From a virus, in IMG/VR virus record IMGVR_UViG_3300021432_000008, positions 1-64,000 of that record: a stretch of 64,000 nt of DNA; one strand, written 5' to 3'. Below are positions 1 through 64,000 of this stretch, piece after piece (the stretch's first letter is position 1; each line of letters begins with the position of its first letter). The notes under the pieces are model-generated. The model searched no databases and was not told where the DNA came from. It worked only from the letters and a program-made list of their open reading frames with translations. A program made the translations under genes and the position numbers.

Positions 1-629
1 CGCTTCAGTTCACCGACCTTCCACTTGCCCGTCGCTGCCGCGCTCGCGTCCAGCTTGTCCAGTTCGTCCTTGTTCTTCGGCATCGGTCGGGGCTTCTTTG
101 CGGGCTGCTGCTGTGCCGGCTTCGCGGGCGCCGGCGTCACGCCCGAGCCGGAGGGCGCGGGAGCCTTCTGCTGCGCCGCCGGTTGCTGCTGCGGCTGTCG
201 TGCCGGAGCCTGCTGGGCTGGCTTCGGCGGCACGCACGCTGCGCCGGCGTCGTCGTCCATGTCCGCGACCACCGCCACGCTGGCGAGCAACGAATACCTC
301 TTGGCGTAGGTGATCGCGCTGCCCCACGCCTTCGCGTCCGCCTGTCCGGCTGGCATCTCCAGAGGCTCCGTCTCGATCCACTCTCCGGAGGTGTGCAAGA
401 GCAGCGTCGTCACCGTGGGGCCGCGCTGCCCGGTGCCGACAGACTGCAAGACGCTGATGCCGTGCCGGTTGAGTGCCGGGCGGACGCAGGACATGACTTC
501 CGCCAGCGTCGTGTAGCGGAACTTGAATTTCCCGGTATCGACCGTGCCGTCCCTCTCAGGGGACAGGAGGTCCGGCTGGGCCGCGACCAGTGCGGCGCCG
601 ATTTGCATGAGGCTGGGTGAGTATTTCAT
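1..629 (-). CDS. erf: ERF-family single-strand annealing recombinase, C-terminus cut by window edge
   Basis: Translating leftward from ATG at 629 gives at least 209 residues that run off the left edge. Residues about 33-62 (GKFKFRYTTLAEVM, then VRPALNRHGISVLQ) and 99-128 (AKAWGSAITYAKRYSLLA, then DMDDDA) match the conserved core of phage ERF/Sak-type annealing proteins. These coat single-stranded DNA and pair homologous strands during phage replication and recombination. A Gln/Pro/Ala-rich linker at about 133-183 leads to a lysine-rich tail. An AAGGAA ribosome site precedes the start. The gene lies directly behind the operator pair at 669-696 and is probably controlled by the small HTH protein next to it. 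The family call is confident; the C-terminus is unseen. Confidence 0.85.
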   Translation of the reverse strand, partial: MKYSPSLMQIGAALVAAQPDLLSPERDGTVDTGKFKFRYTTLAEVMSCVRPALNRHGISVLQSVGTGQRGPTVTTLLLHTSGEWIETEPLEMPAGQADAKAWGSAITYAKRYSLLASVAVVADMDDDAGAACVPPKPAQQAPARQPQQQPAAQQKAPAPSGSGVTPAPAKPAQQQPAKKPRPMPKNKDELDKLDASAAATGKWKVGELK

Positions 630-668
630 CGTCTGTTCCTTTGAGGGCGAAAGGGAAACATCGCTACT

Positions 669-696
669 TACACGCATACAACCTACATGCGTACAA
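669..696. promoter_or_regulatory. Paired 13-bp operator-like repeats before the ERF gene
   Basis: TACACGCATACAA (669-681) and TACATGCGTACAA (684-696) are direct repeats two bases apart. A third copy, TACATTCGTACAA, lies at 985-997, upstream of the adjacent HTH gene. On the minus strand TTGTAC and TGTAAG hexamers, 18 bases apart, could form a promoter for the ERF gene overlapping the repeats. I infer that these are binding sites for the HTH protein encoded between them. Confidence 0.55.
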
Positions 697-740
697 GTCG
701 CATTGCAAGGGCGAACTGAGATTTTTCCGGAGGAGCTTGC

Positions 741-968
741 TTACCAGGATTTGGCGTCGGGGTACTTCTTGCCGAACGCTTGCTTGATGAGGTTGAGCGC
801 GAGACGGCTCGGGTAGTTCTGGCGGTTTTCCCAGGCTACCCATGCGGACGTGGTCATGCCACACTCCGCCGCTGCCTGCTCTTGCGTCAGGCCCAGCTTC
901 TTGCGGAGATTGAAAAGACGTGTCTTCCAGAGTTTCGGTTTCAACGGCTTCTTGCGCGCCATGAGCAT
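741..968 (-). CDS. Small XRE/Cro-like helix-turn-helix regulator
   Basis: This 75-residue basic protein carries a Cro/C1-type helix-turn-helix at about residues 18-50 (LFNLRKKLGLTQEQAAAE, then MTTSAWVAWENRQ), the classical LTQEQAA...S...WE pattern. It probably binds DNA as a dimer. Repeats of the TACAYKCRTACAA type lie on both sides of the gene (669-696 and 985-997), which suggests it controls both itself and the ERF gene. A second possible start (Met-3) gives MARKKPLK. No clear ribosome site precedes either, so the message may be nearly leaderless. The target assignment is inference. Confidence 0.75.
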   Translation of the reverse strand: MLMARKKPLKPKLWKTRLFNLRKKLGLTQEQAAAECGMTTSAWVAWENRQNYPSRLALNLIKQAFGKKYPDAKSW

Positions 969-984
969 AGCTTACGCTCCGTAT

Positions 985-997
985 TACATTCGTACAA
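985..997. promoter_or_regulatory. Third copy of the HTH-associated operator, over the regulator's own promoter
   Basis: TACATTCGTACAA matches the two repeats at 669-696. On the minus strand TTGTAC followed 17 bases later by TAAGCT could be the -35 and -10 of the HTH gene, so a protein bound here would block its own promoter. Confidence 0.5.
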
Positions 998-1001
998 CCC
1001 T

Positions 1002-1244
1002 TCATCGCCGCACCGCCTTCCGCCGCGTCTCGACGTCCGCCTCTGCCGCCACTTCCTCGTACCGGCACTCCCAAGCCCTGCCGAACGCCACCACGGCCGC
1101 CGCCACGTCGAACCGCTCCTGCCACACCGTCGCCTGCGATGGGTGGTCTGTCGTCCAGTAATCCGCGACGTGACCGCTGGTCCCCTGGCGGACCCACAGC
1201 CAGGGGTCGCCGGGATGCAGACGGACACACAAACGAAACGGCAT
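1002..1244 (-). CDS. Hypothetical 80-aa protein
   Basis: Start ATG at 1244 has a GGAGG ribosome site five bases upstream, which selects this frame over two longer overlapping frames. The product begins MPFRLCVRLHPGDPWLWV and ends in a charged helix. It is soluble, with no motif I recognise. It lies in the leftward early block between the HTH regulator and a run of tightly packed small genes. Confidence 0.6.
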   Translation of the reverse strand: MPFRLCVRLHPGDPWLWVRQGTSGHVADYWTTDHPSQATVWQERFDVAAAVVAFGRAWECRYEEVAAEADVETRRKAVRR

Positions 1245-1271
1245 CTGGGACCTCCATGTTCTCGCTCATCG

Positions 1272-1487
1272 TCATCTCCTCGCCATTGCCGCCGCGTGCT
1301 CGACGGCGTGGTCCAGGTCCGGGCATTCATCGAGCACCCACGACAGCAGGTTGATTTGCTGATCCATCGCCTGAAGCACGGCCTGGCATTGCAGGCAGAG
1401 CCCGTCGGGATGCGTACAGCCGGTGCCCTGCTGCACGAGCCGGCGCAGGTCGTCTCGGTAAGCGCGGATGACTTTCGCGTCTTTCAA
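1272..1487 (-). CDS. Hypothetical 71-aa protein, TTG start
   Basis: The start is chosen as TTG at 1487, which overlaps the TGA of the upstream gene and has AAGGA about eight bases before it. The product (LKDAKVIRAYRDDLRRLV...) is mostly helical. A short Cys pair (CTHPDGLCLQC) could bind zinc. Stop/start overlap implies translational coupling to the zinc-ribbon gene upstream. Function unknown. Confidence 0.55.
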   Translation of the reverse strand: MKDAKVIRAYRDDLRRLVQQGTGCTHPDGLCLQCQAVLQAMDQQINLLSWVLDECPDLDHAVEHAAAMARR

Positions 1488-1675
1488 GTGGCACCGTCCT
1501 TCCGCACGGCCTGCTCGATGAAATCGCAGTAGTCGCACAAGATGCAGTTCGGGTACACGGGATGGAACGGCTGAGTCGGCCAGCGACACGTACTGCGGCA
1601 CCGCGGGCACGGTAGGCAGCCGTACATATTGGCGTTCGGGTCGCTTTCGTCGATGACGTTCGTCGGCTTGCTCAT
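1484..1675 (-). CDS. Small zinc-ribbon-like protein
   Basis: 63 residues with two Cys pairs, CLPCPRC and CILCDYC, spaced like a zinc ribbon. AAGGAG precedes the ATG, and the start overlaps the stop of csrA by four bases (ATGA). It sits in a chain of co-translated early genes. Possibly a DNA-, RNA- or protein-binding zinc ribbon; no specific role can be read. Confidence 0.6.
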   Translation of the reverse strand: MSKPTNVIDESDPNANMYGCLPCPRCRSTCRWPTQPFHPVYPNCILCDYCDFIEQAVRKDGAT

Positions 1676-1851
1676 TTCGGCTCCTTCTCGTCCAGCAGCT
1701 CGGCGCGAAAAACCTTGACGCTCTGCGGCGCCGTGATGCCGAGCCTGACGGTCTTGTTGTTGAGATCCACGACCTCAATCCAGACGATGCTGCCGTCGGG
1801 CAGGGGGCCGATACGGATGCGCTCGCCGAGTTTGCGGGACAGAACAAGCAT
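1672..1851 (-). CDS. csrA: CsrA-family RNA-binding translational regulator
   Basis: This 59-residue protein begins MLVLSRKLGERIRIG and contains VRLGITAPQSVKVFRAE, the diagnostic CsrA/RsmA sequence. Leu-4 and Arg-6, and Arg-49 (equivalent to the RNA-contacting Arg-44 of E. coli CsrA), are all present. CsrA dimers bind GGA motifs in mRNA leaders and repress or stabilise messages. AAGGAG lies just before the start, and the stop overlaps the next gene. Phage copies are unusual and could retune host or phage translation. The family assignment is very secure; targets are unknown. Confidence 0.93.
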   Translation of the reverse strand: MLVLSRKLGERIRIGPLPDGSIVWIEVVDLNNKTVRLGITAPQSVKVFRAELLDEKEPK

Positions 1852-1863
1852 TGCGGGACTCCT

Positions 1864-2358
1864 TTACTGTTGCCACTTACCCGAGGCGATCACGTCCACG
1901 ACGGCTTCGAGGGCGGCGCGGGCGGTCGGCCAGCGGGGCGTCTTCGTGGTCGCGACTGGACCACGTTCCGCCTGCCACACCAAATCAGCCAGGGCGTCCG
2001 GCAGCATGTACGACAGGTTTTCGTGAACCCAGCTGCTTGTTTCCGACCACGCCCATCCACTATCCATCCGTGCCGGCCACTTGTGATTCGCCGCCAGCCA
2101 CCCCCACCCTTTCGCCTCCGCCTCCCGCCCGTCGTCGATGCAGCTGTCGCACAACATCATGAGCACCTCGTCGCGGTCCTCGTCGAGCATCTGCATCAAT
2201 CGTTCGCGGTCGGGACGCTCCTTGCGCTGCTCCCTGACGAGCGCGTTGTAGTCGTCCACGAGGCACAGAAGGCGACCGAGCGCGCTGGCGTGCGTCAGAG
2301 GCGTTTCGGCCCTGTCAAGGATGGCCTGGACGTCAAACTCGCTGAGTGTGCCGGTCAT
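1864..2358 (-). CDS. Hypothetical 164-aa protein with a planctomycete-style module
   Basis: The start overlaps the stop of the upstream gene (ATGA). A helical N-terminus is followed by LCDSCIDDGREAEAKGWGWLA at mid-protein, close in style to the ICDWLEEHG...A.GWRWLA segments common in Gemmataceae proteins of the TIGR02996 group. That similarity is an impression from the residues and not a domain search. No catalytic motif is seen. Confidence 0.65.
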   Translation of the reverse strand: MTGTLSEFDVQAILDRAETPLTHASALGRLLCLVDDYNALVREQRKERPDRERLMQMLDEDRDEVLMMLCDSCIDDGREAEAKGWGWLAANHKWPARMDSGWAWSETSSWVHENLSYMLPDALADLVWQAERGPVATTKTPRWPTARAALEAVVDVIASGKWQQ

Positions 2359-2873
2359 CGCAACAACTCCCTTTCCGCGCGTTCGCGCTCGATACGCCGG
2401 GCGGCAGCCTCCAGGGCGGCGAAGACGGCGTCGGGTGGATCGTTACCCATCTCGTCAGTCCATCCCTGCCCACCCCAGAATTCCCACGTAGGGAGCCAGC
2501 CTATCTCCGTTGACGTTTCCACGGACAGGTAGCGACCGCTGACGATGATGTGCCACTGAGAGCGTTTCGAGTTTGGCCATGATGGACCGGAGATTTCAAC
2601 TCGGTCATCGTGCTTCGCAACTACCGCAACCGCGCCGCTCTTGTGCGTCATCTCCCTGTCGTATCTGGTATACCGCCGCACGAACTCGCTCGGGTTCGCT
2701 CTCCCATCGAGCATCAGCCCCGCCATCCGCTCCTCCACGCGAGCCTGCACGCGAAGCATCACCGCCGCGAGCAGGTTGCCCCGCTCCTCGTGCCAGTCGG
2801 CTGCGGCCTTCAGCGACACCACGTCGGTCGGGTCGGCGTCGATGGCCTTGCAGATGTGGTCGATGTCGGTCAT
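2355..2873 (-). CDS. TIGR02996-like protein
   Basis: 172 residues from ATG at 2873, with four-base overlaps to the genes on both sides. Residues 1-45 (ICKAIDADPTDVVSLKAAAD, then WHEERGN) follow the TIGR02996 pattern, an N-terminal module described mainly from Gemmataceae: short helix, D..D...L..ADWLEE.G. The remainder is a beta-rich region with many Trp residues and a helical tail. Role unknown. The module is useful evidence for the host group. Confidence 0.65.
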   Translation of the reverse strand: MTDIDHICKAIDADPTDVVSLKAAADWHEERGNLLAAVMLRVQARVEERMAGLMLDGRANPSEFVRRYTRYDREMTHKSGAVAVVAKHDDRVEISGPSWPNSKRSQWHIIVSGRYLSVETSTEIGWLPTWEFWGGQGWTDEMGNDPPDAVFAALEAAARRIERERAERELLR

Positions 2874-3130
2874 GGCTCGTCCCCCACCATCCCCGCCTCT
2901 TCCGCCGCCGCCAAAAGCGCCGACAGCCGCACGGCCCGCAGGTCCTCGGTCACGATCGTCACCCGCCCGTGCCGGGATAGCTCGTCCTCGATCGCGCGCA
3001 GCTCGTCGAGGGCTTGCTCCGCGATCCACGCACGCACGGCGGCTGGGTCCTGGAGCGGCGCCAGAAGCTCGGGATGGCCGCGGGCGTGGGAACGGGCGTG
3101 TGGTACGTCATGCGGTCGGAGAAGGGACAT
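2870..3130 (-). CDS. Hypothetical 86-aa protein
   Basis: Small soluble protein with a helical core (AVRAWIAEQALDELRAIEDE). It is coupled by ATGA overlap to the following TIGR02996-like gene. No recognised motif. Confidence 0.5.
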   Translation of the reverse strand: MSLLRPHDVPHARSHARGHPELLAPLQDPAAVRAWIAEQALDELRAIEDELSRHGRVTIVTEDLRAVRLSALLAAAEEAGMVGDEP

Positions 3131-3139
3131 GGTTACTCC

Positions 3140-3436
3140 TCAGAATGGTAGATCGGATTCGTCCGGATTTGGCACGAGGCACGCTGCCGGCACGACCGGC
3201 GCATCGCCGCACGCGGGCGGGCAAGACTCCAGCCACTTCAGTATCGGCATCCATTGCGCGACGAAGGCGCGGACGTGCGATAGGCTGAATCCGTTACCGC
3301 ACGCATTGCAGGTGAACAGATCATCGTCAGTCTGATTAGGATTCGGCAGCTCCGAAAGACACAGCTCGATGCTGGCTTCTGTCTCTCCGCAGAGAGGGCA
3401 GGGCAGTAGGTGCTTACGTTCGGTCGCGGTTGTCAT
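3140..3436 (-). CDS. Zinc-ribbon protein, Lar/restriction-alleviation-like pattern
   Basis: 98 residues beginning with LLPCPLCGETEASIEL, then FTCNACGNGFSL. The two CPxCG-type knuckles and their spacing resemble the Lar family of phage restriction-alleviation proteins and other phage PCPFCG proteins. The C-terminus is Pro/Cys-containing and ends in an acidic tail. A Lar-like role is only a possibility; the zinc ribbon itself is well supported. Confidence 0.6.
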   Translation of the reverse strand: MTTATERKHLLPCPLCGETEASIELCLSELPNPNQTDDDLFTCNACGNGFSLSHVRAFVAQWMPILKWLESCPPACGDAPVVPAACLVPNPDESDLPF

Positions 3437-3438
3437 GG

Positions 3439-3597
3439 TCAGGATACCTCCTCGTTATCGTTTGGCGCGAGCCATTGCATCCCGACCGCCGCGAGGGCCC
3501 AGCCGACCGCCGGGGGCAGCCAGGCCAGCGACATGGTCGCGGTCAGCGTGGCGAACATCGTGCAGCCGAGACAGCAGATCCAGCAAGAGGTTTTCAC
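3439..3597 (-). CDS. Small predicted membrane protein, GTG start
   Basis: A 52-residue frame opens with GTG at 3597, which overlaps the stop of the preceding gene (GTGA). The product has a Cys-rich start (CWICCLGC) and a long hydrophobic stretch, MFATLTATMSLAWLPPAVGW, long enough for one or two membrane passes, then an acidic end. Too short for a confident family. Confidence 0.5.
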   Translation of the reverse strand: MKTSCWICCLGCTMFATLTATMSLAWLPPAVGWALAAVGMQWLAPNDNEEVS

Positions 3598-3896
3598 GAG
3601 GACTTCCCTTCGGCTTTTGCAAGAGCAGCGCGGCCAGCCGCTTCCAGGTTCACTAATCCAATATGCCTCGGGTCGCGCATGGAAACGATTTCATGCGATG
3701 GAGGAAACAGGTAAAGCAGACCCTTCAACACTCTGAATAGGTCCGGCGCAGCTGCGATCAGGTTGGCGTTGGCAGCCGTCTTGTGCGTCCCGGCGTGCCG
3801 TACATCACAGATTACAAGGCCCTCCACCGTCTCCACGGTGTCCACCTTGCTAATCCACTCGTCGGGCGTCGGCTGATTCAGTTCTTTCTGATTCAC
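3594..3896 (-). CDS. Hypothetical phage protein with NANLIAAAPDL motif
   Basis: The GTG at 3896 has a strong GGAGGAATTGTC leader and overlaps the previous stop. The 100-residue product contains TAANANLIAAAPDLFRVLKG, a motif I recall from many small phage proteins of unknown function. It belongs to the chain of overlapping early genes. Confidence 0.6.
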   Translation of the reverse strand: MNQKELNQPTPDEWISKVDTVETVEGLVICDVRHAGTHKTAANANLIAAAPDLFRVLKGLLYLFPPSHEIVSMRDPRHIGLVNLEAAGRAALAKAEGKSS

Positions 3897-4117
3897 GACA
3901 ATTCCTCCTTCTCCCATCCGTTCGCGGTCTTCCTGTAAATCGCCGGCTGATCGTCGGCGTACTGCTCCGCCACCTTGCGGCACAGCGCCAGCGACGGGAA
4001 CCTTCCGAGCGATACCCGCGCCGGCCGCTCGCCGTGCGTGAGCGTCACGACGACCGAATAGATGCCCCAGCCGGCGTTCGAGAAGCGGAGGGCGGCGGTG
4101 TCTTCAAGCGGGATCAT
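3893..4117 (-). CDS. Hypothetical 74-aa protein
   Basis: Starts at ATG 4117, which overlaps the stop of the upstream zinc-ribbon gene. The sequence alternates beta-like segments (GWGIYSVVVTL) with charged turns and ends EKEELS. No motif recognised. Confidence 0.5.
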   Translation of the reverse strand: MIPLEDTAALRFSNAGWGIYSVVVTLTHGERPARVSLGRFPSLALCRKVAEQYADDQPAIYRKTANGWEKEELS

Positions 4118-4449
4118 GGCGATTCTCCCTTGGCGCGGGCGATTGCCGCACGCAGCAGCGTCGGAATGCGATGCGTTGCCTGGACGGTCTTCGTAAGCTC
4201 CGGTCCATCGATGCCGGCCGCGATGGCGTTGAGCGACCACGGAAGGACCTCCTCGCACGCCTTCAGCAGGTCCTTCGCCACCGCCTCCATCCGCACGGCT
4301 CGCTCTTGCTGACGCAGCGTAAGGCCGGTCGCTGCCCAACCAGGCAACGGGCTGCGAGTACAGGGGCACGGATGGAGGTGATCCCCCACGGCAATCTCCA
4401 GCGTTCCAGCGCACGCCGGACAACGTGTGTACGTCATGAGGCCGGTCAC
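4114..4449 (-). CDS. Zinc-knuckle protein, 111 aa
   Basis: The N-terminus has CPACAGTLEI and CPC, a partial zinc knuckle. The rest is helical (LLKACEEVLPWSLNAI). Both ends overlap neighbours by four bases. Function unknown; probably a small nucleic-acid or protein adaptor. Confidence 0.55.
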   Translation of the reverse strand: MTGLMTYTRCPACAGTLEIAVGDHLHPCPCTRSPLPGWAATGLTLRQQERAVRMEAVAKDLLKACEEVLPWSLNAIAAGIDGPELTKTVQATHRIPTLLRAAIARAKGESP

Positions 4450-4640
4450 GACCGCACCTTCCTTCCGTTCCCCCGCACCGCCGCCTCGCTCGCCGTCGCG
4501 GTCGTCTCGATGGCGGGCGGCTGCTCGTCGTCCTGGCGTCCCGACGCAAGCCGTTTACTGCCGCCCTCGAACTGCTCCGCCATCGTGTTGACGGCGGTGG
4601 TCAGGCGGGAAAGAGCCTTGAAAAAGTCGAACAGAAACAT
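4446..4640 (-). CDS. Hypothetical 64-aa protein
   Basis: Begins with a hydrophobic-aromatic segment (MFLFDFFKALSRL) and ends in a disordered, polar tail. First gene of the overlapping leftward chain that runs to 3.4 kb. Function not readable. Confidence 0.45.
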   Translation of the reverse strand: MFLFDFFKALSRLTTAVNTMAEQFEGGSKRLASGRQDDEQPPAIETTATASEAAVRGNGRKVRS

Positions 4641-4697
4641 GGGTCAGACTCCTTGTCGGGGCGATTCGTGGGGTAAAGGTCGCCGTCTCTCCGGCTG

Positions 4698-4949
4698 TCA
4701 AGTCGCCAGCGGTGCCGGGAACTTTCGTCGGCGTGACCGAGGATTGCCGAACGCTTCTATTCTCGCCTCGGTTGAAGCACTCGTGTTCGGTGCCGGCCTT
4801 CCACCGGCTGGGCTCGGGTGAGGTTCCTCAAAGGGAACCGACTTGGCCTCCGCTCTGATCACCACCTCCCAGGGCCGTCTGCGTCCAACGTCTGGGGTGG
4901 TGACCTCAACATGATGACGGCTCAGGGTCCGCAGATGCTTGGCCGCCAT
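4698..4949 (-). CDS. Doubtful 83-aa reading frame in a mostly empty stretch
   Basis: The 325 bases between 4641 and 4965 hold no convincing gene. The best candidate opens at ATG 4949, 16 bases after the ParB-like gene stops, with no good ribosome site. It encodes a basic, Pro-rich product of low predicted order. It may be a coupled small gene or simply noncoding DNA. Confidence 0.3.
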   Translation of the reverse strand: MAAKHLRTLSRHHVEVTTPDVGRRRPWEVVIRAEAKSVPFEEPHPSPAGGRPAPNTSASTEARIEAFGNPRSRRRKFPAPLAT

Positions 4950-4965
4950 CGCTTGCAGGGGTGCG

Positions 4966-5868
4966 TCAGTTCGAGTTCGTCGTCTCCGGGTGAACCTTCG
5001 CTTTCCGCAGTCTTGGAATCGCGAACAACTCCTGTTCGGGAAACTCCAGGCGGATGATTCGCTGACCATCGAGGAACGACCGTAGAGCGAATTCGGTGTA
5101 TCCGTAGATGTTCTTCCGGTGGCTGTCGCGCAGACCGCCGCGGACGCCTGCACCCGTCAGGAGCCAGTTGCGAAGCAGCACGACGGAGTTTTGCGTCTTC
5201 GTGTTGTCTGGCAAGCCGTTGTAAAGGAACTCGGCAAACTTCCCGATAACGTCCTTGTCGGCGCTGTAGCTGGCCCGCGCCACGACGGCACGGATGGACG
5301 CTCCGATGACGTGCTTCATGGGCTTGGCCAGCACGTCAAAGACGTAGTCCAGACCGGATCGGTACGTGATGACGAGGTCGATACTCTCCTGAATGGACAG
5401 GTTCCTCTTCTGCGTGTAAGGCGTGAGGATCATGTGCCGAGCCACGGCATAGAGGGCACTGTTCGTGACGCCAACTCCGGCTATCCTCCCGGCATCGGCA
5501 GCGTTGCGGGCGGTCCCGCAGTCCATGACAACCAGTGCCTCCAGCGGGATGCCGTAGCAGATGACCATAGGCACCGTGCAGCCGCTACGGGTGACGGCAA
5601 TCAGCTTGTTCTGCCCATCGACAACGCGACCCTCTACGTCGATGGCGACGCCTTGATGGGTCAGATGCCAGCGGTCGGCCTTCATGTCGGCAACCATGCC
5701 GGCTATCTTCGCCTGCTTTGGTCCGCGCTGGTTGGGGTGCAGCTTGGCCAGCAGTTCGCTCGCCAGGTCGGGCGATACCATCGTCACCTCGAAACGAAGC
5801 GGGCTATCGATGTTGTGCAGCGATCCGGTTCGTTCGCTGGACGGGGCAAATCTCGAAACAGCAACCAT
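4966..5868 (-). CDS. ParB-N-like phage protein
   Basis: 300 residues from ATG 5868 behind AAGGAG. The N-terminal half has the pattern VSPDLASELLAKLHPNQRGP, then YADMK.DRW-like MVADMKADRWHL and VVDGQNKLIAV. This is the 'DGQhRL' signature of ParB/sulfiredoxin-fold proteins common in phages. DGQNKL replaces DGQHRL, which may weaken any nuclease or nucleotidase activity. The C-terminal half is helical and unassigned. It could organise or nick DNA, or regulate; phage relatives lack defined roles. Confidence 0.6.
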   Translation of the reverse strand: MVAVSRFAPSSERTGSLHNIDSPLRFEVTMVSPDLASELLAKLHPNQRGPKQAKIAGMVADMKADRWHLTHQGVAIDVEGRVVDGQNKLIAVTRSGCTVPMVICYGIPLEALVVMDCGTARNAADAGRIAGVGVTNSALYAVARHMILTPYTQKRNLSIQESIDLVITYRSGLDYVFDVLAKPMKHVIGASIRAVVARASYSADKDVIGKFAEFLYNGLPDNTKTQNSVVLLRNWLLTGAGVRGGLRDSHRKNIYGYTEFALRSFLDGQRIIRLEFPEQELFAIPRLRKAKVHPETTNSN

Positions 5869-5900
5869 GTCGATCTCCTTCAGGGGCGATGCGTTGTGGT

Positions 5901-6428
5901 TTACTCGCCGGTCCGCGGACTGATCCCGATGCGACCCAGCAGCGTCCACACCGCCAGCAGATGCCGACATGGCCCGCGCTCCCGGCTGCGGAAGCAATAC
6001 GCTCCGCACGTACATTCGGCGTGTCGGACCTCGGGCCCGAACGACACGTCTAGGTGATATTCCTCCAGCATCTCACCGTCGCATCCCAGCTTCTGCACCG
6101 ACCACCCGGCGAACCGCCCCCGGTCGCGGACGACACGCAGGGCGTAGGTCGTGACGCGCATCTTGCCGCGGCTGTCGCGGTCCACGATCTCGAACAGGCA
6201 GCCGGCGCCGGCGCGGACGATCTCGGCGGCAAGCTGGTCGGGAACCAGCCATGCGTACTGAGCGGCGGGCGGCGCAGGCTTTGCCGGCGTCTCGGGCTTG
6301 GGTGCCTCCGGCTGCGGCTTCTGGTGACACGGGCATTCGCAGTCAGCGTGATCGCACAGGTGATGATCTCCGGCATCACAGACGAAACTTACGTGTCCGG
6401 CGGTCTGCTTGTGTGCGGTAGCGGTCAT
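5901..6428 (-). CDS. SWIM-type zinc-finger protein
   Basis: The C-terminus contains CTCGAYCFRSRERGPCRHLL, fitting the SWIM finger CxC...CxH (Cys, Cys, Cys, His). A second Cys/His cluster lies at the N-terminus (CDAGDHHLCDHADCECPCH), followed by a Pro/Ala/Glu linker. SWIM fingers occur in helicases, transposases and recombination accessory factors. Here it stands alone in 175 residues. DNA binding near the ERF and ParB-like genes is plausible. Confidence 0.65.
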   Translation of the reverse strand: MTATAHKQTAGHVSFVCDAGDHHLCDHADCECPCHQKPQPEAPKPETPAKPAPPAAQYAWLVPDQLAAEIVRAGAGCLFEIVDRDSRGKMRVTTYALRVVRDRGRFAGWSVQKLGCDGEMLEEYHLDVSFGPEVRHAECTCGAYCFRSRERGPCRHLLAVWTLLGRIGISPRTGE

Positions 6429-6470
6429 GGTCAGGACTCCTTTCAGCGATCCAGGGCGTTCTGCAGCCGA

Positions 6471-6635
6471 CTACTCATTCGGATCGATGAACATTCGCCA
6501 TCCGCGGTCGGCGTACTTCTCGCGAAGCTCGACCAGGCGGATCTGTGCGGCGAGCCAGGTCAGCGCCTCGGAACGAAACACCACCTGATTGTCGGCGTTG
6601 GTTCCGATCACGCGGTAGAGGCTGGTAGCGGTCAT
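6471..6635 (-). CDS. Hypothetical 54-aa protein
   Basis: ATG at 6635 with GGAG eight bases upstream. The product has a beta-hairpin-like start (YRVIGTNADNQVVF) and a helix (AAQIRLVELREKYADRGW). It follows the short 6664 gene in the leftward early transcript. Confidence 0.5.
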   Translation of the reverse strand: MTATSLYRVIGTNADNQVVFRSEALTWLAAQIRLVELREKYADRGWRMFIDPNE

Positions 6636-6663
6636 GGTCTGGACTCCGGGGCGAAAGGGTTGA

Positions 6664-6864
6664 TCACGCCAACTCGACCGCGTACTGTCGCGGCTCATCC
6701 TGCCAGCCGGAGCGGTACACCGTCTGTCCGGCGGCGTGCCCGGCGGCGATAGCGGCTGCGATGGCGGCCGGGTCGCAGCCCTCGTAGGCCAACGTGGCGA
6801 ACCCGGTGGTGTTGTCCGCGTGGGTCACGCGGACGGGGCCGATGAAGTCGCGGGTCTGGGTCAT
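6664..6864 (-). CDS. Hypothetical 66-aa protein, first gene after the leftward promoter
   Basis: ATG at 6864 with GGAG upstream. It lies about 43 bases downstream of the leftward -10 element at 6907-6912, making it the promoter-proximal gene of the left block. The protein has an Ala-rich helix (AAIAAAIAAGHAAG) and a Trp-containing C-terminus. Function unknown. Confidence 0.55.
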   Translation of the reverse strand: MTQTRDFIGPVRVTHADNTTGFATLAYEGCDPAAIAAAIAAGHAAGQTVYRSGWQDEPRQYAVELA

Positions 6865-6906
6865 GGGTGGCTCCGGGTTGGGGGCGTTGCGTTTGACTCT
6901 ATATGG

Positions 6907-7029
6907 ATTCTACCACCTAGTGACTGAGTGTCAAGGTGCAAAATCGGAATCTTGCCGTTTTTCTTCAGTTGACTTTCCGCACTCAGGCACTAGAATTGAA
7001 GTTGACCGGAAACCGTTTCCCCTGATAAC
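6907..7029. promoter_or_regulatory. Divergent promoter region with mirrored 13-bp operators
   Basis: Leftward: TTGACA (minus strand, 6934-6929), 16-base spacer, TAGAAT (6912-6907). Rightward: TTGACT (6969-6974), 16 bases, TAGAAT (6991-6996). Each spacer contains nearly the same 13-mer: CTAGTGACTGAGT at 6917-6929 and its inverse ACTCAGGCACTAG at 6981-6993. A second rightward promoter, TTGACC (7002-7007) and GATAAC (7024-7029), encloses the perfect palindrome GGAAACCGTTTCC (7008-7020). This looks like a switch between the left block and the short rightward operon. Confidence 0.75.
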
Positions 7030-7050
7030 CTTCCCTTCTGTGGAGTGAGA

Positions 7051-7287
7051 ATGACCGCAACCCTGGAAACCCCTCCGATGCCGAAGCCAAAGCGAGACGA
7101 TGAGTCGGTGAAGATCGACCGAACCGTTCTGCAACAGGCGAAGATCGTTGCCGCCTACCTTGGCATCACTGTTGCCGAGTACCTGAGCGACCGTCTGCGC
7201 CCTCTTGTTGCGGAAGATCACGGCGAGCAGATGCACAAGTTTGAAGGCGCCGCCCCGCCACCGCGACGCGGCCGGAAGGGAGAGTGA
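7051..7287 (+). CDS. Antitoxin-like / ribbon-helix-helix-type small protein
   Basis: ATG at 7051 behind GTGGAG; 78 residues. The core SVKIDRTVLQQAKIVAAYLG, then ITVAEYLSDRLRPLV, fits a planctomycete small-protein family with a beta strand plus two helices, as in MetJ/Arc-type regulators or antitoxins. It is the first gene downstream of the two rightward promoters and the palindrome at 7008-7020, so it may regulate this region. A related protein is encoded at 15697. Confidence 0.6.
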   Translation: MTATLETPPMPKPKRDDESVKIDRTVLQQAKIVAAYLGITVAEYLSDRLRPLVAEDHGEQMHKFEGAAPPPRRGRKGE

Positions 7288-7290
7288 CCC

Positions 7291-7548
7291 ATGCCGCCGA
7301 CCGACAAAGGCACTGAAGCTGCCAGCTGCGGTTGCTGGGTCGCGCTCCTGATATTCCCCAATGGTGCATCTTTCATTCATGTGTTCGGCCTAAGCAAGAA
7401 ATCCGTCTATGATCAACTCGTTGACGTATACGAGTGGATGGACGAGCGAGAGGGTAGAGAAAGAACGCGATCCCAGATTCTTCGAGAGATCAGGAAGCAC
7501 CACCGAATCGTTCGAGGGACGGTTTACGCTTCGTCCCAGGAGGACTGA
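7291..7548 (+). CDS. Hypothetical 85-aa protein
   Basis: Second gene of the rightward trio, four bases after the first, with GGAAGGGAG upstream. It starts with a small beta-like, Cys-containing region and continues as a charged helix (ERTRSQILREIRKHHRIV). If the upstream gene is an antitoxin this would sit in the toxin position, but no toxin motif is visible. Confidence 0.5.
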   Translation: MPPTDKGTEAASCGCWVALLIFPNGASFIHVFGLSKKSVYDQLVDVYEWMDEREGRERTRSQILREIRKHHRIVRGTVYASSQED

Positions 7549-7554
7549 CCCCCC

Positions 7555-7818
7555 ATGCCGCCTCCCGACAAGATCGCTGAGGACATTCGCCGCGAGCTGT
7601 GCCGCCAGGTCTTGCAGGGGCACGGTTCCCTCTTGACGGAGTTTCTGGCCTATCAGGAGGCACAGATCGCCCTCACTCCCGCCCCGGTCCCGGCATCGTC
7701 TCCGCCTCCGCCGCCTGCCGAGCAAATTCGGCCTTCCACTCCTCCACCGTCTTCTCCGGGCAGTAGTGAGGCGGCAGCTTGCCGTCAAGGGCCATCGTCA
7801 GGTCGCCCCAATCCTTGA
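7555..7818 (+). CDS. Hypothetical protein whose Pro-rich tail overlaps an opposing gene
   Basis: Third gene of the rightward trio, with GGAGGAC upstream. Residues 1-42 form a plausible helical domain (IAEDIRRELCRQVLQGHGSL). From about 43 onward it is Pro/Ser-rich and lies antisense to the leftward gene 7673-7882 over 146 bases. Either the two genes truly overlap tail to tail or the tail results from loss of an earlier stop. Confidence 0.45.
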   Translation: MPPPDKIAEDIRRELCRQVLQGHGSLLTEFLAYQEAQIALTPAPVPASSPPPPPAEQIRPSTPPPSSPGSSEAAACRQGPSSGRPNP

Positions 7819-7882
7819 TCGGGAACAGCTTCCCGCACTTGAGGCAGAGATTGAACCTGCCTCCGGCTACGACTTCGTTCAT
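7673..7882 (-). CDS. Small zinc-ribbon-like protein
   Basis: 69 residues from ATG 7882, coupled to the upstream gene by ATGA. CLKCGKLFP followed by HYCPEKT gives three Cys and a His that could bind a metal. The C-terminus is a helix (VEEWKAEFARQAAEAE). Last gene of the 12.9-7.7 kb leftward block. Confidence 0.55.
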   Translation of the reverse strand: MNEVVAGGRFNLCLKCGKLFPIKDWGDLTMALDGKLPPHYCPEKTVEEWKAEFARQAAEAETMPGPGRE

Positions 7883-8415
7883 GTCTCCGCCTCCACCGCC
7901 TGTCTCGCATCGTTCGTAATCTCCACCCTCCCGCCGGTCTTCAGGAACCATTCGTGTGCCAGCAGCGCCCCCATTGACCCCACCGGTATGTCCAGCTCCT
8001 CCCTCAGTTCGCCCACCGTCGCCGGGCCGTTGCGGAGGATGAAGCGCACCACGTCCATGCGGCGCTGGTCCTTCGCCACCTTGGCCGGCTGGCGGCAGCC
8101 GTTGGCGCGTGCGGGCTCCGGCAGCGGCGTCTCCTCCTCCGGCGCCGGCATCGTCAGACCTGGCACCGGCAGCACGGCCGGCGTGGACAGCGGCACGGGC
8201 AGGCGTGCGGGGCTGTACGTCGACTTGCCGTTGGGTGGCGGGGCCGGTGGTCGTGCCGCCTGCACGGCCTTCAGCTTGTCGCACTCGTCGATCAGCCGTT
8301 GCCGCCAGCGGAAGAGGTTGGCGATTTCGCGGTCGAGGTCCTCGATGGTCATCGTGGCCACTGCCGCCGCGATGGCGTCGTCCGCCTGCTGTAGTGCGTC
8401 GATGATGCTGCTCAT
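7879..8415 (-). CDS. Coiled-coil protein with C-terminal winged helix
   Basis: 178 residues. Residues 1-55 form a helical coil (ALQQADDAIAAAVATM, then LDREIANLFRWRQRLIDE). A Pro-rich linker follows. Residues about 120-175 (RRMDVVRFILRNGPATVGEL, then FLKTGGRVEIT) resemble a winged-helix DNA-binding fold. The gene overlaps the methyltransferase stop by four bases, so it is co-translated with it. Confidence 0.6.
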   Translation of the reverse strand: MSSIIDALQQADDAIAAAVATMTIEDLDREIANLFRWRQRLIDECDKLKAVQAARPPAPPPNGKSTYSPARLPVPLSTPAVLPVPGLTMPAPEEETPLPEPARANGCRQPAKVAKDQRRMDVVRFILRNGPATVGELREELDIPVGSMGALLAHEWFLKTGGRVEITNDARQAVEAET

Positions 8416-9191
8416 TTCTCTGCCTTTCCGTCGCTGATGGCGAACAAGTCTCCTTGCCGCACGGCGGGCGCGGTCTTCTCGAACAGGGCGAAGTCGTCGA
8501 ACGCCTGATCGATACGGCGACAGGCGATGTCGAAGTAGCGTTTCTCCAGTTCCACGCCGACGAACGGGCGCCCGGTCTGAATGCAAGCAACGCCAGTTGT
8601 GCCGGAACCCATGAAGGGGTCCAAGACCGTTCCACCGGCAAGCGTCTTTTCAAGTAGAAGACCCACTAACTCGACAGGCTTTTCGGCTGGATGCTCGCGG
8701 TCATCTTGAAGAACGCCGCGAAGACGAATCACGTCCCCATCGCCGGTCGGAATCCGTGGAGTGTCTTCCTGCTCTCCCCATGCGATGATCTCGTGCTGGT
8801 GCCGCCAAGTGTAACCGTTGAAGGCAATCAATCGGTCCCAGATCAGAGGACGGACGTACTTGCAGTGCGGATACATGCCCGTGAAGGCAATCGGGTAGCT
8901 CTGCCCATCGCAGAACAGATACCATGTTCCAGTTGGCTTCAGCGCCCGCGATGCACCTGCGATGAACAGGCGAAAAAAGTTCTCAAGGATGGACGTGTCG
9001 CTAATCGACCGGCGTGGCCTTCCCTCTGATCGCGTTCCGCAGTAGTGAGCGGCAGGCTGGAAGTACGGCGGGTCCGTCACCACCGCATCGACGCACCCCG
9101 CCGGCAGCATGGGCAGCAGCGCAAGACTATCCGCGTTGAACAGCTTCACGTTGCCGCGTTCATAGTCAGGCTTGGGCAGTCCGTCGCTCAT
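8412..9191 (-). CDS. DNA methyltransferase, beta-class arrangement (N6-adenine or N4-cytosine)
   Basis: 259 residues. Catalytic motif IV is DPPY at 40-43. HPAEKP lies near 170, and the S-adenosylmethionine-binding DPFMGSGTTG at about 191-200. Motif IV before the FxGxG loop marks the beta class, which methylates the exocyclic amino group of adenine or cytosine. No restriction partner is adjacent, so it is probably an orphan phage enzyme protecting phage DNA or marking it for regulation. The specificity cannot be read. Confidence 0.9.
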   Translation of the reverse strand: MSDGLPKPDYERGNVKLFNADSLALLPMLPAGCVDAVVTDPPYFQPAAHYCGTRSEGRPRRSISDTSILENFFRLFIAGASRALKPTGTWYLFCDGQSYPIAFTGMYPHCKYVRPLIWDRLIAFNGYTWRHQHEIIAWGEQEDTPRIPTGDGDVIRLRGVLQDDREHPAEKPVELVGLLLEKTLAGGTVLDPFMGSGTTGVACIQTGRPFVGVELEKRYFDIACRRIDQAFDDFALFEKTAPAVRQGDLFAISDGKAEK

Positions 9192-9598
9192 CTCGTTTCG
9201 CCCTCCGATGGTCGGCTGATCTCCTTCTCGCCGATGACGATGCGTTTCGGATCAGGCGGTACGTATCCGCTCGGCGATGGCCGCATACCGTGCGCCGTCA
9301 CAACATCATTGCCCATGCTGAGTGAGCCGTGATGCGCCGGCGGATCGACCGGCACCGCACGGCACACCTGGACGCCCAGCTCGTCCAGCACGCACGCCAG
9401 CACGCGACGGCGCCGCTCCAGGTCGAGCGGTTCGAGGATCTCCAGCACGCTCTGGATGGCACGCACGGTCGGGTTGGGCTTGCGGCGCGGCTTCGCTTCA
9501 GCCGGGGCAGAGACACCAGCCCCGGACTCAGCAGCCTCCTCCCGGTCACGCTGGAGGATGCCGTCGCTTGTACCTGTCAGTTCGCGTTGTTTCGCCAT
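9188..9598 (-). CDS. Hypothetical 136-aa protein
   Basis: Start ATG 9598 behind GGGAGGACGAG. A basic linker (AEAKPRRKPNPTVR) leads to a helical core (AIQSVLEILEPLDLERRRRVL) like the small helical domains of phage accessory proteins. Its stop overlaps the methyltransferase start. Function unknown. Confidence 0.55.
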   Translation of the reverse strand: MAKQRELTGTSDGILQRDREEAAESGAGVSAPAEAKPRRKPNPTVRAIQSVLEILEPLDLERRRRVLACVLDELGVQVCRAVPVDPPAHHGSLSMGNDVVTAHGMRPSPSGYVPPDPKRIVIGEKEISRPSEGETR

Positions 9599-9608
9599 CT
9601 CGTCCTCC

Positions 9609-9914
9609 CTAGTACCCTGGTCCTTGCTCGATCGCCACCACCTTCGTCCGCTGCGTCCGCCGGTCCAGGGCACCGACCGCCGCGACCGCGAGGGCGGCGC
9701 ACCTGACCATCTGCTTTCGGAACCGCTCCTCGTCGTCCTTGCCGGCGCCGTCGTTCGCGGCCAGTCCGGCGTGCCGCGTCAGGAGAGCAATCCAGTCGTT
9801 GGGCGTGTGCGTCTCATCATGCGCTAGCGACCACTGCGCGGCCTGGTAGGCGCGCTCCATCTCGACTTCGCCGATGATGCCGGGCTCGCGTTGCGTGTCG
9901 ATCATCGTTGTCAC
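9609..9914 (-). CDS. Hypothetical phage protein (E..ERA.Q.....HD..H...DW type)
   Basis: 101 residues with a GTG start overlapping the previous stop (GTGA). The arrangement EVEMERAYQAAQWSLAHDE, then HTPNDWIALLTRHAG, is typical of a small phage family annotated only as hypothetical. It lies close to helical MazG-like arrangements, but the catalytic acidic pairs are incomplete. A role in nucleotide metabolism is a weak possibility. Confidence 0.55.
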   Translation of the reverse strand: MTTMIDTQREPGIIGEVEMERAYQAAQWSLAHDETHTPNDWIALLTRHAGLAANDGAGKDDEERFRKQMVRCAALAVAAVGALDRRTQRTKVVAIEQGPGY

Positions 9915-10123
9915 TCTCCAGAAAGACCGACACCTGCCGGCGGCATGTTCGATTCACGCCAGCATCCGGCGCACTCGCACTTATCCGGCATCGGCGTGTC
10001 GTGCCACGCTTCGCAGGGGCATCCGTCCACACGGCACGCGCCACAACCGCCGATGTTGGCGTGGGTATCGCCGTGGCCGCACATGCACTTTCTGCCCTTC
10101 GCCCAGCCGTCGTTCTCGTCCAT
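9911..10123 (-). CDS. Cysteine-rich small zinc protein
   Basis: In 70 residues there are many Cys/His pairs: CMCGHGDTHANIGGCGAC, then CPCEAW and CECAGCW. The pattern suggests two or more zinc sites and no large hydrophobic core. It is co-translated with the next gene by a GTGA overlap. Role unknown. Confidence 0.6.
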   Translation of the reverse strand: MDENDGWAKGRKCMCGHGDTHANIGGCGACRVDGCPCEAWHDTPMPDKCECAGCWRESNMPPAGVGLSGE

Positions 10124-10321
10124 CTACTTCATCCTCGTTTCAACGTCCGCAAGCTGGCGAAACAGTTCCCACACCTTCTCCGTCATTTCCGGCCCCGTCG
10201 GCCCCGTGACGACAGCGCTGCCTTGCTTGGCGTATTTGCCGTCGATGGAGAGTGCGACGAGATGCAGTCCCTCCCTCTTGGCAAGCTCCACCGCACCTTC
10301 CACGTAAGAGAAATTTGGCAT
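10124..10321 (-). CDS. Hypothetical 65-aa protein
   Basis: ATG 10321 behind GGAGG. A short alternating fold: FSYVEGAVELAKREG, then LVALSIDGKYAKQG. It abuts the Cys-rich gene downstream. No recognised family. The 104 bases between it and the DUF4262-like gene hold nothing clear. Confidence 0.5.
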   Translation of the reverse strand: MPNFSYVEGAVELAKREGLHLVALSIDGKYAKQGSAVVTGPTGPEMTEKVWELFRQLADVETRMK

Positions 10322-10425
10322 GCGTCCCTCCTCGCTTTCGCATTTCCCCGGAGCGACGGCCGTGTGCCGTGTGCTGTTATCCCCCTCGACACAACGCCTC
10401 GGCCGCCGCCCCGGAGAATGCCGGG

Positions 10426-10899
10426 CTACACTTCCGCCAGATCGCCGTACTGGTCGCTCATCCACGGCTCCGTCATCTTGTCGCGGTCCACCTGATTCTG
10501 CGGGTCGGGGAAGATGAGGCGCAGGACAGGTCGGCCGTTCTCCACGGCGTCAACCAGCTTGATCAGGTAGGCGTCCCGCAAGATGCCTTCCAGCACGTCG
10601 CCAGCCTTGAACTTCTCGCCCTCCTTGATCCGGTTGACCACCGCGACCATGACGGCGGCTGACTTCTCCTGAGTCAGCTTGCCGACGATCTGTATGTCCG
10701 GATGACCGAACGACGCCAGCAGGCCGTGCGTGTGGTGGTTGATGCCGGAGGGCGAATCCGGGTCATCGCCGACGTAGTGGCGAAGCCAGCCGTGCTTCGC
10801 CATCGCTTCCGCCTCCCAGGCGCGGTACGTCTCCATCCCCTCCCGGCAGATGGCACAATCGCAATCGCTGTCTTCCCGGTGATCCTGATTCTCGCTCAT
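10426..10899 (-). CDS. DUF4262-like protein
   Basis: 157 residues. After a short Cys-containing start come HGWLRHYVGDDPDSPSG, then HTHGLLASFGHPDIQIVGK, and LVDAVENGRPVLRLIFPDPQ. This order (GWHV.., THGL...HPEL.., ..LIFPD) matches DUF4262, a family of unknown activity found in bacteria and phages. It probably acts alone in the cytoplasm. Confidence 0.65.
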   Translation of the reverse strand: MSENQDHREDSDCDCAICREGMETYRAWEAEAMAKHGWLRHYVGDDPDSPSGINHHTHGLLASFGHPDIQIVGKLTQEKSAAVMVAVVNRIKEGEKFKAGDVLEGILRDAYLIKLVDAVENGRPVLRLIFPDPQNQVDRDKMTEPWMSDQYGDLAEV

Positions 10900-10905
10900 G
10901 ATGTG

Positions 10906-11169
10906 TTACCTCGTTACCGGGCGATAATGACTCCAGTCCCGCTGACTCGGAACGATGTTCAGCTTCCGCTTCGTGTCGAAGTCATGGTCAAGATGCCCGT
11001 CGCACCACCAGTCACCGAATCGTTCCGCCGCCTCCAGCGAGTCGTGCAAGCTGGACAGCACCAGACTGGGCTTCTTGCCGGGCGCCAGAGGCGCGACCAG
11101 CTCCACGGTGACGACCCAGCCGCCAGCACGCGGGCAGTAGGTGATGCGGAACTTGTTGGGCTCGCTCAT
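10906..11169 (-). CDS. Hypothetical 87-aa protein
   Basis: ATG 11169 overlaps the stop of the upstream zinc-ribbon gene. The product has a beta-rich N-terminus (FRITYCPRAGGWVVTVEL) and an aromatic helix (AAERFGDWWCDGHLD). A related ending (AADDWWKANVD) appears in the product at 12105, so the two may be distant paralogues. Confidence 0.5.
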   Translation of the reverse strand: MSEPNKFRITYCPRAGGWVVTVELVAPLAPGKKPSLVLSSLHDSLEAAERFGDWWCDGHLDHDFDTKRKLNIVPSQRDWSHYRPVTR

Positions 11170-11375
11170 TCCCGCACCCGCCTCTCTCGCCGCGCATCGC
11201 AGCCCGCGTCGTCGTAGCTGCCGTGGGCACGAGCGCGCCAGGCATGGGCGCACTGCTCGCAAACCTCATGCGAGGCGGACGATTCCTCCGATGGCTTGTG
11301 CGGGTAAAAGGTGGTCACCTGCACGACCATCGTCACGGCAACGGGAGCGTTCTGGCAGATTTCACAGTCTCGCAC
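11166..11375 (-). CDS. Zinc-ribbon protein, paralogue of the next gene
   Basis: GTG start with GGAGGTGG upstream. CEIC at the N-terminus and CEQC near the middle form a four-Cys ribbon around a short beta hairpin (VAVTMVVQVTTFYPHKPSEE). The gene at 11362 has the same plan, suggesting a local duplication. The starts and stops interleave by 14 bases. Confidence 0.6.
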   Translation of the reverse strand: MRDCEICQNAPVAVTMVVQVTTFYPHKPSEESSASHEVCEQCAHAWRARAHGSYDDAGCDARRERRVRE

Positions 11376-11559
11376 GTACCACCTCCGTTCGCTCCACGTC
11401 CGCCGCCGACAACAGCCGCTTGCGGACGCGCTCCATGCAATCCCGGCAGAACTCGTAGGGCACGACCGACGAGAACTCGCTCTTGCCGGGCGGGCGCACC
11501 GTGACCTGGAGAACGAGACTCGTCGTGTTGCACTCCCAGCCGCATCGCTGGCATTTCAT
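11362..11559 (-). CDS. Zinc-ribbon protein
   Basis: 65 residues with MKCQRCGWEC at the start and CRDCMERV later, bracketing LVLQVTVRPPGKSEF. The plan matches the neighbour at 11166. Likely a small nucleic-acid or protein-binding ribbon. GGAGG precedes the start. Confidence 0.6.
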   Translation of the reverse strand: MKCQRCGWECNTTSLVLQVTVRPPGKSEFSSVVPYEFCRDCMERVRKRLLSAADVERTEVVRARL

Positions 11560-11577
11560 CGCGTACCTCCTTCCATG

Positions 11578-11769
11578 TCATGACGCTGGTGCTTCGAGCC
11601 CGAAAATCGGGAGTTCGGATTCGTGGACCACGAAGTAGTGGCCTCTGTAGCCCTCGTGCTGATTGCTGCGTTTGGCGCACTCCACCAGATCGGCCAGTGA
11701 ACCAGCCGTACCAACGATGCTCACCGTGTCGGTGTCAAGCCACTTCCGCAGCAGATGCCATCGGTCCAT
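11578..11769 (-). CDS. Hypothetical 63-aa protein
   Basis: ATG 11769 shortly after the small membrane gene. Sequence MDRWHLLRKWLDTDTVSIVG suggests a compact alpha/beta fold. No motif recognised. Confidence 0.5.
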   Translation of the reverse strand: MDRWHLLRKWLDTDTVSIVGTAGSLADLVECAKRSNQHEGYRGHYFVVHESELPIFGLEAPAS

Positions 11770-11773
11770 CGCC

Positions 11774-11920
11774 TTACCCCCACAACGCCGCCAGCCGCTC
11801 CGCCACATGCCGCAGGTCCGGCAGCTGGGCCGCGGCCAGCCCCGTGCGATAGCTCTCCAGCTTTGCTTCCAGCCGTGCGATGACGAACCACACGGCCCAC
11901 AGAAATAGCCTCCGTACCAT
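11774..11920 (-). CDS. Small single-pass membrane protein
   Basis: A 48-residue frame with a GGAGGGAGAG ribosome site before ATG 11920. Residues 4-14 (RLFLWAVWFVIA) form a short membrane segment, followed by an amphipathic helix. Position and size resemble phage holin-like or superinfection-type small proteins, but nothing specific supports either. Confidence 0.45.
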   Translation of the reverse strand: MVRRLFLWAVWFVIARLEAKLESYRTGLAAAQLPDLRHVAERLAALWG

Positions 11921-12104
11921 CTCTCCCTCCATGTCTTCACGCGGGCGGCGGGGCGGTTGTGTGACGCAGTGCTTACGAGAACGCTCACCGAAGTGCAGTC
12001 CAGTCCAGCTTCAGCGTCCCACACGATTTCTCTCCCAGCCGGGAAGAGGACCTGCTCCTTTCTGTTGTTGGTTGATGCGAAAATGCCCCGTCGCCCGCTG
12101 TGAT

Positions 12105-12386
12105 TCAGGTCTTATCGACGTTCGCCTTCCACCAGTCGTCCGCCGCGATGAGGGCGGAGAACGGATCGTCAAACTTGTTCTCAAACGTCCACGTATCCAT
12201 CGACGCTGTCGGCGCGAAGACGCCCCAGCCAATAAGATTGCCAGGCGGATGTACTCCCCACCCCCGCTCCATCATGATCGCAAGCGCCCTATCCGCTCGC
12301 TCCACCCTGGCGCGCAGGCAGATGAGGCAGTACGCCGGCGTGTGGCCGTGCTCGCAGTCGCCAAGGGTTCGTCCGCTGTCGCTCAC
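12105..12386 (-). CDS. Hypothetical 93-aa protein with HxxxxCxxC
   Basis: GTG at 12386 with GGGAGGCAGAC upstream; the longer ATG frame lacks a ribosome site. CEHGHTPAYCLICLRARVER gives a possible zinc site. The C-terminus (ALIAADDWWKANVD) resembles that of the 10906 product. The 184 bases downstream hold no gene. Confidence 0.5.
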   Translation of the reverse strand: MSDSGRTLGDCEHGHTPAYCLICLRARVERADRALAIMMERGWGVHPPGNLIGWGVFAPTASMDTWTFENKFDDPFSALIAADDWWKANVDKT

Positions 12387-12498
12387 GTCTGCCTCCCGTG
12401 TATACACCCTCCGGCCGCTTCCGTGCGAGCTCGGCAAGATCAACTACTACTGCTGATGGTCGCCGCCCCAACAAGAGGCTGCACGGCCGGAGGGATGC

Positions 12499-12891
12499 TC
12501 ACCCTGTCTTCTGCCGCTCGCGGTACTCCTTCTCGTATTCCCTGCGCCTCTCCATAGACTTCGGGCGGGCCCGGTATTCATGCCGGGCGGCGAGGCACCG
12601 ATTGCAGCTCTTGGCCTCGCCGAATTCAGACGCCTCCTTGGTCGCCTTGCAGCGCACGCACGTTCGCACTTGGAGAACACCGTCCGCGCGAATGCTCTCC
12701 ATGCGCTGCTCCTCGCGGCAGTACCGCGCCAGCAGCAGGCTCACGCGACGCATGAGCGCCACGTCGAACACTGTGTCGCCGGGCGGGACGGGCGCCGGCT
12801 CCGCAGCGCACCGCGGCCGGCTGAAGTGCGAGGGGCAGGGGGCGACGGTACTCGGGCGGCGGGCGTGAACTTCCTGGTCTGTGGCGTCCAT
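12499..12891 (-). CDS. Zinc-finger protein immediately downstream of the CRISPR array
   Basis: 130 residues from ATG 12891, with GGAGG lying right at the edge of the last, decayed repeat. The C-terminal half has CVRCKATKEASEFGEAK, then CNRCLAARHEYRARPKS, the CxxC...CxxC knuckle that often precedes HNH nuclease domains. Here no HNH core follows, so it may be a truncated relative or a DNA-binding finger. A transcript crossing the array would continue into it. Confidence 0.6.
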   Translation of the reverse strand: MDATDQEVHARRPSTVAPCPSHFSRPRCAAEPAPVPPGDTVFDVALMRRVSLLLARYCREEQRMESIRADGVLQVRTCVRCKATKEASEFGEAKSCNRCLAARHEYRARPKSMERRREYEKEYRERQKTG

Positions 12892-12899
12892 GATGACCT

Positions 12900-13372
12900 C
12901 CCGCAACGCCTTCAAAGTTCCCTGAGCCGTTGCTGGCCGACGTGTTGTGAGGACAAGTTCGATAGCTACGTCTGCCAGCAACTATCTCAAGGTTCCCTGA
13001 ATCGTTGCCGGATGAGCGACTGATAGCCCCCTGGTCTTCTTCGACGACCCGCAACGCTCTCAGGGTTCCCTCGATCGTTGCCGGGCCTATTCCGGAGATC
13101 CCAAGATGACCCGCAACTTTCTCAGGGCTCCCTTGATCGTTGCTGGCCGCCGGCGATCGTCTCGAAGGTGTGCCGAATGCTGTACCCGCAACTTTCTCAG
13201 GGCTCCCTTGATCGTTGCTGGACGATCCTTTTACCACCTGGAGATTATCGACCATGCAAGTCCCGCAACTTTCTCAGGGCTCCCTTGATCGTTGCTGGTT
13301 GTCTGGAACCCAGAACACCGCTGCCTGCATTGCCGCCCGCAACTTTCTCAGGGCTCCCTTGATCGTTGCTGG
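12900..13372 (-). CRISPR. CRISPR array: seven 37-bp repeats, six spacers
   Basis: Repeats start at 12900, 12975, 13048, 13110, 13185, 13262 and 13336. Each is 37 bp, reading CCCGCAAC...GTTGCTGG on the plus strand; the ends form a CC-GCAAC/GTTGC-GG dyad. The four repeats nearest 13372 are identical. The three at 12900-13084 carry several substitutions each, as expected at an old, leader-distal end. Spacers are all different and about 38, 36, 25, 38, 40 and 37 bp. The gradient places the leader on the right and transcription leftward, the same direction as the effector gene ending at 13963. No cas1 or cas2 is visible. Confidence 0.88.
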
Positions 13373-13589
13373 AGTCGCGGCCATAAAGGCATTGTTCCAG
13401 CCCATTTAAGCGACGTTTCGCGAGAGGCGCCCATCGGCAAGCGATTGTGGCCTTGGTCGCGCTCAGCTTGGCGGTAGCTGGATGTTGGCAGCATTGGAGT
13501 TACGTCTCCGCGAGCGGTTCGCCGCAACCTATTTGGAACAAACGGTGTCCATCAAGTGGGTTACGGCAAGATCCGCTCTGTCCATCGAT
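13373..13589 (-). promoter_or_regulatory. Presumed leader / intergenic region of the array
   Basis: These 217 noncoding bases separate the first conserved repeat from the small gene at 13590. They are less GC-rich in places. CCGCAACCTAT near 13519 resembles the start of a repeat in the same orientation, but the rest of the unit is absent. I find no anti-repeat in the opposite orientation, so no tracrRNA is proposed. The array is probably read through from the effector promoter or from a weak promoter here (TTAAAT on the minus strand near 13408). Confidence 0.4.
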
Positions 13590-13949
13590 TCAAGCGCCAC
13601 GCCGCTCGCGGAGTCGCTCTAGTTCAGCTGTCAGTTCCGCCTCGCGCTGGCGGAGAGCGTCGTCGCTGCTCTCGCCGTCGTCGGCGATATTACATACCTC
13701 CTTCTGGGCGCCAACGCGCTGGCCGATCTCAATGGAACGCAAGCCCGTGTTCACGCCGCGCAGCGACGTGTTCAGCTCTTTGCTCCCGTGGGCGCCGTGG
13801 AGCGCATCGAGCGAATGTCCGATAGCGAAGTTGGTAATGTCCTGCACCGTGCGGATACCGCCGGATGCGACTTCGAGCGCCTTGCTCTTGCGCGGCCCGC
13901 CAGCAGTCGCCGGGTCGCCTTGACGTGTAATCGTGCCAGTCTCAGCCAT
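13590..13949 (-). CDS. Hypothetical 119-aa protein between effector and array
   Basis: ATG 13949 has AGGGGA upstream and begins 13 bases after the effector stop, so it is almost certainly in the same operon. The N-terminus is polar and Gly-rich; the middle is VQDITNFAIGHSLDALHG; the C-terminus is a charged coiled coil (ALRQREAELTAELERLRE). No known Cas or anti-CRISPR motif is apparent. Its place between effector and array makes an accessory role in the CRISPR system plausible, but that is inference from position only. Confidence 0.65.
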   Translation of the reverse strand: MAETGTITRQGDPATAGGPRKSKALEVASGGIRTVQDITNFAIGHSLDALHGAHGSKELNTSLRGVNTGLRSIEIGQRVGAQKEVCNIADDGESSDDALRQREAELTAELERLRERRGA

Positions 13950-13962
13950 TCGTCGTCCCCTT

Positions 13963-15117
13963 TCATGCAGCAGTCTCCTCTTCTCCGTCCGAAGCGCACC
14001 GGCAAACGATGCCGGTCGCCTTGAGCTTGTCCTTGAGTAGAGCCTTGAGCTTGAACCACGGGAACCGCTCAATGTGACCTTGTTCGAGGTCGCTGTACAG
14101 TACCGTGCCGACGCGGTTGCGTTGGGCAAAGCCAACAAGGTGCGCCGCTGTCTCGTGGAGCCACGAGGCCATGCGGTTGTGATGCTTTCGGCAGCAGCGG
14201 CCCCGCGAGCGGTTAATGGCGCCCAGCGCATCAGGATTGAGACGCCGCTCTGCCTTGCTGTCCTGCGCCAACCGGTCGAGTCTATCCTCATGGGCGGCAA
14301 GCCAGGCGAACGCTCGCTTCATGTGGTCGTTGTTGAGAACCCATGCCTGCCGCCCATCCAACTCCGCTACCCAGAAGGCATTCGGGTCGGTGATCAGAGT
14401 TAATACGCGATCGCCCAACTTCTCACGGCAGGGCAACTCTGCCACCATCTTGACCAGCACGCGGGAATCCTCGCGAGCTTCCAGCCGCGGTCGGTGGCAA
14501 CTCGGGGAGCAATGCTGCTCGCGAATAACCAGCTGGAACATGGGCAGACTACCGTTGACCACCTGCCGGAATAGCCCCATCTGCCGGCCGAACTCGGCAC
14601 CGCCACGAAGCTGGATGCCGACTCCGCCGTCTGGAAAGGAAAACTCCTGCGATGGCAAAACGACTTCGATACACGGTCTTCCATTGCGGTCCAGTCGTGC
14701 CTGTCGCCAAGCCTGCGCGTGGATTGGCCACGGGTAGGGATAGCGGTAGGTACATGGCGCCTGCTTGCGATGCCAGATGACGTTCAGCCGTTCAGAAATG
14801 TACTTGCGCTCCACGTCGCGACAGATGGTGGAGGCACTTCTGCAAGCCCCCGTCCACCAGTTGCCCGGTTGCGTGAAGCCGAACGTCTCACTTGCGAGCC
14901 CGTACAATCCCTTGAGCCGCTTGCCGTTGATCTTCGGCATCTTCGCTAGCTTGACCATGCCGGGCAGCCGAACCACGTCGTTGCGAAGGAGTTGCTGGAC
15001 GCACCAGTTCGCAAGCATGGTCGCCTGCTTCCAGCACTCCCTGATCGTCTCCCACGCCTCGCGGGGTTCGACCACATTGACGGGCAACTCAAACGCTCTG
15101 ACTACCGTGTCGCTCAT
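13963..15117 (-). CDS. TnpB/Cas12-like CRISPR effector with degraded RuvC motifs
   Basis: 384 residues from ATG 15117 (AGAGGAAGG upstream, canonical promoter at 15152-15179). The C-terminal third aligns by eye with the RuvC half of TnpB and miniature Cas12 proteins: DRVLTLITDPNAFWVAEL at 236-253 (RuvC-I, Asp-244), SRGRCCRKHHNRMASWLHET at 304-323 (bridge-helix-like), and VGTVLYSDLEQ at 336-346 (RuvC-II). In RuvC-II the usual catalytic Glu of the I.IEDL motif is Ser-342, and the chain ends at 384 before any zinc ribbon or RuvC-III Asp. The N-terminal two thirds are basic and Trp/Arg-rich, as expected for guide binding. An RNA-guided DNA binder that does not cut is inferred. A truncated transposon TnpB is the alternative. 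Confidence 0.75.
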   Translation of the reverse strand: MSDTVVRAFELPVNVVEPREAWETIRECWKQATMLANWCVQQLLRNDVVRLPGMVKLAKMPKINGKRLKGLYGLASETFGFTQPGNWWTGACRSASTICRDVERKYISERLNVIWHRKQAPCTYRYPYPWPIHAQAWRQARLDRNGRPCIEVVLPSQEFSFPDGGVGIQLRGGAEFGRQMGLFRQVVNGSLPMFQLVIREQHCSPSCHRPRLEAREDSRVLVKMVAELPCREKLGDRVLTLITDPNAFWVAELDGRQAWVLNNDHMKRAFAWLAAHEDRLDRLAQDSKAERRLNPDALGAINRSRGRCCRKHHNRMASWLHETAAHLVGFAQRNRVGTVLYSDLEQGHIERFPWFKLKALLKDKLKATGIVCRCASDGEEETAA

Positions 15118-15151
15118 CGCTTTTACCTTCCTCTCGCAGCGACCAGTCAAA

Positions 15152-15179
15152 ATCGTACACCCGGTTTTCGGCGTGTCAA
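15152..15179 (-). promoter_or_regulatory. Promoter of the CRISPR effector operon
   Basis: On the minus strand TTGACA (15179-15174), a 16-base spacer and TACGAT (15157-15152) lie 35 bases before the effector ATG. This near-consensus sigma-70-type promoter excludes the much longer upstream reading frame and fixes the start at 15117. Confidence 0.75.
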
Positions 15180-15220
15180 TACCCTCCCAGCGGTGTCCGA
15201 ATTGGCACGGGCATAGCCGC

Positions 15221-15260
15221 GCACGCTGGCGCACGGTTACGCACGCTGGCGCACGGTTAC
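15221..15260. repeat. Exact 20-bp tandem repeat upstream of the effector promoter
   Basis: GCACGCTGGCGCACGGTTAC occurs twice back to back, 42-81 bases upstream of the effector -35. Its GCACGCTGGCGCAC core recurs at 16249-16262, before the HTH_17 gene. Iterated sites at these two promoters look like binding sites for one regulator, possibly the HTH_17 protein itself. Confidence 0.6.
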
Positions 15261-15270
15261 GCAGGGAGAA

Positions 15271-15295
15271 AAAAAGTGCGGGCCGGCTACTTTTT
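15271..15295. terminator. Possible weak bidirectional terminator
   Basis: AAAAAGT (15271-15277) and ACTTTTT (15289-15295) pair around an 11-base GC-rich loop, with A and T runs beyond each arm. It lies at the 3' end of the leftward gene 15287-15565. The stem is AT-rich and weak. Confidence 0.3.
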
Positions 15296-15565
15296 CTTTT
15301 CCGTCGCCTCTTCCTTCGTCCGCTCGATGCCTCGGAACATGCTGTAGCGGACCAGATCAAGCCAGTGCCAAACGTGTGCGTCTCCCATGAAGGAGTGCGG
15401 CAGAAGGTCGGGATAGCGCTCCCGCTCCGCCCGGAACTCGCTGTCGGTGAGCCCGAGCCACTTCGCTGCTTCCTTCTTGTCTGACCAAATCTGGTCGGGA
15501 GCATCGATGTACCTCAGCACACGTCCGACCTCCTTCGCCGGAGTCGCGGGAGCGAGCCGACTCAT
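15287..15565 (-). CDS. Hypothetical 92-aa protein, possible HTH
   Basis: ATG 15565 lies 19 bases after a strong leftward -10. The central SDKKEAAKWLGLTDSEFRAE could be a helix-turn-helix (AAKWLGL...SEF). The ends are basic. It is divergent from the gene at 15697, and the shared region holds three GTAACG-type operator copies, so it may be a regulator of this segment. Confidence 0.55.
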   Translation of the reverse strand: MSRLAPATPAKEVGRVLRYIDAPDQIWSDKKEAAKWLGLTDSEFRAERERYPDLLPHSFMGDAHVWHWLDLVRYSMFRGIERTKEEATEKKK

Positions 15566-15583
15566 GGGCTTGCTACACCGAAC

Positions 15584-15677
15584 ATCGTAACGACGGTTAA
15601 TGCTACAGTCAACACGGAAATTTCATTTTATGTAACGATGGACGCGGTATAATGATATAGCGTCGGCTACCGTTACA
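15584..15677. promoter_or_regulatory. Divergent promoter region with three GTAACG operators
   Basis: Leftward promoter: TTGACT (15612-15607), 17 bases, TACGAT (15589-15584). Rightward -10: TATAAT at 15648-15653 with a poor -35. Operator copies: CGTAACGACGG (15586-15596), TGTAACGATGG (15631-15641) and the inverted CTACCGTTACA (15667-15677). One copy covers the leftward -10. Another covers the rightward -35 region, which fits a lysogeny-type switch. Confidence 0.6.
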
Positions 15678-15696
15678 TTAGCCTTGCGAGCGTACC

Positions 15697-15948
15697 ATGA
15701 GCATTGCTACACTGGTCAATATGGCCAAGAAGCAGAAGACTGATCCGCCCGAAAAGAAGCCTAGCGCTGTCATCCGTGTAGAGGGAGACATCGCGCACAT
15801 GCTAAACACTATCGCATCGTGGCGGAAAAAGGACGTCCCCGACATCGCGTCCCCAATTCTCCGCGCGAAGGTTGAGCAGCTATTTGCGGAAGTGCATCGC
15901 GAAATGGGCAAGACGATCGGCACTCTTCACGACGACGAGAACACCTAA
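15697..15948 (+). CDS. Antitoxin-like / MetJ-Arc-type small regulator
   Basis: 83 residues; an alternative start is Met-9. The core SAVIRVEGDIAHMLNTIASW, then VPDIASPILRAKVEQLF, resembles the 7051 product and planctomycete small proteins of the same plan (beta strand, two helices). It is expressed rightward from the TATAAT at 15648 and may bind the GTAACG repeats. Its last four bases overlap the opposing HTH_17 gene. Confidence 0.55.
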   Translation: MSIATLVNMAKKQKTDPPEKKPSAVIRVEGDIAHMLNTIASWRKKDVPDIASPILRAKVEQLFAEVHREMGKTIGTLHDDENT

Positions 15949-16208
15949 AACCTCAGCCCCGCCGCCCTCAGCGCCTCTTCCGCCTCGATCTGCTCCCGCC
16001 GCAGCGCGTGCGCCGACGGCACGGGCACGGCAGGCACGACCGGCGTCAGCAGTGCCTCCACGTCAACGCGGCGCACGAGCAGACGAGTCCCGGCACGGCG
16101 AAGCGCGGGCAACTTGCCCTCGGAGACGAGTCGATAGATTGTGGCGACGTGGACGGACAGCAGGCGCGCCGCCGTCTTCGGGCTGATCAAATCGTTCGGG
16201 AGAGACAT
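15945..16208 (-). CDS. HTH_17/MerR-like excisionase-type DNA-binding protein
   Basis: 87 residues from ATG 16208 behind GGAGG. LISPKTAARLLSVHVATIYR, then LVSEGKLPALRRAGTRLLVR, is the classic helix_turn_helix_17 fold of excisionases and similar regulators. In phages such proteins bind direct repeats to steer integrase or to regulate promoters. GCACGCTGGCGCAC repeats occur before this gene and before the CRISPR effector. The integrase lies 3 kb to the right. Confidence 0.75.
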   Translation of the reverse strand: MSLPNDLISPKTAARLLSVHVATIYRLVSEGKLPALRRAGTRLLVRRVDVEALLTPVVPAVPVPSAHALRREQIEAEEALRAAGLRF

Positions 16209-16457
16209 GACATGGGACCTCCATGTGGACCGCGAGCGCATCCCTCCCGCACGCTGGCGCACACGAGCCGGCCGGGAGAGACGAGAGTATCCTGAAAGAT
16301 GGGCACATGCAGATGGGCATGCAGAGAGTGAAACGCAGCAACCCTACGTCGCCTTCTGGGCTTGGTCAAGGACATACGGGTGTCGCTCTTTCGCTTTCGG
16401 CAACCTGCTCCGCATTCGCTCGCGGAGCGTAAAATTGTGTTCGTGGAGGAATGAAGC
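16209..16457. other. Divergent intergenic region
   Basis: This 249-base gap between the HTH_17 gene and the rightward block contains GCACGCTGGCGCAC (16249-16262), the same core as the effector's tandem repeat. It also contains an inverted repeat GCTCCGC/GCGGAGC (16407-16413 and 16422-16428), just before a TAAAAT that could be the rightward -10 at 16430. No reading frame here is convincing. Confidence 0.45.
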
Positions 16458-16754
16458 ATGACGACCTTCAAGATCGGGCAGTCCGTTGACTTCATCCGCG
16501 AAGTGTGGGAAGAGGAATGGGTCTATGGTCGTAAGGAGTCTTGCCACGTCGGCTACGACCTGGCCGATGGTCGTGTGGTGAATGCCGACGATGAGACGGT
16601 CGTGATCGCGCCTGACGATCGCAAGCGACTGGTCTTTGTTTCGCCATCGCTCGTCTTCGCCAAGGACGCCGATGGGCGCATGGCAGACGAGGCAAGGACG
16701 AAACTCAAGGCGATTGAGCTAGAGAATTTCCCCGACCACACCTGGAAGTTCTGA
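16458..16754 (+). CDS. Hypothetical 98-aa protein
   Basis: GTGGAGGAATG lies upstream. The product is beta-rich (FKIGQSVDFIREVWEEEWVYG, then VVIAPDDRKRLVFVS), similar in style to small KOW/SH3-like phage proteins, with a helical C-terminus. First gene of a rightward accessory operon of five to six genes. Confidence 0.55.
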   Translation: MTTFKIGQSVDFIREVWEEEWVYGRKESCHVGYDLADGRVVNADDETVVIAPDDRKRLVFVSPSLVFAKDADGRMADEARTKLKAIELENFPDHTWKF

Positions 16755-16796
16755 GCGGTGGCGAGCGACAAATTCCGCAAGCGTGGAGGATGACGA

Positions 16797-17309
16797 ATGA
16801 ACCGCACCGACTGGAACCCACACGACCGACACACCTGCGGCGATTGCCGGGTGCTGGAAGGTCAGCTTCACAAACGAGGGTGCGATTGCGAGCGCTGCCC
16901 GATATGCCTTGGGCAGTTGATCTCCTGCGGCTGCTGTTACCGGCATTTCTACCCCGAGTACGATGACAGGCTGGTGCATGATCTGCGGACGCAGTACGCG
17001 GAAGCCTGCCGTGCCGGTTTCCCCCATGTCCATCCCACGAACGGCTTGCCCAGAGCCGTGTACGAGAATGGCTTGCCTGACGAGCAGTCCGAGGAATGGG
17101 ACCGCATCCTCGAAGCAAAGGGACGCATTCCCTACGTGGTTGCACCCAACCTCTGCGCCCGCTGCGGCGAGCTGTGGCCGGAGATGTTCCACGTTGAGGA
17201 CTGGAGCGACGTGATTCCGAAGGACCTTCAGGGCGCGATGCTTTGCCGGGGCTGCTACGAGGCAATCAAGGGGTTCGTGCTCAAGGGCAGAACGGAGGAA
17301 CGCAGATGA
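16797..17309 (+). CDS. Cys-rich planctomycete-type protein
   Basis: 170 residues. [18 protein letters not shown], then [18 protein letters not shown], is a signature I associate with planctomycete genomes and their phages. A third CARCG...CRGC pair lies near the C-terminus. Several structural zinc sites are likely. Function unknown. ATGA overlap couples it to the next gene. Confidence 0.65.
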
Positions 17310-17692
17310 CCCGCGCCGACCGCCTCGCCTGGGCCAAGACCGCCACCGTCTGGCAATGGACCGTGGCATGCGCTACCCTGGTGATGGGGTGGAATGAACA
17401 CCGCGGCGCGTGGATAGACGAGCACGGCAATGCCACAGGGTTGACCGATGATGGCTACGGCGGGGGAGGAGAGCCGATCCGCGCCTGGAACCCCATCGAA
17501 CGCATCGAGGACTCCTGGCTTGTCCACCAGCGTATCGGGCAGGGTGAGTTGAGAGAACGGTACAGCCGGGAACTGGCCAGCGTAATCCTTGGACGCATGG
17601 GAGCCAGGGCGACGGACTACAGATACTTCGCCCTGGACATGACGCCGCGCGATGTGTGTTTGGCGGCGCTGCTGACCGTGGAGGAAGCATGA
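17306..17692 (+). CDS. Phage ABA-sandwich-like protein
   Basis: 128 residues from ATG 17306. The order [17 protein letters not shown], then [17 protein letters not shown], follows the Phage_ABA_S pattern (GW....W.D..G....F.PS..I..AW.V). These small proteins are common in phages and of unknown role. Both ends overlap neighbours. Confidence 0.6.
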
Positions 17693-18381
17693 CCGAGACG
17701 GAATGGAACGCGAGCGCGGACCCGGTCGCTATGCTCGATTGGCGGATGGGTCGCGATCAGGAGGGGCACGCCGGACAGTCTCCAGCAAGCCCCATCAGCG
17801 ACCGGCAACTCCGCCTTTTTGCGGTTGCGTGTTGCAGGTCTGTCTTTAGCCTCCTCACGGACAAGCGATCCCGCAAGGCTGTGGAGGTAGCGGAGAGGTT
17901 CGCGGATGGGGAGGCGACGAAGGAGGAGACGTTCAAACTCGCATCGTCCTGCATGACGCTTGCACGTTGCTTGATGCCATCATGGGAAGGGGATGCGGAA
18001 GCCAGGGCGATAATCGAAACTGCCGAAATGCACAATCAGGACGCCTTGCCTGGATACGCCAATCTCCTTCGGGAGATCATCGGTGACCCCTTCCGGCAAG
18101 TGGCCCTCTACGTATCCGGCAACGGCTCGGGTGAAGTATCAACCAACAGCAGCGGCGACGGTCCCTGGTGGCCACTCACCCCGCAGGCCCTCGCGCTTTG
18201 CGAAGTGGCGTACCGCGAGCGTGGAAGCGACGGCTCCCTGGACCCGCTGACGCTGAAATTGGTGGCGGATGCGCTGGAAGAGGCCGGTGCCGACGACTCG
18301 GTAATTCTCGGCCACCTAAGAAATGCAGGCCCGCATGTCAGAGGCTGCTGGGCAGTCGATTTGCTACTTGGAAAGGAGTAA
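17689..18381 (+). CDS. Gemmataceae-type protein (RLFAVACCR / RGCWAVDLLLGK motifs)
   Basis: 230 residues. WNASADPVAMLDW, then RQLRLFAVACCRSVF, AVEVAERFADG, and a C-terminal RGCWAVDLLLGKE are hallmarks of a large protein family in Gemmata-like planctomycetes that often accompanies TIGR02996 modules. Role unknown. It is the best single clue in this operon to the host lineage. ATGA overlap with the gene before it. Confidence 0.65.
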   Translation: MTETEWNASADPVAMLDWRMGRDQEGHAGQSPASPISDRQLRLFAVACCRSVFSLLTDKRSRKAVEVAERFADGEATKEETFKLASSCMTLARCLMPSWEGDAEARAIIETAEMHNQDALPGYANLLREIIGDPFRQVALYVSGNGSGEVSTNSSGDGPWWPLTPQALALCEVAYRERGSDGSLDPLTLKLVADALEEAGADDSVILGHLRNAGPHVRGCWAVDLLLGKE

Positions 18382-18385
18382 CAAC

Positions 18386-18661
18386 ATGGCACGCGGCGAA
18401 GCGTTTTTCAAGCTGCCTGACGAAGAAGTGGTCAATCTCTGGCGCATTGACCCGCCTGGGCGACGTGCCATCAGCGAAGGCGACGAGGTTACCATTCGGG
18501 AACTGCGGCAATACGGACGCAATCATCTGGTGAAAGGTGGCCGTCGGCTGCGCGTGCGTGTCGTGTCTATAGACAGGGCGGACGCCCTACACGCATGCCA
18601 TGTGGAGATTCTGGCAGACCTATCGCCGCCACCGGCTCGGCAAGGAGAGTTGTTTGATTGA
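18386..18661 (+). CDS. Hypothetical 91-aa protein
   Basis: AAAGGAGTAACAAC precedes ATG 18386. Beta-rich core (GDEVTIRELRQYGRN, then RRLRVRVVSIDRADA) and an end QGELFD that resembles the C-terminal clamp-type motif QxELFD/QGDLF seen in some replication proteins and in the methyltransferase here (QGDLF). The peptide similarity is suggestive only. Confidence 0.5.
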   Translation: MARGEAFFKLPDEEVVNLWRIDPPGRRAISEGDEVTIRELRQYGRNHLVKGGRRLRVRVVSIDRADALHACHVEILADLSPPPARQGELFD

Positions 18662-18726
18662 CCTCACCCCAACCTCCGCGCCGCCTCCCGTGCCCGCTCC
18701 ACGTCCTCCCCTCAAGGAGTCTGTAA

Positions 18727-18942
18727 ATGAGCCAGCCTAAACTGAGCATGACCGGCAAGGGTTCGCGCGGCGACTATCAGGTGTACGAGATAACAATGGA
18801 GATGACGCAGTTGACCGACACGATTGCTTTCGTGACCATCTGGGCAGGCGGGCGGCGAACCTACGAATTCGACAGCGATATGACCTACACGGAGGAGCTG
18901 CTCACTGAGATCATCAGCCTGGCGAAGACAGCCTCTCCGTGA
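18727..18942 (+). CDS. Hypothetical 71-aa protein
   Basis: AAGGAG precedes the start. Small alpha/beta protein (YQVYEITMEMTQLTDTIAF, then a C-terminal helix). Last gene of the rightward accessory operon, converging on the integrase. Confidence 0.5.
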   Translation: MSQPKLSMTGKGSRGDYQVYEITMEMTQLTDTIAFVTIWAGGRRTYEFDSDMTYTEELLTEIISLAKTASP

Positions 18943-18965
18943 CAGCCTACCCCGTTATTCTACGC

Positions 18966-20045
18966 TCATCCCAACCTACGGGCCACTTGCTTCGCCATCT
19001 CCAAGTCGGTTTGCTGGCCGTAGCCGTCCGTGACCTGAATGCTCTTCTGGCCGAGATAGCTTCGAGCAAAATCCAGTCCCAGCGCCCGCGTCACCCTCTG
19101 TTTCGCCGCATGCCGGCACTGGTACGGATGCAGCTGCACGCCGGCCTCCTCCGCGGCCGCGCGCACGGCCTTCGTCAGCCCCCAGCGCGAGTACGGGCCC
19201 CGCTGGCCGACGAACACGAAGTCGTCGCCGTTCTTGCCCTCCAGCCACGGCGCCAGAACCTTCTGCGCGCTCGTGCCCATGACGATCTCGCGGACGTGCC
19301 CAAGATGCGCGGTCTTGTGCTTAGCGGGCCGAAATACCCACTCCTCGCCAGCACGATCAACCTCGCACGCGCGCATCACGCGAACCTCGCCCGTGCGGCA
19401 CCCGGTAAACCACATGAAGAGCAACATCGCCCGCGGCATCGGCTTGAGCCGCCGGCACACGGCGATGATTGCCGGCCACTCTGCGGGCCGCACGGGCTCC
19501 GTGCTGCGGTGCTGGCGGTCCTGCTTGCCGATGGGTCGCAACGAGTGCAGGTGAGCCCATGAGCCTCTGGGAGCCAGCTTCAGACGCTCCAGCCGCCGCC
19601 AGATCGTCTTGATGCGGATGGTCTGCCGGTTGATGTGGTTGCGGCACCATCCCTTCTCGCCCATCGCCTTGCGGACGTCGTCCAGATCATCGATACCGAA
19701 GCCGTCCGTCGTCAGGTCGCGGTGGAGCGACAGCAGCACCTCGATCACGCGCTTGTAATGGCGGAACTCGTCGCGCTCGCCGTAGTGTCCCGTGGCCCAC
19801 TCAAGCCACTTGGCGATGGCCCCGGAGATGGTCGGCCACGCTCCGGCGAGGATGCGAGGCGGCTCGCCCGGTTGCGGTTTGTCGCTCTCAGCCGCAGCGA
19901 GCCGGACCAGCAGAGCGGCGTATTCCTGCGCGTTGTCACCACCGATGGGCCCGATGTAATAATCGTGCCCCCGCCAGCGGACCCGTTCTCGACCGCTGAT
20001 ATGGTGCGCCCGAGGTTGCGGCGGCCACTTCACCTTGCGTCCCAT
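18966..20045 (-). CDS. int: Tyrosine-family site-specific integrase
   Basis: 359 residues behind GGGAGGAGCCG. The catalytic domain has TGCRTGEVR (Arg-217), a beta-2 Lys in KHKTAH (about 242), box II HPYQCRH (Arg-311, His-312) and the nucleophile region LGQKSIQVTDGYGQ (Tyr-342). The box II His usually three residues before the Arg is Tyr-308 here. The N-terminal half provides the arm- and core-binding helices. It integrates or excises the phage by strand exchange between att sites. Its presence makes the element temperate. The att site is not certain but may lie in 20046-20344. Confidence 0.88.
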   Translation of the reverse strand: MGRKVKWPPQPRAHHISGRERVRWRGHDYYIGPIGGDNAQEYAALLVRLAAAESDKPQPGEPPRILAGAWPTISGAIAKWLEWATGHYGERDEFRHYKRVIEVLLSLHRDLTTDGFGIDDLDDVRKAMGEKGWCRNHINRQTIRIKTIWRRLERLKLAPRGSWAHLHSLRPIGKQDRQHRSTEPVRPAEWPAIIAVCRRLKPMPRAMLLFMWFTGCRTGEVRVMRACEVDRAGEEWVFRPAKHKTAHLGHVREIVMGTSAQKVLAPWLEGKNGDDFVFVGQRGPYSRWGLTKAVRAAAEEAGVQLHPYQCRHAAKQRVTRALGLDFARSYLGQKSIQVTDGYGQQTDLEMAKQVARRLG

Positions 20046-20344
20046 CGGCTCCTCCCTCTTGCGCCCGGAATGTGGGTATTCCGGGGTAATGATTCAAGGG
20101 TAGGGGCAGGACGGCTATAAAAAAGCTCCTCTTTCGCAGGCTGCGCAATTGAGTTTCGCAATTCTCTCACCGGGCGATAGGTTCGCCCGGGGCGTGTCGT
20201 TTGCCGTCCTGGCCCGACGCTTGACAGAAACCTTGATGGGGTGCGAGGATAACGAGAGGGGCGGAACAGGTCAATACGTCTCAGTGGCGTTCGCAGCTAC
20301 CTACGATACCCTACAAACAAATCGGGTAGGGAGTGCCCGTCGCC
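20046..20344. other. Noncoding region next to integrase, candidate attachment region
   Basis: No gene is visible in about 300 bases. It contains two direct CGCAATT copies 13 bases apart (20144-20150 and 20157-20163). A perfect 8-bp stem with a five-base loop follows at 20170-20190 (CCGGGCGA/TCGCCCGG). A leftward TTGACC-16-TTATCC pair near 20255-20275 could be the integrase promoter. The position beside int fits attP, but no core can be defined without the host junctions. Confidence 0.4.
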
Positions 20345-20692
20345 TCACCCCACTTCCGACCGCGGTGCCCATGCCTCCTCGCACGCCAGGCCCAGCAGCA
20401 GCTTGCCCGCCTTGCGGACGCCATGCTTGCCGGCGATCTTCTCGCGCACGCGCCGGAAGAAGCCCTCGCGCGCGGGGTACTCGACAGCACGCGAGGAAGT
20501 GACCAGCAGCAAGTCAATGAGGAAGTCGTCGGGGAACTCGCGCACGTCGATCTCATCAAGGATCGCGTTGATGACCTCGAAGCGCCGGCGCTCACGCAGA
20601 GAATGGACGGTCCTGAGCATCTCCCGGCAGGCGCGTGGCAAGTCGAAGAGGACCTGTCGGCGCCAGTCGGAGATGAGGTCGGAGGAGAGCAT
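20345..20692 (-). CDS. Hypothetical 115-aa helical protein
   Basis: Almost entirely alpha-helical (ISDWRRQVLFDLPRACREML, then VINAILDEIDVREFP), basic C-terminus. Last gene of the leftward tail module. Phage lysis or tail-completion proteins often sit here, but no motif supports a specific role. Confidence 0.55.
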   Translation of the reverse strand: MLSSDLISDWRRQVLFDLPRACREMLRTVHSLRERRRFEVINAILDEIDVREFPDDFLIDLLLVTSSRAVEYPAREGFFRRVREKIAGKHGVRKAGKLLLGLACEEAWAPRSEVG

Positions 20693-20698
20693 CGGAGG

Positions 20699-20884
20699 CT
20701 AATCCTTGTTCCATTGGCGAACGTGGTACTTGACCGATTCGACCAGATGACTCAGGTCCTCCAAGTGAACTTCGTCGATGTTCTTGTGGTCTTGGACACG
20801 TTCGTTGATCTGACCAAGGAGAGCCTGAACTTTGCTGATCTGAGAATCGATCTCCTTCTTCCTCGACAACTGGTCCTCTGTCAT
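20699..20884 (-). CDS. Small coiled-coil protein
   Basis: 61 residues from ATG 20884 behind GAGGAGGGG. The whole chain is a heptad-rich helix (LSRKKEIDSQISKVQALLGQ). It follows the glycosyl-enzyme fusion by about 130 noncoding bases. Could be a structural clip or a lysis accessory protein. Confidence 0.5.
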   Translation of the reverse strand: MTEDQLSRKKEIDSQISKVQALLGQINERVQDHKNIDEVHLEDLSHLVESVKYHVRQWNKD

Positions 20885-21017
20885 TGTGCCCCTCCTCAAT
20901 CCCAACGGTCGAGCCGAACCTGTTGCCAGTCCGATGCCGAAGAAGCGGACAAGGTTCGCGCGAATTACCCGCACGCTGCTGCGATGCGCCCCGCCAGCGC
21001 CGTCGTGGAGAGGCGCG

Positions 21018-23183
21018 CTACCAGATCCGGTGCGTCCCAATGCGTTCAACCGTGGCCGGCCGATCCGAAGCGCCGACAGCCTTCGCGCCGTTCAGTTGCT
21101 CTCTGAGCCAGAACGGACTGTGGAGGATGCGGCATCCCCAGAAGGGCAGTCCGCCCGTGTCGTGGTTCTTGTGGTTCCACGTATGGCCGGAGAGCGGGAA
21201 GATCGTGAAGTTACGCAGGACCGCCGCCACGCACAACGCCGACTGGTCATCGACGGACAGGGTTCGGCAGATGTCCCAGGCCTGGCTGACCACTTTCGCG
21301 AGTCCAGGGTGATCCTTGCGGAAGAAGATCACGCCGGCGTTGAAGAGCGGCACGAAGCTCGCTCCCGGTAGGTACTCGCGCACAGCCTTCGTTATGTGCT
21401 CGTATCCATCGACGATCTCGTTGTCGTCGCCATACTCGCGTTGCCCGACGTGGTGCTTGTCGTAGGCCATCGCCAGCCCGAACTGCTCGGCTCGCACGAA
21501 CGGCCAGTCGAAACTGATCGGATCGGGAGCATCGTGGGGAGGCAACCGCGGCGAGAGCGGATGCTCTGGCCCAATCACGAAGGCGTCGGTATCGAGGTAG
21601 AGCGTCAGGTCATAGGGCGACTTCTCGAAGATGACGAGCTTCTGCGCCATCGCGTTGCTGCCCACGCCAAACGCCGTCGCGTCGTAGGGTATCACGGAGT
21701 CGAACAGTCCACGATCGACAGCGAGGTTTGCCGTCTGCTCCAGCAGCAGAGAGATGGGCAGACCGAGCCGCCGGGCGCAGCGAGCGGAGTAGTGCAGCTC
21801 CTCCACGTTGTCGCTGGCGAACGGCTCGCTCCGATCCTCCGGCTGGCGTGGGTCATAGACGAGGAAGACGACACCCCGCGGCGGCGTGATGACAGTCATG
21901 CGGTTCTCCAGGTCGGCCTTGTCGAAGGTACGCAACTCGCTCCAGCGGTCATGGACGCCGACAGCCACTGTCCATCTCTCGCCGTCAAGGACGGCACCGC
22001 CGGGGAAGAGAACACCGGCGTACTGATCCGCCGGCTTCGTGTTCCAGTCGGCCGACGCGATCGGCTCGGACAGAAAACGCCTGATCGCAAATGGAGGCTT
22101 CGCATCGAAGGTATAGACGCCCATGTGGTAGGTAATCCGCCCACCCGGCTCCGTCCGCGAGTGGAAGAAGTGCCAGAACTCATCCCCCACGAGGACAGGG
22201 GAAGCACCGCCCCGCATTTCCCCTTCGGTCCAGTGAACCCGCGTCGGTGTCTGGTAGGCCATCTCCGCTTGCTCGCCATCGATACGGAGGATACGGTGTG
22301 GAGCGATGGAGTACACCGCGTAAAGGCTGCCGTCGTGCTCGAACACCCCCCAATTCTTCTCCCAGAGGTTCCTCTTGGGATAGTTCGGGTAGAAGATTTG
22401 CTCGACGCGCAGGTCATCGCTCAGGCGGGCATACAAGACGCTTGTGTGCAGGAACGTGGTCTTGCCCACAACGCCCGTGTACATGACGTGGAGCTTGCCG
22501 CGAAACATGAAGAGTCTGGGGTCTTCCCGTCCGAAATTCGCCTGCTGCTGGTGGAACAGGTCGAGCTTCACCGGCTCGCCAAACGGTCGAAAACGGGCAT
22601 CCATCCTCTGGAGGAAAATCTCGCTGCCCGCCCAGCCGTTGCGGAAGGCGAACAGGTAGCCGTCCTGCCAGCGGATGAGCGATGGGTTGAAGCGCAGACC
22701 GGATGGGCCGGGAAGGGTGTGCTGGTCGATGCGGATGGTGTTGCCGTCCTCGACTGTCGGGGCGATTGCCGGCACTGGGCCATGTGTGATGATGGGCGGA
22801 TTGTGGATGCGGGGCGGCTCTGTCCTTCTGTTCTTCGCCCTCTCGCGGTTCCGCTTCACCCGCTCTGCGTCCTTGCCCGCCTCCGGATGGTCGTTACATC
22901 GCTGGCAATAGCTGACTGCCCTGTCCTTAGATAGCTTCTCCTGCGTGCAGGAACCGTGGAGATTGCACGCCATCAGATCAACCATGACGACGCTGCCGCG
23001 GCAGGCATCGCACGGTGTTTCCCCGATCTTCGGCCCCTGATGGGGACAGATGCCGCGGAGCAAGTGCGCCCCACGCGATGGCTGGCCGTTCTCCCGCGCC
23101 TGCGCCAGCACGCGCGGATCGTCGTCCGCGACCTCGATCTCGTTGTACAGCCCCGGTCCCAGGTATTCGAGGATAGTTGGCAT
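21018..23183 (-). CDS. Fusion of a GH130-like beta-propeller and a GT-A glycosyltransferase-like domain
   Basis: 721 residues from ATG 23183. Residues about 60-130 hold a Cys-rich segment (CPHQGPKIGETPCDACRG, then CNLHGSCTQ). Residues about 170-430 resemble five-bladed GH130-type phosphorylase or hydrolase folds (LRFNPSLIRWQDGYLFAFRN, then EDPRLFMFRGKLHVMYTG). Residues about 510-715 look like a GT-A transferase with a DxD-type LYLDTDAF near 529 and FNAGVIFF. The combination suggests making or trimming a sugar on a tail protein or on the host surface. It follows the large Cys-rich tail protein. Domain calls are by eye. Confidence 0.6.
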   Translation of the reverse strand: MPTILEYLGPGLYNEIEVADDDPRVLAQARENGQPSRGAHLLRGICPHQGPKIGETPCDACRGSVVMVDLMACNLHGSCTQEKLSKDRAVSYCQRCNDHPEAGKDAERVKRNRERAKNRRTEPPRIHNPPIITHGPVPAIAPTVEDGNTIRIDQHTLPGPSGLRFNPSLIRWQDGYLFAFRNGWAGSEIFLQRMDARFRPFGEPVKLDLFHQQQANFGREDPRLFMFRGKLHVMYTGVVGKTTFLHTSVLYARLSDDLRVEQIFYPNYPKRNLWEKNWGVFEHDGSLYAVYSIAPHRILRIDGEQAEMAYQTPTRVHWTEGEMRGGASPVLVGDEFWHFFHSRTEPGGRITYHMGVYTFDAKPPFAIRRFLSEPIASADWNTKPADQYAGVLFPGGAVLDGERWTVAVGVHDRWSELRTFDKADLENRMTVITPPRGVVFLVYDPRQPEDRSEPFASDNVEELHYSARCARRLGLPISLLLEQTANLAVDRGLFDSVIPYDATAFGVGSNAMAQKLVIFEKSPYDLTLYLDTDAFVIGPEHPLSPRLPPHDAPDPISFDWPFVRAEQFGLAMAYDKHHVGQREYGDDNEIVDGYEHITKAVREYLPGASFVPLFNAGVIFFRKDHPGLAKVVSQAWDICRTLSVDDQSALCVAAVLRNFTIFPLSGHTWNHKNHDTGGLPFWGCRILHSPFWLREQLNGAKAVGASDRPATVERIGTHRIW

Positions 23184-23184
23184 C

Positions 23185-26100
23185 TTACTTGTACACCACG
23201 AGGTTGCTTGCCCATGCCTGCGGGAATTGACCGTTGAGTACCGCCGCGACATTCGTGCTCGCCGCCGGTACAATCTGCCGGCCCTCCTGACACTCGGCGC
23301 TGTTCCCCGCGCCACCGATCGAACCGCTCTGCCCGCCCGTGAAGCTGTTGCCCCACGGGCGGAGTGGCGGCGGCTCCAGAATGAACGCTGCCGCCGCGTA
23401 AGAGCAGGCGGCGTCCGTCAGGATCGTTCCCGTGTTGGGCTGATTCCGGACGCCGTTGTTACCGCCTCCCTGATCGACGACGTTGAGGGCGAGCCCTGTC
23501 ACCTGTTCGACGGTCATGAACATATTGCCCGTCGCACCGCCCGCCAGGGTCGCCTGTATCGTGACACCGACGGCTCCCAGCGGCGATGCGACAGAGAAGG
23601 TAGTCACGCTGCCGGATACCAGTCCGCCGATGCTGGGCAGCTGCTCGGTGGCGTCCACGGGCATCGTCGTACCTGAGTACGTACAGGAGACGGCAGCGTT
23701 CGACTCCCAGACGTAGACCTGCACGATGACCCGCGAGGCGGCAGAGAAGGTGAGCGCCGTCTTGCTGATCGTGTTGACGAAGGCGGCACCCGAAGACACC
23801 GGAGGCGTCTTGCCCACAGACACGATGCTGCACGCGCCGGAGCCCGAGCCCGAACCGCTCGCGGCGCAATCGCCCTGAGTCGCCGTCACCGTGACCGAGC
23901 CGTCGCCCAGGGTGTTGTTGCAGCAGCCGTCCGCGTTGCCGATGCCCATGAACTGGAACCCGGTCCAGGTGATGACCGCTGGAGGTCCGCAAGCGACCGT
24001 TGTGGAGGGGACGCCGACGCCCTTGACAACGCCGCCCAGCTGCATGTCGCAATTGACGCCGTTGATCTCCAGGTTGAGATAGTACGTCCCTTTGTCGCAC
24101 CAGATAGTGCCCTGAGCGATATAGGCGCAGGTGCCGCTTCCCGAGCCGGAACCCGAACCGCTGCCACCAGCGCCGGCCAATTCAGGAGGGCAAGCCGGGA
24201 AGGTGTTGACACATCCGCCGGCAGTCCAGCCAGCGGGGTAGGAGACTGTGGCGGTGCAGGTGGGCAACACGAAGGACGGGGTCGGGCAGACGGTGCCGTA
24301 AATCGCGCAAAACTCGAACGGTACGGCCTGAGTGCAGAGCGCCTGTATGGGAAACGTGATGGGGAAAGCCGTGCAGGGGGCGTCGCCGGTACTCAGCAGA
24401 GTGCCGCCGCCGAAGATGCCTCCTGGACAGCCCGGAAGACCCAAGCAGTCTCCGTCTCCGCCTTGCGGGTCGATCGGGCAGAAGAAGAGGGTGCCGTTGA
24501 CGTTGTCGGCCGGAGAATTATCCTTGTGGCAGACATAGACGAGGTAACCGATCCACGTCTTCGGGGTGCAGCCAGTTGTCGAGGTGCCGAGCTGGAAGCC
24601 GCTGAGACTAGCAACCGCTGCCCAGTTTTGCGAGGGCGACACGTTGCAATGGGCGCTGCTGGTGGCGACGAGGTTGTAGCTCGATCGGTCGAAGACAATG
24701 CCTGGCGTGCAGGAACCAATAGACGCCACAAGGACGGCCGGCATCGCTGCCGGACAGCATACGTCTGCCGCGATGCAGCAGTCCAGCCCGAAAGAATCTC
24801 CCGTGCAAGTGCAGGGCGTGCTGACGAGCGTCGGCGGCAGCAACCATGTCCCATCGTCCTGCTCTATAAACGTCAGGCACACGCCGTCCAGGCATGGGCA
24901 GCCCGACACGTTCGCCAGGCACACGCACAGGTCATCGGAGAAGTTGCAGCATACGGGTGACGGGCAGCACGGCGGGTTGACGAAGCACGTCTTCGTCGGG
25001 ATACCCGTCCAGGTATCGGTGCAGGTGACCTCGACAATCACGTCAAAGCCGGCGCCGCTGCCGAATTCTCCCGAGCCCGACCCGCTGTGCGGGCGGATGC
25101 ACGTCGCCGTCTGGCTGCACAGGTAGCGGGAGGACAGCACGGGGGGCGGCGGGATACACAGGAGCGTGCAGGTGTTCGGCTCCGTCACGAAAACAAAGTC
25201 GGCGCCGATCGGGACAGGCGTCAGGTAGACGTTGTCGAACGCGATCACGGTGCCGGGAGCGAGGTTGCCGATCACCTGCCCGACGACCGTCTGGATGATG
25301 CCCTGTCCCACTCCGGCGATGGCACCAACGCGGGCGGGGATGAACGTCGTGGCCTTCGCCGTCCCCGTTGCCGGCTGACAGCCCTTCCCTGGACCGAAGT
25401 AGTTGCCGATCAGGAGCGTTTGCGAGTGATCGAGGTACGGGCCGCGCTCCACTCTGGTAGTGACACGGTTGGCGTCCGCGACGTATTCCGCCAACGCGAC
25501 GATGCCATCGAAGACCCACGGGACGCAACCCGAATAGCAGGCGTCGATGCCCTCCGCCATCCACCGATACCAGTCGGACGCCGCCTGCTTCGCCAACGCC
25601 AGAAGCGTCGCCTCGTTGGTCGGTATCGTCGCCGGAGGCGTGTACGTGGCCGCCAGCGACGTGCGTAGCGTCTTGGTGCCGTTGAACCCGGCTGCCGTGC
25701 CCATCTCAGAGAGAGACAAGCTGGTGAGCGTCACCTGCTCAATCCACGTCGGGCCGCCCTGACCGGGGAACGTGACTGTGACGGATGACGGCAGGATCGT
25801 GTTCAGGTCCGTCTGTGCGTAGGGTACGAGGTCGAAGACGTCGCCCTCCAGCCGCACGGCGAGGTTCAGGTTCGCGGCGAAGGCTGCCTGCCCAGAAGTC
25901 GCGTTGAGCGCCAGCACGGTCCCGTCAGTCCTGCGAACTATTCGCTGGCCGCAGGAGAACGCCACGGCATCGAGCAAGAGTGGCAGTGTCGGGTAGTCGA
26001 GCGTCAACTCGTTCGACGGCACGAGGTAGGCGGCGGGAACCGTGTCCGCTGTGATGGTGATTCCGAGGGCGGTCGCGATCTGGGCATAGAGCTGCGCCCA

Positions 26101-26610
26101 TGTCGTCGTCGTGCCATCGACGGTGATCTTGCCGGCGCGGAACCACCAGTCGAGCCGATCGTCTGCCAGCGTAACGATGTAAAGCGCCGGTATCGGTAGC
26201 GGCTTGCCGTTGACGATGACGACGTTGCCGTTGGCGTCCACCAGATTGCCGTGGACGCGCTCCACGGGTCGCGCGGCCAGCATTCGCATCACGGGAGAGA
26301 TGCTGCGCTGACCGTCGCTGATGATGAGCGGACCCTTGCCGCCAGCGGCACGGATGGCGGCGAGCTGTGACTCTTGTACGATGTAGTGCCCCACCGCGAA
26401 CTTTGCCGCTCCAGTCGGCCAGTAGAGGCTGCCGATCTTCGTGGGCTTGGTGGGCAGAGCGCCCTGGAAGCTGGCGTAGGAGATGCTCTGCTCGGGCCAA
26501 GTGCGAGAGGCGAACTCAAGCAACCATGCTGGATCGAGAAGCGTGGAAATGCGGTCAACGACGTCGGGCGCCGGCCATTCAACGCTGACCCCACAGAAGG
26601 ACACGCTCAA
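23185..26610 (-). CDS. Large Cys-rich tail/receptor-type protein with Gly-Ser linkers
   Basis: 1141 residues with a TTG start at 26610 (GGAGGG upstream). Residues 1-500 look like a conventional baseplate or tail domain. From about 510 the chain becomes a series of small, Cys-rich beta modules joined by (SG)n linkers near residues 510, 820 and 920, with CC and CxC clusters such as CFVNPPCCPSPVCCNF. Repeated disulphide or metal-bound modules are expected to project outward, fitting receptor binding. It belongs with the distal tail genes. No enzymatic motif found. Confidence 0.65.
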   Translation of the reverse strand: MSVSFCGVSVEWPAPDVVDRISTLLDPAWLLEFASRTWPEQSISYASFQGALPTKPTKIGSLYWPTGAAKFAVGHYIVQESQLAAIRAAGGKGPLIISDGQRSISPVMRMLAARPVERVHGNLVDANGNVVIVNGKPLPIPALYIVTLADDRLDWWFRAGKITVDGTTTTWAQLYAQIATALGITITADTVPAAYLVPSNELTLDYPTLPLLLDAVAFSCGQRIVRRTDGTVLALNATSGQAAFAANLNLAVRLEGDVFDLVPYAQTDLNTILPSSVTVTFPGQGGPTWIEQVTLTSLSLSEMGTAAGFNGTKTLRTSLAATYTPPATIPTNEATLLALAKQAASDWYRWMAEGIDACYSGCVPWVFDGIVALAEYVADANRVTTRVERGPYLDHSQTLLIGNYFGPGKGCQPATGTAKATTFIPARVGAIAGVGQGIIQTVVGQVIGNLAPGTVIAFDNVYLTPVPIGADFVFVTEPNTCTLLCIPPPPVLSSRYLCSQTATCIRPHSGSGSGEFGSGAGFDVIVEVTCTDTWTGIPTKTCFVNPPCCPSPVCCNFSDDLCVCLANVSGCPCLDGVCLTFIEQDDGTWLLPPTLVSTPCTCTGDSFGLDCCIAADVCCPAAMPAVLVASIGSCTPGIVFDRSSYNLVATSSAHCNVSPSQNWAAVASLSGFQLGTSTTGCTPKTWIGYLVYVCHKDNSPADNVNGTLFFCPIDPQGGDGDCLGLPGCPGGIFGGGTLLSTGDAPCTAFPITFPIQALCTQAVPFEFCAIYGTVCPTPSFVLPTCTATVSYPAGWTAGGCVNTFPACPPELAGAGGSGSGSGSGSGTCAYIAQGTIWCDKGTYYLNLEINGVNCDMQLGGVVKGVGVPSTTVACGPPAVITWTGFQFMGIGNADGCCNNTLGDGSVTVTATQGDCAASGSGSGSGACSIVSVGKTPPVSSGAAFVNTISKTALTFSAASRVIVQVYVWESNAAVSCTYSGTTMPVDATEQLPSIGGLVSGSVTTFSVASPLGAVGVTIQATLAGGATGNMFMTVEQVTGLALNVVDQGGGNNGVRNQPNTGTILTDAACSYAAAAFILEPPPLRPWGNSFTGGQSGSIGGAGNSAECQEGRQIVPAASTNVAAVLNGQFPQAWASNLVVYK

Positions 26611-26626
26611 GCGGCACCCTCCCTGC

Positions 26627-27394
26627 TCACTGCTTCGTCAGCGTTTCCGCAGGGAAGCCGCCCGTCTCCGTCTTGCCGTAGGTGTTGACCCACTGGCAGA
26701 AGACCTGTCGGGTATGCGTGCCGACGTCGATCACCGTCATCGTCGGGCCGCCGGAGTTGAGCATCACCTTGTCACCGGGCTTGAAGGGGCATTCCTTGGG
26801 ATCTGGCGGCAATAACCGGCGAATCCTCTCCGGAATGAACCCTGAAACCACATACGAGGTGACATTGTCGCCGTGCCCCGCGATGGACCACTGCCAGGGA
26901 TAACCTTCCGGCGAGTTCGCCGGAACGGAAGGCTGCGCCGACGCACCGTCTGGCGGAGTGGACTGCGTTCCGACGATCGCCTTGATCTGCTCGCGAACCT
27001 TTTCCTTCGTCAAGCCCATGTCGTCGAGTACCGCGAAGGCAATGTCGTCGTGCAGCAGCCCCAGAAGAATGTGCTCCGTGCCGATATGGCCGTGGTTCAG
27101 CCCGCGGGCTTCCCTGACGGCGTTCTCGATGACGAGCCGGGCGTTCGGCGTCTGGGGCAATTTGCCCATCGTCACCATGTCGGGACCGGGACGAATCCGG
27201 CTCTCCACCCCAACACGAATCTTGCGCAGGTCAACGTCCAGGTTCTTCAGGACGTTGGCGGCGACCCCAGAACCTTCCTTGATCAGCCCGAGCAGGATGT
27301 GCTCGGGGGCGATGTATTCGTGGTTGAAGCGCTGTGCCTCCTGGTTGGCCAGCTGCATCGTCTTGCGGGCACGATCGGAAAAGCGTTCGTACAA
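26627..27394 (-). CDS. ClpC-type N-domain (Clp repeats) fused to a DUF2158-like domain
   Basis: 255 residues, TTG start at 27394 with GGAGAGAAGCC upstream. Residues 1-145 carry two Clp N repeats (MYERFSDRARKTMQLANQEA, HEYIAPEHILLGLIKEG, GHIGTEHILLGLLHDD), the adaptor-docking domain of ClpC/ClpA. No AAA+ module follows. Instead residues about 203-255 (FKPGDKVMLNSGGPTMTVID, then QVFCQWVN) match DUF2158/YodC. A phage ClpC N-domain without ATPase could soak up Clp adaptors or substrates. Its location among tail genes could also mean a virion role. Confidence 0.8.
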   Translation of the reverse strand: MYERFSDRARKTMQLANQEAQRFNHEYIAPEHILLGLIKEGSGVAANVLKNLDVDLRKIRVGVESRIRPGPDMVTMGKLPQTPNARLVIENAVREARGLNHGHIGTEHILLGLLHDDIAFAVLDDMGLTKEKVREQIKAIVGTQSTPPDGASAQPSVPANSPEGYPWQWSIAGHGDNVTSYVVSGFIPERIRRLLPPDPKECPFKPGDKVMLNSGGPTMTVIDVGTHTRQVFCQWVNTYGKTETGGFPAETLTKQ

Positions 27395-27406
27395 GGCTTC
27401 TCTCCT

Positions 27407-27919
27407 TTACTGCCGCGACTGGTCGAGGTTCCGGATGTACTTCACCGTCAGGTCGATCTCGGAGCTGATCCAGTTTATGTCATCGGGATCATGCCTCGGC
27501 GCGTGCGGCCCATTGATGATCCGCATCGGCTCCGGCGTGATCACGTTGCTGACGTTGTCTTGCGGCTGAAATATCTGGAGCGCATCCATCACCTGATCCT
27601 CCAGCGTGACAAGACCCGTCGTCAGGCGCGTCAACCGCAAAAGGTCGCTACCAGCCTGGTCCTGCTGTGATCGCACGCGGCAGACGATCGTCATGTGCCG
27701 GTCGCGGCGGTCGTCCACCCGTCCGGCGCCATGAAGTGCGTCATCGTCGCCGTTCTCGTCCATGAGGCGAATCAGCACGTCCTGCGTCGCCGTGAAGTGC
27801 GGGATCACGCCGTCGCCCACGATGCCCACGCGATCCGACTTGAAGCCGGTGATGGCCATGATCTGCGTCTGTATCGCCAGCGCGATCGTGCGGATCGACG
27901 TGCGGATGGGCTGCGCCAC
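27407..27919 (-). CDS. Probable tail completion / terminator-type protein
   Basis: 170 residues, GTG start with GGAG. Alpha/beta pattern (SIRTIALAIQTQIMAITGF, then IPHFTATQDVLIRLMDE, and RHMTIVCRVRSQQD) resembles phage tail-terminator-like folds. Position in the tail module agrees. Assignment is by pattern and place, not a clear family. Confidence 0.45.
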   Translation of the reverse strand: MAQPIRTSIRTIALAIQTQIMAITGFKSDRVGIVGDGVIPHFTATQDVLIRLMDENGDDDALHGAGRVDDRRDRHMTIVCRVRSQQDQAGSDLLRLTRLTTGLVTLEDQVMDALQIFQPQDNVSNVITPEPMRIINGPHAPRHDPDDINWISSEIDLTVKYIRNLDQSRQ

Positions 27920-27922
27920 GGG

Positions 27923-28099
27923 TCACTCCTTCGGCGGCATCTCGTCAGCGTGTGGCGTGACGGCTTCGACCGGACGGGCCTGATCGTCCACGTCAACGCC
28001 GAGGTCCTTGGCCAGCGCGGCGAGGGCGTGCAGCGTCGAGGGCGGGCTGTCCTCGATGAGACGCTTGCGGGCGAGGAGGATGAACTCGGTGGGGGACAT
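27923..28099 (-). CDS. Hypothetical 58-aa protein
   Basis: ATG 28099 with GGTTCCC context. A short helical domain (PTEFILLARKRLIEDSP, then LHALAALAKDLG) and an acidic end. Unknown tail-module accessory. Confidence 0.45.
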   Translation of the reverse strand: MSPTEFILLARKRLIEDSPPSTLHALAALAKDLGVDVDDQARPVEAVTPHADEMPPKE

Positions 28100-28131
28100 G
28101 GGAACCTCAGATAAAAGAGATAGATAAAGTA

Positions 28132-29661
28132 TCAGGCAACGCACGTATCAAGGATCGTGGGCGAGCCGGATATGGGCATTTGCAGGTTGTTAGCGCGGAG
28201 AGAGAACCCGCTTGCCGCGAATGCTCGCTCCAGCCAGTAGTGGTACAGTCCCGATCCGCTGGTTGCGTAGTTGTTCGTGATCGCGACCGTCCAGGTGTCG
28301 GGGGTGAGCCCGTCCAGCATTCTTGTCGAACCAGCGTGAACCGTTGCGAAGGGACCGCCAGCGTACAGCTGCGTGGCTTGCTGCATCGTCACGTTGCTGA
28401 TGAAGATGTTCGTGCCCGTGGTCAGCGCCACCGACAGGCGGATGCGTAGACGGGCGTAGGGGACCGTCGTCGGCATGTTCTCCGGCGTGTGGATGACCAG
28501 GGTCAGCGCATGCCAGAGCGTATCGGCCACCGGGTTGAGGGTCTTGGTCACACTGTTGGCGTTGGCCTGGTCGTCGTTGATGACGACGCCGATACCAGCC
28601 GAACCATCGACCAGCGCGATTTCCAGAGTCCCCGCCGCCGGCGAGCCAGCCGAGAGCTTGTAAAAGAGACAAACATGGTACGTGGTATCGGGCGCCAGCG
28701 TTGCGTTCGTGCCCCCGAGTCCTACCCCCGGCTCGGGGCCCGTGTTGAACGCCTGCGTGATGCAGGTGAGCGTTGCACTATCGCCCACGAACTCAACCGA
28801 ATTGGCCGGACTGGTGAGATAACCCGTGGCGCCGCCGTTGAGTATCGCCGTGCCGACCACGCCGATAACTGGTGTCCATTGATCCGGGACGTTGAGGTTA
28901 GTGTAGACCTGGAAGTTGCCGTTGATCAGGAGGTTGCCGGCCTGGCCCGTGTAGTTGATGTCGCCTCGGACGGCCGCCAGGGTGGCGTTGGCTCCCGAGC
29001 CGCCGGGCCAGTTGAAGGCCGTCGCGTCCGTCACGGCGGGCAGGCCGACCGCGGAAAGGATCTCGTTGCCAAGAAGTGTGCCGCCCGTCAAACTGTCCTT
29101 CGTCACGGCGAAGGTGAGCGTCTCGGGAGGGCACAGAGCGAGAGCGACGCCGTTGCCCAGCTTCATTGACACGACGATGGTTGGATTGCCCGTCGGCGTG
29201 CCCACGTTGGTCTGCGCCCCGGCGGCAAGCGTGCCGCTCTGTACCGACGTGCCGGCGACCGTCATCTGGTTGATAAGCCCGACAATGCTCTGCTGGAGCG
29301 TGGCGGTAAGCAAGGTGGCGAGAGGCGCGTTGCTGGAGATGCCCAGCTGATCGAGGCCCCACATGGCGCGCGTTGTATTCGCGGCCTCGGTCGCGGCGTC
29401 CTTGACGATCCCTGCCAGGGCCGTCTGGTAGACGCCGAGCTGCGCCGTGATGTTGGGGTTCACCGTGATGATCTGGGGCAGTGCCGTGCCGGCCGCATAG
29501 TCGCCGGGAACGGTCGTGATCTCTCTGGTCGCCAGGCTGGCACCTGAGAGCACGCGCGAGGTCGCGGGACCGCCTGCGAAGGCGATCGCATCAGCAGCGC
29601 CGCCGAATTCATGACCAAGTCGGACGGACCAGCTGCCGGCCCCGGTCAACGGTACGCTCAT
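28132..29661 (-). CDS. Tail/receptor-binding structural protein with beta-sandwich domain
   Basis: 509 residues. The first half is rich in Thr/Ala/Gly strands. Residues about 240-420 (LLINGNFQVYTNLNVPDQWT, then YHVCLFYKLSAG, LWHALTLVIHTPEN) follow the carbohydrate-binding-module-like jelly-roll pattern common in phage tail appendages. Likely an outer tail protein contacting the host surface. It is transcribed with the tail genes upstream. Confidence 0.6.
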   Translation of the reverse strand: MSVPLTGAGSWSVRLGHEFGGAADAIAFAGGPATSRVLSGASLATREITTVPGDYAAGTALPQIITVNPNITAQLGVYQTALAGIVKDAATEAANTTRAMWGLDQLGISSNAPLATLLTATLQQSIVGLINQMTVAGTSVQSGTLAAGAQTNVGTPTGNPTIVVSMKLGNGVALALCPPETLTFAVTKDSLTGGTLLGNEILSAVGLPAVTDATAFNWPGGSGANATLAAVRGDINYTGQAGNLLINGNFQVYTNLNVPDQWTPVIGVVGTAILNGGATGYLTSPANSVEFVGDSATLTCITQAFNTGPEPGVGLGGTNATLAPDTTYHVCLFYKLSAGSPAAGTLEIALVDGSAGIGVVINDDQANANSVTKTLNPVADTLWHALTLVIHTPENMPTTVPYARLRIRLSVALTTGTNIFISNVTMQQATQLYAGGPFATVHAGSTRMLDGLTPDTWTVAITNNYATSGSGLYHYWLERAFAASGFSLRANNLQMPISGSPTILDTCVA

Positions 29662-29769
29662 ACATCACCTCTATTTCTGTTCACTATCAAGGTTCGTATT
29701 GTCGCCTTTTCCCTTGCGTGCCCACCCGCCGTGCCTGACGATGGAGTGAGCCCGCTCTCGGAACCACCC

Positions 29770-30219
29770 ATGCCTCCTGAACGTCTCGAAGTCGTCGGCC
29801 GTGCCGAGCAACAGCCCCATCGCGGTCCCATCCTTCTTGTCCTGGGGATTACCGGGTTAGCCTTCTCGGCGTTGGGCGCGCTGTCCTGCGCCGTCCACCC
29901 CCTGGCGCTATTCCTCGTCGTCGGCCTGGCTCTTAGCGCCCTGGCCTGGCTTCTGGGAAGCGTGGACATGGCGAGGATTCGTACCGGCAGCATGGAGCCG
30001 TCAGGCAGGGCGACAACGCAGGCGGCGCGCACGTGCGGCATCGTGGGTACCGCCCTCTGTTCGCTCTTTCTGTGTGTCGCCGTCTCCACTTTCCTGTTCT
30101 CCTTCCTCGCGGCCTCTCGCTGGTTTGACCAGCAAAAAGCACCTGAACCTGTCCCCAGCACCGGGCCTCCCACCATCGAACGGCCTGGTGATGCCCCGGC
30201 CGAACGCCATCGTCAGTAG
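29770..30219 (+). CDS. Three-pass membrane protein on the opposite strand (possible lysogeny-time gene)
   Basis: 149 residues, rightward inside a leftward structural module, as expected of an independently expressed accessory gene. Membrane spans: about 22-44 (GPILLVLGITGLAFSALGAL), 48-66 and 95-118. The loop ARIRTGSMEPSGRATTQAAR, then CGIVGTAL, resembles host membrane proteins I associate with planctomycetes. It may alter the host envelope, for example to exclude other phages. Its last seven bases overlap the opposing structural gene. Confidence 0.55.
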   Translation: MPPERLEVVGRAEQQPHRGPILLVLGITGLAFSALGALSCAVHPLALFLVVGLALSALAWLLGSVDMARIRTGSMEPSGRATTQAARTCGIVGTALCSLFLCVAVSTFLFSFLAASRWFDQQKAPEPVPSTGPPTIERPGDAPAERHRQ

Positions 30220-30815
30220 GCGATTCCTCCCCCTTGAAAGCCTTGCACCCCCGAAGACTTGTCGAGGTACTGGACAAAGTCCTGCGGGTTGAGGATGTTG
30301 CTCGCGGCCGGCGTCACGTCGAACGGGCTGGCTCCGAAGTCGAAGACGTCCACGCCGGGAACCGGCATCTTCTGGAGCTTGAACACCCAGGAGATGAACA
30401 GTCCGCGAAGCTGCTGACCGTCCACGAGGTTCTGAGGCGTGAAGTAGACCATTCGCCAGAACATCAACACGTCGTTGTTGTCCTGGGTGTTGAAGCTGGG
30501 CACAGGCGGATTGCTGCCGATGGCCTGGCCGGCACAGGAGATGATTTTCCAGCAAGACCCCGCGTGCGTTCGCCAGAACTGCTCGAGCGCCGACTGAAAC
30601 GGCGCGGCCACGGGAGAGCTTCGGAGCCCCTGGTCGCCCACGTACTCAATCGTTTGGCCCCAGGCATAAAGGGGAGTCGCCTGTAGGTTCTGCAAGGTCG
30701 GGGGAACCGGCAGACTTCCCGGCAAACCGCCCGGCGCGAAGTCAAAATTCGATACGCCCTGCTGGTATCCCGAAGCGGGGTCTTGCGGTTCCGGGTTGTA
30801 TGGGGTGTTCGGCAT
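30213..30815 (-). CDS. Phage structural protein, 200 aa
   Basis: From ATG 30815. A Pro/Gly-rich start, then a compact aromatic region (LYAWGQTIEYVGDQG, VLMFWRMVYFTPQN, FISWVFKLQKMPVPG). Soluble and without catalytic motif; the position after the 486-residue protein suggests a tail or baseplate part. Confidence 0.5.
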   Translation of the reverse strand: MPNTPYNPEPQDPASGYQQGVSNFDFAPGGLPGSLPVPPTLQNLQATPLYAWGQTIEYVGDQGLRSSPVAAPFQSALEQFWRTHAGSCWKIISCAGQAIGSNPPVPSFNTQDNNDVLMFWRMVYFTPQNLVDGQQLRGLFISWVFKLQKMPVPGVDVFDFGASPFDVTPAASNILNPQDFVQYLDKSSGVQGFQGGGIAY

Positions 30816-30822
30816 CGGTTTT

Positions 30823-32283
30823 TCAGATTGTCGTGGGAAGGTCCTTGTTGCCGGGATCTTTCGGAATGGGCGGCACCGTGCATGCCTGCGCGTTGAGCGC
30901 CGCGGCGAACAGCGGAGCGACCCGGTTCCCACGAGTGTTCTTCGACAGTGGCAGCACGGGCGGGGACGTGGTCGCCTTGCGGTCTAGCCGGGCCGACGTG
31001 CCGCCCGTGAAGTTGATGACGAAGTAGCTTGCCATGTTCAGCAGGTTCGGCGCCAGGTCGGGATTGAGGATGGCCTTCAGCCCGACGACGTTGAGGTAGA
31101 GGAATTCCATTCTCGCCTCGATGAAGGGCGTCTCGTCGGAACCGACACCCTGCGTCACGTAGCACGAGATCATGGGCAGAGTATTCGATCCCGGTACGCC
31201 GATGGGCGAGAAGCGGTCGTAGACGATGGCCATGCCGCAGCGAACCATGCTGTTGAGCTGCTCCTTGCCAGGCAAGGTCCGCGTTCCGTCCCCTCGTGGG
31301 GCAAGAGTGTCGTCAAAGGGCCAGGCGTAAACGCGAACAACCGCGTTGGCGGTCACGCGCTGCGCCAGACCCGACGACCACATGGCGCCGGCCAGGAGAG
31401 CATTGTCGGCGCGAGTGCCGAACCCACTGCGCCCGGCAAACCAATCCAGTATGCTTGCTCCCGCCGTCGCCATCAGCGCGCCGCCGCCCGGCGTCTTCAT
31501 CGGCGATACGGCACCGGCCGTCACCATGCCCTCGACGCGCGTGATCCCGGCACCCAGCGGGCCGATCGCGTAGTTGTACTGCTTGTCGGTCACGCTCCAG
31601 TCGAGAACAGAACCGTCCTCGTTCTCCGCTACGTCCACGCCGTAGCGGCGCATCCATGTCGGACAAGGGACGACAACACCGCCGCGGAAAGAGTCAGCGG
31701 TCAGGTTGACGACTCCCGTTGACGCCAGCGTGTTGAGGTAGTCGAGTCGCAGGATCGCCTTGCCGCTGAGCGTGCGGACAACCATGCCGTCCTTGTCGGT
31801 AGCTTCCTTGGACGTCCAACGGTTGGACAGCACGAATCGGTTGCACTGACTCACCGCAAAGCGGATGTGAAAGACGAACGTCGCCGTCTTGTCGCCGTCA
31901 ATGTCCGTGAAGTCAAACGATTCGGGGATGGGGCCTCCGATGGGGTCGCAGACGAGCGCCGCCTTCGTACCCACCGTGGTCCCCGGAACGTCGAAGATCA
32001 GATCGGCACCGATGTAGACCTGCAAGCTCTGGCGGGGCGTCTTGAGCGCGTCCTTCAGGCGGTTAAGGGCAATGCCAAGGCGGTCCCCTTCAATCCCGTA
32101 GCTGCCGAACGGCCCCGGATTCGCCTTGCCCGAGCTGGTCATGAACGGGTTGACCTTGCCCTCCACGACAAGGTCAACCGTGTGGTAGAGGAGGTCCTTG
32201 TGGGTGGGGTCAAGCTCGCCGTCATTGTCGCACTTGTGACACTTGACGAGTCCCAGATCCTGATTGTTGTAGATGACGCGCAC
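30823..32283 (-). CDS. Structural protein, 486 aa, GTG start
   Basis: GTG 32283 has AGAGGGCATCCC upstream. CHKCDNDGEL near the N-terminus, then a long beta-rich body (TATFVFHIRFAVSQCNRFVL, VVNLTADSFRGGVVVP). Probably a tail or baseplate subunit. It overlaps nothing and follows the Pro-rich protein. No family recognised. Confidence 0.5.
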   Translation of the reverse strand: MRVIYNNQDLGLVKCHKCDNDGELDPTHKDLLYHTVDLVVEGKVNPFMTSSGKANPGPFGSYGIEGDRLGIALNRLKDALKTPRQSLQVYIGADLIFDVPGTTVGTKAALVCDPIGGPIPESFDFTDIDGDKTATFVFHIRFAVSQCNRFVLSNRWTSKEATDKDGMVVRTLSGKAILRLDYLNTLASTGVVNLTADSFRGGVVVPCPTWMRRYGVDVAENEDGSVLDWSVTDKQYNYAIGPLGAGITRVEGMVTAGAVSPMKTPGGGALMATAGASILDWFAGRSGFGTRADNALLAGAMWSSGLAQRVTANAVVRVYAWPFDDTLAPRGDGTRTLPGKEQLNSMVRCGMAIVYDRFSPIGVPGSNTLPMISCYVTQGVGSDETPFIEARMEFLYLNVVGLKAILNPDLAPNLLNMASYFVINFTGGTSARLDRKATTSPPVLPLSKNTRGNRVAPLFAAALNAQACTVPPIPKDPGNKDLPTTI

Positions 32284-32293
32284 GGGATGCCCT

Positions 32294-33904
32294 CTATCCA
32301 AAAGCGGCTACGATCTTGATGGCTTCCCGAGCGACGCCAATCATGGCCTCCTTCTCGGGTGACTCCTTCGCGGCGCCTCCGGCAACCGCCGCGACAACCT
32401 CGTGTCGAGAGCCCTGGCTGCGTCCCATGTCCGGCTTGTTGGGCCGTTCGTGCTTGCCCTCCTTTTGCATTCCCTGAATCTCTTTGGTCAAATCCTCGAT
32501 TGCTCCCAGCAGCTTCCGGCCGATCACTCCCTCCTCTCCTTCCATTCCCCCGCTCGCCACCGTCGGCGGCATGGCCGTCTGCGATACGCCCGCCGATGAC
32601 GGCGTCTGCTTTGCGGCCGACCGCTCATGGAGCGGCGAGGGTGGCGCCTGCGTTCGGAGGGGATCGCCCCTGGAGACATGACGAAAAAGCCGTTGCTCCT
32701 GCGTGTCGGGGTCTTGCTGTCTCCGCGCGGCGCGCTCCATCAGGACCGATGGTCGCGGCGGGACCGGCGATGGAGGCGCGGCCGGTGCCGGCGGTGTGGG
32801 TAGCAGCTTGGCGGCGGGAGGCGCGGCAGACGGGACCGGCGCGGCGACGGATGGCCGCACCGGCTTCTCGATGGGATGCAGTTCGACGCCGCCCTTGTTG
32901 CCGGGCACCTGCATCGCCATCGCCTGTGTTCCCCATTTATGACCCTTGGCATCCTGCATCATGCCGCTATTGACGCTGACAATAGGGATTTGCTTGCCTT
33001 CGGTGTGCGCCGTCACCTTGCCACCGGCTTGCAGGTGCGCCATCACGCGGGCGACAATCTTCTCTGCTGCCTTGACCGCCTCGCCGCCCATCTTCTCGAT
33101 TTCAGCGCGGGCATCGATAAATTCGCTCTTGGTCGCGGGCGGAGGGGGTGCTGCCGTCGCCGTTGGCGCTGCCGGCTTGCCGAACCAGTCTCCCGGCTTC
33201 GCTTCTGGTGCCGGCGCGGCCTTGGCCGCGGCAGGAGCCGCTGTTGCTGGCGGCAAGGTGGTGAGCTTTCCCTTGCCGAAAAGCTCCTCCAGCGATCCCT
33301 CGAAAGCCTTCTGGCGTCCCGGTATCTCTCGTGGTGCCGCCGTCGCAACCGGCGCCGGTACGGGCGGTACGGTAGAAGGTGGCGGCTTGCCTGCGGCGGA
33401 CGGCGCGGCAGAAGGTGGCGGTGCAGGCGGCACCGGAGGCACGAAGGGAGGCGCTACCGGCAGGGGGGCAGACTCCGCCAGCTTCGCCATTGCCTCGTGG
33501 CCCATCGGCTTCGGCGGAGCGGCCGGCGCGGGCGGCTTCGCCTTCGGCGCCTCCGGCGGCTTGACGGCAGCAATGAAGCCCTGGATGGCGTCGTAGACTT
33601 CCTTGACCTGCGCGATCTTGGCGGCGATCTCACCGAACCCTGTGGCACGCAGCAGCCGCATACCAGCCGGGTAGATTTCCGGCGTCTTCTCGGCCTTCTC
33701 GCTATCCAGTCCGCCGCCCTTGGGTGCGAACCGACCGCCAGGCCCGCGAGGCTGCTCACCGCCGCCGGTCCACGCGCCTCGTTCACCCAGCGGTTCCAGC
33801 CGTGAGAGCACCTGTCCCAGCGGCCCGGACGCCAGCGCGCGGGAGATCCGCTCCGGCAGATGCTCCAGAGAGGAAAGGATCAGGTTGCTCGCTTCGTCGG
33901 CCAT
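32294..33904 (-). CDS. Pro/Ala-rich protein in the tape-measure position
   Basis: 536 residues, dominated by Pro/Ala repeats with embedded helices (IAAKIAQVKEVYDAIQGFIA, EFIDARAEIEKMGGEAVKAA). RGPGGRFAPKGG near the start echoes the GPGGGQFTGKGG motif of the 1538-residue head protein. Its place directly after the putative tail chaperone is where a tape measure is expected, but it is short and disordered for that role. It might be a linker or scaffolding protein. Confidence 0.45.
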   Translation of the reverse strand: MADEASNLILSSLEHLPERISRALASGPLGQVLSRLEPLGERGAWTGGGEQPRGPGGRFAPKGGGLDSEKAEKTPEIYPAGMRLLRATGFGEIAAKIAQVKEVYDAIQGFIAAVKPPEAPKAKPPAPAAPPKPMGHEAMAKLAESAPLPVAPPFVPPVPPAPPPSAAPSAAGKPPPSTVPPVPAPVATAAPREIPGRQKAFEGSLEELFGKGKLTTLPPATAAPAAAKAAPAPEAKPGDWFGKPAAPTATAAPPPPATKSEFIDARAEIEKMGGEAVKAAEKIVARVMAHLQAGGKVTAHTEGKQIPIVSVNSGMMQDAKGHKWGTQAMAMQVPGNKGGVELHPIEKPVRPSVAAPVPSAAPPAAKLLPTPPAPAAPPSPVPPRPSVLMERAARRQQDPDTQEQRLFRHVSRGDPLRTQAPPSPLHERSAAKQTPSSAGVSQTAMPPTVASGGMEGEEGVIGRKLLGAIEDLTKEIQGMQKEGKHERPNKPDMGRSQGSRHEVVAAVAGGAAKESPEKEAMIGVAREAIKIVAAFG

Positions 33905-33916
33905 ACGTCAGTGCCC

Positions 33917-34225
33917 TTACCTCCCCCACCCCAATTTCGCCCGGACCCGTGCATCGCTGCGTGCCCTGTTCGCCTCGTAGAGAATGTGCGGCGCTTCCTC
34001 TGCCACATCCGCCAGCGCGTCGCCCCACGCTTCATCGAGGTTGTCCGCCGAGAGGACCGCTGCTAGACCGCGGCCGACGTTATTGGACTGCCGAATGTCG
34101 CACCGGCCGATGTTGAGCCAGAGCCGGACGTAGAGCCTGTAAGTGAGGGGACGGCTGGCTGGCCAGCCGAAGACGCTGACCCAGCGGGCTCGTTGCCGTC
34201 CCCGCTCAGTTCCCCCGCTACCCAC
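33917..34225 (-). CDS. Overlapping downstream frame: possible -1 frameshift extension of the 34063 gene
   Basis: The frame is open from 34225, but its only start is a GTG with no ribosome site. It becomes protein-like only after about 34160 (YRLYVRLWLNIGRCDIRQ, then DEAWGDALADVAEEAPHIL). It overlaps the end of the preceding gene in the -1 frame. Tail assembly chaperones of siphophages are commonly made as such frameshift fusions, and this pair lies between the tail-tube gene and a tape-measure-position gene. Candidate slip sites are the CCCC run at about 34155 (GTC CCC TCA) and GGGGG at about 34215. Confidence 0.45.
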   Translation of the reverse strand: MGSGGTERGRQRARWVSVFGWPASRPLTYRLYVRLWLNIGRCDIRQSNNVGRGLAAVLSADNLDEAWGDALADVAEEAPHILYEANRARSDARVRAKLGWGR

Positions 34226-34599
34226 CTCAGGTATGAGTTGAACGCACTCCAGCAGTCCTGCGAGACGGCGCCAGTCCCCGTTGCCGGGTCAAAGGGCAAC
34301 ATGCCGAACGCCTCGTGAACAGCCGCCAGCAGCCTCTCCTCTGCTTCGGCCCGCCGCGATGCTTGTCCGGCCGTCTCGGGCAGCTCCTTTCCGGTCAGCG
34401 GGTCCATATCGATGACGGGATAGATAGCATGGATGGCTTCATCAGCCTGTCCGTCGGTCGCCTTCACCAGCCGGTTCCAGATGGCCAGCGGATCGCCGAA
34501 TACGTATTGCCGTACACGATCGGCGCCGCGCCCGATCGTGTAGCGGAAGATCAGCTTTTCCGAATCGGTGAACAGGTCGCCATCGTCTTTCTCAAACAT
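34063..34599 (-). CDS. Putative tail assembly chaperone (short form)
   Basis: 178 residues. Acidic, helical protein (MFEKDDGDLFTDSEKLIFRY, then VRQYVFGDPLAIWNRLVKAT, AEERLLAAVHEAFGMLPFDP) with a Ser/Gly/Thr-rich end. Gene order tail tube, this gene, overlapping frame, large protein is that of chaperone G/GT in siphophages. No direct family match seen. Confidence 0.5.
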   Translation of the reverse strand: MFEKDDGDLFTDSEKLIFRYTIGRGADRVRQYVFGDPLAIWNRLVKATDGQADEAIHAIYPVIDMDPLTGKELPETAGQASRRAEAEERLLAAVHEAFGMLPFDPATGTGAVSQDCWSAFNSYLRWVAGELSGDGNEPAGSASSAGQPAVPSLTGSTSGSGSTSAGATFGSPITSAAV

Positions 34600-34614
34600 T
34601 GCCCCTCCCAGATG

Positions 34615-35196
34615 TCAATTAATACTTCCAAGGCTTGTCATGTTGAAGTCCATGAGCGTGAACTGCCCGACGATTCCCTGCGACGGGTTGAACGCTCTCA
34701 GGCAGTGCCAGACGAGATGCTGCTTGCGGGCCTTCGTCCCCAGGTCGGGGAAGCCGTCCTCTTGCAGCATGGCGAAGAGGAAGCGATAGCCGGGCGGTTC
34801 CGCGCCGGAAGGCCCGGTGGAGAAAGCGGCCTTGCTGGCGTAGGGGAATCGCAGGTAGAGCGGATACGCCTTCTGCTCCGTCAACATGAGCGTACCGATG
34901 GCGCCCGAGGGATCGTTGCCGGGCGCGTTACCGCCCGCGCCGAGCGTGGCAATGTCCTGGATCAAGGCAAGGACGTTCTGGTTCCAGCGCGCGAGGTCCA
35001 CGGTCACCAGAGCATCCTCTCCCTGGTAGACCACGTCGAACGGCACGTTCTGGCCGCCGAGGTCAACGAACACGTCGCTGAACTGCGGGCGCACCTGAAA
35101 GGAGGGGCCCTTCTCGCTGTGGCCGAGGAAGAACGGCCCTTGCCCCTGGGGAGCCACCCAGAGATCGACGGGCCCGGTGGTATACAGCTGCGCCAT
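34615..35196 (-). CDS. Probable major tail tube protein
   Basis: 193 residues beginning AQLYTTGPVDLWVAPQGQG, then FVDLGGQNVPFDVVYQGEDA, a beta-barrel pattern like phage tail tube proteins, which polymerise into the tail shaft. Size and place after the head-tail connector gene fit. Recognition is by pattern. Confidence 0.55.
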   Translation of the reverse strand: MAQLYTTGPVDLWVAPQGQGPFFLGHSEKGPSFQVRPQFSDVFVDLGGQNVPFDVVYQGEDALVTVDLARWNQNVLALIQDIATLGAGGNAPGNDPSGAIGTLMLTEQKAYPLYLRFPYASKAAFSTGPSGAEPPGYRFLFAMLQEDGFPDLGTKARKQHLVWHCLRAFNPSQGIVGQFTLMDFNMTSLGSIN

Positions 35197-35229
35197 ATTT
35201 CTATCTCATTTCTCTCTTATCCCACTTCC

Positions 35230-35838
35230 TCACCACCACTGGAGACCGCTGCCGCCGCCGGTAATGTCGGGAGCCTGTCGCTCCCAGGAGCGCCGGCCGA
35301 AGTAACTCCGCGCCTGGTACACCACGCCGTTGCGGTTCTGCACGTCGGCGGGCTGGTCGATGGTCTGGTTGATGTCCCCGGCCGGTTGCTTTTCCAGGAG
35401 GCCGAAGATCCACTCGCCCTTTTCCAAACGGTCAAGGGCCTCCAGCGCTGCCTTGACCTCGATGGGCAGCTCGCGCGGCGTCAGGGTCGGCCGGCGCTTC
35501 CACGCCTTCCACATGGCCAGATCGACGTTCATTTCCGTCAGGAACTCTTTGCTGTTGCCGATCAAGGACGCCAGGTCGTTGATGGGCGGCGTGGCCGTCA
35601 CATCAAGGACGTAGTTTCCACCCTTGGTGCATGCCGCTTCGATGAGCCCGGCCGCGGCCATGAGAAGCTTGACGGCGGTCGCGTAGATTGGCTGTCCCGT
35701 CTGCGTGACCTGCCAGGAGTTGACGATCTCCGTCGTCTTGTCGTCAACGAGCAGCTCGCCCACGCTACGGAAGTCGTAGTACGCGACCCAGTCTGTAGGT
35801 GTGGCGTAGGCGGAACTGCCGGAGGAGGGTGTAGACAC
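35230..35838 (-). CDS. DUF1320/gp36-like head-tail connector
   Basis: 202 residues with GTG 35838 behind GGAGGGG. AYATPTDWVAYYDFRSVGEL, then YATAVKLLMAAAGLIEAACT, and a helical centre correspond to the DUF1320/gp36 pattern (Y.T..D.......L..L). These small helical proteins join head and tail. Its position, between capsid-end proteins and tail tube, agrees. Confidence 0.6.
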   Translation of the reverse strand: MSTPSSGSSAYATPTDWVAYYDFRSVGELLVDDKTTEIVNSWQVTQTGQPIYATAVKLLMAAAGLIEAACTKGGNYVLDVTATPPINDLASLIGNSKEFLTEMNVDLAMWKAWKRRPTLTPRELPIEVKAALEALDRLEKGEWIFGLLEKQPAGDINQTIDQPADVQNRNGVVYQARSYFGRRSWERQAPDITGGGSGLQWW

Positions 35839-35851
35839 GGTGACCCCTCCA

Positions 35852-37690
35852 TTACGCGGTGCGCGTGTCGTAGCCGGTCGCGTTGACGATGCCGATGGTG
35901 TGAGTGGCACCGGCCGCGCTCATCTCGATCGTCATGGCGGTCGCGGCCGTGCCGACCCAGAAGCCATTGAGGGTGAACGGCGTGCCCACGCCGTTGGCGC
36001 CTGTGGCCAGCGCAACCCGGAAGCTCGCCAGAACAGTGCCGGCGCCCGTGGCGCCGTCGCGAAGGTTGATGATCGCGAAGTCGGCGTTGCCCGTCGCATC
36101 ACCGACGAGCTGACCGCTGATCATCGTGCAGACGTGCCGGATGTTGGCGGCACCGGCCGCCTTGCTCGCCGTGGCCTGACCGTTGGCGGCGCTCGTGTTG
36201 GTGAGCGACCATGCCGACTGGGTCGGCGCCGTCGTGACCAGCACGCCCTGACCGTCAATCAGCAGCGGACTGAGCTTGCCGTTGGACAGGTTCGGGATGG
36301 TCGTCTGATACCATCCGTAGGTGACGTCCGCGTCCATGCCGGCGGCGGAAGCAGCGCCCTGGGTCGGCGCTGCGCCGACCGCATTGACGTCCCGCTCTAC
36401 GGTAAACTGCATCATGCCGTTGGCGTCCTGGCCGGAATAGACTACCGCCAGGTCCGCCGCCAGCCCCCAGCCGCCGAAGTTGACGGGGTCGCTGCCGCGC
36501 ACCGTCTGTATGGGCGCCCGAACCTGGAGGGCGTGGGCGCCCGAACCGTTGTAGGCATTCGCCAGCGTCTGGAACGTGATCGTCTTGCCGCCGGGGTTGG
36601 TGGCGATGGCGACGGCCAGCTCCTGCTTGCTGTTGTCCTGATCGTAGATCAGGACGGGAATCGTCTGGCCGGCCGCGAGCGTGGGGGGAGTCCCTGCCGT
36701 GGTAATGGTCACGTTGTTGCCGGCGGCCACGCTCGTAACGCTGGTATCGGAGTAGCCGAACAGTCCAAAGGCGTTGCGGGCCCGCTGGTAATTCGCGCCG
36801 TCGAAGTTGTAATCGACGGCAAGCGTCGCGCCGACGCCACCCGCGAGGTCCTGCTCGCCGGAAGCGTCGCGCGGGGCGTTGAACTGGACGGGGAAAACGG
36901 CGAACGGCTGCGTGTGGTTGTTGGCCAGGTTGTCCACCACGATCGACACGCCGGCATTGACCGTGTTGACGCGAGCCCACTCCACTGCCGCGTTGGTTCC
37001 CAGCTCGATCTGGACGACGGTGCCGACCTTGATCCCGGTCGTGCTGGGAATCAGGATCGTCTTGGTGGCCCCCGCCGTCACGCTTCCGGTGGCGAACGTG
37101 GGCGGCAGGATCTGCGCCGTCATCGACAGGTCGAGTGGGATGCCGGTGCCGGGAAGCTGGTCGCCCTGATAGCCCTTGGAGCGATCCAGGTTTCCGTTGA
37201 CGTTGAGCACCTGCGGGATGCCGCCCGTGCCAATCCCATAGAAAGTGCCCAGCGCCTGGTTGTCCGTGTTGTGGAACTGCTGGACGCCGATGGCGTTGGT
37301 TCCGTCGGTGATTTGCTGGAAGCCGGCACGTCCCGCCGTGTCCATTGTCTTGGCGGTGTTGGTCCCATCGGTCAGCTTGAAAAAGCCGGCCCGCCCCGCC
37401 GCGTCCATCGACGGCTGCGTGTTGGTCCCGTCCGTCGGCATCAGGGGACGGACGACAATCGCCGTGTCGGTGGTCAGCGCTGCCGTGGATGCCGCCTTGA
37501 CGGTGGCGGTATTGGTTCCGTCCGTGATCGCAGCGAACAGCTTGCGGGACGCCGCGTCCGCCGTGGGCATGAAGTTGGCGGCCGTGGCGTCGCAGATACG
37601 GATGTTGCCCGCCTCGACGCCGGCGCCGATGTCCGTCGAGGAGAAGGTGATCACGCCGCCAGCGGTATTTGCCGTCCAGTTATTGGCCAT
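35852..37690 (-). CDS. Large structural protein with DGTNTA repeats
   Basis: 612 residues. Near the N-terminus at least four tandem units contain ITDGTNTA or DGTNTQ followed by an AAGRAGF-like helix start, spaced about 25 residues. The rest is Thr/Ala/Gly-rich beta structure. Probably a virion surface or fibre protein. The long opposite-strand frame over this region is a shadow of its composition. Confidence 0.55.
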   Translation of the reverse strand: MANNWTANTAGGVITFSSTDIGAGVEAGNIRICDATAANFMPTADAASRKLFAAITDGTNTATVKAASTAALTTDTAIVVRPLMPTDGTNTQPSMDAAGRAGFFKLTDGTNTAKTMDTAGRAGFQQITDGTNAIGVQQFHNTDNQALGTFYGIGTGGIPQVLNVNGNLDRSKGYQGDQLPGTGIPLDLSMTAQILPPTFATGSVTAGATKTILIPSTTGIKVGTVVQIELGTNAAVEWARVNTVNAGVSIVVDNLANNHTQPFAVFPVQFNAPRDASGEQDLAGGVGATLAVDYNFDGANYQRARNAFGLFGYSDTSVTSVAAGNNVTITTAGTPPTLAAGQTIPVLIYDQDNSKQELAVAIATNPGGKTITFQTLANAYNGSGAHALQVRAPIQTVRGSDPVNFGGWGLAADLAVVYSGQDANGMMQFTVERDVNAVGAAPTQGAASAAGMDADVTYGWYQTTIPNLSNGKLSPLLIDGQGVLVTTAPTQSAWSLTNTSAANGQATASKAAGAANIRHVCTMISGQLVGDATGNADFAIINLRDGATGAGTVLASFRVALATGANGVGTPFTLNGFWVGTAATAMTIEMSAAGATHTIGIVNATGYDTRTA

Positions 37691-37693
37691 GTC

Positions 37694-38239
37694 TTACCCC
37701 AGACCGAGAGCCGGGAGCAGGCCGGCGTTGAACGGGTTATTGAAGTTCAGCTGATCCACCGACTCGACCGGGGAGCCGGAGCAGTAGAACGGGCTGATGG
37801 CGGAGAGCTTGCCGACGATGCCCGAGCCACCGTCGTAGAGCGTTGCCACGATGTTGTTGCCCGGCGAGGCAACGAACGGGTCGGGAAAGTAAATCACGTT
37901 GCTGCCTATCACCAGCGTCAGGTCCTCGTCAAAGATGACCGTTGTCCCATCGGCGATCGTCAGCCTGGCTCCCGTGATCGCTCCCCCCGAATAGCTCCAG
38001 GCGAAGCCGTAGACGCCGATGCAGCGCGGCTTGGACGGCGCGGCCAGCGTGAGCACCGCGTTGGCGTGCGTCGCCGTCGCCGTCGTCGGCATGGTGGCGC
38101 TCCAGCCGCCGCCCTCGCGAGTGGGGGGAGGATCGAACACGGGTAGGTTCGGCCTGGCCAAGCGGAGAGCCTCCTCGTCATCGAGCGCGTGCCCCGCGAA
38201 CATGTGAGCGCTCGCATGCTCGCGGGGCAGCGCGAGCAT
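37694..38239 (-). CDS. Structural protein whose start carries a hairpin element
   Basis: 181 residues. ATG 38239 overlaps the stop of the major capsid gene (TGATG). The N-terminal 20 residues are encoded by a long inverted repeat (38191-38230) and so may be recent. The body is a beta-sandwich (TRLTIADGTTVIF-type strands: ARLTIADGTTVIFDEDLTLV, VIYFPDPFVASPGN). Likely a capsid-associated or fibre protein. Confidence 0.5.
   Translation of the reverse strand: MLALPREHASAHMFAGHALDDEEALRLARPNLPVFDPPPTREGGGWSATMPTTATATHANAVLTLAAPSKPRCIGVYGFAWSYSGGAITGARLTIADGTTVIFDEDLTLVIGSNVIYFPDPFVASPGNNIVATLYDGGSGIVGKLSAISPFYCSGSPVESVDQLNFNNPFNAGLLPALGLG
38177..38235. repeat. Dispersed hairpin element, copy a (inside a gene)
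   Basis: Begins TCATCGAGCGCGTGCCC like copy c and ends GGGGCAGCGCG. Arms 38191-38205 and 38216-38230 pair over 15 positions with one mismatch, around a 10-base loop. It overlaps the start region of the 37694-38239 gene. Confidence 0.65.
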
Positions 38240-39315
38240 CAGCGGCAACCAGTAAACAAAAATCCCGACTCCGGCGCCGCCAGGATCTCCTGGAACTGGT
38301 CGGTGACGTCCACGATCTCGCGGGCGTTGCGTTCCTCGGTCCACACGTACACGGCAGCCATGTACTCGTACCAGTAGAGCTGGAGCGTCGAGAAGCTGGG
38401 AGAGCCGTAGGTGCCCTCGATGCCGCCCTTGCGGGACATGAGCTGCGCCTTGGTCGAGTCGCCGATGTAAGACCGCGTCGTCGAGACGTTCGTGCCCGCG
38501 CCGACGCCAGGCTGTGGCCGGTCCGTGACGATCACGGAGTCCTCGATGATCACCTCGAAGCCGTAGAGGTACTTGGGTAGTCCCCACTTCTCACGGAACT
38601 TCTTCTCGCCTTCGAGGTTAGGCAGGGAGTACACGCCGTTCTTGAGGTAGGCATGGATCTCGCTGGAGTTCGCCATCGCCCAGGCCAGCGTGGGCACCAG
38701 CTTCAGGACGAGATCCTGCTGCTTGACCTGTGCGTTGGTTTGCTGGGTGATTTGATCCAGCGCGAAGAACAGAGAGTTCTTGATGCAGTTGTAATTCGGT
38801 GCCCCCTCCGTCCCGCTGGCCTTGTCCCAGGTGCCGCCGCCGCCCGTGATCGTGTTGACATCACCCGTGTTGCTGCCCCAGTTGGCGGGGTTCTCTAATA
38901 GCTTCGCAACCCTGTTCGTGCGGTTCGTCATGGCGATCGAGATTTGCGCCCCGACCGTGTGCTCCAGCGGCTTCCACTGGTCCTTGGCCATCGCGATCGC
39001 TTGATGGCCCAGGTACGTGCCATAGTTGCGGCGCTCAACGACGAAGGGCACCATCGCGAACTGGAGGCCGCCGAAGTTCGTTACGGGCCGCTCGGAGCCG
39101 TCCGCGAAGGCGTACTCGCTGTCGGTCACGACCCTGACGGGGGTGTCGCGGTCGATGATGAAGTAGTACGCCTGCGTACCGGGGCTCTCGATCGTCTGGC
39201 AGTAGTCCATCAGCGGGAAATCGCTCTCCTCGCGGATGTAGCTGATGGCCTGGCCTGTGGCGCGAGGCACAAATCCATTTGTACCACTGAGAAAGACCGT
39301 TGAGGGAGTGGCCAT
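38239..39315 (-). CDS. Major capsid protein (HK97-fold type)
   Basis: 358 residues. The order GQAISYIREESDFPLMDYCQ at the N-terminus, FVVERRNYGTYLGHQAIAMA and a C-terminal FSTLQLYWYEYMAAVYVWTE fits the HK97-type capsid proteins of long-tailed phages, including their spine helix and P-domain strands. It forms the icosahedral shell. It follows the assembly and decoration genes (42488, 40637) but is separated from them by two HNH genes on the other strand. Confidence 0.7.
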   Translation of the reverse strand: MATPSTVFLSGTNGFVPRATGQAISYIREESDFPLMDYCQTIESPGTQAYYFIIDRDTPVRVVTDSEYAFADGSERPVTNFGGLQFAMVPFVVERRNYGTYLGHQAIAMAKDQWKPLEHTVGAQISIAMTNRTNRVAKLLENPANWGSNTGDVNTITGGGGTWDKASGTEGAPNYNCIKNSLFFALDQITQQTNAQVKQQDLVLKLVPTLAWAMANSSEIHAYLKNGVYSLPNLEGEKKFREKWGLPKYLYGFEVIIEDSVIVTDRPQPGVGAGTNVSTTRSYIGDSTKAQLMSRKGGIEGTYGSPSFSTLQLYWYEYMAAVYVWTEERNAREIVDVTDQFQEILAAPESGFLFTGCR

Positions 39316-39343
39316 GTCTTATATTACCTCTTTTGGACTGACC

Positions 39344-39372
39344 TTGCAAACCAATAGTTCGCGTGGTACAAT
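39344..39372 (+). promoter_or_regulatory. Rightward promoter of the HNH gene pair
   Basis: TTGCAA (39344-39349), 17-base spacer, TACAAT (39367-39372), about 33 bases before ATG 39406. It gives the two inserted genes their own expression, independent of the structural operon on the other strand. Confidence 0.6.
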
Positions 39373-39405
39373 GACATTAGCCCCACGAACAACGGGAGTA
39401 ATCCG

Positions 39406-39921
39406 ATGGAAAAAGCTACTTGTGCTGTCTGCGAAAGGTCCTTTCCGATCTCTGCCTTCAGAAAGAGGAAGGACGTTGCGGGAAGTATCGATCCCAGGTG
39501 CAAGGAGTGCGAGGCAAAGAGGCGCCGCGAATACTACGCCAGTGGCGCTGGGTCGTACCCGCAGGCGCGAGCAATTGCCAAGAGGACCAGGCGTGACTTC
39601 ACCCTGACAAAAGAGGAGTACGACGCTCTTCGTACATTGCCCTGTCACTACTGCGGCTGGCCGACCCTTTCGCTGGGAATTGGGCTCGACCGGCTTGAAC
39701 TTGACGGCGACTACACGCCAGACAATGTGGTGTCCTGCTGTGTTGAGTGCAACTTCATGCGGGGTAACACCTTCACCCCCGACGAGATGAAGCGACACAT
39801 CGGCCCGGCAATCGCTCTCATCAAGGAACGCCGCAAGGCAAAGGGAATCGCTACTCCGGCTGAGTGTCACGCCGAGCAATCTGCCAAGCGTGGCCGCCCC
39901 CGCAAGTACACGGAGGAATGA
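39406..39921 (+). CDS. HNH-family endonuclease, probable homing type (copy 1)
   Basis: 171 residues. An N-terminal zinc finger (CAVCERSFPISAF, then CKECEAKRRR) precedes an HNH-type core: CHYCGWPT, GIGLDRLELDGDYTPDN, then CCVECNFMRG and MKRHIGPAI. The Asp/Asn-rich core and CxxC pairs are typical of phage HNH homing nucleases. It interrupts the head region on the opposite strand. A basic tail (RGRPRKYTEE) may bind DNA. Confidence 0.7.
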   Translation: MEKATCAVCERSFPISAFRKRKDVAGSIDPRCKECEAKRRREYYASGAGSYPQARAIAKRTRRDFTLTKEEYDALRTLPCHYCGWPTLSLGIGLDRLELDGDYTPDNVVSCCVECNFMRGNTFTPDEMKRHIGPAIALIKERRKAKGIATPAECHAEQSAKRGRPRKYTEE

Positions 39922-39924
39922 TTC

Positions 39925-40626
39925 ATGGAAACCCGCCGCTGTCCGCGATGCCGTCGAACTTCGGAAGAAGTCGCCTTCGGCATTGACCGAAGCCACAAGG
40001 ATAGCCTGACCACGTATTGCCGTGAGTGCGCTGCTGAGAAGGCACATTTGCAACGGCTCGGTCTTGCGTCCCCACTTCGTGGCAGGCCGCGTCTCTTTAC
40101 GGAGACGACTGCTACCTGTTCGCGGTGCCGTCGCGATTTGCCAAGATCGGAGTTTGGGAGAGGAAGTCAGGCAAAGGCTATCCGCGGATGCGACACCTAC
40201 TGCCGTGCCTGTACTGCTGCCAAGCACGCGGATCAAATCCGTACTCCGCGCGGACTCTTCTCCGGTGCCCGCCATATCGCCAAGGCTCGCGGCATCGCGT
40301 GGTTGCTCACCCGTGAGGAGTACGACGCGCTCCGCTTGCTCAGCTGCCACTATTGCGCCGGTCCCCTGCCGAAGTCGGGCGTCGGCCTGGACAGGAAAGA
40401 CAACAAGGGAGCCTATGACACCGGCAACGTCGTCCCCTGTTGCACGGCCTGCAACCTGTCGCGCAACACCCTCTGCTCGCCGGAGGAAATGCTGATCGTC
40501 GGTCGGGCAATTGCCGCCGTGTGGACGGAGCGCACCGCGCAGGGCATCCCGTGCGGTCCCGTCCGCGGCTGGGGTGCCGGCGCACCACGCAAGTACCAGC
40601 AGTATCCCGAGAAGGTTGCCCACTGA
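39925..40626 (+). CDS. HNH-family endonuclease, tandem paralogue (copy 2)
   Basis: 233 residues, starting three bases after copy 1. Two zinc-finger units at the N-terminus (CPRCRRTSEEVAF...CREC and CSRCRRDLPRSEF...CRAC) precede CHYCAGPLPKSGVGLDRKDN, then CCTACNLSRNT. It duplicates copy 1 with an extra finger, suggesting duplication and divergence to a different site. Both share the promoter at 39344. Confidence 0.7.
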   Translation: METRRCPRCRRTSEEVAFGIDRSHKDSLTTYCRECAAEKAHLQRLGLASPLRGRPRLFTETTATCSRCRRDLPRSEFGRGSQAKAIRGCDTYCRACTAAKHADQIRTPRGLFSGARHIAKARGIAWLLTREEYDALRLLSCHYCAGPLPKSGVGLDRKDNKGAYDTGNVVPCCTACNLSRNTLCSPEEMLIVGRAIAAVWTERTAQGIPCGPVRGWGAGAPRKYQQYPEKVAH

Positions 40627-40636
40627 ACCCCATCTC

Positions 40637-41032
40637 CTAAAGCTGCTGCGGCATGATCTTGACTTCCACGAGGTATCCCAGCCCCGGCGAGGCGTCGATC
40701 GACTCACCGATGCAATACTGGCCGGCTGTCGCGGCAACGGCGCGGCCGCTGCTGTCCGTCGTCAGCATCACGCCGGCGTTGAAAGCGGCGCCTGTGAGAA
40801 CCTGACACGTATCAGGCGCCGTGAAGACGTTGAGCGTGCCGCCCGCGATGGCCGCGAAGCCGTCGTTGAGGACGCCGAAAGGCGCGTTGCGCGTGCCGGC
40901 CTGAGCGATGCCGTACAGCGGATTGGCCGTGGCGCTCGACGCCTGGAGAACCTGATTGGCCGTCTTGGACGTGTCGAGAATCAGGACCGTCGATGGGGTG
41001 ATATTCCCGCTTGCCACCGCTCCACGACTCAT
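40637..41032 (-). CDS. Head decoration/fibre protein, DUF2190-like
   Basis: 131 residues from ATG 41032. NITPSTVLILDTSKTANQVL, then GRAVAATAGQYCIGESIDAS and YLVEVKIMPQQ, matches the DUF2190-like capsid decoration pattern (short beta domain with G..A......GEA....G). It lies between the assembly protein and the capsid gene as expected. Confidence 0.6.
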   Translation of the reverse strand: MSRGAVASGNITPSTVLILDTSKTANQVLQASSATANPLYGIAQAGTRNAPFGVLNDGFAAIAGGTLNVFTAPDTCQVLTGAAFNAGVMLTTDSSGRAVAATAGQYCIGESIDASPGLGYLVEVKIMPQQL

Positions 41033-41074
41033 CTTGCACCTCCGTAGTATCAAAAGGACGATCGCGCGGAGCGA

Positions 41075-41872
41075 TCAAGGCCGGCGATATTCCCCGGCAA
41101 TCAGGTCGAAGAACCCGGTCGCGGTGACGTTGTCGGACAGAACGAGGATGGGGTCGCCTGGGTGGAGCGACTCGAAGCCGCTCTGGAAGTCGTCGCCCAG
41201 CAGGTTGATGCGGTTCGTGCTCGCCGTGGGCTTCGTGTTCCAGTGCGCCAGCCCGGTGGCGGGGTCCTTGCTCGTCTTGAGCCCGAAGAGGTACATGACC
41301 GTCCCCTTGGGCAGCTTGCTCGTTGCCGTACCTGCTGGGATGTTGGTGTTCATCGTCAGCGCCAGCGTGGCCACGCTGGCCACCGTGTCGGAGAACCACG
41401 TCCCGTCCTGGAGCTGATAGGCGACGTAGTGGTTCGCGGCGATGCCGGTATCGGTCACCTGGCAGGGAGCCACGCCGCCCTGACCGCCCGAGCCGCCCAC
41501 GACGCTCGACGCGATACCGCCCGGCGTGGGGTACTTGTAGTTGGTCGAGTAGATGCCGGGGTCGTCGGTGATGTTGATGACCGTCTGACCCGTGGCGGCA
41601 TCAGCCGACGTCGTGGTCCAGTTGAGCGGGCGCATCAGGTAGATCGTGTGCGCGCCGGCGCCGACTGAGTAGATCAGGTGGTCAATGTGGGTCCACGCCG
41701 CCGCGTTCTTCGTCGCCATGCTCAGGCGGAATTTGCCGTCGGCGCTGTAGATGGCCGGTCCCCCGGCTGCTCCCGGCGACGGCGGAACCAGGGCAGTGAT
41801 GACCGTTCCGAACCCCACGGTGAATCCGCCAAGCGAGAACCGCGGATTGCGGGCCGACAGTGCTTCCGACAT
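41075..41872 (-). CDS. Structural protein, 265 aa
   Basis: Thr/Ala/Gly-rich beta protein (HIDHLIYSVGAGAHTIYLMR, then TMNTNIPAGTATSKLPKGTV). Probably a second capsid-surface protein. A strong hairpin (41935-41962) separates it from the upstream gene and could tune its expression. Confidence 0.5.
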   Translation of the reverse strand: MSEALSARNPRFSLGGFTVGFGTVITALVPPSPGAAGGPAIYSADGKFRLSMATKNAAAWTHIDHLIYSVGAGAHTIYLMRPLNWTTTSADAATGQTVINITDDPGIYSTNYKYPTPGGIASSVVGGSGGQGGVAPCQVTDTGIAANHYVAYQLQDGTWFSDTVASVATLALTMNTNIPAGTATSKLPKGTVMYLFGLKTSKDPATGLAHWNTKPTASTNRINLLGDDFQSGFESLHPGDPILVLSDNVTATGFFDLIAGEYRRP

Positions 41873-41907
41873 GGAGGAACCTCCTGGGAGTCTTCAGATC
41901 ATCCACC

Positions 41908-41965
41908 ATCGAGCGCCACCCCTATCGCCGCGAGCATGCGAGCACGTGAGTGCTCGCATGCGAGT
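41908..41965. repeat. Dispersed hairpin element, copy b (intergenic)
   Basis: Starts CATCGAGCGC like the other copies. GCATGCGAGCAC (41935-41946) and GTGCTCGCATGC (41951-41962) form a perfect 12-bp stem with a GTGA loop. There is no T run, so it is not a classical terminator in either direction. Confidence 0.7.
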
Positions 41966-41968
41966 TGG

Positions 41969-42409
41969 TCAGGCGGCCAGTTTGACGAGGATGGCGGTGA
42001 TGGCCTCGATGGCATGTTCGGCCAGGGCGATCCAGCCGTCGTGCGTGTCGGGCGGCGTTGCGTCCTGTCCGGTCATGCCCGACAGGAGGTCGCCGGTGCC
42101 CGCCTTGTCCGCCTCCTCGTGGGCGCGCTTGATCAGTCCCGCGACACAGGTCGCGGTGCCGGCAACATTCTCCCTGGAGATCGTGTTGCGCTCGCTCACG
42201 AGCATCTGAAGCTCTCTGCGGGTCTTTTGCAAAGCATGAAAGGCGAGCCCCTTGGCGCTGGCCTTCACGTGCTTCTCGTGCTTCTCGTGCTTATGGTGCT
42301 CGGCGGCTTCCGCCTTCGCTTCCGCGGCTTCCGCCTTGGCCTCGGCCTTCGCTTCGGCTTTCGCCTCCGCCGCCTCCGCCGCTTCCGCCTTATCCTTTGC
42401 AGTCGTCAT
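41969..42409 (-). CDS. Ala/Glu/Lys-rich coiled-coil protein with His-Lys cluster
   Basis: 146 residues. Residues 5-37 repeat the unit AEAKAEAK, then HHKHEKHEKHVK, then a helical body ending AEHAIEAITAILVKLAA. Such a charged repeat is typical of phage scaffold or DNA-mimic segments. The His cluster may bind metal. It lies between two hairpin elements in the head operon, so its level may be set separately. Confidence 0.5.
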   Translation of the reverse strand: MTTAKDKAEAAEAAEAKAEAKAEAKAEAAEAKAEAAEHHKHEKHEKHVKASAKGLAFHALQKTRRELQMLVSERNTISRENVAGTATCVAGLIKRAHEEADKAGTGDLLSGMTGQDATPPDTHDGWIALAEHAIEAITAILVKLAA

Positions 42410-42438
42410 GGTCGTCTCTTCCTGGTTTGTGTGCGTGC

Positions 42439-42480
42439 CGTCATCGAGCGCGTGCCCTTCCGCATCCTGCGGGCAGCGCG
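42439..42480. repeat. Dispersed hairpin element, copy c (intergenic)
   Basis: Shares CGTCATCGAGCGCGTGCCC with copy a and TTCCGCATCC with copies d and e. CCGCA (42460-42464) pairs with TGCGG (42468-42472) over a three-base loop, with further pairing outside. It lies between two head genes. Confidence 0.65.
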
Positions 42481-42487
42481 GGTAAGG

Positions 42488-43954
42488 TCATCCGCGGATC
42501 TGAGAGCCGTTGGCTCTGCCAGCTGCGAAGCCGCGCGAGTTGACGCCGTTGCCGACGTTGTCGCTGGCCGTGGCGACGCCGCTCACCTGGGCACCGTTCT
42601 TGACCGCCTCGACGGCCTTCTGCCAGTTCGTCTCACCGGTGTCCTTCATGTACTGGAGGACGCGGGCATCCTGGTTCTGCTGGGAGTCGCGGCTGTTCTG
42701 GAGGGGAGGCGAAGCGGCGAGACGGACCCGGCCTGTCGGGCGCGTCAGGTCGCCGCGGAGGACCTCGTTCTGCTCCTCGATGAGTTCGGCCGCGTACTGC
42801 TTGCAGCCGGCATCGCCAGACTCGCGGAAGACGCGAGCGAACCTCTGCACTTCCTTCTGGGCCCGCTTGTCGCTCAGGATGAGGCCGTTCCCGGTCAGTC
42901 CCAGGACGTAGTTCTCGCCCACGCGAACGGCCTCGCGCTGCCTCATCTCCTCGACTTCCTGCTGGAGCTTCTGGTACTGGAGCGATCCAGCATCGCCGCC
43001 GCGATAACGGTTAACATCCCCCGCGATGCGACCGTACTCATCGCGCTTCGACGGCTGCGGCAGCGTGCTGTTCGTGCCCGAGAGCATCGTCGATGCCGCG
43101 TTCTGGATGGGCTCCGCCGTGGCGTCGGGCGCTGCCAGGGGCGGCTCTCCAACGCCCGGCATGGCGGCGTCCTGCATCTCGTAGTGCCGGGCGAACTTCT
43201 TCGCCAGCGGATGAGACATGCAGTGCCGCATGAACTGAACGTGCTCCTCGGGCGTCGGCGGTACGTCGTCGGTCCCCGCCATCGGCGCGTCGAGTCCGGG
43301 CGTGGGCGAAGTCGTCACGCTGGTGTCCATGTCGTTCGCCATTGTGTTCTCCATCGCGTATCGGAGGACCGGTTGCCCGGCCCGTGAAAATCGCCAGACG
43401 CTTGTGCCCAGCGCGCTTGCGCCGTCGCTGCCATACACACGGCTGTAGATCCACTGACCCACGTCTCTTTGCGGCGTGCGGCGGAGGAAGCTGACGGGGT
43501 GTATCGTGTCGTCCTCTGGCCACAGCTCGATCGACGTGTGCGGGTAGGTAGTCGCTTCGGGGTAGTCGCTCTTGCGGATGTAGTGGTCCGCGTAGAGCAT
43601 GTGCTTCTTGCGCACGGGGTCGTAGTCAACCGTGAAGTTCAGTTCGTAGCCCCGTCCGATGGGCTGCTTCCGTTCGTCGGGCTCGCGCGGGTTGGTGTGG
43701 CCGAAGGTGATCGGCGACATATCTCCCGTGCGCGTCCGCTCGTTGTTGTGCGCCGCGATCTTCTCCAGCCGCGCCTTGTCGAACTTCTGCACCACCCGCT
43801 TCGCGCCGGGCGTGCCCTCCGGCACCATCTGCCCGGTGTGCGGGTCGGTCCAGTACACGTCCTCGTGCTCGTCGAAGATGGCTTTCTTCGGCACCCGGAC
43901 GTACTTAGCGGGGTCCTTCAAATCGGTCAGCAGGTCGTGGAATGTCGCACTCAC
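42488..43954 (-). CDS. Probable capsid assembly protease/scaffold protein, GTG start
   Basis: 488 residues. Position upstream of decoration and capsid genes is that of the prohead protease or scaffold. Motifs HTSIELWPEDDTIHPVSFLR in the N-terminal half and a long Gln/Glu-rich coiled coil (LQYQKLQQEVEEMRQREAVR) in the C-terminal half fit a protease-scaffold fusion, but I cannot assign a catalytic triad. A leftward TTGCAC-18-TACGCT lies so close to the GTG that the message could be leaderless. Confidence 0.5.
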   Translation of the reverse strand: MSATFHDLLTDLKDPAKYVRVPKKAIFDEHEDVYWTDPHTGQMVPEGTPGAKRVVQKFDKARLEKIAAHNNERTRTGDMSPITFGHTNPREPDERKQPIGRGYELNFTVDYDPVRKKHMLYADHYIRKSDYPEATTYPHTSIELWPEDDTIHPVSFLRRTPQRDVGQWIYSRVYGSDGASALGTSVWRFSRAGQPVLRYAMENTMANDMDTSVTTSPTPGLDAPMAGTDDVPPTPEEHVQFMRHCMSHPLAKKFARHYEMQDAAMPGVGEPPLAAPDATAEPIQNAASTMLSGTNSTLPQPSKRDEYGRIAGDVNRYRGGDAGSLQYQKLQQEVEEMRQREAVRVGENYVLGLTGNGLILSDKRAQKEVQRFARVFRESGDAGCKQYAAELIEEQNEVLRGDLTRPTGRVRLAASPPLQNSRDSQQNQDARVLQYMKDTGETNWQKAVEAVKNGAQVSGVATASDNVGNGVNSRGFAAGRANGSQIRG

Positions 43955-44043
43955 GTAGTCAAGCGTAGTCGCGACATTGCGGAGCGTGCAAGGGGAGAAA
44001 ACGACGTAAAGTGAATAAAGGCAATGGTTTACGTCTTAGGCTA

Positions 44044-44089
44044 TCTGAGGTAGTCAGAGATTGTCTCAGGTGAGAAACGGCGGTAGAAT
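44044..44089 (+). promoter_or_regulatory. Rightward promoter with overlapping inverted-repeat operator
   Basis: TTGTCT (44061-44066), 17-base spacer, TAGAAT (44084-44089). Immediately upstream, TCTGA (44044-44048) and TCAGA (44054-44058) form an inverted repeat. This would control the ribbon-helix-helix gene that follows. Confidence 0.6.
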
Positions 44090-44186
44090 GAAGGACATGA
44101 GCAAGAGAAACACGAGCCAACTCAAAAAGATGGGCCTGCCGGACACCTTGTTCGGTTTGCCGGTTATTGTTAGCGAAGGTAGCCGC

Positions 44187-44534
44187 ATGAGCCGCACACG
44201 TCTCCCCATCAAGATCATCATTTGCATCCGCCTGGACTCGGGGACGGTGCGGGCGTTAGACCGCATCCGCACCGGGATGGCGATACCGCCTTCACGGTCG
44301 GCCCTGGCGAGCATGGTGCTGGCAGAGGTCGTGGAGGCCGGCCGGTTGCCCTCCTCGCCACCGAGTTGGAACGGCCATCGACCATCCCGCAAGGCGCACA
44401 CAAGTCTCGTGGTCCCGTCCGCCGTACTGTCCGGCATCGACCGGCTCTGCGCGGCGGCGCGACCGCGGCTGACGCGAGGGCAGGTCGTCAGCACGGCGCT
44501 GGCGGCGTGGGTGGAGAAGCAGGGAGAGGAGTGA
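44187..44534 (+). CDS. Tandem ribbon-helix-helix regulator
   Basis: 115 residues from ATG 44187 (GAAGG upstream); an in-frame ATG at 44097 lies at the predicted transcript start and is less likely. Two copies of a strand-helix-helix unit occur: KIIICIRLDSGTVRALDRIR...ALASMVLAEVVEAG and HTSLVVPSAVLSGIDRLCAA...VVSTALAAWVEKQG. A pseudo-dimeric RHH protein is expected to bind inverted repeats such as the one at 44044-44058, so autoregulation of this accessory operon is likely. Confidence 0.6.
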   Translation: MSRTRLPIKIIICIRLDSGTVRALDRIRTGMAIPPSRSALASMVLAEVVEAGRLPSSPPSWNGHRPSRKAHTSLVVPSAVLSGIDRLCAAARPRLTRGQVVSTALAAWVEKQGEE

Positions 44535-44538
44535 TCCG

Positions 44539-44851
44539 ATGGCGAGCGAAGTGACATGCCAGGCGACTGTCCGCATCAGCATCCCCAACCCCCTGCCCGA
44601 CCGGGGAATACGATATTGGGCATGGCGAGTTCCTTTCCAGACAGGTGACGGCGACGCTCTCTCCCGCCAACCTTGTGCTGGAGAACGTCGTGCTGGAGTT
44701 GGCGTTCCCCGGCGACACGAAAAGGATCGTCCTGAAGAGGCTCAGGATCACGAGCATCAAGGGTGTTCTGGAGCCGGTATGCGACGGTGAGAGGGTACAG
44801 TTTTTCGAGATCGAGCGAGAGCCGAGCCCGGATGCCGTGGTGGGAGGTTAA
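44539..44851 (+). pseudogene. Hypothetical gene apparently split by a frameshift
   Basis: A start with a good ribosome site (GGAG) opens frame 1 (MASEVTCQATVRISIPNPLP). Sensible coding then continues in another frame to 44851 (TGEYDIGHGEFLSRQVTATL, then VLELAFPGDTKRIVLKRLRI). A single-base change near 44590-44600, in the C-run CCCCCTGCCC, would join them into one protein of about 103 residues. It may be a real decay, a sequencing slip, or a downstream GTG start at 44645. Confidence 0.4.
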
Positions 44852-44854
44852 CCG

Positions 44855-45118
44855 ATGATCGACGCTTGGATCGTGGTTCGCAGTGACCGGCACACCGACG
44901 ACGAGTATTGGGCGTGTCTTGATCGAGACGACGCACTCCAGATCGCACGGAACGCGGTTGCCGAGTCACAGAGGCACTACCGGCACGCTGGCGACGTTTA
45001 CAACGAATGCCACGGTGACAACATTTTCATGCACCAGCAGGAGGATCAGTTCTCCGTGTGGGTCGAGCCGATCAAGGTTCGCGGCAAGGGAGAAGTGGGA
45101 GAGGAGCAGACGCCATGA
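44855..45118 (+). CDS. Hypothetical 87-aa protein
   Basis: GGGAGG precedes ATG 44855. Compact alpha/beta domain (AWIVVRSDRHTDDEYWACLD, then ALQIARNAVAESQRHYRHAG) of a type common in phage accessory operons. Couples to the next gene. Confidence 0.55.
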   Translation: MIDAWIVVRSDRHTDDEYWACLDRDDALQIARNAVAESQRHYRHAGDVYNECHGDNIFMHQQEDQFSVWVEPIKVRGKGEVGEEQTP

Positions 45119-45495
45119 AAGACAAGGTTGAACTTGACACTCCCCGCAATGAGGCGATCATCACCTACTTTGACCAGCAGGCGAAGGTGGCTTGCGATCG
45201 TCGCTGCGAGAAGGCATGGGGCATCAACAATCGTCCCAGCGTGCAGCTGTCCGACGACGAGGACGACTTCGCCTATCTTGCCGACGACGAACTGGGGCTT
45301 GCTCCCGTCAATCCGGGCTCCTACGAGGGCGGGCATGCCAAGCCGCACAGTCCGGATGAGTTCCCCAACAAATGGTGCGTGCGCGAATGCGAGCGGTGTT
45401 CCATGTCGCAGCCGGGAGAATACATGCTGCCGCTGAGGCTGAAACGGTTCGACAAGAGGGAATACAACATCCCCGCATCGGAGCCGACGACATGA
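45115..45495 (+). CDS. Hypothetical 126-aa protein with Cys motifs
   Basis: From ATG 45115, overlapping the previous stop. CDRRC and WCVRECERC plus an acidic stretch (LSDDEDDFAYLADDELG). Possible zinc-binding acidic accessory protein. Overlaps the next gene by four bases. Confidence 0.5.
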   Translation: MKDKVELDTPRNEAIITYFDQQAKVACDRRCEKAWGINNRPSVQLSDDEDDFAYLADDELGLAPVNPGSYEGGHAKPHSPDEFPNKWCVRECERCSMSQPGEYMLPLRLKRFDKREYNIPASEPTT

Positions 45496-45707
45496 GCAGA
45501 CTCACTTCCACTGGCCCCATGACCGTCTCATGCAACGGCATCCTTCTGTGCGAATGCGAGAGCGTCGAGGTTGAGCGTCCGGCCGAAGACGGCGTGTTCC
45601 TGACGCCCGATGGCCAGTACGCCATCGTCGTTCAGGGCAACTTCCACATGACGAAGGCGAACCGGCGGGCGATGAGGCGGATTCAGAACGACCGACTGGA
45701 GACGTAG
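45492..45707 (+). CDS. Hypothetical 71-aa protein
   Basis: ATG 45492 overlaps the previous stop. Beta-rich centre (GVFLTPDGQYAIVVQGNFHM) and basic end (TKANRRAMRRIQNDRLET). No family seen. Confidence 0.5.
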   Translation: MSRLTSTGPMTVSCNGILLCECESVEVERPAEDGVFLTPDGQYAIVVQGNFHMTKANRRAMRRIQNDRLET

Positions 45708-45708
45708 C

Positions 45709-46062
45709 GTGACCATCGAAGAATTCTTGGAACAGCCCTGGCATCCCAGCACCGTCACGATGACCGTGAACGGCTTTGAAGCGATGATTGTCGCTGACTT
45801 CCTGACAATCGTCATCACAAGCAACATCTCCGACGCTGGACCAGTGATCCAGATGCGCGACGAGATCCTCCTGGCGCACAACGCGCCCGTTCCCCGCTAC
45901 CTCATCTTCAACGTGGACAAGCACCAGCACGACGTCGAGCTGAAGGACGAGTATACCGAGGACGACAAGTGGATGGCCGACCGCGGTTTCAACGTCATCG
46001 TGGACCTGCGCGAGCGGAAGGCGTACATGGGCGGCGTGTGGAAGGAGTGCAACGTGCGCTAG
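45709..46062 (+). CDS. Hypothetical 117-aa protein, GTG start
   Basis: GTG start just after the previous stop. Alpha/beta product (TVTMTVNGFEAMIVADFLTI, then YLIFNVDKHQHDVELKDEYT). It ends four bases into the opposing KTSC gene, closing the rightward accessory island. Confidence 0.5.
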   Translation: MTIEEFLEQPWHPSTVTMTVNGFEAMIVADFLTIVITSNISDAGPVIQMRDEILLAHNAPVPRYLIFNVDKHQHDVELKDEYTEDDKWMADRGFNVIVDLRERKAYMGGVWKECNVR

Positions 46063-46406
46063 GTGAGTGGCCCATCATAGGGTATCGTTGTCCTTCGCAA
46101 CGCCGCCCACGTCCACTTCCCCTTCGACGGCGCCGCCAGTGCCGCCTTGTAGTACGTGCGCGGGACGGGGTACGTGTAAAAGACGTGCCCCTTGAACTGA
46201 ATCCCCAGACACGACTCCCCCGCCTTATCGCTGGAGTAGTACGCGAGGGCAACGACGTTGCTGCTCTGCACTCCCGTCCACACGTCCCAGCGCTTGAAAT
46301 ACGCCATCGCCGCGTCAGGCGTTCGCCAGCGCGGGCCGCGCGTGGCGCCGACAAGTACCTGCTTCACCGTCCCCGCCGCACGCTTCAGTGATGCCCAGAA
46401 GCCCAT
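46059..46406 (-). CDS. KTSC-domain protein
   Basis: 115 residues. SSNVVALAYYSSDKAGESCL, then GIQFKGHVFYTYPVPRTYYK and ALAAPSKGKWTW, reproduces the KTSC pattern (S.I....YD.....L.V.F..G..Y.Y..VP...Y......SKG..). The family is small and common in phages and bacteria, and its function is unknown, possibly nucleic-acid related. It is the last gene of a leftward block. Confidence 0.75.
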   Translation of the reverse strand: MGFWASLKRAAGTVKQVLVGATRGPRWRTPDAAMAYFKRWDVWTGVQSSNVVALAYYSSDKAGESCLGIQFKGHVFYTYPVPRTYYKAALAAPSKGKWTWAALRRTTIPYDGPLT

Positions 46407-46409
46407 AGC

Positions 46410-46628
46410 TCAGCCCTCCGCGCTCTCTTTCAGTTCAGCAGCCCGCCTCGCTTCCCGTCGCTTTTGGCGCGTTGCCATTTTCTCGGCAATAAACGCCTCA
46501 AGCTCTGCCCGTGGCCAATCGGCAATAACGGCAAGACAGTCCTTCAAGCTGAAGCCAGGACAAAAACCTTCAGACAAGGCAACAACCCATACTGCTTCCA
46601 GAGTGCCGAACGCCTCTTGTCTGGTCAT
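46410..46628 (-). CDS. Hypothetical 72-aa helical protein
   Basis: Helical and amphipathic (QEAFGTLEAVWVVALSEGFC), ending in a basic coiled coil (MATRQKRREARRAAELKE). Abuts the KTSC gene downstream. Function unknown. Confidence 0.5.
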   Translation of the reverse strand: MTRQEAFGTLEAVWVVALSEGFCPGFSLKDCLAVIADWPRAELEAFIAEKMATRQKRREARRAAELKESAEG

Positions 46629-46631
46629 CGC

Positions 46632-48194
46632 TCAGCCCTCCACCTCGGTGTACTCCCGCGCTTGCCGCTGGTAAATCAAGTGGGACCAGCGGTCCCCGTC
46701 GGCAAGGGCACGGTCAGCGAGTCGGGCGAATGTGATCGCGAGGGAGCGGCGGGAGTGCTGGACGGGCTTGTTTGCCGCCTGCGCCGTCACTTCCTCGGGG
46801 TCGCCACGATGGTAGGTCACATCGCCCCAGCCGAGCTTCTCGCCCGTTTGCTCGGCGCGTTTCTTCAACTCGCTGAAGTCCCAACCGGCGGGGATCGGCG
46901 CCATCTTGGCGAACGAAGAGCCGGCGGCCTTTGCGTCTTCCTCAGCCATCCACGCATCGTTGCTGTTGTCGTAGACGCGGACCTGCGCCGGCTTCCCTTC
47001 CTGCTTGATGGCGACGAAGTATTTACCGCCAACCTTCTCGTTGGGGTGAAAGGCACCAGAAGGTTTCTCCAGCTTCTCTGGCGCCGGAGACTCTTCCGCC
47101 GGCAACCCCTCATCCGTGACGACCTGCTTGTGCAGGTCCTCCCCCAGCTGCCGCTTGTACTTGCCCAGCATCTTCGCGGCGGCTGCCGCTTGCCGGTCGG
47201 TCAACTCGCTCTGTTCGGCCAGCTGTCCGCCGAAGTCGGAATCCATCTTGTTGAAGCCGATGTTGTTGATTTCGCGGGCGCGGTCCTCGTTGCTGCCGTG
47301 CAGCTGGCGCAGGGCCTGGTGGATGGCTTCCTTCCGCTCGGGGCTGATGCGGGGCGGGGGCGTTGTGGGACGAAAGCGCGGAGTGCCCGTTTTCCTTGCC
47401 CAGTGCTCTTTGAAGGTGTCCAGCGATTCCTGAGAGGGAAACTCCGTCGTCCAACCGACACCTGGGATGTTGACGCGCCTGGCGCCGAACGAAGACAGGT
47501 TCTCGTTCTCGGATATTGGTGTGTTCTCGTGGACAGGGTTGGGCTCTACCCACGTCTCGGGGGGTAGGTTCTCGCCTTCACCGGCCGCTTCGGGGTGGCC
47601 GGCGGCGGCGTTGACGAGGTCCTTCTGCGAGGGGCCCTGAATGGCGGCGGTCAGCTCTGCCTGGCGTCGCTTCTTCTCTGCCAGCTGCTCCGCCTTGGCG
47701 AAGGACTTGCCGACCTGCGCCCTCAGTTTTTCGATGTCGGCCTTGGCGCTGGCGATTTGTTGATCGTACTCAGGAAGGCGTTTCTTCTCGAACCCGCGGG
47801 CCGTCGCTTCCAAAGAGCCGAGCCCAGAGAACACGATCTTGTCTCCCTGGCCGTCGATGATCATTTCCATGTCCGTATAGATGTGCCCATCGGCAGTCAT
47901 CCTGTTGCGCAGATAGCCCTTCAAAGGCAAGCCGCGGTAGCTGCCAATCGCGACCGGCTTTCCGGTGTTGCCGTAGCCGTAACCCGGCCTGTCAAGCCTG
48001 TCCTTGTTGCTTTTCTCCCATTCCTCCAGCGCCGCCTCCGTCTTCACGATCAGATACGCCTCCAGATCCTGCCCCAGCTCGCTCGCCAGGGCCGGGAACA
48101 GCCTCGCCAGATGCCGGCGGAGCATGCGCTCCCACTGGTTGTTGCGGATGTACCCCGTCGCCAGTATCGCTCTTGCCGCCTGCTGCCAGTTCAT
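46632..48194 (-). CDS. Large head-associated protein with repeated ARLADRA motif
   Basis: 520 residues from ATG 48194 (AAGGAG upstream). N-terminal helical region, a Gly-rich middle (YGYGNTGKPVAIGSYRGL), a long coiled coil (EYDQQIASAKADIEKLRAQV) and a C-terminus AITFARLADRALADGDRWSH...YQRQAREYT. The last motif recurs in the 1538-residue protein downstream of the portal, so both may dock to the same partner. The start lies just past a dispersed 40-bp element. Confidence 0.5.
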   Translation of the reverse strand: MNWQQAARAILATGYIRNNQWERMLRRHLARLFPALASELGQDLEAYLIVKTEAALEEWEKSNKDRLDRPGYGYGNTGKPVAIGSYRGLPLKGYLRNRMTADGHIYTDMEMIIDGQGDKIVFSGLGSLEATARGFEKKRLPEYDQQIASAKADIEKLRAQVGKSFAKAEQLAEKKRRQAELTAAIQGPSQKDLVNAAAGHPEAAGEGENLPPETWVEPNPVHENTPISENENLSSFGARRVNIPGVGWTTEFPSQESLDTFKEHWARKTGTPRFRPTTPPPRISPERKEAIHQALRQLHGSNEDRAREINNIGFNKMDSDFGGQLAEQSELTDRQAAAAAKMLGKYKRQLGEDLHKQVVTDEGLPAEESPAPEKLEKPSGAFHPNEKVGGKYFVAIKQEGKPAQVRVYDNSNDAWMAEEDAKAAGSSFAKMAPIPAGWDFSELKKRAEQTGEKLGWGDVTYHRGDPEEVTAQAANKPVQHSRRSLAITFARLADRALADGDRWSHLIYQRQAREYTEVEG

Positions 48195-49182
48195 CTTCGT
48201 CTCCTTCATCGAGCGCTGCCCCTTCCGCATCCATGCGGCCAGCCGTGTCCAGCACTCCAATCATATGATGCAGCCGCTGGAGTTGCAAACGCAAAGCCTC
48301 CCGCTTGAGGCGATTCCGCGGCGTGTCCTCTGGCACCCTGTCCAGTGCCGCCGCCACCTGCTCCGCCAGTTCGTCGATGCGATGCTCGGTCAGATTGCCG
48401 TGAAAGCGCCTGATCATGCCGAGTGAGAGCTTCGAGCGCATCTTGCCGTAGTCGGACAACTCGGCATCGCCCTCGTGCTTCTCCAGCGCCGCTTTGACCA
48501 CGCCGGCGAGCTTCTGGCGGTCGATGGGGCCGCGGGCCCTTCGCTTCTCCACGGCCTCCGCCGAGGTGACGGCGGGCTTCTTCTCCGTCACCTTGTCCAC
48601 GTACCAGACATACCCCGTGGTAGGGTTCACCTGACGGATAGCGCCAGGGTAGTCCTTCGACACTCTGCGGTACTGTGTCGCTCCTTCCGGCTCGGGTCCT
48701 TCATCGCTGTCATCGGTATCGTCTGATTCCTCCGCGTGCCACTGCCCCCGGTCGTCCTGCACCACGGACCAGCCCCACTCGGCCAGCTCCTCGTTGGCCG
48801 AGTCAACCTCCTCGTCATCGGGTGGCGAGCCAGCGTCGGAGAGGGCCTGGTACAACTCGCTGTACATGAGGGCGAGGTCCTTCGCTGCCGCCCACTGACC
48901 GCCGCGGCGGTCGCCCAGCACGTCGGCGTAGTCGCCGTAGCCGCCGGGAACACGCGGGGCGGCGAAGCTGAGGAAATCGCCGCGCCGGTGCCGTTGTGGC
49001 TGCTGTGGAGGCTGCTGCCCCAGCGCCTGCACTTCCTCGTCGCTCATGCGGCGGATGGCGTCGGCCTGACGGCGGGCCTCGTCGGGGTCGCCCTCGTCAT
49101 CGAGGAGTAAGGCCAAGATAGCCTGAAGTTTCTCGGCGTTGATGTTCGTATCGCCGGTGGGCGCGGTTGCGGTTAGTGTCAT
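47992..49182 (-). CDS. Head-associated protein with tail running into the next gene
   Basis: 396 residues. Pro/Gln- and Asp/Glu-rich segments alternate with helices (EEVDSANEELAEWGWSVVQD, then DRQKLAGVVKAALEKHEGDA). The last 64-70 residues are encoded inside the following gene in another frame and are low-complexity Gly/Pro/Ala. The frame passes straight through the 40-bp element at 48203-48242, so insertion of that element may have removed an earlier stop. Confidence 0.5.
   Translation of the reverse strand: MTLTATAPTGDTNINAEKLQAILALLLDDEGDPDEARRQADAIRRMSDEEVQALGQQPPQQPQRHRRGDFLSFAAPRVPGGYGDYADVLGDRRGGQWAAAKDLALMYSELYQALSDAGSPPDDEEVDSANEELAEWGWSVVQDDRGQWHAEESDDTDDSDEGPEPEGATQYRRVSKDYPGAIRQVNPTTGYVWYVDKVTEKKPAVTSAEAVEKRRARGPIDRQKLAGVVKAALEKHEGDAELSDYGKMRSKLSLGMIRRFHGNLTEHRIDELAEQVAAALDRVPEDTPRNRLKREALRLQLQRLHHMIGVLDTAGRMDAEGAALDEGDEDELAAGGKSDTGDGVHPQQPVGAHAPPASGEAVPGPGERAGAGSGGVSDREDGGGAGGMGEKQQGQA
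48203..48242 (+). repeat. Dispersed hairpin element, copy d (identical to e, opposite orientation)
   Basis: These 40 bases begin CCTTCATCGAGCGCTGCC and end ATGCGGCCAG. They are perfectly identical to the reverse complement of 56508-56547. The centre CCGCA/TGCGG is self-complementary. Here they encode part of the C-terminus of the 49182 gene and lie just before the start of the 48194 gene. Confidence 0.8.
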
Positions 49183-49421
49183 GTTTTCTCTCCAACGACC
49201 GTGAAACTACAGGACCAAATCCTCTGGATGATGGCCCCGTCATCGAAGAGAACGTCATAGGCCGGACAGCCTCCAGACAGGTAAGCGTTGACGATCTCTC
49301 CCGCCTTGCTCTCGTAATTGAGATAGGTTGGGTGTTCCATCGCGAACTTGATGGTCTTGTGCATTTGCACTCTTCTGCCGACCATGTTCGTCTGGAGCCT
49401 GCCCTTGCTTATTGTGGTCAC
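49179..49421 (-). CDS. Hypothetical 80-aa protein
   Basis: GTG 49421 behind GGAGGCGACAAC, overlapping the stop of the giant gene (GTGA). Beta-rich small protein (IVNAYLSGGCPAYDVLFDDG, then IQRIWSCSFTVVG). Couples the giant protein to the following head gene. Confidence 0.5.
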   Translation of the reverse strand: MTTISKGRLQTNMVGRRVQMHKTIKFAMEHPTYLNYESKAGEIVNAYLSGGCPAYDVLFDDGAIIQRIWSCSFTVVGEKT

Positions 49422-52400
49422 GTTGTCGCCTCCTCTGCCTGCCGTGCGTAAATGCGTGCGGATGCGGAATCGCCTTCGCTCATCGCCCGCTCCGCCAGCC
49501 GGGCGAACTGCCATGCGCGGCCGGAACGCTGATACCGCGCCGGCGGTCGCTGCGGATCGTACTTCGCCCCCAGGTCCGCGTAGAGCTTCACCTCGCCGTC
49601 CATCGGGTAGACGTAGGGCACCTGATCATCGGGAAGGCTACCAATGTTCTGAGTGTGCCCGCCAGCGATCAGCTTGCCATCCTTCGTGAGACGATCCATC
49701 GCGGACTGGAACTGCCGCACGGTGAGCGTCGGATGTGCCGCACGTGCCGCCTCGTAGACCTGCTTCATCATGGGCTGTCCGAAGCTGTTCTTCTTCTTGG
49801 CGGCAATCACGTTGTCGAGGATCGTGTTCAGCACCTCGGTGGAACCCGAAGGCTGGATCTTCCACGGGTTCAGGTCCGCCGTCTTCCCGGCGGCGCGCTG
49901 CTGCATCATGGTCGTGGCGCCGAGAGCCTGCTTCATCTGGGCTGGCGACATGCCCAGCAGAGGATGGCCGGCGAACGGACTGGAGGACTGCTCCTCCGGC
50001 TCGGACGAAGCGGCAGGCGCCGGGCCCTCACCGCCCTTGCCGGTGAATTGCCCGCCACCGGGGCCGGCGTCCTTGTGTTCATGCCCGCTAGAGTCTTTCA
50101 CAAAATCACCTCCATTCTTGCGATCCGGGGTGGGTGCTGGAGCTTGTGGCCTGGTTGTTTGTGCGGCAAGAGGGGCGGCGCTCGATGCTGGGCTTGCCGG
50201 AGGCTTGCCGGGGGCCTGTGGCCTCATCTGGTGCGGCTGAATGTCGATGTAGCCCAGCGGTCCGCGGTCGCCCTGGATGAACCGCCCCGACGTCGGTTCC
50301 ATGTGCGGGTCGTTGGCCGACTGGAGCGTGAGCCGGTCCTCCTTCTGCCACTTCTGGAGCAGCTGGTGCATCTGCGCGTCGGTGATCTCGGGATGTTTCT
50401 GGCGGATGAGATCCACGAGGCGGGGAATCTTGGGCATCGGCTTGTCGGGCAAGGTCTGCATCTCGCGCTCGAGCTGCTGGTAGGCTTCGCGGGTGGCGTC
50501 CCAGAGGTTAGCCTCCCGCTCCGCCTGTGCCGTGGCCTCGTTGCTCTGCGTGCCGCCGGGGCGCTGGCGGGTGCCGGCAGCGGTAACGACGGGGGAAGGG
50601 GTGGTTGGCGGCGCTGCAAGCCCCAGCTTGTCCTTGATCCTCTGGAAGCCGGGGGATGCCTCGATCTGCTTGCGCACGTTCTCCGGCGACTGTTCGTAGG
50701 AGGTTCGCAGGATCGAGAGCGCCTGCTCGTAGCGCTCCTTCGTGCCTGCGTCGCGGTAGTCCCCCTTGGCCGGATCAGCCTCGGCCAGCCCATAGCTGCC
50801 CGCCGCCTGACGCCAGGTGGTCGGGTGGATGGGGGCAGAGACATTGCCAGCCAGATGGTCGGCCAGTTCGCCAATGCGAGCGCCGAGCGACCGCTCACCC
50901 TCTGTATTGCCGTGCGGCCCCCACTGGCCAGCGAGAGCCTTGGCCTCGTCCTTGCTGATGGACCGGGGAGCGGTTGTTGCGCCGGCGTTGCGCGGTTGTG
51001 GCGCCGGCATTGCGGCCGGCTGTGCCGGAGCAGCGGTAGCCTTTTGCGGTTGTTGCGCGGTTGTTGCGCCGGGCGCAACTTGTGGCTTTGCGGCAGCTTT
51101 CCCCCCGTACTTCGCCTGAAGGTCGGGGTAGTCGGCAAGGACAGCGGGAGGGACGGACTTGCCACTTTTTAGCGCCGTTTCCACCAATGATCGATGAACC
51201 GCATTATCCTTGATCTTGAGCGGTGTCTCCTGTGCATCCTTGATCTGCTTTTCAATGGCCACAGCTGCGGCGTACTTTGCATCGTCGAGAATGACGCCAC
51301 TCTTAACCTTCGCTTCATAGAGAGCCTGATCTATGCCGCCTGATGCCAGTTCCTTGCGGAAACGGTCGGTAATACTCTTATTCAGGAGAAGCCCCTGGTT
51401 GTCCTGCCGGAGCTTATCGACGCGATGCTTAACATCGGCCAACCACTCGTCAGCCGACTGGGTATGGCGATTGTCGTTCTTCGGATCACGGACGAAGCTT
51501 AGATCGTCGCGGTTGTGCCATGCCCGGTTGCCCTTGGTATCTTCCACGCCCACACGCCCGCTTCCCATGCCTCCACTGCCGCGCATGATTCCGACTGTAC
51601 CATCTTTGGTTCGCACTACATCGCCAAATGTGGGAAGACGCGACTGTGACTCGTATTCGTTGACTGTCATCTCCCACGGCTCTTTCTTCGCCGCCGACTT
51701 CGCTTCAGGTGCCGGCGCAGCAGCAGTAGCCTTCGCCGGCACCTCCGGCACGGCTGCTGGCGGCTGCGTTGCCGCTGGCTTCTCCGCCGCCGCCAGCGCC
51801 TGCTTGTGCGCCGCCGCCGTCGGCACGAACCCCGGCGCGCCGATGGCCTGCGCCGCCGAGCGGTGCTTGCGACCCACGGGTGTACCCTCCTGTGCGGCCA
51901 GGGCGCCGGCGATGGCTTCCATGCGGGCGTCGGCGGCGGCTGGCGCCGGCGGCTTCGGTGCCTCCTTCGGCACGGCAGGGCTAGTTGGTGGCCGTGTTGC
52001 AATCGTCGTTGCCACGCCGCCACGAGGGTGAGGTGGGAAGCGTTCCCGCTTGTGCCCTGTCGTACTCTCCAGCTGCTCGATGCCCGTATTCCCACCAGAC
52101 TGAAGGGTCAAGAGGTCGCGCTTTTGCATGTCGCGTAGCAGATCGTGGAAAGCCGGCTCCGTGAGTTGTGGATGCGCTTGCTTGAGCTGGTCGTAAATGT
52201 CCGGTATCGACGGAGTGATGCCGTACTTGTCGGGCTTGTTGATCTGGAAAATATCGCGCTCAACGGCAAGCGTATCCGGCACGGCAGGGCCTGCCGAGGC
52301 AGGCGCGGGTGCCGGTCGAGGCGCCGCGGGCTTTGCGGATGTTGGTGCTGGCGACGGTTTCACTTCCCCCGCCGTTGCCGGCTCCACGTTACCGCCACGC

Positions 52401-54034
52401 CGGCGGACCTCCATGCGTTCGGGCGTGAGGACCTGACCGGGGCGGCTGAGGTTCTTCCACGAGCCATCGGGCTGCTGCTCGAACGTGTCGTTGTAGGAGA
52501 CGACACGGGCGGATTTGGGAGCAACGGGAGCGGGCTGTGGCGCTGCCCCCTCGTCAGGCAGCTTGATCTTGCCCTGTTTCGCGAGCCCGTTGACGTACTC
52601 CAACGCCCCTTCGTGGCTGATCGCCTGACCGCGGTCCTTCATGAGCTGACCAACGTGGTGAGCCAGTTCGCCAGCGGTCGCTTCGGGGTCGGCCTTCAGG
52701 TAGTCAGTGACGGACTTCTCGACGTTCTCCCTGGCGGGAGGTTGCTCCTTCTTGCCCCGTGGCTGGTATTCGTCGTTGTGGGCGCTCATCGCAGCAGCGT
52801 TCGCCTTGACGACGTTGTTCAGAGCGCCCACGACATATTTCAAGGCATCAGCTTCCTCTGCCGAGTAGTGCGGACTGCGCATCGAGCCCCTGACAGAATT
52901 CATCGCCACATTCAGCGCGCCAAAGACTTCGGCATGCGCTGCGGCAGCCTCTTCGGGATTGCCACGTTCAGCTGCCACGGTTGCGGTGCCAAGTAGACTT
53001 TTCACCTCTTCCATCGGCTTGTGGAGTTGATGTAGCCAGGCGACATGATTGCTGGCGTCCTTGATCACCAGCTCTGCCCTGCTCAGCGCTTCCACAACGG
53101 CAGCGCTGTCGGCAACCCCCTCGGCGCCTTCTGCCTCTTCGGGTGGCGATGAAGGCCCTGCTGGCTCGGTCGCCGGCGCTTCCTTCTTCACCCCCTCCGG
53201 CAACGGCACTTCCTTCCCCGGATGCTCCTCGCGCAGCGCCAGTCCTTCCGCCACCTGCTCGCGCGACCGCCCACCCAGAACTCCCCCCATCATCTGCCGC
53301 AACTGCCGCAGCTGGTTAATGTCCATGCCCACCAGCGTATCGATGATTTCGCGCGGATCGCCCTCGCCCTTCTCGCGGAACGCCTTCACCTTGGCCGCGG
53401 CGTCCTCGAGCGCCAGCCGTTCGGGATGCGCGGCTTCCTTGCCCGTGACGTGGGCGATGAGGGCACGCGCCAGGTGCCCCTTGACCTTGCTCCGCAGCCC
53501 GCGCGGCTGTAGCCCCAGGCTGTGCCCCAGCGTCAGGATCTCGCCGTGAGAGAGGGCAAGCAGGCCGTCCGTGACAGCGTTGACGTGTTCCGGCGTGATG
53601 TCGGCGGCGTTGAGGCCCTGGAGCAAGCCACTCACTTCCTGGGCACGGTTGAGGGGCTGGCGTGGTTGAGGGGCCTCTTTCGGCGTCGCCGTCTTGCGAG
53701 AGCCCGGCTCCTGCTCTTGATAGCGCGTTTCACCCGTGCTGTCGCTGGTCCACTTGGTCTTACCAGCCTTCGACGTGCCTCTTGTCCAGCCGGCATGGCG
53801 CAGGGCATCGTCGGGGTCGCGGTCGTAGCGCAGGGATTGCCCGATGCCGGCGAATTGCAGGATCTCGCGGACCAGCGCCGCATGCTCCAGTGAGGCGCGA
53901 GCGAACAGACGCAACTGGTCGCCCGGTCCTTCATCGACGATACCGGCGACGGCCGAGGCGTAGTCGAGCAGGTCGGCGTCGGGCAGGTCGCCGTCGATGG
54001 CGTCGAGCAACAGGGTGGCGTGGTCAAGGGACAT
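49418..54034 (-). CDS. Giant 1538-aa head-associated protein with three winged-helix-like repeats
   Basis: Long Pro/Ala linkers separate small domains. Three segments share the plan I..IYDQLKQAHPQLT...L...Q..DLLTLQSG: about residues 606-661, 1200-1268 and 1422-1488, each a winged-helix-like fold with a variable wing. An N-terminal helical region and a GPGGGQFTGKGG motif near 1380 (also in the 32294 product) complete it. The C-terminus FARLAERAMSEGDSASARIY matches the 46632 product. Probably a multi-domain internal head or ejected DNA-binding protein. The function is inference from place and modules. Confidence 0.55.
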   Translation of the reverse strand: MSLDHATLLLDAIDGDLPDADLLDYASAVAGIVDEGPGDQLRLFARASLEHAALVREILQFAGIGQSLRYDRDPDDALRHAGWTRGTSKAGKTKWTSDSTGETRYQEQEPGSRKTATPKEAPQPRQPLNRAQEVSGLLQGLNAADITPEHVNAVTDGLLALSHGEILTLGHSLGLQPRGLRSKVKGHLARALIAHVTGKEAAHPERLALEDAAAKVKAFREKGEGDPREIIDTLVGMDINQLRQLRQMMGGVLGGRSREQVAEGLALREEHPGKEVPLPEGVKKEAPATEPAGPSSPPEEAEGAEGVADSAAVVEALSRAELVIKDASNHVAWLHQLHKPMEEVKSLLGTATVAAERGNPEEAAAAHAEVFGALNVAMNSVRGSMRSPHYSAEEADALKYVVGALNNVVKANAAAMSAHNDEYQPRGKKEQPPARENVEKSVTDYLKADPEATAGELAHHVGQLMKDRGQAISHEGALEYVNGLAKQGKIKLPDEGAAPQPAPVAPKSARVVSYNDTFEQQPDGSWKNLSRPGQVLTPERMEVRRRGGNVEPATAGEVKPSPAPTSAKPAAPRPAPAPASAGPAVPDTLAVERDIFQINKPDKYGITPSIPDIYDQLKQAHPQLTEPAFHDLLRDMQKRDLLTLQSGGNTGIEQLESTTGHKRERFPPHPRGGVATTIATRPPTSPAVPKEAPKPPAPAAADARMEAIAGALAAQEGTPVGRKHRSAAQAIGAPGFVPTAAAHKQALAAAEKPAATQPPAAVPEVPAKATAAAPAPEAKSAAKKEPWEMTVNEYESQSRLPTFGDVVRTKDGTVGIMRGSGGMGSGRVGVEDTKGNRAWHNRDDLSFVRDPKNDNRHTQSADEWLADVKHRVDKLRQDNQGLLLNKSITDRFRKELASGGIDQALYEAKVKSGVILDDAKYAAAVAIEKQIKDAQETPLKIKDNAVHRSLVETALKSGKSVPPAVLADYPDLQAKYGGKAAAKPQVAPGATTAQQPQKATAAPAQPAAMPAPQPRNAGATTAPRSISKDEAKALAGQWGPHGNTEGERSLGARIGELADHLAGNVSAPIHPTTWRQAAGSYGLAEADPAKGDYRDAGTKERYEQALSILRTSYEQSPENVRKQIEASPGFQRIKDKLGLAAPPTTPSPVVTAAGTRQRPGGTQSNEATAQAEREANLWDATREAYQQLEREMQTLPDKPMPKIPRLVDLIRQKHPEITDAQMHQLLQKWQKEDRLTLQSANDPHMEPTSGRFIQGDRGPLGYIDIQPHQMRPQAPGKPPASPASSAAPLAAQTTRPQAPAPTPDRKNGGDFVKDSSGHEHKDAGPGGGQFTGKGGEGPAPAASSEPEEQSSSPFAGHPLLGMSPAQMKQALGATTMMQQRAAGKTADLNPWKIQPSGSTEVLNTILDNVIAAKKKNSFGQPMMKQVYEAARAAHPTLTVRQFQSAMDRLTKDGKLIAGGHTQNIGSLPDDQVPYVYPMDGEVKLYADLGAKYDPQRPPARYQRSGRAWQFARLAERAMSEGDSASARIYARQAEEATT

Positions 54035-54037
54035 GGG

Positions 54038-54259
54038 TCACTCCTCAAGCGGGTCTGGCATTCCGGCAGTCTGCTCCTCCAGCATTGTGCAAATCGACTC
54101 TTCCCAGTACTCCATGAGGAACTTGCTCGCAGCGTCCAGCAACGGCACAACGCTGTTGCTCGTCGCCACCAGCGCCATGCCGGTTTCCGCGATTGCCGCT
54201 GCGGCACGAATCAACTCGATCTCCACGGCATGCTGCCGTGCTTTTTCGTCGTCGGTCAT
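54038..54259 (-). CDS. Hypothetical 73-aa helical protein
   Basis: ATG 54259 with GGAG upstream. Two helices (ARQHAVEIELIRAAAAIAET, then LLDAASKFLMEYWEESICTM). First gene after the AT-rich control region at 54260-54366. Function unknown. Confidence 0.5.
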   Translation of the reverse strand: MTDDEKARQHAVEIELIRAAAAIAETGMALVATSNSVVPLLDAASKFLMEYWEESICTMLEEQTAGMPDPLEE

Positions 54260-54336
54260 TGCTTACTCTCCATTTGAGATAGAATTTGTCTCTATAGCCT
54301 ATTTCTCTATACTCTCTTGAATTTTCCCCTTATAGG
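54260..54336 (-). promoter_or_regulatory. AT-rich leader, probable promoter of the giant-gene operon
   Basis: Between the terminator and ATG 54259 the minus strand contains two direct TATAGAGA repeats (TATAGAGAAAT and TATAGAGACAAAT) in otherwise GC-rich DNA. At least one could serve as a -10. A convincing -35 is not obvious, so a phage-specific or activator-dependent promoter is possible. Confidence 0.4.
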
Positions 54337-54359
54337 AAAAAATTTCCCTTGTAGGGAAA
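54337..54359 (-). terminator. Intrinsic terminator for the packaging operon
   Basis: Reading leftward, TTTCCC, a five-base loop and GGGAAA (54359-54343) are followed directly by TTTTTT (54342-54337). This is a standard Rho-independent terminator just past the stop of the gene at 54367, separating the terminase-portal unit from the downstream head unit. Confidence 0.7.
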
Positions 54360-54366
54360 GAGAGTA

Positions 54367-54669
54367 TCAGCCTCCCTCCACCAGCAGCACGCGGCGTCCC
54401 TTCGTCACCAGCTCAACGGCCTTCTCGTTGGCCTTGCTGGCGTCGGGCTCAACATGGACCGCCACGCCAACGAGCAGCGGAGACGGCGTTTCCTTCAGCT
54501 GCTCGATGGTTGGGGAAATCCTCCGTCCCGCGTCCTCCGTCATCACGATCGCGTCGAACGGCTCGCGTCCGTGCGTCTCTTCCGCGACCTTCACGCAGAA
54601 GGCGCGGATCTGCTCCAGCGGCTTGTCGGCGTCCAGCGTCAGCCGGCGAATGAATGAACGATGCTCCAC
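54367..54669 (-). CDS. Hypothetical 100-aa protein
   Basis: Alpha/beta protein (MEHRSFIRRLTLDADKPLEQ, then FDAIVMTEDAGRRISPTIEQ, PSPLLVGVAVHV) ending LVTKGRRVLLVEGG. No motif recognised. It is the last gene before the intrinsic terminator. Confidence 0.55.
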   Translation of the reverse strand: MEHRSFIRRLTLDADKPLEQIRAFCVKVAEETHGREPFDAIVMTEDAGRRISPTIEQLKETPSPLLVGVAVHVEPDASKANEKAVELVTKGRRVLLVEGG

Positions 54670-54671
54670 TG

Positions 54672-54785
54672 TCAGTCCTCCTCTTCTTCCGCCGGCGCCT
54701 CAGCGTCCGGCACCAGATCCAGAATGAGCCCGTCTTCCGTCTCGACAGGCTCGCCATCGAACAGTTCGTCGAGGATGTTGTTCAT
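54672..54785 (-). CDS. Very small acidic protein
   Basis: 37 residues from ATG 54785, overlapping the upstream gene (ATGA). MNNILDELFDGEPVETEDGL and a Glu/Asp tail. Could be a peptide regulator or scaffold fragment. Confidence 0.4.
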   Translation of the reverse strand: MNNILDELFDGEPVETEDGLILDLVPDAEAPAEEEED

Positions 54786-55045
54786 CGCAAGAACCTCCAC
54801 CAGAGAAACAGTTGTATCGCGGCCCCAGCGAGCGCACCGGCCAGTAACCCCGGCCATGCCCTCCGCCAGAGGAGCCTAAGGGTGGATTCCGTGGGCTTAA
54901 CGAAGTGTGGCACGTAGCCCTTCGGCGGTGCGTCCGGTATCGGTCGCGGTGGTATCATCACTGCCGGTCCTCTCAGCGGCGCAATCGCTCCCTCGGGTTT
55001 GTCGATGCGCTCGCCCTTGGCGTTCACGTAGACTGGCTGGCTCAT
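54782..55045 (-). CDS. Small protein with C-terminal membrane anchor
   Basis: 87 residues from ATG 55045, which overlaps the portal gene stop (ATGA). Pro-rich soluble part, then a single membrane span (WPGLLAGALAGAAIQLFLWW) at residues about 65-84. A tail-anchored protein made with the portal; a role in lysis or host membrane is possible. Confidence 0.5.
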   Translation of the reverse strand: MSQPVYVNAKGERIDKPEGAIAPLRGPAVMIPPRPIPDAPPKGYVPHFVKPTESTLRLLWRRAWPGLLAGALAGAAIQLFLWWRFLR

Positions 55046-58000
55046 TGAAATATCCCCCACTTTTTGAACACGTCGCTGCACTTCGGAAAGCGCTTCACGA
55101 TCTCCGCTCGGTCGGTGTCCGTCCCGTGGACCAGCCGGAAGAACTCCGCGAAGCCCTCACGCGGCAGCGTCTTCGCGTAGTCCGACAGCCCGCCCGGCTT
55201 GATCTCGCTCTGGTACGCCTCCTGCCACTCAGGCGAAGACGAGATCTCGTACTCCGGCCCATCGACGGCATGACCGAACTCGTGGGCGTACAGTTCGCGC
55301 GCCGGCTGGCCTCTTGGCGTATCGCCGTCGAGGTGGAGGCGCTTCCGCGAGCCGTCGTAACCGCCGCCAGCGATCTTGCCGGCGAACGCTGCCAGCTGCG
55401 AGGGCGGCAGGGCGCCCTTCGTGAGATCCTGACACGAGCCATAGAAGCGATACTCTCTTGCACCTTTGTTGAATCGCTCAAGAGCCTTCGCGGGCAGGGC
55501 GTGAAGGACCTGGCTTGCAGTAGCCCGGCACGCCTGTCGCTTCGTTTCGCCAAGAGCGGCATGGCGGTTGAGGGCATCGTCCAGGCGGAAGTGGGCGGCT
55601 TCCAGCGAATGGGCGCGGGAGGGAGAGGGCTTGTCGGGTTCCGGCTCGGCGGCGGGCTTTGTGGGCTCGGTGCGCTTCATCAGGTCCATCATGGAGGAGA
55701 GGGAGCCAGCGCCTTCCGCGACGGGGTCAACCTCTCCTTTCGGCTTCCACTCGCTTTCGGTTTCTCCTCCGGTCGGCGCCTTCTCGTACCCGGCTTTCGT
55801 CAGGGCATGGGCATAGATGCGTCGGCGTCTTTCCTCTGTCACGCCGTAGTGGATGCCCAGGCCGGCTTTTGCTGCCTTGCCCAGAAACGTCTGGAACTTG
55901 TGCATCAGATCAACAGTGCCCGGTTGAAGTTTCTTATTGGTCACGTCATACGAGGCATCCTGGGTGTATTGGATATACACCGCCTTATCTTGCGGCAGGA
56001 ATTCCAGGCCAAGTTTACGACCAGCTTCCTCGACAATCACGTCATCGTCCCCGGAGTCGGGACTGACAGACTCGCCGAACACTTCCTTCACGGCAGACTG
56101 GAATGCCCGTCGTGCTTCCTTCCTCTCGGCACGGCGTTTCTCCTTTTCCTCCTCCGTCCCCGACCGCCGTTTTTCCTTGTCGGCCTTCCGGCTATCGATG
56201 GACTGCTTCAGTTCCTTCCACCGCGCCATGGCGGCGTCAGCCTTCGCAATCGCATCGTCGGGCTGAGCCTTCTGCTCCACCTTCGCCTTCTCTTCCGGCG
56301 TCGCCTTCTCCATCACGTCGCCGGGGATGAACTCGCCGCCCGTGTAGAACGTACCGCCAATCGTGACACCACCCGCCGGAGCATGGTGCGCCGCGAACCG
56401 CAGCACCATCTCGTCAGCCAGCTCGCCCTTGCCGCACTTGCGCAAGTGGTTCACCACTCTGGCCAGCCGGGCGTGACGCAGGCTGACGGGGGCGAAGGGC
56501 GGAACCGCTGGCCGCATGGATGCGGAAGGGGCAGCGCTCGATGAAGGGGTGACGGCGCCGGAGTCGGGGGCCTCGGTGGGAGGCTCCACGACCACGTCCG
56601 GCTTCACCGTGTCGTCTTGCTCCCGTGCATACCGCAGTGCCTCCGTCGCCTCCCGCATGGCCCGCAGAGCGTCGAGGAAGTCGCCCCCGCCTCCGGGCTG
56701 GCCGTTGGGCTGTTCGTCTCCTGGCGCCCCCTCTGGCGATGGTGAGCCTCCACCACCTCCCATCAATGCCGCCAGAGGGTCAGCCCCACCGCCAGCCCCC
56801 GGCGGCCCACCGCCGGGGGCACCGCCCGCGGGCTGCGGCGGTTGCACCAGCTCGTCGCCGTCCGCCGGCTTGCCGAACCCAGCCGCGTCGCGCATGTCGT
56901 CGGCGCGGGTGGGAATGCCCATGTCCACGAGTGTCTTGCCCGAAGTGACCTTCTCTTGGTCCATCTTCGAGCCGTGATCGTAGACAAACGACACGGGGAA
57001 GTCGCTTATCGTCTCGGGAAAGCTGTACTCCTGCATGATGCTGACCATGCCGGGGTTGTACGTGTCCCCCGTCATGCTCATGGCGTGCCAGGCTGCATCC
57101 TGGCGAGCAATGGCTTCTTTGGTGTCCTGCTGAAACTCCGAAGACGACTTGTTGCTGTGCCCATCGGCCGACGTGGCACTGGCGCTGCCCTCCTGCCCCA
57201 CGACGTAGCGCTCCATCTGCTTGTCGAAATACTCCACCAGCTTGATCATCTCCCCCGCGCCGGCCGTGGGCACCTCCAGACGCTCCAGCGTGGTACTTCG
57301 CTCCTGTCCGGGGATGACGGGAACGAAGAGGTTGGCGCGGTCCGACTGGTTCTTGGCCGCCGTCTGTGCGGCGTTCAGCGCTTCCACGTTGCCGGACGGG
57401 TAGGTCCAGATGTTGACGCCCAGCCCTATGCGGTCATAGAACTCAGCAACCCTGCCAAGGAAGTCTTTCTTGAGGAAGTCGCACCAGAACAGGTGCGAGC
57501 GGATGCCGACGCCGTGGATGGCGTCCCCCTGCATCGAGCCCAGGAAGAAGTCGCGGTCCTCCATGAACTGGTAGTGCAAGAGGAAACGCTTCCGCCATGT
57601 TCCGCGCAGGGAGAGTGCCCTTCCCACGGTCGTGTTGACGATGGAAGCGTTGGGGTCGAGGTGTCTCAACTCGTTCGTGTAGGCGCTGTTCACGAGGACG
57701 TAGGGGGTGCCGTCGAGCTGGTGGCCGATCTTGTCTCCCTGGACCTCCCACGCCTGCAAGACGCTGAGAGCCTTTCGCTTCTTCGCTCCCGTGCCGAACT
57801 GCTGATCCGGGTTGGGCAGCCCCATCTCGTCGAGGCGGGCGCCGTAGGCTTTCTCCGCTCCACGATCGGCGGGATCTTCAAGCATGCGCTCGCGGAGGTA
57901 GCGGAGCACGGGGTCAATGCGCATCATGGCCTGTGCAGCAGCGGGAGCGGGTGCCGGCTGCTGCTGGGTAGGCTGTTTGCCCTTGTCCTTCTTCGCGTCG

Positions 58001-58575
58001 AAGTCGTCGCGGACATCCGTCTTGCCCCACTCGATCTGCACGCCCTGCCGGCCGAACCAGATGGCCCAGTAGTGCGACGGGATGATCCGCGGCATCTGGG
58101 TGACGGCCTTCATCTGGCGCGTGAGGCTGTCCTTGACATGGACCTGCCAGGGGTCCTTCTCGTCGGGCACTTCCAGGTGCCACTTGCGGGACGATACCGC
58201 CAGCATGCGCTCCTGAAGCAAGCCGCGAAGGTAGACGTCGTTGAGCATGTCAACAGCGTCCTTGCGGCCGTGGCGCATCGCCTCATCGTACATGGTCTGC
58301 CAGAACGTGTAGTCGCCGCCCGTGGTTCTCGCGACGAAGAGGTAGCCGCCCGGCAGCGCCAGGCCGCCGGGGTGGGCGTTGCCGTCTGGGACCTTGCGAT
58401 CGGAGCGGATGGGCCGGCCCATGCCGTCCACCAGCTGGGGCGCTCCGCCTGCTGAGATGTGCTGGAGCGCCATGTCGGAGAAGGCGTTGCCCACGGACAC
58501 CTTGCCCTGCGGGTAGATGCCCGGCTCCGTGAAGGAGTGCGTCGGCTGCTGGAGTGTCGAGCGGGAGCGGGCCAT
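55042..58575 (-). CDS. Portal protein (DUF935-like) fused to a C-terminal zinc metalloprotease-like domain
   Basis: 1177 residues. Residues 1-620 follow the DUF935/Mu-type portal (LPGGYLFVARTTGGDYTFWQ, then YLRERM, NVWTYPSGN-like NIWTYPSGNVEA, FVPVIPG). Portals form the dodecameric gate for DNA. A Gly/Pro linker, an IGGTFYTGGEFIPGD segment near 760 and a charged coil follow. Near the C-terminus is ELYAHEFGHAVDG (HExxH at 1098-1102), then REGFAEFF (Glu-1140 or 1144), a gluzincin-type zinc site. The fusion could process head proteins or act on host proteins after ejection. Activity is unproven. Confidence 0.75.
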   Translation of the reverse strand: MARSRSTLQQPTHSFTEPGIYPQGKVSVGNAFSDMALQHISAGGAPQLVDGMGRPIRSDRKVPDGNAHPGGLALPGGYLFVARTTGGDYTFWQTMYDEAMRHGRKDAVDMLNDVYLRGLLQERMLAVSSRKWHLEVPDEKDPWQVHVKDSLTRQMKAVTQMPRIIPSHYWAIWFGRQGVQIEWGKTDVRDDFDAKKDKGKQPTQQQPAPAPAAAQAMMRIDPVLRYLRERMLEDPADRGAEKAYGARLDEMGLPNPDQQFGTGAKKRKALSVLQAWEVQGDKIGHQLDGTPYVLVNSAYTNELRHLDPNASIVNTTVGRALSLRGTWRKRFLLHYQFMEDRDFFLGSMQGDAIHGVGIRSHLFWCDFLKKDFLGRVAEFYDRIGLGVNIWTYPSGNVEALNAAQTAAKNQSDRANLFVPVIPGQERSTTLERLEVPTAGAGEMIKLVEYFDKQMERYVVGQEGSASATSADGHSNKSSSEFQQDTKEAIARQDAAWHAMSMTGDTYNPGMVSIMQEYSFPETISDFPVSFVYDHGSKMDQEKVTSGKTLVDMGIPTRADDMRDAAGFGKPADGDELVQPPQPAGGAPGGGPPGAGGGADPLAALMGGGGGSPSPEGAPGDEQPNGQPGGGGDFLDALRAMREATEALRYAREQDDTVKPDVVVEPPTEAPDSGAVTPSSSAAPSASMRPAVPPFAPVSLRHARLARVVNHLRKCGKGELADEMVLRFAAHHAPAGGVTIGGTFYTGGEFIPGDVMEKATPEEKAKVEQKAQPDDAIAKADAAMARWKELKQSIDSRKADKEKRRSGTEEEKEKRRAERKEARRAFQSAVKEVFGESVSPDSGDDDVIVEEAGRKLGLEFLPQDKAVYIQYTQDASYDVTNKKLQPGTVDLMHKFQTFLGKAAKAGLGIHYGVTEERRRRIYAHALTKAGYEKAPTGGETESEWKPKGEVDPVAEGAGSLSSMMDLMKRTEPTKPAAEPEPDKPSPSRAHSLEAAHFRLDDALNRHAALGETKRQACRATASQVLHALPAKALERFNKGAREYRFYGSCQDLTKGALPPSQLAAFAGKIAGGGYDGSRKRLHLDGDTPRGQPARELYAHEFGHAVDGPEYEISSSPEWQEAYQSEIKPGGLSDYAKTLPREGFAEFFRLVHGTDTDRAEIVKRFPKCSDVFKKWGIFQ
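56508..56547 (-). repeat. Dispersed hairpin element, copy e (inside the portal gene)
   Basis: Exact reverse complement of 48203-48242 over 40 bases. In the portal frame it encodes part of the low-complexity linker (SSAAPSASMRPA), whereas copy d encodes RMDAEGAALDEG in its own gene. Encoding unrelated peptides shows that DNA, not protein, is conserved. Confidence 0.8.
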
Positions 58576-58578
58576 TGG

Positions 58579-59379
58579 TTAATCTCCGGCGATGGCAGCC
58601 TGGGTGCGGCCGAACGAAACGCAGGCGGCAACCGCGTCTGCCTCGGCCTCTTCGCGCGTGTCGTAAGTGCGGAAAGCGCCAGCCTCGTTTGCCGTTCCTG
58701 TCGTCAGCAAACGGTAGATCACGGTCGGGAGGACGGCCTCGGCGTCGTCGCCTCCCATGAACCAGCGGACGGGGACCGCCCTGTTGTCCATGCCCGACGA
58801 TGCCGGATAGCCGGAAGGGCTCCGATCCGACAGCCTCACTTCCTCGATCGGGTTGTGCCGGAATAGCTCCCCCGCCGTCTCCATGAACGTCGCCAGCGGC
58901 AGGGTGACAGCGGCGACGAAGCCGCGGCGGAAGAAGCAGTATGGCTCTTTCGACAGCTGCTCAATAGCCTCCTTGCGCTTACCCCAATACATCGAGTGCG
59001 ACCGCCAATCTTGTATCGACGATGTATGGTGGACTCTGTCCACCAGTGCCTCAGTTCGCCTGAGCAGATCGCAGTAAGCACAATCCCCGCACGGATGGGG
59101 TTTCTGGTCCGGCCACACCTGCCGAAACGCCTTTGCCCTGCTGCACTCGTCGCCCAGCCGCGCCATCTCCAGCCCCAGCCGGATGAACTCCGCCCTCTCC
59201 GGCTGCCCGTTGTCCTCCAGCCAGTCGCACAGGATCAGGCGCGGAGCATCGTCCGCCGTGTCAGCGCAGATGCCCGCGATGAACGCCTGACAGACGGGAT
59301 CGGCGCACCAGGCGTCGCGAGCGGCGCGAATGCTCCGGTCCATTGAGCCAGCCAGGTTCTTCAGTGCGTCGATGGCCAC
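58579..59379 (-). CDS. TIGR02996-type protein
   Basis: 266 residues. AFIAGICADTADDAPRLILC, then DWLEDNGQPERAEFIRLGLE, is the textbook TIGR02996 repeat-companion module found in Gemmataceae. A zinc-like CGDCAYC follows, then FMETAGELFRHNPIEEVRLS, a typical leucine-rich-style host segment. Function unknown, but it is the clearest host-lineage marker in the window. It precedes the portal in the packaging operon. Confidence 0.8.
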   Translation of the reverse strand: MAIDALKNLAGSMDRSIRAARDAWCADPVCQAFIAGICADTADDAPRLILCDWLEDNGQPERAEFIRLGLEMARLGDECSRAKAFRQVWPDQKPHPCGDCAYCDLLRRTEALVDRVHHTSSIQDWRSHSMYWGKRKEAIEQLSKEPYCFFRRGFVAAVTLPLATFMETAGELFRHNPIEEVRLSDRSPSGYPASSGMDNRAVPVRWFMGGDDAEAVLPTVIYRLLTTGTANEAGAFRTYDTREEAEADAVAACVSFGRTQAAIAGD

Positions 59380-59383
59380 GGGA

Positions 59384-59692
59384 TTACATCTCTACCTCTA
59401 CCTCAGAGCAAGACGCCACCGGCAGCGCCACCCGCCGATGATGCGAGCACGCCGGCCAGTTCTCGGGAAGCTGGAGGTAGTACGGTATCGTCGTGAAGCC
59501 CTCCCTGGTCATGTTTATCACTACCTTCACTTCCAGCCGGCACTGACCTTGCTTCGGCACGCTCAGGTCCGCCGCCTTGCCGTTGGGCAGCGGCGCGCCC
59601 TCAACCCTGACAGCGGACAGGTCGATAGCCCCAACCGCCGGCGTCGGGTTGGGAAAGAAATGCTTGCAGGTCGCACAGGTTGTCTCGGACAT
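59384..59692 (-). CDS. Hypothetical 102-aa protein with CxxC...CSHH
   Basis: CATCKHFFP at the start and ACSHHRR at the end form a Cys/His set that suggests a zinc site. Similar small phage proteins with C..C..F.....C...P..W..C..H are common. Role unknown. Confidence 0.55.
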   Translation of the reverse strand: MSETTCATCKHFFPNPTPAVGAIDLSAVRVEGAPLPNGKAADLSVPKQGQCRLEVKVVINMTREGFTTIPYYLQLPENWPACSHHRRVALPVASCSEVEVEM

Positions 59693-59713
59693 GGTTCACC
59701 TTCTTCCAGATGC

Positions 59714-60259
59714 TCATCCGCCATTCCTTCTTGATCCGTCCTTGATCGTTGAAATCTGCTTGGTCGGCACATTATTGACGAGAGCGAGCCCGTGACGAGC
59801 AAGCTTGTCAATAACCTCATTGAGGCAGGTATATCCGAAGTTCTTCAAAGCAAGGAGGTCATCGGCACTTTTGGAAACCAAATCATCAACAGTGATAATG
59901 CCCATCCGGTTGAACGCTTTTCTGGCCCGAACAGAGAACGGACCAACAGAAGCAACGTGGCGTTGGTCATCTCCAATTGCCGCGCGAGCCACATCGGCAA
60001 GCCTCTCCCTGATACTAGCCTCACGCCGAATCGCTTCCGGTGGCCAGTGCCAGGTTCCAACGGCGCTGCCTTGGTCGAACGGCACATTCTGCAACGCCAC
60101 AGGCGGCCCGAAACGGCAGAACACGGTCAGGCTCATCCGTGACTCCATCCAGTGGTCGATGCCGGTGATGATCGCGGGCAACGGGTCCTTGAACCGCTCG
60201 TTCGGCTGATCGCTGTTCGGCATGTAGCGGACGATGGTTCCGATGGTTGGCAGTGGCAT
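59714..60259 (-). CDS. Phage protein carrying an RNA polymerase alpha-CTD-like domain
   Basis: 181 residues. Residues 1-90 resemble a recurrent small phage domain (GTIVRYM..., PAIITGIDHW, VGTWHWPPEA). Residues about 105-160 (FSVRARKAFNRMGIITVDDL, then LLALKNFGYTCLNEVIDKL) match the alpha-CTD of bacterial RNA polymerase (SVRA.NCLK..GI.TVGDLV....LL...N.G.KSL.EI...L). The alpha-CTD contacts UP elements and activators. A phage mimic could redirect transcription. It might also be a generic helix-hairpin-helix module. Confidence 0.75.
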   Translation of the reverse strand: MPLPTIGTIVRYMPNSDQPNERFKDPLPAIITGIDHWMESRMSLTVFCRFGPPVALQNVPFDQGSAVGTWHWPPEAIRREASIRERLADVARAAIGDDQRHVASVGPFSVRARKAFNRMGIITVDDLVSKSADDLLALKNFGYTCLNEVIDKLARHGLALVNNVPTKQISTIKDGSRRNGG

Positions 60260-60269
60260 ACAGTCTCCC

Positions 60270-60704
60270 TTACCTCTTCCACAATGTTAACATCCCCGGC
60301 ACCACCTTGTTCGTGGTCCCGCCGAAAGGTCCGCCCACCGGCCGCTCCATCTCGCGGTCTTGCGGCGCCATCGCCACGAAGTTCCAGCCCTCGGCAATCA
60401 GCTCCGTCATCACGGCCCCCAGATCCGCCGTGGAGGGGACCCAGCGCTCCAGGCCAGCGGAGGCGCCGTTCTTCGGCTGGTCGCGGATAGCGTCCACCAG
60501 CACCGGGTCCTCGACGCGCCGCAGGCTCGCGGTGGGCACCGTCGTTTCCTCAAGGTAGCCCTCCAGCCGGATCACCGTGTTCTCCCCTTCGGGGCGCAGG
60601 ACCTCGGCGGGGCGGTAGCCCATGAGGACCTTGTCGCCGGGAGACAGGGCAGGATCAGACTTGCGAGGCTTGCGGGACATACGTGGTTTCTCTTGAACGG
60701 CCAT
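60270..60704 (-). CDS. Hypothetical 144-aa protein
   Basis: Basic N-terminus, a KOW-like beta domain (LSPGDKVLMGYRPAEVLRPE, then VIRLEGYLEETTVPTASL) and an alpha/beta C-terminal part (LGAVMTELIAEGWNFVAMAP). It lies between terminase and the alpha-CTD-like gene. Unknown function. Confidence 0.5.
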   Translation of the reverse strand: MAVQEKPRMSRKPRKSDPALSPGDKVLMGYRPAEVLRPEGENTVIRLEGYLEETTVPTASLRRVEDPVLVDAIRDQPKNGASAGLERWVPSTADLGAVMTELIAEGWNFVAMAPQDREMERPVGGPFGGTTNKVVPGMLTLWKR

Positions 60705-60721
60705 TACTTGTTCCCGTTGGG

Positions 60722-62449
60722 TTACCTGATCATGCCGCCGTACTTTGACTGTCGCCCACCCCTTGCTTGATCTGCGTAGCGGAAATGCCCGTCGTCCGAA
60801 ACGCGCGGCGATGGGGCGGCGGGCAGGCTGGAGGGAGCCTCGTAGGCGATGGGCGGGGCGTAGGCGAGGTTCAGGGCGTCCATGTCGTCGGGACTGAAGC
60901 CAAGACGTGCCTTCATGACCTGCTTCGGCTCGACCTCACAGTGACCACGGGCGTTGAGCTTCCACATGGGCGCCATCGCCTGCCCGCGCAGCGTCTCCAG
61001 GCTCGTCCGCGTCAGGTGCGACAGGTTGACGCCGAACTTCTTGCACAGGATGGCCGCCTCGAACCACAGCTCGCTCCGAGTATTGTCGTACATCGCCTGG
61101 TTGCGGGCTTGGGCGGAGGCGCGGACAGCAATGAAGTTGTAGGCGGACGCGCCGGCGGGCATCTTCGGATCGCCGCGAAGCGTGCCCGCCACGGTCGCCC
61201 CCATGCCGTCACCGTCATACTTGATGGGCAGTTCTTCGGCTCGCCACTTCGCCGCTTGCGGGTCCTTCAGGGCGTTGGCCTTCTCAGTCCACTCGTTCGC
61301 CAGCTGAATGCACCGCCCGATGGCCTGCGGAATGTCCCAGCCAGAGTGCCGCTCATGGTGCCGGGCGAACTTGCCCCAGCGCAGCACGATGGACGTGTAG
61401 TCGTCTCCCTGAAGGGCAATGTCCCAGCCGATCTGCGGGAGTACGCCCAGCGGGGCGATAAACGGTTCGGCACGGCAGGCGATCTGCCAGAGGTAGTCGC
61501 TCCAGACCCCGTAAAGACCCTGCGAGGGCCAGCAACCCAGGACCTTCGCCTGGAAGAGCGGGCCGGGGTGATACCAGCGGCCAGAGCCGGGTGGCCACTC
61601 GAAGTCTTCGGCCTGTCTCTCCTCGCCGTCAGACAACTCGTCGCACCAGTCCCCTATCCAGCCGTTGACCTGATGGAGCGACACAGCGGCCGGATAGGGT
61701 CTCACCTCTCCCTTCAGTTCCGCGTGGACGTTGGGATGGTCCAGGCACGAAAGGGTAATCGTCTGCCACTTGGGATTGCCGTCCACGTCGCGGGCGTTCT
61801 CCTCGATGTACGCCTGGCTGCTGGTGTCCAGCGGGTTCAGCGTCGAGATAAGGTAATGATTGCCGCCGGGATCGAACATGGAGTCTATGGCACGCCAGAA
61901 CTCTGTCTCGACGGCAACCGATTCGTCGATGATGAAAAGCATGTGCCGACGGTGCCGGCCGTGGAAAGCTGCCTCTTTGAAGGCCGTGTACCCCTTGGCC
62001 CAGTGCTCCTCCGATTCCCAGATGAGCGGCGCCTTCTGCCCGGAGAAGGGCAAGTCCAGGCCGACGCGCTTGGCGAGTGTACGAACTTCCGACCAGAGAA
62101 TGTCCTCGACACTCTCCTTCGTCGGCGCCGTCGTGATGGTCCAGCCCTGCGGGTAGGCGCAGTAGTGCCAGACGATGAGACAGGCATCCCAGAAGCTCTT
62201 GCCGCATGAGTGCCCGCTCTTGACCTGTACGCGGTGTGGCGGACTCATCAGAGCATCGGCGATTCCTTCCTGCTCCTCGGTCGGTTCGACGTGAAGAACC
62301 TCCCGTATGAACGGAATCGGTCTACTCTGGTATTCCGTGAAGTCACTCTGCTGCTGTGCCACCAGCAGGCGCGTCAGTGGGCCCTCGCCCCACTGCGTCC
62401 GCATGGCGTCGTAGCACAGATTCACGAACGTCTGGTCGTAGGCTGTCAA
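60722..62449 (-). CDS. terL: Terminase large subunit
   Basis: 575 residues from TTG 62449 (GGAGAAG upstream), overlapping the small-subunit gene by about 107 bases. Walker A GHSCGKS (79-85) and Walker B LFIIDE (171-176) form the packaging ATPase. The C-terminal nuclease region has GWDIALQGDDYTS, KYDGDGMGATV and DDMDALNLAYA, supplying the acidic residues that cut concatemeric DNA. It docks on the portal and pumps DNA into the prohead. The assignment is secure. Confidence 0.92.
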   Translation of the reverse strand: MTAYDQTFVNLCYDAMRTQWGEGPLTRLLVAQQQSDFTEYQSRPIPFIREVLHVEPTEEQEGIADALMSPPHRVQVKSGHSCGKSFWDACLIVWHYCAYPQGWTITTAPTKESVEDILWSEVRTLAKRVGLDLPFSGQKAPLIWESEEHWAKGYTAFKEAAFHGRHRRHMLFIIDESVAVETEFWRAIDSMFDPGGNHYLISTLNPLDTSSQAYIEENARDVDGNPKWQTITLSCLDHPNVHAELKGEVRPYPAAVSLHQVNGWIGDWCDELSDGEERQAEDFEWPPGSGRWYHPGPLFQAKVLGCWPSQGLYGVWSDYLWQIACRAEPFIAPLGVLPQIGWDIALQGDDYTSIVLRWGKFARHHERHSGWDIPQAIGRCIQLANEWTEKANALKDPQAAKWRAEELPIKYDGDGMGATVAGTLRGDPKMPAGASAYNFIAVRASAQARNQAMYDNTRSELWFEAAILCKKFGVNLSHLTRTSLETLRGQAMAPMWKLNARGHCEVEPKQVMKARLGFSPDDMDALNLAYAPPIAYEAPSSLPAAPSPRVSDDGHFRYADQARGGRQSKYGGMIR

Positions 62450-63026
62450 GGAACTTCTCCAGCATGTCCTTCGCATCCTTGCTGTCAATCAGCCCCGCGT
62501 GCTGCGCCAGCAGCTTCAGGGCAGCGTTTTTGTCCCACAGGCGAATCTTCTGCTTCTTGGCCATCCGACGAAGTTTGCGAGCCGGCTTTACTTTCTTCTT
62601 CGGTCGATCTTCTTCTTTCTGCTCCTCTTGTTCGGGCTCCGGCACGTACTCGAACTCGGCTTCCGTCGAAGAGATCGCTCTGGTGCCGAGCGGGTTGTCT
62701 GGATCGCTGATCCTCCCCTCTTCGTCCACGACGAAGCGGGTAACGTCGCTGGTGGCGATGATCCTTGCCTCGCGAAGAACCTCCCAGTTGCGTATCTTGG
62801 CCTGCTCGATCTGCTCCTGTTCCCCCTTCCGTATGGCCTCCAGAACGTAAGGGTTGGCAAGGATTTCGGATGCTCCGGACTTTACCGCGTCGTAGGTCTT
62901 CCCCTTGTACCCGGCTCTCTTGTAGGCAGCGACGCCGTTCAGGTCGAGAAGGTACTCGAACACGAAACGCCGTTGGCGGTCGGTGAGCCCGTCGTCTGGA
63001 TCGGGTGTAGTTTTCTTGCTTGCCAT
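62343..63026 (-). CDS. terS: Terminase small subunit
   Basis: 227 residues. LTDRQRRFVFEYLLDLNGVA, then AYKRAGYKG and EILANPYVLEAIRKG, is the standard N-terminal signature of phage small terminases (LT.RQ..FV.EYL.D.N...A..RAGY...NP.V). A charged middle (EQEEQKEEDRPKKKVKP) and helical C-terminus follow. It recognises phage DNA and recruits the large subunit. Confidence 0.88.
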   Translation of the reverse strand: MASKKTTPDPDDGLTDRQRRFVFEYLLDLNGVAAYKRAGYKGKTYDAVKSGASEILANPYVLEAIRKGEQEQIEQAKIRNWEVLREARIIATSDVTRFVVDEEGRISDPDNPLGTRAISSTEAEFEYVPEPEQEEQKEEDRPKKKVKPARKLRRMAKKQKIRLWDKNAALKLLAQHAGLIDSKDAKDMLEKFLDSLRPDVRESVLRRHADAVGRGPTDAPAGGTAAE

Positions 63027-63035
63027 TCACTGCCT

Positions 63036-63275
63036 CTACGCCTCCTTCTCCAGCTTCTTGCACACCCGCAGCGCCTCGGCCTCCGTGTACACGTCGCCGC
63101 CCTTGAGCCAGAGCGTCGGTCCCTTGCTCGGCCGGGCGTGGATCATGAAACCGAACGCTCGGAGTTGGACGTCGTTCAGTAGAGCATCGCGCGAACAGCG
63201 GTTGGTCCGACTCTGTTGAGGGCGAGTCTCGTCGATCACTTCTTGTACGGGGAAACCCATGCGTACCTCCTTCAC
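63036..63275 (-). CDS. Hypothetical 79-aa protein
   Basis: Small alpha/beta protein (LNDVQLRAFGFMIHARPSKG, then YTEAEALRVCKKLEKEA). Typical of small genes that precede terminase. Couples to the previous gene by ATGA. Confidence 0.5.
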   Translation of the reverse strand: MKEVRMGFPVQEVIDETRPQQSRTNRCSRDALLNDVQLRAFGFMIHARPSKGPTLWLKGGDVYTEAEALRVCKKLEKEA

Positions 63276-63493
63276 GCTCTTTCCGTTCGGGCGCCCGTCA
63301 TGAATCTCCTGAATTCGTCCGCCATTTCAGGAGAGAAGTTTGCCTTGTCGGCGTCCGTCAATTCCTCGAACTTCTTGTACCGACCGCAGCCCACGCCGGC
63401 GACAAAGGCGAAAAGCTGCCCGCATCGGCACTGAGAGATGCCAGGCTGTACGTCGAAACAGTCTTTTGTTCGATGAATACACTTCTCGTCCAT
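63272..63493 (-). CDS. Hypothetical 73-aa Cys-containing protein
   Basis: ATG 63493 behind GAAGGAG. CIHRTKDCF, CRCGQLF and CGRYKKF provide several Cys residues, perhaps a zinc site; the rest is helical. Overlaps the next gene by four bases. Function unknown. Confidence 0.5.
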   Translation of the reverse strand: MDEKCIHRTKDCFDVQPGISQCRCGQLFAFVAGVGCGRYKKFEELTDADKANFSPEMADEFRRFMTGARTERA

Positions 63494-63503
63494 CTGCTCT
63501 CCT

Positions 63504-64000
63504 TCACTGAGGTTTGACTGGAAAGCCCACTTGCCCAAAGGGCGCCACCGTCCCGCCCCCCACCACCACGCACGACGCCGTCCACGGGCCGGGCGAGCTG
63601 AGATCCCCCAGGAACGTCCACGCCCCACCGCTGGTCCACACACCGTTGCCGACGCTGTTGTTGAGCGAGAAGTGGTCGGCGTCGATCTTCGTGATGACCC
63701 ACGTTCCGTTCGCGGCCGTGTTGCCCAGCACCCCTGTGATAGTGACCACCTGATTCGTCAGCCGGCCGTGGGCAACGCTGGTGACGACGATGGGGCTGGC
63801 GTTGCTGGCGGCGGTGATGTTGCCCGTTATCGGCGCGGTCGCCGTCGAGCCGGCCAGTGTCGTGTATGCGGCCACCGTGATGTAGGCGAACCCGGTCGGG
63901 TTGTTGGGGTCGGTGGCGCTGTTGTAGGGCGCCGGGGCCGCGATGACGCTCGGCGTGACGCTGAACGACGTACCATCGGGACGGATGAAGGTTGCCGTTG
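63504..64000 (-). CDS. Beta-sandwich structural protein, N-terminus beyond window
   Basis: The frame is open to the right edge. ATFIRPDGTSFSVTPSVIAA, then SVAHGRLTNQVVTITGVLGN, TAANGTWVITKIDADHFSL and GNGVWTSGGAW match a repeat domain often seen in phage tail and baseplate proteins (HG...G..V.I.GV.G...ANGTW.IT..D...F.L). Its place upstream of terminase is unusual, so it may be a separate moron or fibre gene. Confidence 0.6.
   Translation of the reverse strand, partial: TATFIRPDGTSFSVTPSVIAAPAPYNSATDPNNPTGFAYITVAAYTTLAGSTATAPITGNITAASNASPIVVTSVAHGRLTNQVVTITGVLGNTAANGTWVITKIDADHFSLNNSVGNGVWTSGGAWTFLGDLSSPGPWTASCVVVGGGTVAPFGQVGFPVKPQ

Follow-up and report, generated by a model that had tools for sequence, protein, structure and literature searches.

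A phage packaging-operon gene that joins a common phage domain to an RNA polymerase alpha-CTD

In Escherichia coli, residues R265, N268, C269, G296, K298, S299 and E302 of the RNA polymerase (RNAP) alpha subunit C-terminal domain (alpha-CTD) contact DNA, and positions 259 and 261 contact sigma. Proteins with an alpha-CTD are also known from phages. A viral structure search returned UniProt-named phage proteins with the domain from uncultured Caudovirales, Rhodococcus phage Finch and Mycobacterium phage Mithril. Phage isolates with an alpha-CTD include Bacillus phage Goe8 (Goe8_c00050), Microbacterium phage Mazun (gp26) and Ruegeria phage V16, and in Morganella phage Mecenats66 the alpha-CTD follows a NinX domain. 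One paper annotates a phage ORF with an alpha-CTD (PMC9127768). In Goe8_c00050, Mazun gp26, the Finch protein, the uncultured Caudovirales entries and ORF40 of Erythrobacter phage vB_EliS-L02, the domain is mostly C-terminal and stands without the N-terminal domain of the alpha subunit (alpha-NTD). We found no study of phage alpha-CTD function, or of the viral class that lacks the alpha-NTD, in the open-access literature. An earlier reading of the DNA described here, made from its letters alone (the sequence-only reading), had implied that an alpha-CTD in a phage gene was novel; this was overstated, because UniProt and one paper already annotate such proteins, which are also commoner than was assumed (63 viral contigs, see below). 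What is new is the domain arrangement, in a kind of protein that is already known though unstudied: the five cases above have other N-terminal partners, and the phrog_2293 domain found in our gene occurs in none of them, in the sets examined.

The gene lies in a 64,000-nucleotide stretch (hereafter, the window; positions 1 to 64,000) of the 76,940-base IMG/VR virus record IMGVR_UViG_3300021432_000008. It runs from 60259 to 59714 on the minus strand and encodes 181 amino acids from an ATG with a GGGAG-like ribosome site upstream; the preceding gene is 10 bp away and the next gene 21 bp away. The sequence-only reading had placed an ORF at 59714-60259 in a run of packaging genes, which proved correct, with the strand now added. 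On the same strand, the order is the terminase small subunit (62343-63026 (-); PF03592, E = 2.9e-23), the probable terminase large subunit (60722-62488 (-); PF03237, E = 3.5e-4, 20.7 bits, just below the cut-off of 22), an ORF of 144 amino acids, the alpha-CTD gene, an ORF of 102 amino acids, an ORF with a TIGR02996 domain (58579-59379 (-); E = 6.5e-14) and a Mu-type portal protein with a long C-terminal extension (55042-58575 (-); PF06074, E = 6.8e-27). The TIGR02996 domain served as a host marker: the name of the family refers to Gemmata obscuriglobus and the family was not found in 14 control genomes, so that the host is probably a Gemmata-like planctomycete. The window also contains tyrosine integrase and excisionase genes, which suggests that the phage is temperate. 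No close relatives of the terminase large subunit were found in IMG/VR, and Rfam and tRNA searches gave no match. The extension of the portal (1177 amino acids in all) ends in a HEFGH metalloprotease-like segment, for which the match to a zincin-like family was sub-threshold. The window also has a gene for an N6/N4 DNA methyltransferase (8412-9191 (-)), and a small phage gene at 26627-27394 (-) in which another host-derived module, Clp N-terminal (Clp_N) repeats without the AAA ATPase, is fused to DUF2158.

Residues 108 to 160 of the protein (59780-59938 (-)) form the alpha-CTD-like domain. PF03118 (RNA_pol_A_CTD) matched residues 108 to 154 (E = 9.2e-13), scoring 48.2 bits where the cut-off is 23.8. 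Since NusA also scores with PF03118 (about 20-36 bits), a second test was needed, and we used a local HMM made from genuine RpoA CTDs, with which the protein scored 53.1 bits, and the NusA helix-hairpin-helix (HhH) 19.1 bits; when the same 65 residues were shuffled 5000 times, the highest score was 9.1 bits. The NusA C-terminal HhH also lacks R265 and has GIG in the hairpin where the phage protein has NFG. In the PDB sequence search, all 41 matches at E <= 1 were RNAP alpha. An AlphaFold2 model from an alignment of 33 sequences, which took in four alpha-CTD sequences, had a mean pLDDT of 86.9 and about 94 over the alpha-CTD; an earlier model from the single sequence (pLDDT 38) was unusable. 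The sequence-only reading had named a non-transcriptional HhH domain as the competing identity, but each of the best 50 PDB matches of the model in Foldseek was an RNAP alpha chain or a complex that includes one. Isolated CTDs (e.g. 8y5t) and the CAP-DNA complex 1lb2 superposed on the predicted model at 0.8-0.9 A over 61 residues. A generic HhH or NusA-type domain is thus ruled out by the HMM and structure scores, and sequence profile and predicted fold together identify residues 108 to 160 as a genuine RNAP alpha-CTD. The protein as a whole is not an alpha subunit: where an alpha subunit has its RNAP-assembling N-terminal domain, this protein of only 181 residues has a phrog_2293-type part.

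The phage domain has the same fold as the bacterial alpha-CTD and keeps R265, N294, G296 and E302; it differs in the lack of an alpha-NTD, in the substitutions N268K, C269A, K298T and S299C, and in having V and P at positions 259 and 261. The arginine equivalent to R265 is R111, placed by alignment to the RpoA CTD (codon at 59927-59929 (-)). Thus, three of the seven DNA-contact residues (R265, G296 and E302) are retained and four are changed, and the acidic residues of the 261 determinant, which would face sigma, are gone. Of the DNA-contact Arg and Asn that the sequence-only reading proposed to check, the arginine is there, but the asparagine at 268 is a lysine. We take K268 and T298 to be possible traits of planctomycete RpoA. 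Given the four substitutions, DNA binding by the phage alpha-CTD may be weak.

The N-terminal part was correctly described by the earlier reading as a common phage beta domain. Residues 4 to 75 (60035-60250 (-)), which carry the motif G.IV.Y ... G.W.WPP and end at W.WPP, were assigned with the phrog_2293 profile (E = 1.8e-11) and homologues, and the model has predicted strands at residues 9-12, 27-34, 41-46 and 54-61. Domains of this type are frequent in actinophages; that of Gordonia phage Bakery gp84, for example, is shared with the N-terminal 75-100 residues of our protein. In other phages, the domain is usually stand-alone and ends after W.WPP[RE], without an alpha-CTD: most of the 46 IMG/VR homologues stop a few residues past W.WP[PE], and an alpha-CTD was found in none of them. 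In a viral gene at L035:3001-3642, the same type of N-domain is joined to a Phage_gp49_66 domain, so the N-domain is also a shuffled module. Between the two domains of our protein lies a linker (residues 76-107; 59939-60034 (-)), predicted to be mostly helical (residues 74-98).

The base composition of the gene changes along its length. Third codon positions had a GC content (GC3) of 0.82 over residues 1-78 and of 0.545 over residues 105-181; in 262 equally sized windows from 12 other genes, the mean was 0.806 (sd 0.086, minimum 0.545). The best change point was at residue 66, with positions 57-72 nearly equal, and none of 5000 permutations gave one as strong, indicating a composition break near the end of the N-domain. 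From residue 66 or so up to the stop codon (59714-60064 (-)), the composition is thus foreign (GC3 about 0.53 against 0.81), and total GC in 150-base windows falls to 45% and returns to 61-65% downstream. The position of the seam is approximate, because the best N-domain match reaches residue 100, past the W.WPP end. As the alpha-CTD half is compositionally foreign, we conclude from the sequence that two phage modules were joined fairly recently to form this gene, with the seam visible in the composition. No close relatives of the whole protein were found in IMG/VR, nor was the same fusion found in any other virus there, including the 46 N-domain homologues, and we found no flanking repeats that would account for the entry of the foreign stretch. 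Misassembly or a contaminating rpoA gene is ruled out: the two parts form a single frame in a phage packaging operon, and the composition is normal on both sides.

The sequences nearest to the phage alpha-CTD are two stand-alone viral alpha-CTDs, L018 and L017, with 58% and 52% identity over the domain. Together with L019, which is grouped with L018, they are about 70-75 amino acids long, have no N-domain, and have K268, T298 and KNFGx[TS] in common with our gene; L018 and L017 retain C269 and S299, unlike our gene. L018 lies a few genes away from a terminase-like gene. The donor was likely a stand-alone viral alpha-CTD gene such as these, in a virus with a GC content near 50-52%.

To see how common such domains are, we scanned IMG/VR with a motif and found 63 viral contigs with an alpha-CTD (loci L095-L157; e.g. 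L111:11097-11726, L121:10234-11001 (-) and L100:6207-7049 (-)). The alpha-NTD was absent in all 63 proteins (NTD score <= 1.5 bits, against 286-448 bits for the controls). Because the scan pattern fixes N268, C269 and largely R265, the conservation of these residues among the 63 proves nothing; N294, G296 and E302 were left free, and these were kept in 31, 31 and 34, respectively, of the 35 readable clusters. The proteins formed 36 clusters, of which 10 matched Sigma70_r4 (best E = 7.3e-19), and others matched helix-turn-helix (HTH) families. Host DNA may have been misclassified as viral in some of the 63 contigs, but the missing alpha-NTD speaks against a plain carry-over of rpoA. The proteins of this set may represent a class of transcription regulators in phages. 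We tentatively entertain, as somewhat doubtful, the broader idea that alpha-CTDs without the alpha-NTD form a set of transcription modules, widespread in phages and so far undescribed, that are joined to sigma region 4-like, HTH and phage accessory domains, and that the present gene is a member that would put a phage protein at promoters.

For the present gene, a recent two-module fusion whose alpha-CTD acts as a tether to DNA or to an alpha-CTD-binding factor is a reading that we hold to be evenly balanced between right and wrong. The HhH of the alpha-CTD, with R111, would grip AT-rich DNA by its minor groove, or else bind an alpha-CTD-recognising transcription factor, and the N-terminal domain would thereby be brought to DNA or to promoters. 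The protein would probably be made together with the packaging proteins, and, having no alpha-NTD, it should not be incorporated into RNAP. That other phages join the alpha-CTD to sigma region 4 or HTH, i.e. to DNA-binding partners, counts for a tether; by analogy, the sigma region 4 partners support a transcription role of the module in general, not of this protein in particular.

The sequence-only reading had also suggested competition for UP elements or activators, in which the free alpha-CTD would occupy UP elements or alpha-CTD-binding activators and weaken host promoters. A lone alpha-CTD has a weak affinity for DNA, four of the seven DNA-contact positions are changed and the sigma-contact positions are lost, and the gene sits among packaging genes, whereas phages usually take over the host early. 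The case for UP-element competition is weakened in particular by the residues lost and by the operon setting. We regard such competition as unlikely, even with a genuine alpha-CTD that keeps R265 and with the precedent of T7 Gp5.7, a phage protein that binds both DNA and RNAP and thereby shuts off the host enzyme (PMC5569994). The partial loss of the 265 determinant in an intact fold would also suit a module for docking to proteins, with reduced DNA binding and a transcription factor, sigma, NusA or a phage protein as its partner, and the Spx-alpha-CTD complexes 1z3e and 3gfk, which are among the structural matches, show an alpha-CTD in protein contacts. R265 itself is retained, however, and the acidic residues at 259 and 261 are absent, so that docking, too, seems improbable.

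A role unrelated to transcription, as a general DNA-binding helper for packaging or replication, would fit the position of the gene between terminase and portal and the similar neighbourhood of L018, but what the protein carries is an alpha-CTD, not a generic HhH, and other phages pair this domain with sigma region 4; we think this quite unlikely. Finally, the alpha-CTD might have been gained by illegitimate recombination and be functionless in this protein. The composition has not been ameliorated, no other virus searched in IMG/VR has the fusion, and several determinants are gone, as would be expected of a chance fusion; still, neither the frame nor the domain core is broken, the model has high confidence in the alpha-CTD, the gene spacing is normal and R265, G296 and E302 survive, which makes a chance fusion very improbable. 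A tether that binds DNA or a transcription factor therefore appears plausible from the residues retained and the partners elsewhere, and classic competition for UP elements or sigma less so. In either form, this is a phage gene with a host-polymerase module bolted onto a common phage domain; should the module really bind to promoters or to partners of the alpha-CTD, phages would have in it a route to host transcription without a polymerase of their own. The wider set of 63 contigs makes the question approachable in cultured phages, e.g. Bacillus phage Goe8 and Microbacterium phage Mazun.

Several further matches came from the same searches. Two phage-collection hits (H17 and H18) and a C. difficile plasmid hit (H23), considered as phage or plasmid alpha-CTDs, were rejected as ordinary rpoA operons. 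Such records, L002 (C. difficile plasmid) and L003 and L004 (phage collection), carry ordinary ribosomal-protein/rpoA operons, so that they resemble host DNA that was misassembled or came in as contamination. Among the genome contigs, there was one real RpoA (Acidimicrobiia, L006), and the match in L007 was a chance one inside a TsaD-like protein. A viral HTH protein (L016:8143-8784) has an alpha-CTD with an insertion past the first helix. In genome G013, which is related to the Acidobacteria MAG G008, a frame of 311 amino acids (contig C172:325-819 (-)), separate from RpoA, contains tandem alpha-CTD matches of 62.6 and 56.7 bits.
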